Assembly: GCA_003599475.1 (NCBI GenBank)
Contig: QZKK01000017.1
Coordinates: 1 to 11,939 of the forward strand
Reading direction: 5' to 3'
DNA: 11,939 nucleotides
Source of the DNA: Desulfobacteraceae bacterium
GTDB taxonomy: Bacteria > Desulfobacterota > Desulfobacteria > Desulfobacterales > SURF-15
Shown: piece after piece, positions 1-11,939 of the stretch
Position numbering within the stretch: the first letter of the stretch is position 1
Layout of the letters: each line of letters starts with the position of its first letter
Translations under genes and position numbers: made by a program
Notes under the pieces: model-generated
What the model was told of the DNA's origin: nothing
What the model saw: the letters and a program-made list of their open reading frames with translations, nothing else
The model's database searches: none

Positions 1-330
1 CAGCCCGCGGGGTGCCCAGCACCATTGCCCCCGGAACACCCTTCAGACGATTTGGAAGCCGGGCTGAAAGAGGTCCTTGGAATGAGATTTGGGGAAACGC
101 ATCGGAAAGGCAGGAGTCTTTCGGCCTAGCTGTGAGCTAACCAAACACGGGTAGCTTGGATCAAGCTACTTCAGGTAAAGCCGAAAAACCGGAGCATGAA
201 TGTACTCCTCGTGTGGAATATGAAAAGATCCAAAGAATGAATACCAAGGAAGATCCTATCTGTCAAATCAATAATACCGATCTTTATTGCGTCGGGCGTA
301 AGCGTTTGGCCTGACTCATGGATGAGCTAT
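1..330 (+). ncRNA. possible 5' fragment of a group II intron (structured RNA region)
   Basis: I see no convincing gene here; a 42-codon frame open from the left edge to a TAG at 127-129 matches nothing I recognise. The stretch has the texture of a structured RNA. It has a GTGCCCAGCAC near its left end, like the GUGCG-type 5' ends of group II introns, a perfect hairpin GTAGCTTG-GAT-CAAGCTAC at 151-169, and purine-rich single-strand-like runs (AAGCCGAAAAACCGGAGC around 178-195) typical of intron domain I. No reverse transcriptase follows before the promoter at 439, so if this is an intron it is only a 5' remnant. The match is from memory of intron style, not from an alignment. It could also be another structured RNA or decayed DNA. 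Confidence 0.35.
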
Positions 331-390
331 GGGCGCTGGTGTCAAGCTTATGGCGGACTGTTTTTGCATTTGGCAATCCTATGTATCTGC

Positions 391-414
391 CGGCTCTTGC
401 TCTCGAGAGAGCCG
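391..414. repeat. short inverted repeat upstream of the redox operon
   Basis: CGGCTCT (391-397) and AGAGCCG (408-414) are perfect inverted copies separated by 10 bases. There is no T-run after either arm, so it is not a clear intrinsic terminator. It lies just before the operator region and may end or attenuate transcription entering from the left. Confidence 0.4.
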
Positions 415-420
415 CGGAAT

Positions 421-491
421 CGCATACCTCGAAACATGTTGATTAACTGTTGTCAACATGTTATAATAATGTAGATTTATGGAGGTATGCG
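421..491. promoter_or_regulatory. nested perfect inverted repeats over promoter, RBS and start of the thioredoxin fusion gene
   Basis: The outer pair is CGCATACCTC (421-430) with its exact reverse complement GAGGTATGCG (482-491). The inner pair is AACATGTTGA (433-442) with TCAACATGTT (453-462). Each inner arm also holds the 8-base palindrome AACATGTT. The inner pair covers the -35 and spacer of the promoter, a typical repressor operator position. The right outer arm contains the Shine-Dalgarno GGAGG and ends immediately before the ATG at 492. A transcript starting near 474 would lack the left outer arm. Read-through RNA from upstream could pair both outer arms and hide the ribosome binding site. 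Which protein binds is unknown. Confidence 0.65.
439..467 (+). promoter_or_regulatory. sigma70-type promoter of the thiol-redox operon
   Basis: TTGATT (439-444) and TATAAT (462-467) are separated by exactly 17 bases, so the -10 box is perfect and the -35 box is good. Transcription would start near 474, giving a leader of about 18 bases before GGAGG-6-ATG at 492. The inner inverted repeat overlaps both boxes, so a repressor bound there would block the polymerase. Confidence 0.7.
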
Positions 492-1322
492 ATGCCTGAC
501 CAACCATTCATAACTGACCCAACTGCCACGGAAGCATCCTCGGGAAAACCTGCCGGAATGAAGAGATCCAACCAGGTTGCCTCAGTGGTGTTATTCCTTT
601 TTTCTCTATACATCATATCCGAAGCGCTTAAGATGAAATTGTCGGATCAATATGGGCCAGGTCCTGGTCTTTTTCCGCTGGGTTTGGGACTGATCCTGGC
701 TGTTTTATCCATCGCGTTATTTTTTGAATATTCAAGCGCAAAGAAAAAAGATAAAGCTTCACCCTTCCCTGAACAGCAGGCGCTTTTCTCAGTAGGCCTG
801 GTCGCGGTTGCTCTGGTTGCCGGCCCGCACCTGGGCTGGCTCGATAAAAATCAGGCGGGCTTTAAGGCCTTTCCGTGGCTGAAAACCATCGTGGGAACCG
901 CCTGCCTGGTTCTTGCGACCTTCTGGATCACCGCCTGGGCCATGCGCGGGCCGGGGATCGACTGGCATTCTTATTCGGAGCAAACCCTGCAGCAGGCGGC
1001 CGCACAGAAGAAACCGGTAATCATCGACTTTTACGCCGACTGGTGCACTCCGTGCAGGGAGTTGGAAGAAGTGACCTTCCACCACTCCGAGGTGGTCCGA
1101 CAGTCGCAAAAGGATTTCACCATGGTCAAAGTCGATGTGACCCGGGGCGGCAATTCAATTCATGAAGAGCTGTTGAAGCAATACGGTGTCAAGGGGGTGC
1201 CCACCATCGTATTTCTGGATGGGCAGGGAAAACAACGCGCCGATCTGCGCCTGGTGGATTTTCTGCCGCCCGATCAGTTTCTTATCCGTATGCACAATTT
1301 GAAAAAAATGACTGCACAATAA
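492..1322 (+). CDS. TctB-like membrane domain fused to a DsbD-type thioredoxin domain
   Basis: This 276-residue protein starts at the ATG 492, preceded by GGAGG six bases upstream; an upstream TTG at 450 lies inside the promoter and is unlikely. Residues 28-80 carry two membrane segments around a YGPGPGLFP motif, the signature of the TctB/DUF1468 subunit of tripartite tricarboxylate transporters. Two more hydrophobic stretches follow (about 97-112 and 130-150). Residues 158-275 form a thioredoxin fold with the active site WCTPC (184-188) and cis-Pro at 237, closest in style to the C-terminal domain of DsbD (IDFYADWC). No CcdA-like cysteine pair is visible in the membrane part, so electrons probably come from a partner, and the NapH-like ferredoxin next door is the obvious candidate. 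The likely role is a membrane-tethered thiol-disulfide exchanger. Domain calls are by motif; the partner is inferred. Confidence 0.8.
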   Translation: MPDQPFITDPTATEASSGKPAGMKRSNQVASVVLFLFSLYIISEALKMKLSDQYGPGPGLFPLGLGLILAVLSIALFFEYSSAKKKDKASPFPEQQALFSVGLVAVALVAGPHLGWLDKNQAGFKAFPWLKTIVGTACLVLATFWITAWAMRGPGIDWHSYSEQTLQQAAAQKKPVIIDFYADWCTPCRELEEVTFHHSEVVRQSQKDFTMVKVDVTRGGNSIHEELLKQYGVKGVPTIVFLDGQGKQRADLRLVDFLPPDQFLIRMHNLKKMTAQ

Positions 1323-1323
1323 A

Positions 1324-1351
1324 GGCATCGCAAAAAGCAATTTGCGATGCC
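1324..1351 (+). other. strong intergenic hairpin without T-run
   Basis: GGCATCGCAAA (1324-1334) and TTTGCGATGCC (1341-1351) form a perfect 11-base-pair stem with a 6-base loop AAGCAA, starting one base after the stop codon of the thioredoxin fusion. No U-tract follows, and the next Shine-Dalgarno is at 1360-1366. It fits an mRNA processing or stability element that sets different levels for the two genes rather than a full terminator. Confidence 0.55.
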
Positions 1352-1374
1352 CGGTCGATAAGGAGGCATAGCAC

Positions 1375-2049
1375 ATGGATTCCACTTACACTATTTCAAA
1401 AGGCCGCAGGTGGCAACCGCTCTTAGGATTCATCTTGGTCTTACTGCTGGTGGACGGCTGGTTTTTCCCGCCTCTCGGCTATTTCATGATTTTTTGTACT
1501 GTGATGGCCATGGGTATCGGGATCGTCAAGGGAAGGCACTGGTGTGACTGGTTGTGTCCCCGGGGTAGCTTCTGGGACTGGTTTCTGAGCCGCGTCAGCC
1601 GCAATGTCAAGGTGCCCCGGGTTTTCCGCAGCGTGCCCTTTCGTCTGCTCTGGCTGGGTCTACTGATGACCGTGTTGACCATCAACCTGATACCTGTATG
1701 GAAAGATTTTTATCTGATGGGCAAACCCTTCGTGATGCTTCTTACGGTCACCACCTTGGTGGGCCTGATTCTGGGAGTAATCTACCATCCGCGGATCTGG
1801 TGCATGTTCTGTCCCATGGGGACCATGGCAAACTGGCTAGGACGAGGCAAAATGTCGCTGATCGTCGATGAGAAGTGCAGCAACTGCGGCGCATGTGAAA
1901 AAGTCTGCCGGATGCAGATTTACGCCGGCTCTTACCGGGAAGTCGGCGTAGCAACGCACGGCGACTGTCTTAAATGTTATTATTGTGTAGAAAAGTGCCC
2001 TGCAAAAGCTCTTGAGTTTAAACCGCAGCCAATGGACGAGGCGGCTTGA
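1375..2049 (+). CDS. NapH-like membrane ferredoxin (4Fe-4S binding protein)
   Basis: A 224-residue polytopic membrane protein with iron-sulfur motifs. AAGGAGG lies eight bases before the ATG. Hydrophobic segments lie at about 16-35, 36-50, 88-108 and 118-137. Two membrane-edge Cys motifs of the NapH/CcoG type are present, CDWLCP (57-62) and CMFCP (143-147). The C-terminal cytoplasmic part holds two ferredoxin motifs with Cys 168/171/174/178 and 198/201/204/208, each able to bind a 4Fe-4S cluster. NapH-type proteins move electrons between the quinone pool or cytoplasmic donors and a membrane or periplasmic partner. Next to a membrane thioredoxin domain and a small thioredoxin-fold protein, it plausibly feeds reductant into thiol chemistry. 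It is not part of a nap operon here, so calling it napH would overreach. The partner assignment is inferred from gene order. Confidence 0.85.
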   Translation: MDSTYTISKGRRWQPLLGFILVLLLVDGWFFPPLGYFMIFCTVMAMGIGIVKGRHWCDWLCPRGSFWDWFLSRVSRNVKVPRVFRSVPFRLLWLGLLMTVLTINLIPVWKDFYLMGKPFVMLLTVTTLVGLILGVIYHPRIWCMFCPMGTMANWLGRGKMSLIVDEKCSNCGACEKVCRMQIYAGSYREVGVATHGDCLKCYYCVEKCPAKALEFKPQPMDEAA

Positions 2050-2152
2050 GACGGAGACGCGTCAACGATGTTTTACCGCTGCGCGGACCGGCATAAACAG
2101 AACAAAAACCGTCCACCTGCGATGAGCCGCCGGATTAGAAAAGGAGAAGATC

Positions 2153-2473
2153 ATGCTCAAAGTCCGATTTTTTCTCAACGAGCCAAACGGCAAGCCCTGA
2201 AAGAATTTCAACCGGATGATGCCCAGGTTGGGCGAAAAATATCCCGTTGAAATCGATATTACCTCAAAACCCAAAGCCGAGTACCAGACCGATGAATACT
2301 TCGAGCTGGACTTGCCAGTCGCCCCTGCGGTCATGGTGGGCGATGAGATCGTGGTGGAAGGAACCGATGTGTCCGAACACGAGGTGGAGGTTTGCGTTCG
2401 CCGCCACCTGGGGCTGCCCGAACCCGAGCCTCAGAAAAAAGGAATGCTGAGCCGTCTATTCAAAAAATCATAG
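2153..2473 (+). CDS. small thioredoxin-fold protein with in-frame TGA, candidate selenoprotein (or nonsense-interrupted gene)
   Basis: AAGGAG (2141-2146) lies six bases before ATG 2153, which opens a frame interrupted by TGA at 2198-2200 and then continuing, in the same frame, to TAG 2471-2473. Read through, it encodes 106 residues with residue 16 as the TGA. Residues 3-8 (KVRFFL) make the first beta strand, the TGA sits at the strand-helix turn where thioredoxin folds carry their redox residue, PVEIDI (31-36) is a second strand, and VAPAVMVG (56-63) has the cis-Pro. A hairpin with a G-containing loop follows the TGA. If decoding stops at TGA, only 15 residues result. A start at ATG 2216 would give 85 residues without the first strand and with a poor ribosome binding site. 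I recognise the fold, not a named family. Selenocysteine is my leading reading, but a nonsense mutation is possible because the next gene is broken. Confidence 0.6.
2213..2246 (+). promoter_or_regulatory. SECIS-like hairpin after the in-frame TGA
   Basis: GCCC (2221-2224) pairs with GGGC (2230-2233) around a 5-base loop AGGTT whose second base is G. The loop begins 24 bases after the TGA. CGGAT (2213-2217) can pair with ATCCCG (2241-2246) with one bulged C, extending the helix below an internal loop. Bacterial SECIS elements are known to lie just downstream of the UGA with a short stem and a G early in the apical loop, as in the AGGU loop of E. coli fdhF. The fit is qualitative, and short stems of this kind also arise by chance. 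Confidence 0.45.
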
Positions 2474-2482
2474 GGTATCGTC

Positions 2483-2961
2483 ATGCAAGCCGATGACATG
2501 AAAAAAAGTGCCCTGGTCAAGATATTCATCCTCGTCCTGTTCATCGCGGTGGCGATTTATCTGGTCCGTTTTTCGCCTGCGAAACAGTATCTCGCGGCTG
2601 GACAGCTTGGGCTATTTTTGCAGTCCGCCGGCATCTGGGCACCATGGTGTTCGTGATCATTTATGCGGCCGGTGTGTGCCTTTTTCTTCCAGGCACACTC
2701 CTGACGGCCTTGGGAGCCGCCCTCTTCGGACCGTATCGGGGTTTCCTGTACGTCTGGCTGGGCGCCATGCTGGGCGCAAGCTTCGCCTTTTTGATTTTTA
2801 CCTTCTTTTTGGGGACGATAAAGGATGTCTGGACCGGCGGCCGGTGGGTGGAACTTTTGAGTCTAAAGGTCTTTTTATCGCTTGCCCTTTTTATCTTTTC
2901 CTTTTTCATTCCCAAGCTTCTGAAAATGGCGCGGGCGTCAAAACAAGCCGGAACCGCTTGA
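2483..2961 (+). pseudogene. TVP38/TMEM64 (DedA-like) membrane protein gene, frameshifted and internally deleted
   Basis: Translation from ATG 2483 (AGGG seven bases upstream) gives a membrane segment (KIFILVLFIAVAIYLV) and family-like sequence up to SAGIWAP, then hits TGA at 2651-2653. The family sequence resumes at once in another frame from ATG 2644 (MVFVIIYAAGVCLFLPGTLL), as if one base, probably a C in CACCATG, were lost around 2640-2644. The second frame keeps the TVP38 hallmark LFLPGTLLTALGAALFGP. It then jumps from GASFAFL directly to IFTFFLGTIKD, which I recognise as the C-terminal end of the family, so roughly 80 central residues appear missing. Intact proteins are usually about 200-250 residues; here the parts sum to about 160. 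TVP38/DedA proteins are integral membrane proteins, some acting as lipid scramblases. Loss of function is likely. A sequencing error could explain the frameshift but not the deletion. Confidence 0.65.
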
Positions 2962-3011
2962 AATGGAAGCGTTAACCTGCGCGGGCGGAGCAACAATGGA
3001 AAGAGGCTCTG

Positions 3012-3827
3012 ATGCATAGTGAGTCGATCATACGCTTCGGGAGCTTCACCCTGATCTTTGCCGTGCTGGCCTTCTCGGAGACCATGTCGCCCCGGCGAAA
3101 GCGAACCGTGTCCAAGGTCCGGCGATGGTTTATCAACCTGGTAATCGTCGCTTTGAATCCATTGTCGGTGGCGTTGGTTTTCCCCATTATGCCAGCAGGA
3201 TTGGCCCTGCTTGCATCTGAGCAGAATTGGGGGTTGCTCAACCATCTTACCGTCCCCTACTGGGTGAAAGTCGTTTTCGGAGTAATGATGCTCGATCTTG
3301 CGATTTATGCGCAGCATGTCCTGCACCACGCGATTCCGGCGCTCTGGCGCCTGCACATGGTGCACCACGCGGATCTCGATTTCGATCTCACCACCGGGCT
3401 GCGGTTTCACCCGATTGAAATCGTCGTATCCATGGTGCTGAAGTTGTCGGCCGTGGCCGCACTGGGTGCGCCCGCTGCGGCCGTTCTGATCTTCGAAGTG
3501 GCCTTGAACGGTACTTCCATGTTCAACCACAGCAACATCCATATCCCCCGAGGGATCGACCGGATACTTCGCCTGCTGGTCGTCACGCCGGACATGCACC
3601 GGGTGCATCACTCGGTGATCATCCGGGAGACCAACAGCAACTACGGCTTCAACCTGCCCTGGTGGGACCGGCTTTTCGGAACCTATAAAGATCAGCCGGC
3701 CAAGGGGCACAAAGATATGGTGATCGGGCTGTCTCAGTTCAGGGACCCGCGAGGCCTGTCCCTGCCGCGCCTGCTCATCTTGCCTTTCGTGGGCGACCCC
3801 GGCCAGGTGCCGATCAATCGGCACTGA
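3012..3827 (+). CDS. sterol desaturase / fatty acid hydroxylase family protein
   Basis: A 271-residue membrane protein with AAGAGG five bases before the ATG. Histidine clusters typical of the membrane di-iron hydroxylase superfamily are in order: HVLHH (102-106), HMVHH (115-119), FNHSN (171-175) and HRVHH (196-200). These bind the two irons that activate O2 to hydroxylate or desaturate a lipid. Hydrophobic segments lie at about 10-21, 40-67, 85-101, 135-165 and 186-192. The end, WWDRLFGTYKD (217-227), is also typical. Length and motifs look complete. It follows the broken TVP38 gene by 50 bases and may share its transcript. The substrate cannot be told from sequence; an oxygen-dependent enzyme would be notable if the host is anaerobic. 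Confidence 0.88.
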   Translation: MHSESIIRFGSFTLIFAVLAFSETMSPRRKRTVSKVRRWFINLVIVALNPLSVALVFPIMPAGLALLASEQNWGLLNHLTVPYWVKVVFGVMMLDLAIYAQHVLHHAIPALWRLHMVHHADLDFDLTTGLRFHPIEIVVSMVLKLSAVAALGAPAAAVLIFEVALNGTSMFNHSNIHIPRGIDRILRLLVVTPDMHRVHHSVIIRETNSNYGFNLPWWDRLFGTYKDQPAKGHKDMVIGLSQFRDPRGLSLPRLLILPFVGDPGQVPINRH

Positions 3828-3836
3828 ATCAGGCAC

Positions 3837-4076
3837 ATGGAAGTGGACTTTATCCTCTATGGGGACAAAGCGTTCTTTGCCGTTGAAGTAACCAAGGCAG
3901 GTCGTGTCAGAGAAGACGATACGGCGGGGCTCAAGGCATTTCTCAATGAATACCCCCAGGCCACGGCCTTTCTGCTTTACGGAGGCCCCGACCGCTACTA
4001 CGAGGACAAGATATATTTCACCCCGGTTACCGATTTTTTCAGAGACGCGATCGAGCTTTTCTTTAGGCAATCATGA
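3837..4076 (+). pseudogene. C-terminal remnant of a DUF4143-type AAA ATPase
   Basis: The 79 residues read like the end of DUF4143, the C-terminal domain of a common family of about 400-residue prokaryotic AAA ATPases. EVDFILYG begins it, a nuclease-like AVEVTK motif follows (usually EVK), then GLKAFLNEYPQATAFLLYGG and a short helical end. The P-loop ATPase part is absent: only 9 bases separate it from the stop of the upstream hydroxylase, and the frame before the ATG is that gene's own. There is no good Shine-Dalgarno. It is most likely a leftover of insertion or deletion at this spot, and any function of the fragment is doubtful. Confidence 0.55.
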
Positions 4077-4149
4077 CGTGACTGAAAACCACTCGGGAGG
4101 GAAATCGGGTCATCATGTTGTATCCGTGTAGGACCGGCAAAGGCATGTT

Positions 4150-4186
4150 GACCGCGGGGAAGAGCGTCCGCTCCCCAACCGCGGTC
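4150..4186. terminator. long hairpin between convergent genes, possible bidirectional terminator
   Basis: GACCGCGG (4150-4157) and CCGCGGTC (4179-4186) are perfect inverted arms, with an inner stem GAGC/GCTC (4162-4165 and 4170-4173). It sits between the end of the + strand DUF4143 remnant (4076) and the end of the - strand small Cys-rich gene (4209). No clear T-run follows on either strand, so termination is likely but not certain. Confidence 0.45.
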
Positions 4187-4208
4187 TTGTACGTTAACGC
4201 CAGGTCTT

Positions 4209-4340
4209 CTACTTCTTGGGTTTGTCGGTTTCGGGTTTCACAGTCTTGGAATCCCTCTGCGTTGCAGCAAGGCAACCACAACCACACCCGCACCCGCTCT
4301 GGTTCTTGTCCGCCATAGGGAATTCTTTCTTTTCGGTCAT
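4209..4340 (-). CDS. 43-residue Cys-rich small protein with an alternating Cys-Gly motif
   Basis: This short gene has one of the best ribosome binding sites in the window: AAAGGAGGTGA (4346-4356, - strand), with GGAGG eight bases before the ATG. The product begins MTEKKEFPMADKNQSG, has four cysteines in CGCGCGC (residues 17-23), and ends in a Lys/Pro-rich polar tail (KPETDKPKK). There is no membrane segment or signal peptide. A run of Cys separated by single Gly suggests a metal-, cluster- or sulfane-sulfur-binding loop. It follows the acyl-CoA dehydrogenase-like gene by 60 bases and is probably co-transcribed, hence under the same ArsR control. The ArsR also has a C-x-C-x-C motif (CTCGC). 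An internal ATG at residue 9 is a less likely start. I do not know a named family; the binding role is inferred. Confidence 0.7.
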   Translation of the reverse strand: MTEKKEFPMADKNQSGCGCGCGCLAATQRDSKTVKPETDKPKK

Positions 4341-4400
4341 TTTTCTCACCTCCTTTCATCAGTAAGCATTCACAGGTTCAGGGTTCAACATTCAAGGGGT

Positions 4401-5552
4401 TCATAGTCCCAATGCCGCCTTGGCGATATCCTGCCGGAGCCACTCCGATGTCTTGAAGTGAAGCGTTAGGCCCCGGGCATCCCGGAAAAGCCGTTCAACG
4501 ATGTAGTCACGGCAGTATCCGTGGCCTCCGAGAACCTGTATCGCCTTGTTGGTAACCTCTATCGCCGTCTCTGATGCATGGAGCTTTGCCTTGAAGCCGT
4601 TCAGCGGAGCCGTTGTGGGAAATGCGTCGGCTTTGGCGGCGCATGCACTGAGGTACGTCTCTGTCGACTCGCTTCCGAGGATCATGTCTGACAGCATGAA
4701 CTGAACGGCCTGATGAATACCGATGGGCTGGTCTGCGATGGTCCGCTCCTTCGCATGCCTGACCGATGCCTCCACAGCCGCCTTGGCAATCCCGACCGAT
4801 ATGGCGGCGGCTCCGTAAAACCCCCAGCCGACAACAGACTTGCCGATAACCCCCATTCCCTCGCCTTCTTCACCGATCCGGTTTTGGACAGGAATCCGGC
4901 AGTCGTTAAAAAACATCTGTCTCGATGAGGTGCCTCTAAGGCCCATCTTGTCTTCGGGACGGCTGAAAGAAAGACCCGGGGTTTCCTTTTCGACGAGCAG
5001 TGTGCTCATGCCTTGGGGGCCTTTTTCCGGGTCGTTCTTCACAAGAATGAGGTAGACATCCGCCTCGCCGGCCGAAGTAATAAAAAACTTCGATCCATTC
5101 ACGACGTAGAAATCTCCGTCTCTTTTCGCCTTGGTCGTGATGGCTCCTGCGTTGCTGCCGGAGTCCGGTTCATGAACGGCAAATGCCCCGAGAGACCGGC
5201 ACGTGAGCATCGTGGGAAGCCACCTCTTTTTGATTGCCTCATCGGCTGCAAGCTCGATGGCTTTGGCGACTGAGGCATGGGATACGAATACGAGCGCGGT
5301 GGACGCGCATGCTTTTGCAATTTCCTCGACGACAGCAGCAAAGCAAACACGCCCCAAATCAGCACCGCCGCTGTCCTCGGAAAGAACGATTCCGGGAAAT
5401 TGGGCATCCCCGAGGGAGTGAATCGATTCCCACGGAAACCTACCGTTTTGATCACACTCCGAGGCGTGAGGTGCAATCCGCTCCTGGGCGATTTTTCGGG
5501 CCAGCTTCCGGAGCTCTTCCATTTGCCGGTGATGATCATTGATTTCTTCCAT
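4401..5552 (-). CDS. acyl-CoA dehydrogenase-like flavoprotein with atypical active site
   Basis: The 383 residues match the usual length of the acyl-CoA dehydrogenase family. Seen in order are the N-terminal helical domain, the flavin-contact segment FAVHEPDSGSNAGAI (124-138), the beta-domain VNGSKFFITSAGEADVY (151-167), and the C-terminal LGGHGYCRDYIVERLFRDA (341-359). Family members normally continue with an I-Y-E-G-T-S-E segment whose Glu is the catalytic base; here it is LHFKTSE (364-370), with Phe366 in the Glu position. The alternative base position of isovaleryl-CoA dehydrogenase, on the helix near 240-250, also seems to lack Glu. The FAD fold looks intact, so the protein may do different CoA-thioester chemistry, as the family's sulfinopropionyl-CoA desulfinases do without that Glu. 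The start ATG 5552 follows an AAAGGGTG ribosome site. An ArsR-type operator lies inside its promoter, and a small Cys-rich gene follows. Confidence 0.85.
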   Translation of the reverse strand: MEEINDHHRQMEELRKLARKIAQERIAPHASECDQNGRFPWESIHSLGDAQFPGIVLSEDSGGADLGRVCFAAVVEEIAKACASTALVFVSHASVAKAIELAADEAIKKRWLPTMLTCRSLGAFAVHEPDSGSNAGAITTKAKRDGDFYVVNGSKFFITSAGEADVYLILVKNDPEKGPQGMSTLLVEKETPGLSFSRPEDKMGLRGTSSRQMFFNDCRIPVQNRIGEEGEGMGVIGKSVVGWGFYGAAAISVGIAKAAVEASVRHAKERTIADQPIGIHQAVQFMLSDMILGSESTETYLSACAAKADAFPTTAPLNGFKAKLHASETAIEVTNKAIQVLGGHGYCRDYIVERLFRDARGLTLHFKTSEWLRQDIAKAALGL

Positions 5553-5588
5553 TTTTCACCCTTTCTGTTGAGTTTGATTTGTTCATTC

Positions 5589-5617
5589 AATTTAGCAACT
5601 ACTTAAATATATGGCAA
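5589..5617 (-). promoter_or_regulatory. promoter with ArsR-type operator ahead of the acyl-CoA dehydrogenase-like gene
   Basis: On the - strand TTGCCA (5617-5612) and TAAATT (5594-5589) are 17 bases apart. Between and over them lies TTTAGCAACTACTTAAAT (+ strand 5591-5608), which matches 15 of 18 positions of the sequence at the arsR promoter (TTTAGCAATTGCTTAATT on the - strand). Binding of the ArsR protein here would block the gene. The boxes are less ideal than at arsR, but the shared operator supports the site. Confidence 0.6.
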
Positions 5618-5651
5618 AAAAAGAGATGCTATTTCTTCTTTTCCATCTCTT
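5616..5651 (-). terminator. intrinsic terminator overlapping the end of the ArsR gene
   Basis: Read on the - strand, AAGAGATG and CATCTCTT (5651-5644 and 5628-5621) form an 8-base-pair stem with a 15-base loop holding the ArsR stop codon, and a run of seven T (5622-5616) follows, its first two bases being part of the stem. The stem is AT-rich, so it is moderate in strength. It separates arsR from the downstream enzyme gene, which has its own promoter. Confidence 0.5.
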
Positions 5652-6045
5652 CGAGCCTGCACCGTACGCTGTTGAGCTCTCGCAGAAGCTCTTTTTCCCA
5701 TTTTTTGAGCAGGGAAACCTTATCGTCGGCTTTTTCCAGCTCCGCCTCGCGGAATTTTCCGGTTCCCCGGCATCCGCAGGTGCACACCCTGGAAAGCAGC
5801 TCCTGGCAGCCTTCCAGCGCCTCTGCGTTTATCTCATAGGGGATCCAGTAACCCTGCCGTTCGCTTCGCACCAGATCCGCATACCTGAGGATTTTGAGGT
5901 GCTGCGAAACCGCGGAAGCGGTAATCCCCAGCGCCTGCGACAGTTCGTTTACTCCCAGAGGACCCCTTTCTTTCAAGAGCTCGATGATCTGGATCCGGGT
6001 CTCCACCCCGAGGATCTTGAATAATTCCGCCTGGCTGATCACCAT
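5629..6045 (-). CDS. ArsR-family transcriptional repressor
   Basis: A winged helix-turn-helix regulator of 138 residues when started at ATG 6045; AAGGA lies about ten bases upstream. A GTG three codons earlier (6054) is only one base from that site and is less likely. Residues 4-75 form the ArsR domain: LGVETRIQIIELL, the helix-turn-helix VNELSQALGITASAVSQHLKIL with the recognition helix around ASAVSQHL, then the wing. After it comes CTCGC (about residues 89-93), which could sense a metal or a reactive sulfur species, and a charged coiled-coil-like C-terminus (about 100-138), unusual for the shortest ArsR proteins. It probably represses itself and the acyl-CoA dehydrogenase-like gene through two near-identical operators. 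The ligand is unknown; the arsenic sensors' site is not clearly matched. Confidence 0.85.
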   Translation of the reverse strand: MVISQAELFKILGVETRIQIIELLKERGPLGVNELSQALGITASAVSQHLKILRYADLVRSERQGYWIPYEINAEALEGCQELLSRVCTCGCRGTGKFREAELEKADDKVSLLKKWEKELLRELNSVRCRLEEMEKKK

Positions 6046-6067
6046 TGGGCGCACGTCCTTTTTCTAT

Positions 6068-6114
6068 AATTAAGCAATTGCTAAAATAATAAACAACTCT
6101 CGACCCTCTGTCAA
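6068..6114 (-). promoter_or_regulatory. arsR promoter with overlapping autoregulatory operator
   Basis: On the - strand a perfect -35 TTGACA (6114-6109), a 17-base spacer and TATTAT (6091-6086) precede the gene. The operator AATTAAGCAATTGCTAAA (+ strand 6068-6085), centred on the palindrome AGCAATTGCT, starts directly after the -10 box and covers the expected start of transcription. This is a typical self-repression layout for ArsR proteins. Confidence 0.75.
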
Positions 6115-6226
6115 GAAAATTCTACAAGATTTTTTCAAACGCGATGTCCGAGTTTCACATTGAATCAGGTGGATAGGGAAGAAGGGGCGGGAAGTCGAGG
6201 GAATGCGGAACGCGCGAAGCGGCAGA

Positions 6227-6252
6227 AAAGGGCGGCGCGGAAGCCGCCCTTT
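6227..6252 (-). terminator. intrinsic terminator of the DUF1579 gene
   Basis: AAAGGGCGGC (6227-6236) and GCCGCCCTTT (6243-6252) form a perfect 10-base-pair GC-rich stem with a 6-base loop. On the - strand the second arm ends in TTTT (6229-6226), and the element begins five bases after the stop codon of the upstream gene. It isolates that gene from arsR. Confidence 0.8.
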
Positions 6253-6257
6253 GATCG

Positions 6258-6800
6258 TTACTTGCGGGTGTAGGTAATCTCCATCATCTTCTCTTCCTTG
6301 CCCGACTTGTCTGAGGAGTACATTTCGAACTCGTGGGTGTTGTCGTCGACAATCCTGGTTACCGAACGCCATTTCATGGGACCTCTGAAGGGATCGTCGT
6401 GTCGGCCTTGCTGGGTGATGGTTTTCCCGTCCGCTCCGCCGGTTCCTTCGAAATAAAGAATGCCGCTTCCCATGCTGTCCATCCATGTCGAAACATACTT
6501 CTTGGTATGGTTGTCGTATCCGGTGATGCCTATGCCGGTGAAGGGAGTGCCCATCATGTCCCCGGTAAATTCCTGCTGCAGGAAGCGCCCGCCGAGGATC
6601 ATTTTCTGTTCGCATGCGCCTGTGGATTCCTGTGGAGGTTGATCGGGAGCCATCCAGCATCTGGTTGTGGTTTTCCAGCTTCCCGCCATGGCCGCCAGCA
6701 GCTTGTGGGCGGCGCCCGGTGTCGCCAGCTTCTTGTAGGCTTCCATCATCTCCGGCATATCGATGTCCATGCTTCCGCTTTCCTTTTTTTTCTTTTCCAT
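6258..6800 (-). CDS. DUF1579 family protein
   Basis: A 180-residue soluble protein with no signal peptide. GAGG lies six bases before ATG 6800. After a Lys-rich start (MEKKKKESGS) comes a helix ending in AAHKLLAAMAGSW, then a beta-rich body with WMAPDQPPQESTG, LGGRFLQQEFTG (about 70-81), TGIGITGYDNHTKKYVSTWMDSMG (about 88-111), and a final strand EITYTRK. This order, with GSW near the front and GYDN-KY-TW in the middle, is that of DUF1579, a family of unknown function with a lipocalin-like barrel pattern. It has its own terminator and is likely monocistronic. No enzyme activity can be assigned. Confidence 0.8.
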   Translation of the reverse strand: MEKKKKESGSMDIDMPEMMEAYKKLATPGAAHKLLAAMAGSWKTTTRCWMAPDQPPQESTGACEQKMILGGRFLQQEFTGDMMGTPFTGIGITGYDNHTKKYVSTWMDSMGSGILYFEGTGGADGKTITQQGRHDDPFRGPMKWRSVTRIVDDNTHEFEMYSSDKSGKEEKMMEITYTRK

Positions 6801-6872
6801 GACAAACCTCGCTGTTATTCGTACTGAATCGCGTTATTTACCCCAATCTCGCCGCCTGGAAAGAGGGTAGGT

Positions 6873-6894
6873 ACTTGACCCGCTTTCGTCAAGT
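6873..6894. repeat. inverted repeat upstream of the DUF1579 gene
   Basis: ACTTGAC (6873-6879) and GTCAAGT (6888-6894) are perfect inverted arms around an 8-base spacer, 73 bases upstream of the DUF1579 start and 44 bases beyond the end of the alcohol dehydrogenase gene. It may be an operator or a weak hairpin; there is no T-run. Confidence 0.35.
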
Positions 6895-6937
6895 GCACCT
6901 GCTCTGCTTCCTGTCGGAGTGAAAGGAGAAAGCAGGC

Positions 6938-8110
6938 TCAGTGGGGCTTCAGGACGACCTTGATGCAGTCGTCCTGCTTGTTTCTAAAAATTTCATAGCC
7001 TTGCGGTGCATCCGCCAGAGGCATCTTGTGTGTGATGACGAAGCTTGGGTCGATTTCTCCCTTCTGAATCCGTCCGAGCAGCGGATGCATGTACTTCTGA
7101 ACGTGGCATTGCCCGGTCCGGATCGTCAGCGAGCGGTTCATAACAGATCCGATCGGGAACTTATCGATGAAGCCGCCGTAGACGCCGACGATGGAAACCG
7201 TACCACCGTTTCGACAGGCCATGATGGCTTCGCGAAGGGCAATCGGCCGGTCGGTTTCCGACATGATCGCCTGCTTGAAGCGGTCATAGGCGTAAAGTGC
7301 ACCCGGGGTATGGGCCTCCATCCCGACGGCATCGATACATGCATCCGGCCCGCGTCCTCCCGTCATCTCCTTGAGCGCCTCCAGGGGGTTGGTTTCTTCG
7401 TAGTCGATGGTTTCCGCACCTGCCTTCTCCCGCGCCATCCGGAGCCGCTCGGGAAAGCGGTCGATGCCGATGACGCGCTCAGCCCCCAAAAGGAAGGCGC
7501 TCTTCATCGCGAACTGACCCACCGGGCCGCAGCCCCATACGGCGATCGTATCGCCCGGCCGGATATTGCACATCTCTGCCGCCATGAATCCCGTCGGGAA
7601 AATATCGGATAGAAACAGCACCTGCTCGTCGTTCAGTTCCTCCGGGATCTTGATCGGTCCGACATCGGCGAAAGGGACCCTGGCATATTCGGCCTGCCCT
7701 CCTGCGAATCCGCCTGTCAGGTGGGAATAACCGAAGATGCCTGCAGGCGAATACCCCCAGAGCTTCTCGGCCATCCAGGCATTCGGGTTGGAGTTTTCGC
7801 ATACGGAGAACAACCCTTCCTGGCAGGAGAAGCATCTGCCGCATGAGATTGTAAACGGAACTACGACCCTGTCTCCTTTTCGGAGGTTTTTGACGCTTTT
7901 TCCCGTCTCGACGACTTCGCCCATGAACTCATGTCCGAGAACGTCCCCTTTCTCCATGGTCGGTACAAAGCCGCCATACAGGTGCAGATCGGAACCGCAG
8001 ATTGCCGTAGACGTGATTTTCACGATCGCATCCTGCGGGTCCAGGATTTTCGGATCCGGAACCTGTTCGACTCGCACAGCGTTTTTACCCATCCAACATA
8101 AAGCTTTCAT
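6938..8110 (-). CDS. zinc-dependent alcohol dehydrogenase, formaldehyde dehydrogenase-like
   Basis: A 390-residue medium-chain dehydrogenase. I start it at ATG 8110 ([10 protein letters not shown]), with GGAGGA seven bases upstream; the frame stays open further upstream but overlaps the previous gene. Catalytic zinc ligands are visible as Cys38 (ICGSDLH) and His60-Glu61 (GHEF). Structural zinc ligands are Cys90, Cys93, Cys96 and Cys104. The nucleotide-binding turn is WGCGPVG (about 205-211), with Asp in GIDRFPERL pointing to NAD(H). The length and the insertion after the structural zinc loop resemble glutathione-independent formaldehyde dehydrogenases rather than short alcohol dehydrogenases. 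It lies 16 bases after an SRPBCC gene and is surely co-transcribed with it. The substrate is not fixed by sequence. Confidence 0.88.
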
Positions 8111-8126
8111 AACAAACTCCTCCAAT

Positions 8127-9122
8127 TTACGGTTGGGACGTTGATGGCCATGATGCAGCGGCTCCGGCATTCCGATCCGCAGAAATCGAATCTTCTTTAA
8201 ATTTTTCCTGTGGCCGAGCCGGGTGCATGACGCGGTGGATGCTCGCATCGGATCTTACGATGCTGCCGGTTTCAAGAATCTGTTTCATCCGGCGAAGGGC
8301 ACTTTCGACCTGCTGTCCGGGTTCTGCACCAAAGAGCCTGGCGAAATTTACGCCGATTCTTCCTCCTATGGGAATATACTCCAGTTCCAACCTGACAATC
8401 GTGCCCCGTCCACCCGCCGCCCGATCGAAACTCACCGATCCGGAGTTTTCGATTTCGGAGCCTTCCACCGAATGCCACGAGATCAAACGGTTCGGCTGAT
8501 CGTTTACAATTTCCGACTCCCATTCCACAGTCGTTCCCGCCAATGCTTTGGCTTTCCAGTGGGACCGTCTTTCTCCCGTCACCTCGATCGATTCGAGCCG
8601 ATCGATGAACATCGGAAAGTTTTCGAAACGATGCCAGAAAGCATAGAGTTCTTCGGGCGAGCGGTTGACGATGATTGTTTTTGTCACGCAGATATTTTCA
8701 TGCGGAGATGGCCTGCGGCGCAGTTGTCGGCCGCAATATACATCCAGGACCGTCACCCCCAGGACCGCCGCTGTCGTCAAGGCCAGGCGGGTTCGGTTTA
8801 ATTCGTTCGATCGCATCACGGAGGCGAGCGATGCGATATCCAAAAAATCGCCTGCAACGCGCCCCCACAACCAAAAGGACGGCTTCGCAGCGGAGAGGAT
8901 TCCAACCCCTGATGCAATCTCACGAAGGCCATAGAGGCGCACCACCCCCCGTCTGCCGTCCGCTTTCATTCCGACCAGCTTCGACAGCGCTTCCGGTACT
9001 GCGATTTCGGCGATTCCCAAGCCGATGCTGAACCACCCCAACGCATTTGCCAGCCGCTCCGTGCCGCCATTCCGATATGTCTTCGAGCCCTCTCGTCGGC
9101 GTATTTCCATTTGTTTTGCCAT
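8127..9122 (-). CDS. membrane-anchored SRPBCC (cyclase/dehydrase-type) protein
   Basis: A 331-residue protein whose ATG 9122 follows AAGGAGA by seven bases. Residues about 20-137 hold several hydrophobic segments ([49 protein letters not shown]). Residues about 145-292 form the SRPBCC/polyketide-cyclase-like ligand-binding fold: [34 protein letters not shown], a WES strand, then [12 protein letters not shown] and a C-terminal helix. A polar tail of about 40 residues follows. Such START-like domains bind hydrophobic ligands. Cyclase activity is not implied. Pairing with a zinc dehydrogenase 16 bases downstream suggests that both handle the same lipid-like or aldehyde compound, or share a stress response; this is inference. 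Confidence 0.82.
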
Positions 9123-9578
9123 CTATTCGTCTCCTTTTTTGAAGCTTACCTGCCTGGCGGATCTTAGATGGAGCCGCCGATATGGAGGTTTGGATCTCGC
9201 ACCTTACGAAGCCCCGACGCCAGATTTGAGCTTAAGGCAGCCGGTTCCGGGCAGGTATGGGGTTGTTGCTGTATTTTGTTCAGGAGCCAAGGGCGTATTT
9301 ATACCTATGGCTTCGCAGGGTTTCGATATCGCAATGATTTGGAAATTCCTATAGACAAGGTTTGGTTGCTTCGTTAAATTGCCAAATACAGATATATCCC
9401 GATGGCGAAAAAATTGTTGTGCGACGGGCGGAAACGTGATGATACTGATCTATCCGCTGGGAAAAGAGGGCTTTAAGGCCGATGACACCGCAACCTGATT
9501 CTGCTTCTGATTTCGGATCGGGGTGCCTGAAAATGAACTGTTTTATCATTTCTATCTTGATTCTATCTGAGAGGATTC
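9123..9578. other. 456-base intergenic region between divergent operons
   Basis: This stretch separates the start of the SRPBCC gene (- strand) from the SurA-like/thioredoxin gene (+ strand) and must hold both promoters. I found no convincing -35/-10 pair. Short open frames on both strands (for example + 9168-9377 and - 9349-9549) have no recognisable domain and no good ribosome binding site. The palindrome CGATATCG lies at 9324-9331. I see no gene here. Confidence 0.6.
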
Positions 9579-10532
9579 ATGACACTCGACTTCTATCGTA
9601 TGCTTCGCTTGTTTAAATTTCATGGCGGTCCGAAGTCCTGGATCGGAGCGATGATGCTCTGTACCCTGCTGATGCCTGTTTCCGCAGCGGCGGATGATAT
9701 AGCGACTTTAGAAAAAAGGTACCCCGGCCTGGCATCCGGGGTACTGAAATCCTCAAAACTGATTGAGATGCCTTCCAGCACGCTGCTTTCGGCTGACGGG
9801 TTCGAGATTCCAAAATCCTGGGTGGAAGAGACGGTGACTCGGCTTCCGGCGGAGATGCGCAAACAGGCCGAAGCGGGCCTCCTGTTTTTCCTGGAACAGG
9901 AGGTTACGAAAAAGGTGATTGTGCGGGACGCAAAGGCCGCCGGCATCCGATCGGAAGGCATGACCGATGATGAGATTCTCCAATCCTATCTGAGCCAGAG
10001 AGTCTCCAGGCTTACGGTATCGGATGCAGAGACAAAGGCTTTTTACGATTCCAACAAGGAGCTTGCGGGCGGGTTGCCTTTTGACCGGGTAAAGGAGAGC
10101 ATACATGGCTTCCTGATGCAGCAGAAGCAGCAGGATGCGGTCTCCGGTTACGTAAAAAACCTCGAAAACCTCAAAGACATCCGGATCGACGGGGAGTGGG
10201 TGGAAAAACAGTACGCTCTTGCCATCGACAATCCGGTCGATCGGGCTCGACGCTCCGGGAAGCCGAGCATGGTGGAATTCGGGGCCTCCGGCTGCGTTCC
10301 CTGCGACATGATGCAGCCGATCCTGGATACGCTGAAAAAGACCCATGCCGGCCGATTGAACGTGGTCTTTGTAAACGTACGGGAAGACCAGGTCCTCGGC
10401 GCCCGCTTCGGCATCCTGTCCATTCCGGTCCAGGCCTTCTATGATGAATCCGGAAAAGAGGTCTTCCGCCATACCGGCTTTTTCGCGGAATCCGAGATCA
10501 ACAAAAAACTTGCCGAGATGGGGGTTCGATAG
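9579..10532 (+). CDS. exported SurA-like chaperone domain fused to thioredoxin
   Basis: A 317-residue protein, ATG 9579 with GAGAGG just upstream. A signal-like hydrophobic segment (residues 21-36, ending VSAAADD) suggests export. Residues about 40-205 resemble the helical non-catalytic part of SurA/PpiC-type foldases. The segment EMRKQAEAGLLFFLEQEVTKKVIVRDAKAAGI (92-123) is the typical long helix pair, and FDRVKESIHGFLMQQKQQDAVSGYV (168-192) is the typical C-terminal helix. The rotamase domain normally between them is missing. Residues 227-315 form a thioredoxin domain with GCVPC (238-242) and cis-Pro at 283. It probably binds and reduces, or passes electrons to, unfolded or thiol-bearing proteins outside the cytoplasm. 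It is first in an operon with a rhodanese 13 bases downstream. Confidence 0.8.
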   Translation: MTLDFYRMLRLFKFHGGPKSWIGAMMLCTLLMPVSAAADDIATLEKRYPGLASGVLKSSKLIEMPSSTLLSADGFEIPKSWVEETVTRLPAEMRKQAEAGLLFFLEQEVTKKVIVRDAKAAGIRSEGMTDDEILQSYLSQRVSRLTVSDAETKAFYDSNKELAGGLPFDRVKESIHGFLMQQKQQDAVSGYVKNLENLKDIRIDGEWVEKQYALAIDNPVDRARRSGKPSMVEFGASGCVPCDMMQPILDTLKKTHAGRLNVVFVNVREDQVLGARFGILSIPVQAFYDESGKEVFRHTGFFAESEINKKLAEMGVR

Positions 10533-10545
10533 CAGAGACGGCGCC

Positions 10546-11061
10546 ATGCCCTTGAAATCCTACCGTATATTGAAGAAGCCTGGAAAATGGAAAGCCGCAC
10601 TGGTGCAAACCGCAGTCATCCTTGCTGTTGCCGCCGTGCTGGGGGTAGCCGTAAATGCCGCGCGGAGAGACGGAATTGCGCTGGTGGGAGACTGGTCCGC
10701 CGAATCCAGGCTGAGCACCCCCTCCGGAGAGAGTCTCATGGTAACCCTTTCCGATGCCGAAAGAATGTTTCTGGATAAATCCGCCGTGTTTATGGATGCC
10801 CGATCGAAGGAGGAATATGAGGCCGGCCATATCGCAGGGGCGGTCAGTCTCCCCTGGCAAGAGGTCCAGCAGCGCTTCACGGAGGTCGCGGAGCGAATCC
10901 CTCCGGATCGTCCTGTCATTACATACTGCGACGGAGAAAGCTGCGCCCTCAGCAAAGATCTGGCGTTGTTCCTCAAAGAGATGGGGTATGCGGAGGTCCA
11001 CATTCTGGTAAACGGCTGGACCCGGTGGAAAGAGGCGGTCCTCCCGGTCGAAGCCGGATGA
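10546..11061 (+). CDS. membrane-anchored rhodanese-like protein
   Basis: I start at ATG 10546, 13 bases after the upstream stop; a longer in-frame version would overlap the thioredoxin gene. The 171 residues have one N-terminal membrane segment (about 17-38) and a rhodanese domain (about 66-168). Domain signs are VFMDARSKEEYEAGHIAGAVSLPW (81-104) with the DAR motif, the active-site Cys128 in TYCDGESCALS, and the terminal NGWTRWKEA. Rhodaneses carry sulfane sulfur on this Cys. The six-residue loop CDGESC holds a second Cys (133), which could form a disulfide or hand sulfur on. With an exported thioredoxin before it and a MauE/DoxX protein after it, it probably acts on persulfides or thiosulfate at the membrane's outer face. 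The upstream ribosome site is weak, consistent with translational coupling. Confidence 0.85.
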   Translation: MPLKSYRILKKPGKWKAALVQTAVILAVAAVLGVAVNAARRDGIALVGDWSAESRLSTPSGESLMVTLSDAERMFLDKSAVFMDARSKEEYEAGHIAGAVSLPWQEVQQRFTEVAERIPPDRPVITYCDGESCALSKDLALFLKEMGYAEVHILVNGWTRWKEAVLPVEAG

Positions 11062-11070
11062 GGTTTCATG

Positions 11071-11082
11071 CGATCTAGATCG
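11071..11082. repeat. perfect 12-base palindrome
   Basis: CGATCTAGATCG lies in the 90-base gap between the rhodanese and MauE/DoxX genes and is followed by an A/T-rich run (AAATTTTTT, 11087-11095). It could be a protein-binding site; a hairpin would need an open loop, so it is not a standard terminator. Confidence 0.3.
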
Positions 11083-11151
11083 AGGCAAATTTTTTGAATG
11101 CAATCTCCTGAGAAAACGAATTCCGGATCCGCAAAAGAAGGATCCCGTTTC

Positions 11152-11939
11152 ATGCATCGATTCTTGCGTATCGGCGCACGCATTGTTTTAGGCGGTGTTT
11201 TTTTCTATGCCGGTTTCGACAAGGTTTTGCATCCGGCTGCTTTTGCGGAGGCGGTTTACAACTATCAAATTCTGCCGGATTTTCTCGTGAACCTGACAGC
11301 CGTCATTTTGCCGTGGCTGGAGCTGACTTTGGGCGTTTTGCTGATTTCCGGGATCTGGATCCTGGGGAGTGCGGCACTCGGCACGCTGCTGCTGGCGATC
11401 TTCATGGGAGCAATGGTATTCAATCTGGCCAGGGGACTGGATATCGACTGCGGGTGTTTCTCTTCATCGGCTTCAGGAGACCCTTTGACCCTCCGGACGA
11501 TTTTGCGGGATGCCGTATTTTTGCTGACGGCGGTTTACCTGCTGATCGCCGCTGTCACTGCCGGAGGAACGCTTGGCCTCCATCATTATTGGCGCAGTTT
11601 TATTTTCGTTGTTTACCTGAACGATCAAGAAGTGGGACTGGTCCGGGATGCCGGGGAAATCGAAAGGTTCATTGCCGACTTGATGGAGCGCTGCGGCTCT
11701 CTTTACGGGATGAAGGTAGAACCGGAACAGCAAATAGCGCTGCTCAGGGAATACCGGCCCGGGTGTGAAGAAGATGCCGTCAAGGCCAAGGAGGCCCTGC
11801 GCGAAAAAATTACACTCGTTACCGGCGCCTACATGGTGACGGTGGATGCGGTGCCGGTGCTGCCTGTGGCTTCTGAAGAAGATATCGCGACGATTATCGG
11901 GCTGTTGAGCAGTGCTTATGTCCGTACAGCCGAGCATAT
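11152..11939 (+). CDS. MauE/DoxX-type membrane protein fused in frame to an M23-peptidase N-terminal-like domain (partial, runs off the window)
   Basis: ATG 11152 follows AAGAAGGA by nine bases; an in-frame ATG at 11098 would add 18 residues with a poorer site. Residues 5-135 form a four-helix MauE/DoxX membrane domain: IVLGGVFFYAGFDKVLHP, ILPWLELTLGVLLISG, and the redox-linked DIDCGCF (97-103). Usual family members end soon after, at about 140-150 residues. Here the frame continues without stop to the window end (at least 262 codons). HHYWRSFIFVVYLNDQEVGLV and the following alternating strand/helix residues, ending in VTVDAVPVLPVASEEDIATII, resemble the N-terminal region of cell-wall M23 metallopeptidases. 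The peptidase active site would lie beyond the window, so the fusion and its function are unconfirmed. The membrane half fits the rhodanese/thioredoxin operon. Confidence 0.7.
   Translation, partial: MHRFLRIGARIVLGGVFFYAGFDKVLHPAAFAEAVYNYQILPDFLVNLTAVILPWLELTLGVLLISGIWILGSAALGTLLLAIFMGAMVFNLARGLDIDCGCFSSSASGDPLTLRTILRDAVFLLTAVYLLIAAVTAGGTLGLHHYWRSFIFVVYLNDQEVGLVRDAGEIERFIADLMERCGSLYGMKVEPEQQIALLREYRPGCEEDAVKAKEALREKITLVTGAYMVTVDAVPVLPVASEEDIATIIGLLSSAYVRTAEH

What the first reader, a model, noticed from the sequence alone, without database searches (positions are those of the whole stretch)
2153..2473. Candidate selenocysteine in a small thioredoxin-fold protein of a membrane redox operon
An in-frame TGA (2198-2200) lies exactly where the redox residue of a thioredoxin fold belongs. 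A well-formed ribosome binding site and the first beta strand lie before it, and the rest of the fold, including the cis-Pro, follows in the same frame. A G-loop hairpin starts 21 bases after the TGA, with its loop 24 bases after it. The motif would be G-K-P-U without the usual partner Cys, which I do not recall as a described selenoprotein type. Its neighbours supply thiol and electron-transfer functions. The counter-reading is a nonsense mutation, because the next gene is decayed.
Basis: partly seen in the sequence, partly recalled or inferred. Interest (0 to 1): 0.82.

Follow-up and report, generated by a model that had tools for sequence, protein, structure and literature searches.

The report
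Known selenoprotein TsoC, trimmed operon
The suspected extra amino acid is almost certainly real: this small redox protein very likely carries selenocysteine, but it belongs to a selenoprotein family (TsoC) that others have already named, here sitting in a partly broken copy of its usual gene cluster.

Summary
An in-frame TGA (2198-2200) is codon 16 of a 106-aa frame (2153-2473) with a predicted thioredoxin fold. It is very unlikely to be a nonsense mutation: the frame scores 149.7 bits (cut-off 45) against NCBIfam NF045708, 'NEPxGxxU motif selenoprotein TsoC'. Of 66 homologous loci, 62 span residue 16 and all 62 have TGA there. The hairpin just after it is conserved in 63 rows, with codon choice beyond what the protein needs (Arg25 is AGG in 54 of 54; background 10-13%). 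Of 28 near-full-length database proteins read, six have Cys at 16, and five of those six have changed the hairpin-coding residues. selA matches in 18 of 19 TsoC genomes of a phylum draw, but also in 273 of all 297. The window's own genome is not held.

What is unusual is local: no TsoA, TsoB cut to its C-terminal part and fused to a TctB-like N-terminus, the next gene broken, TsoC intact. That may be recent decay or an assembly join.

The parts
2153..2473 (+). tsoC, 106-aa selenoprotein with predicted thioredoxin fold, Sec at residue 16 (NEPNGKPU)
   Evidence: NF045708 149.7 bits, cut-off 45; TGA in 62 of 62 spanning loci of 66; AlphaFold2 fold order
2198..2200 (+). UGA read as selenocysteine (inferred)
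2220..2234 (+). bacterial SECIS-like hairpin inside the coding sequence: GCCCA-GGU-UGGGC (2221-2233) plus a U-G closing pair (2220, 2234)
   Evidence: six pairs counted over 63 rows: 97.6% of 378 cells paired, slid controls 32.0-48.7%; AGG at Arg25 in 54 of 54 Arg rows
2140..2146 (+). Shine-Dalgarno-like AAAGGAG before the ATG at 2153
   Evidence: read in the sequence
492..1322 (+). chimera: TctB-like N-terminus joined to the C-terminal membrane segment and thioredoxin domain (WCTPC) of TsoB; the double-Sec rhodanese and most of the DsbD-like core are absent
   Evidence: TsoB model positions 402-571 of 572 only; TctB PF07331 34.9 bits, cut-off 29.1; 97% identity to a relative's TsoB (P0123) over 59% of the chimera
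1375..2049 (+). NapH-like membrane 4Fe-4S ferredoxin protein between the TsoB remnant and TsoC
   Evidence: TIGR02163 57.3 bits, below its cut-off 213.05; 72% identical gene between TsoB and TsoC in L031, only weak matches (23-36%) in three other loci
2483..2961 (+). broken VTT-domain gene: the starting frame ends at a stop at 2654-2656, the rest continues in another frame from about 2644, and 73 residues present in relatives are missing
   Evidence: 219 nt missing against L003, L008, L035 and L042
3012..3827 (+). fatty-acid-hydroxylase family gene that also follows tsoC in some relatives (L026, L001, L008, L035, L042 and others)
   Evidence: PF04116 90.8 bits; 77% identity in L026
433..467 (+). 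consensus-like promoter TTGATT-17-TATAAT overlapping the inverted repeat AACATGTTGA/TCAACATGTT, upstream of the chimera
   Evidence: consensus match only (5 promoter-like sites in 1-2600, 2.3 expected)

Best explanation
The gene is tsoC, a member of the published TsoC selenoprotein family. Its UGA at codon 16 is decoded as selenocysteine with the help of the hairpin that starts 21 nt downstream inside the gene. The product is a small, probably cytoplasmic protein with a thioredoxin fold and Sec at the N-terminus of the first helix (G-K-P-U). It most likely works as a one-selenol redox carrier that forms mixed selenenyl-sulfide bonds with partner thiols. In the full Tso operon the partner is plausibly the DsbD/rhodanese selenoprotein TsoB. 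Shown here: the family, the conserved UGA, the hairpin conservation and the predicted fold. Inferred: actual Sec insertion, location, mechanism and partner. In this window the operon is trimmed (no TsoA, TsoB reduced to a chimeric C-terminal part, VTT gene broken).
For: NF045708 149.7 bits against cut-off 45. TGA at residue 16 in 62 of 62 loci that span it, of 66 found. In a phylum draw all 26 over-cut-off matches, in 19 of 297 genomes, hold exactly one TGA (positions not checked one by one). In an order draw, 69 of the 70 match rows that span residue 16 (of 80 rows) list a TGA (my reading of its table). Hairpin: 97.6% of 378 cells paired, slid controls 32.0-48.7%. Codons: Arg25 AGG in 54 of 54 against 13.3% and 10.1% background; Leu26 TTG/CTG in 63 of 63; Pro24 CCC in 62 of 63. 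Of 28 near-full-length database proteins, 21 have W (UGA read as Trp, inferred), 6 Cys and 1 Arg at residue 16. The [RGS]-L-[GA] hairpin code is kept in 21 of 21 W forms but in only 1 of 6 Cys forms. A distant homologue (G054) has TGC at residue 16 in a genome with no selA match and no selB over cut-off. selA matches in 18 of 19 TsoC genomes. The closest relative with a held genome (G001, TsoC 87% identical) has selA and selB over cut-off. dN 0.061, dS 0.423 for TsoC against that relative.
Against: The window's own genome is not held, so its sel genes are untested. selA is near-universal in the phylum draw (273 of 297 match, 269 over cut-off), so co-occurrence says little, and one TsoC genome (G025) has no selA match. 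Two-sided covariation in the hairpin is thin: 2 cells in 1 pair, and 77 of 500 shuffles reach that pair count. tRNA-Sec exceeds the Rfam cut-off in 41 of 50 TsoC-locus genomes and 8 of 10 genomes with strong TsoC matches, and not in G001 or G006. selB exceeds its cut-off in 5 of 6 genomes and in 1 of 5 (of the other four, G025, G615 and G006 carry TsoC); genome completeness is not told. The P0016 form has Arg at residue 16 with the hairpin-coding residues kept. The DNA behind the Cys forms was not seen. The neighbours TsoB and VTT are broken, so local decay is real. One TsoC copy elsewhere has TAA at codon 16.
Confidence: 0.93

Rival explanations
1. The TGA is an ordinary stop created by a nonsense mutation in a decaying operon, and the downstream 85-aa frame is a relic.
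For: The adjacent VTT gene is frameshifted and internally deleted and TsoB is truncated. A TAA at the same codon in G615 shows that such decay happens.
Against: The same TGA is in all 62 spanning loci, and all 26 over-cut-off matches of the phylum draw hold one TGA. The hairpin is intact, and dN/dS for TsoC against L026 is about 0.14.
Confidence: 0.03
2. Translation starts at the internal ATG 2216 and makes an 85-aa protein; the upstream frame is not translated.
For: Gene callers report the 85-aa form (P0003 and many other 81-86-aa hits).
Against: The first 15 codons are strongly conserved: N9, P11, G13, P15 in 63 of 63 rows. They encode the first strand of the predicted fold, and a ribosome-binding site precedes ATG 2153. 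Cys-16 forms are called full length.
Confidence: 0.02
3. The trimmed operon in this contig is partly an assembly artefact: the TctB/TsoB join and the VTT defects are mis-joins or errors in the contig. (This concerns the surroundings, and can hold together with the best explanation.)
For: Among the 120 listed homologues (of 1883) the TctB domain appears only in P0122, the window's own protein. A 97%-identical TsoB without the TctB part exists on another contig.
Against: The chimera is one open frame with an RBS-like GGAGG before its ATG and a promoter-like site upstream, which a random join need not give. Reads are not available.
Confidence: 0.4

Closest known systems
TsoC, NCBIfam NF045708 (NEPxGxxU motif selenoprotein), Tso operon
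   Same: Over the cut-off, same motif, same Sec position, same hairpin as relatives, neighbouring TsoB remnant
   Different: TsoA is not in the window and TsoB is cut to its C-terminal part; the widely conserved Cys83 (54 of 63 rows) is Arg here, with a Cys at 81
Selenoprotein W-related proteins (2fa8, 2p0g)
Thioredoxins
   Same: Thioredoxin-fold order and a cis-Pro-like site
   Different: No CxxC; a single Sec without the usual partner
MbdU, NF045648 (metal-binding double selenoprotein, DUF5714)
   Different: Not among the hits shown for the 14 window proteins scanned; L008 was the only one of the loci searched with a match, so the link is only suggestive

Membership tests
TsoC (NF045708) | Score over the curated cut-off (45 bits) | tested here: met
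   149.7 bits, profile positions 1-86 of 87
TsoC (NF045708) | NEPxGxxU motif with in-frame UGA | tested here: met
   NEPNGKPU at residues 9-16
TsoC (NF045708) | SECIS-like hairpin shortly after the UGA | tested here: met
   in silico only
TsoC (NF045708) | Selenium actually present in the protein | not testable with these tools
   needs 75Se labelling or mass spectrometry
TsoC (NF045708) | Host has selA, selB, selC, selD | tested here: inconclusive
   window genome not held; relatives: selA match in 18 of 19 TsoC genomes, tRNA-Sec over cut-off in 41 of 50 and 8 of 10, selB over cut-off in 5 of 6 and 1 of 5; selD not tested
Complete Tso three-selenoprotein operon | TsoA (NF045695) present | tested here: not met
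   four TsoA frames against the window by tblastn: best E 0.18; the same queries hit 42 of 79 loci at 1e-10, an upper figure since the queries carry extra open frame. It may lie elsewhere in the genome. 7 of 8 relatives' genomes have NF045695, G001 does not
Complete Tso three-selenoprotein operon | TsoB (NF045694, cut-off 805) with double-Sec rhodanese | tested here: not met
   258.2 bits, model positions 402-571 only; L026 TsoB scores 978.8
Thioredoxin fold | b-a-b-a-b-b-a order with the redox residue before helix 1 and a Pro before strand 3 | tested here: met
Selenoprotein W / Rdx | CxxU or CxxC motif (recalled) | tested here: not met
   GKPU

The most novel reading that the evidence does not exclude
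The window catches a Tso operon being rewired, not just decaying. TsoC has outlived TsoA and the double-Sec rhodanese/DsbD part of TsoB, and now works with the leftover membrane-anchored TsoB thioredoxin domain (on a TctB-derived anchor and under its promoter) and a NapH-like ferredoxin. TsoC would then have a function separable from the other two selenoproteins. The Cys-16 TsoC domain fused to an MbdU-like domain in a genome without detectable selA (G054) points the same way.
Probability: 0.15. Interest if true: 0.5.

Novelty: new member of a known kind. Interest (0 to 1): 0.32.

Why it matters
It adds a clear member to a recently named selenoprotein family whose function is not described in the review passages that I read. 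It also adds comparative evidence that I did not see in those passages: hairpin-driven codon choice, Cys-16 forms most of which have changed the hairpin-coding residues, a natural TAA at the Sec codon, and a Cys-16 TsoC domain fused to an MbdU-like protein. The trimmed locus, if not an assembly error, offers a natural test of whether TsoC works without TsoA and intact TsoB.

Tried and rejected
Nonsense mutation: rejected because TGA stands at this codon in 62 of 62 spanning loci.

Internal start at ATG 2216: rejected because the first 15 codons are conserved and form strand 1.

SECIS support from folding energy alone: weak, z -0.74, -1.00 and -3.05 for three cuts, so I rely on conservation. 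Rfam at gathering thresholds gave no match in the window.

Co-occurrence with selA as proof: uninformative, since selA matches in 273 of 297 phylum genomes.

SelW membership: not claimed, because the fold match is tied with thioredoxins and the motif differs.

The window's ArsR (5629-6054) as TsoR (NF045707): not supported, 34.2 bits against cut-off 115.

Literature: one search found one paper for 'three selenoprotein operon', 'tso operon' or 'NEPxGxxU'; searches gave no other paper that I used (listings only). The primary paper (Haft and Tolstoy 2025, mSystems) is not held; I know it only from the review's table and reference list.

A slip mended: and I read the start of the VTT gene one base off; one search gives the right frame (from 2483). 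The internal loss is 73 residues, not about 60 as I first noted.

Full report
What is there. Window 2153-2473 reads as a 106-residue frame with one TGA, at codon 16. Ordinary ORF calling sees only the last 85 residues, from ATG 2216. NCBIfam names the read-through frame: NF045708, 'NEPxGxxU motif selenoprotein TsoC', 149.7 bits against a cut-off of 45. A 2026 review (PMC13188914; I read the passages and the section on operons) lists TsoC as GxxU with one Sec and describes the Tso 'three selenoprotein operon', citing Haft and Tolstoy 2025, which is not held here. The type is therefore known.

Is the TGA conserved? One scan of genome contigs gave 66 loci, most of them with Desulfobacterota or Deltaproteobacteria titles and two with Nitrospira-type titles (L019, L036). 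Of the 66, 62 span residue 16 and all 62 have TGA there; the other four are partial. Thirteen loci hold a second TsoC-like frame, and all 13 also have TGA at that codon. In a draw of 297 phylum genomes, 20 had a match, 19 of them over the cut-off. All 26 over-cut-off matches hold exactly one TGA (positions not checked one by one); the one weak match, G054, has no stop. In a draw of 389 genomes of the order, 63 had a match. By my reading of the table 70 of 80 rows span residue 16, and 69 of them list a TGA, a few with a further stop. The exception, G615 contig 268, has TAA at codon 16 with a GCCCGGGCUGGGC hairpin still in place; the same genome has a second copy with a stop at that codon that one search counts as TGA.

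The hairpin. GCCCA-GGU-UGGGC begins 21 nt after the UGA (2221-2233). Over 63 aligned rows (window plus 62) and six pairs, 97.6% of 378 cells pair, against 32.0-48.7% when the partners are slid. Two-sided changes are few (2 cells, L044 and L060, in one pair; 77 of 500 shuffles reach one such pair). Codon choice is the stronger sign: Arg25 is AGG in 54 of 54 Arg rows, while AGG makes up 174 of 1311 Arg codons in the longest upstream ORFs and 16 of 158 in the rest of TsoC; Pro24 is CCC in 62 of 63; Leu26 is TTG or CTG in 63 of 63. The rows are related, so I give no probability. Folding energy alone is not convincing.

Cysteine forms. Of the 28 database proteins that cover 93% or more of the query (of 120 listed and 3795 found), residue 16 is W in 21, C in 6 and R in 1. 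W is what a UGA-as-Trp gene caller would write (inferred). The hairpin-coding residues [RGS]-L-[GA] are kept in 21 of 21 W forms and in the R form, but in only 1 of 6 Cys forms (Fisher p 7e-5 for W against C, not corrected for relatedness). This is the pattern expected when the hairpin is no longer needed; the DNA behind these six was not available. G054 had no selA match and no selB over cut-off, but its completeness is unknown.

Sec machinery. No genome is held for the window. Among relatives, selA matches in 18 of the 19 genomes with TsoC over cut-off (G025 is the miss), but also in 273 of all 297 (269 over cut-off), so this is necessary but not telling. tRNA-Sec exceeds the Rfam cut-off in 41 of 50 TsoC-locus genomes (50 of the 66 loci were sent) and in 8 of 10 genomes with strong TsoC matches. 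selB is over cut-off in 5 of 6 genomes and in 1 of 5 in a second set, where G025, G615 and G006 carry TsoC without it; G025 and G615 show short C-terminal selB matches, as fragmented assemblies would. G001, the closest relative with a held genome (TsoC 87% identical), has selA and selB but no tRNA-Sec over cut-off.

The local operon. The window keeps only the C-terminal part of TsoB (model positions 402-571 of 572), fused to a TctB-like N-terminus. A relative's TsoB of 454 called residues (P0123) is 97% identical over the shared part. Among 120 listed homologues (of 1883) the TctB domain occurs only in the window's own protein. The VTT gene starts at 2483 in a frame that stops at 2654-2656, continues in another frame, and lacks 73 residues that L003, L008, L035 and L042 have. 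TsoA is not found in the window (best E 0.18 for four TsoA frames); G001 also lacks it, while 7 of 8 relatives' genomes have it. TsoC itself shows dN 0.061 and dS 0.423 against L026 over its first 85 codons, so the protein was under constraint until recently. A promoter-like site (10 of 12 matches) overlapping an inverted repeat lies before the chimera. Whether the join is real or an assembly error cannot be told without reads.

Verdict. The selenocysteine reading is right with high confidence. The novelty claim is not: it is a new member of the TsoC family in an unusual, trimmed setting.

Noticed in passing
L077 (G615 contig 268), tsoC codon 16: A TsoC copy with TAA instead of TGA at the Sec codon and the hairpin still present; a second copy in the same genome has a stop at that codon counted as TGA.
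   Followed up: partly
L079:216-1217 (minus strand; G054): 334-aa protein with a Cys-16 TsoC-like domain fused to a DUF5714/MbdU-like domain, in a genome with no selA match; the protein search with its N-terminal domain returned only its own cluster, P0242.
   Followed up: partly
L001, L004, L013-L015, L024, L031, L032, L034, L035, L043, L061: Second TsoC-like frames near tsoC, many with N-D/E-P-x-G-x-T-U, all with TGA at the same codon.
   Followed up: partly
L059:4118-9039 and L062: Tso neighbourhoods with a rhodanese and MauE pair, an ArsR-rhodanese fusion and an ArsM-like methyltransferase containing an in-frame TGA.
   Followed up: partly
window 9579-11937: Thioredoxin-domain protein, rhodanese and MauE/DoxX genes in a row; the rhodanese and MauE pair resembles that of L059 and L062 (31-40% identity).
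   Followed up: partly
window 433-467: Inverted repeat AACATGTTGA/TCAACATGTT overlapping a promoter-like TTGATT-17-TATAAT site, a possible operator.
   Followed up: partly
window 2483-2961: The VTT gene has lost 219 nt in frame; what remains reads on across the gap, next to a separate frameshift.
   Followed up: partly
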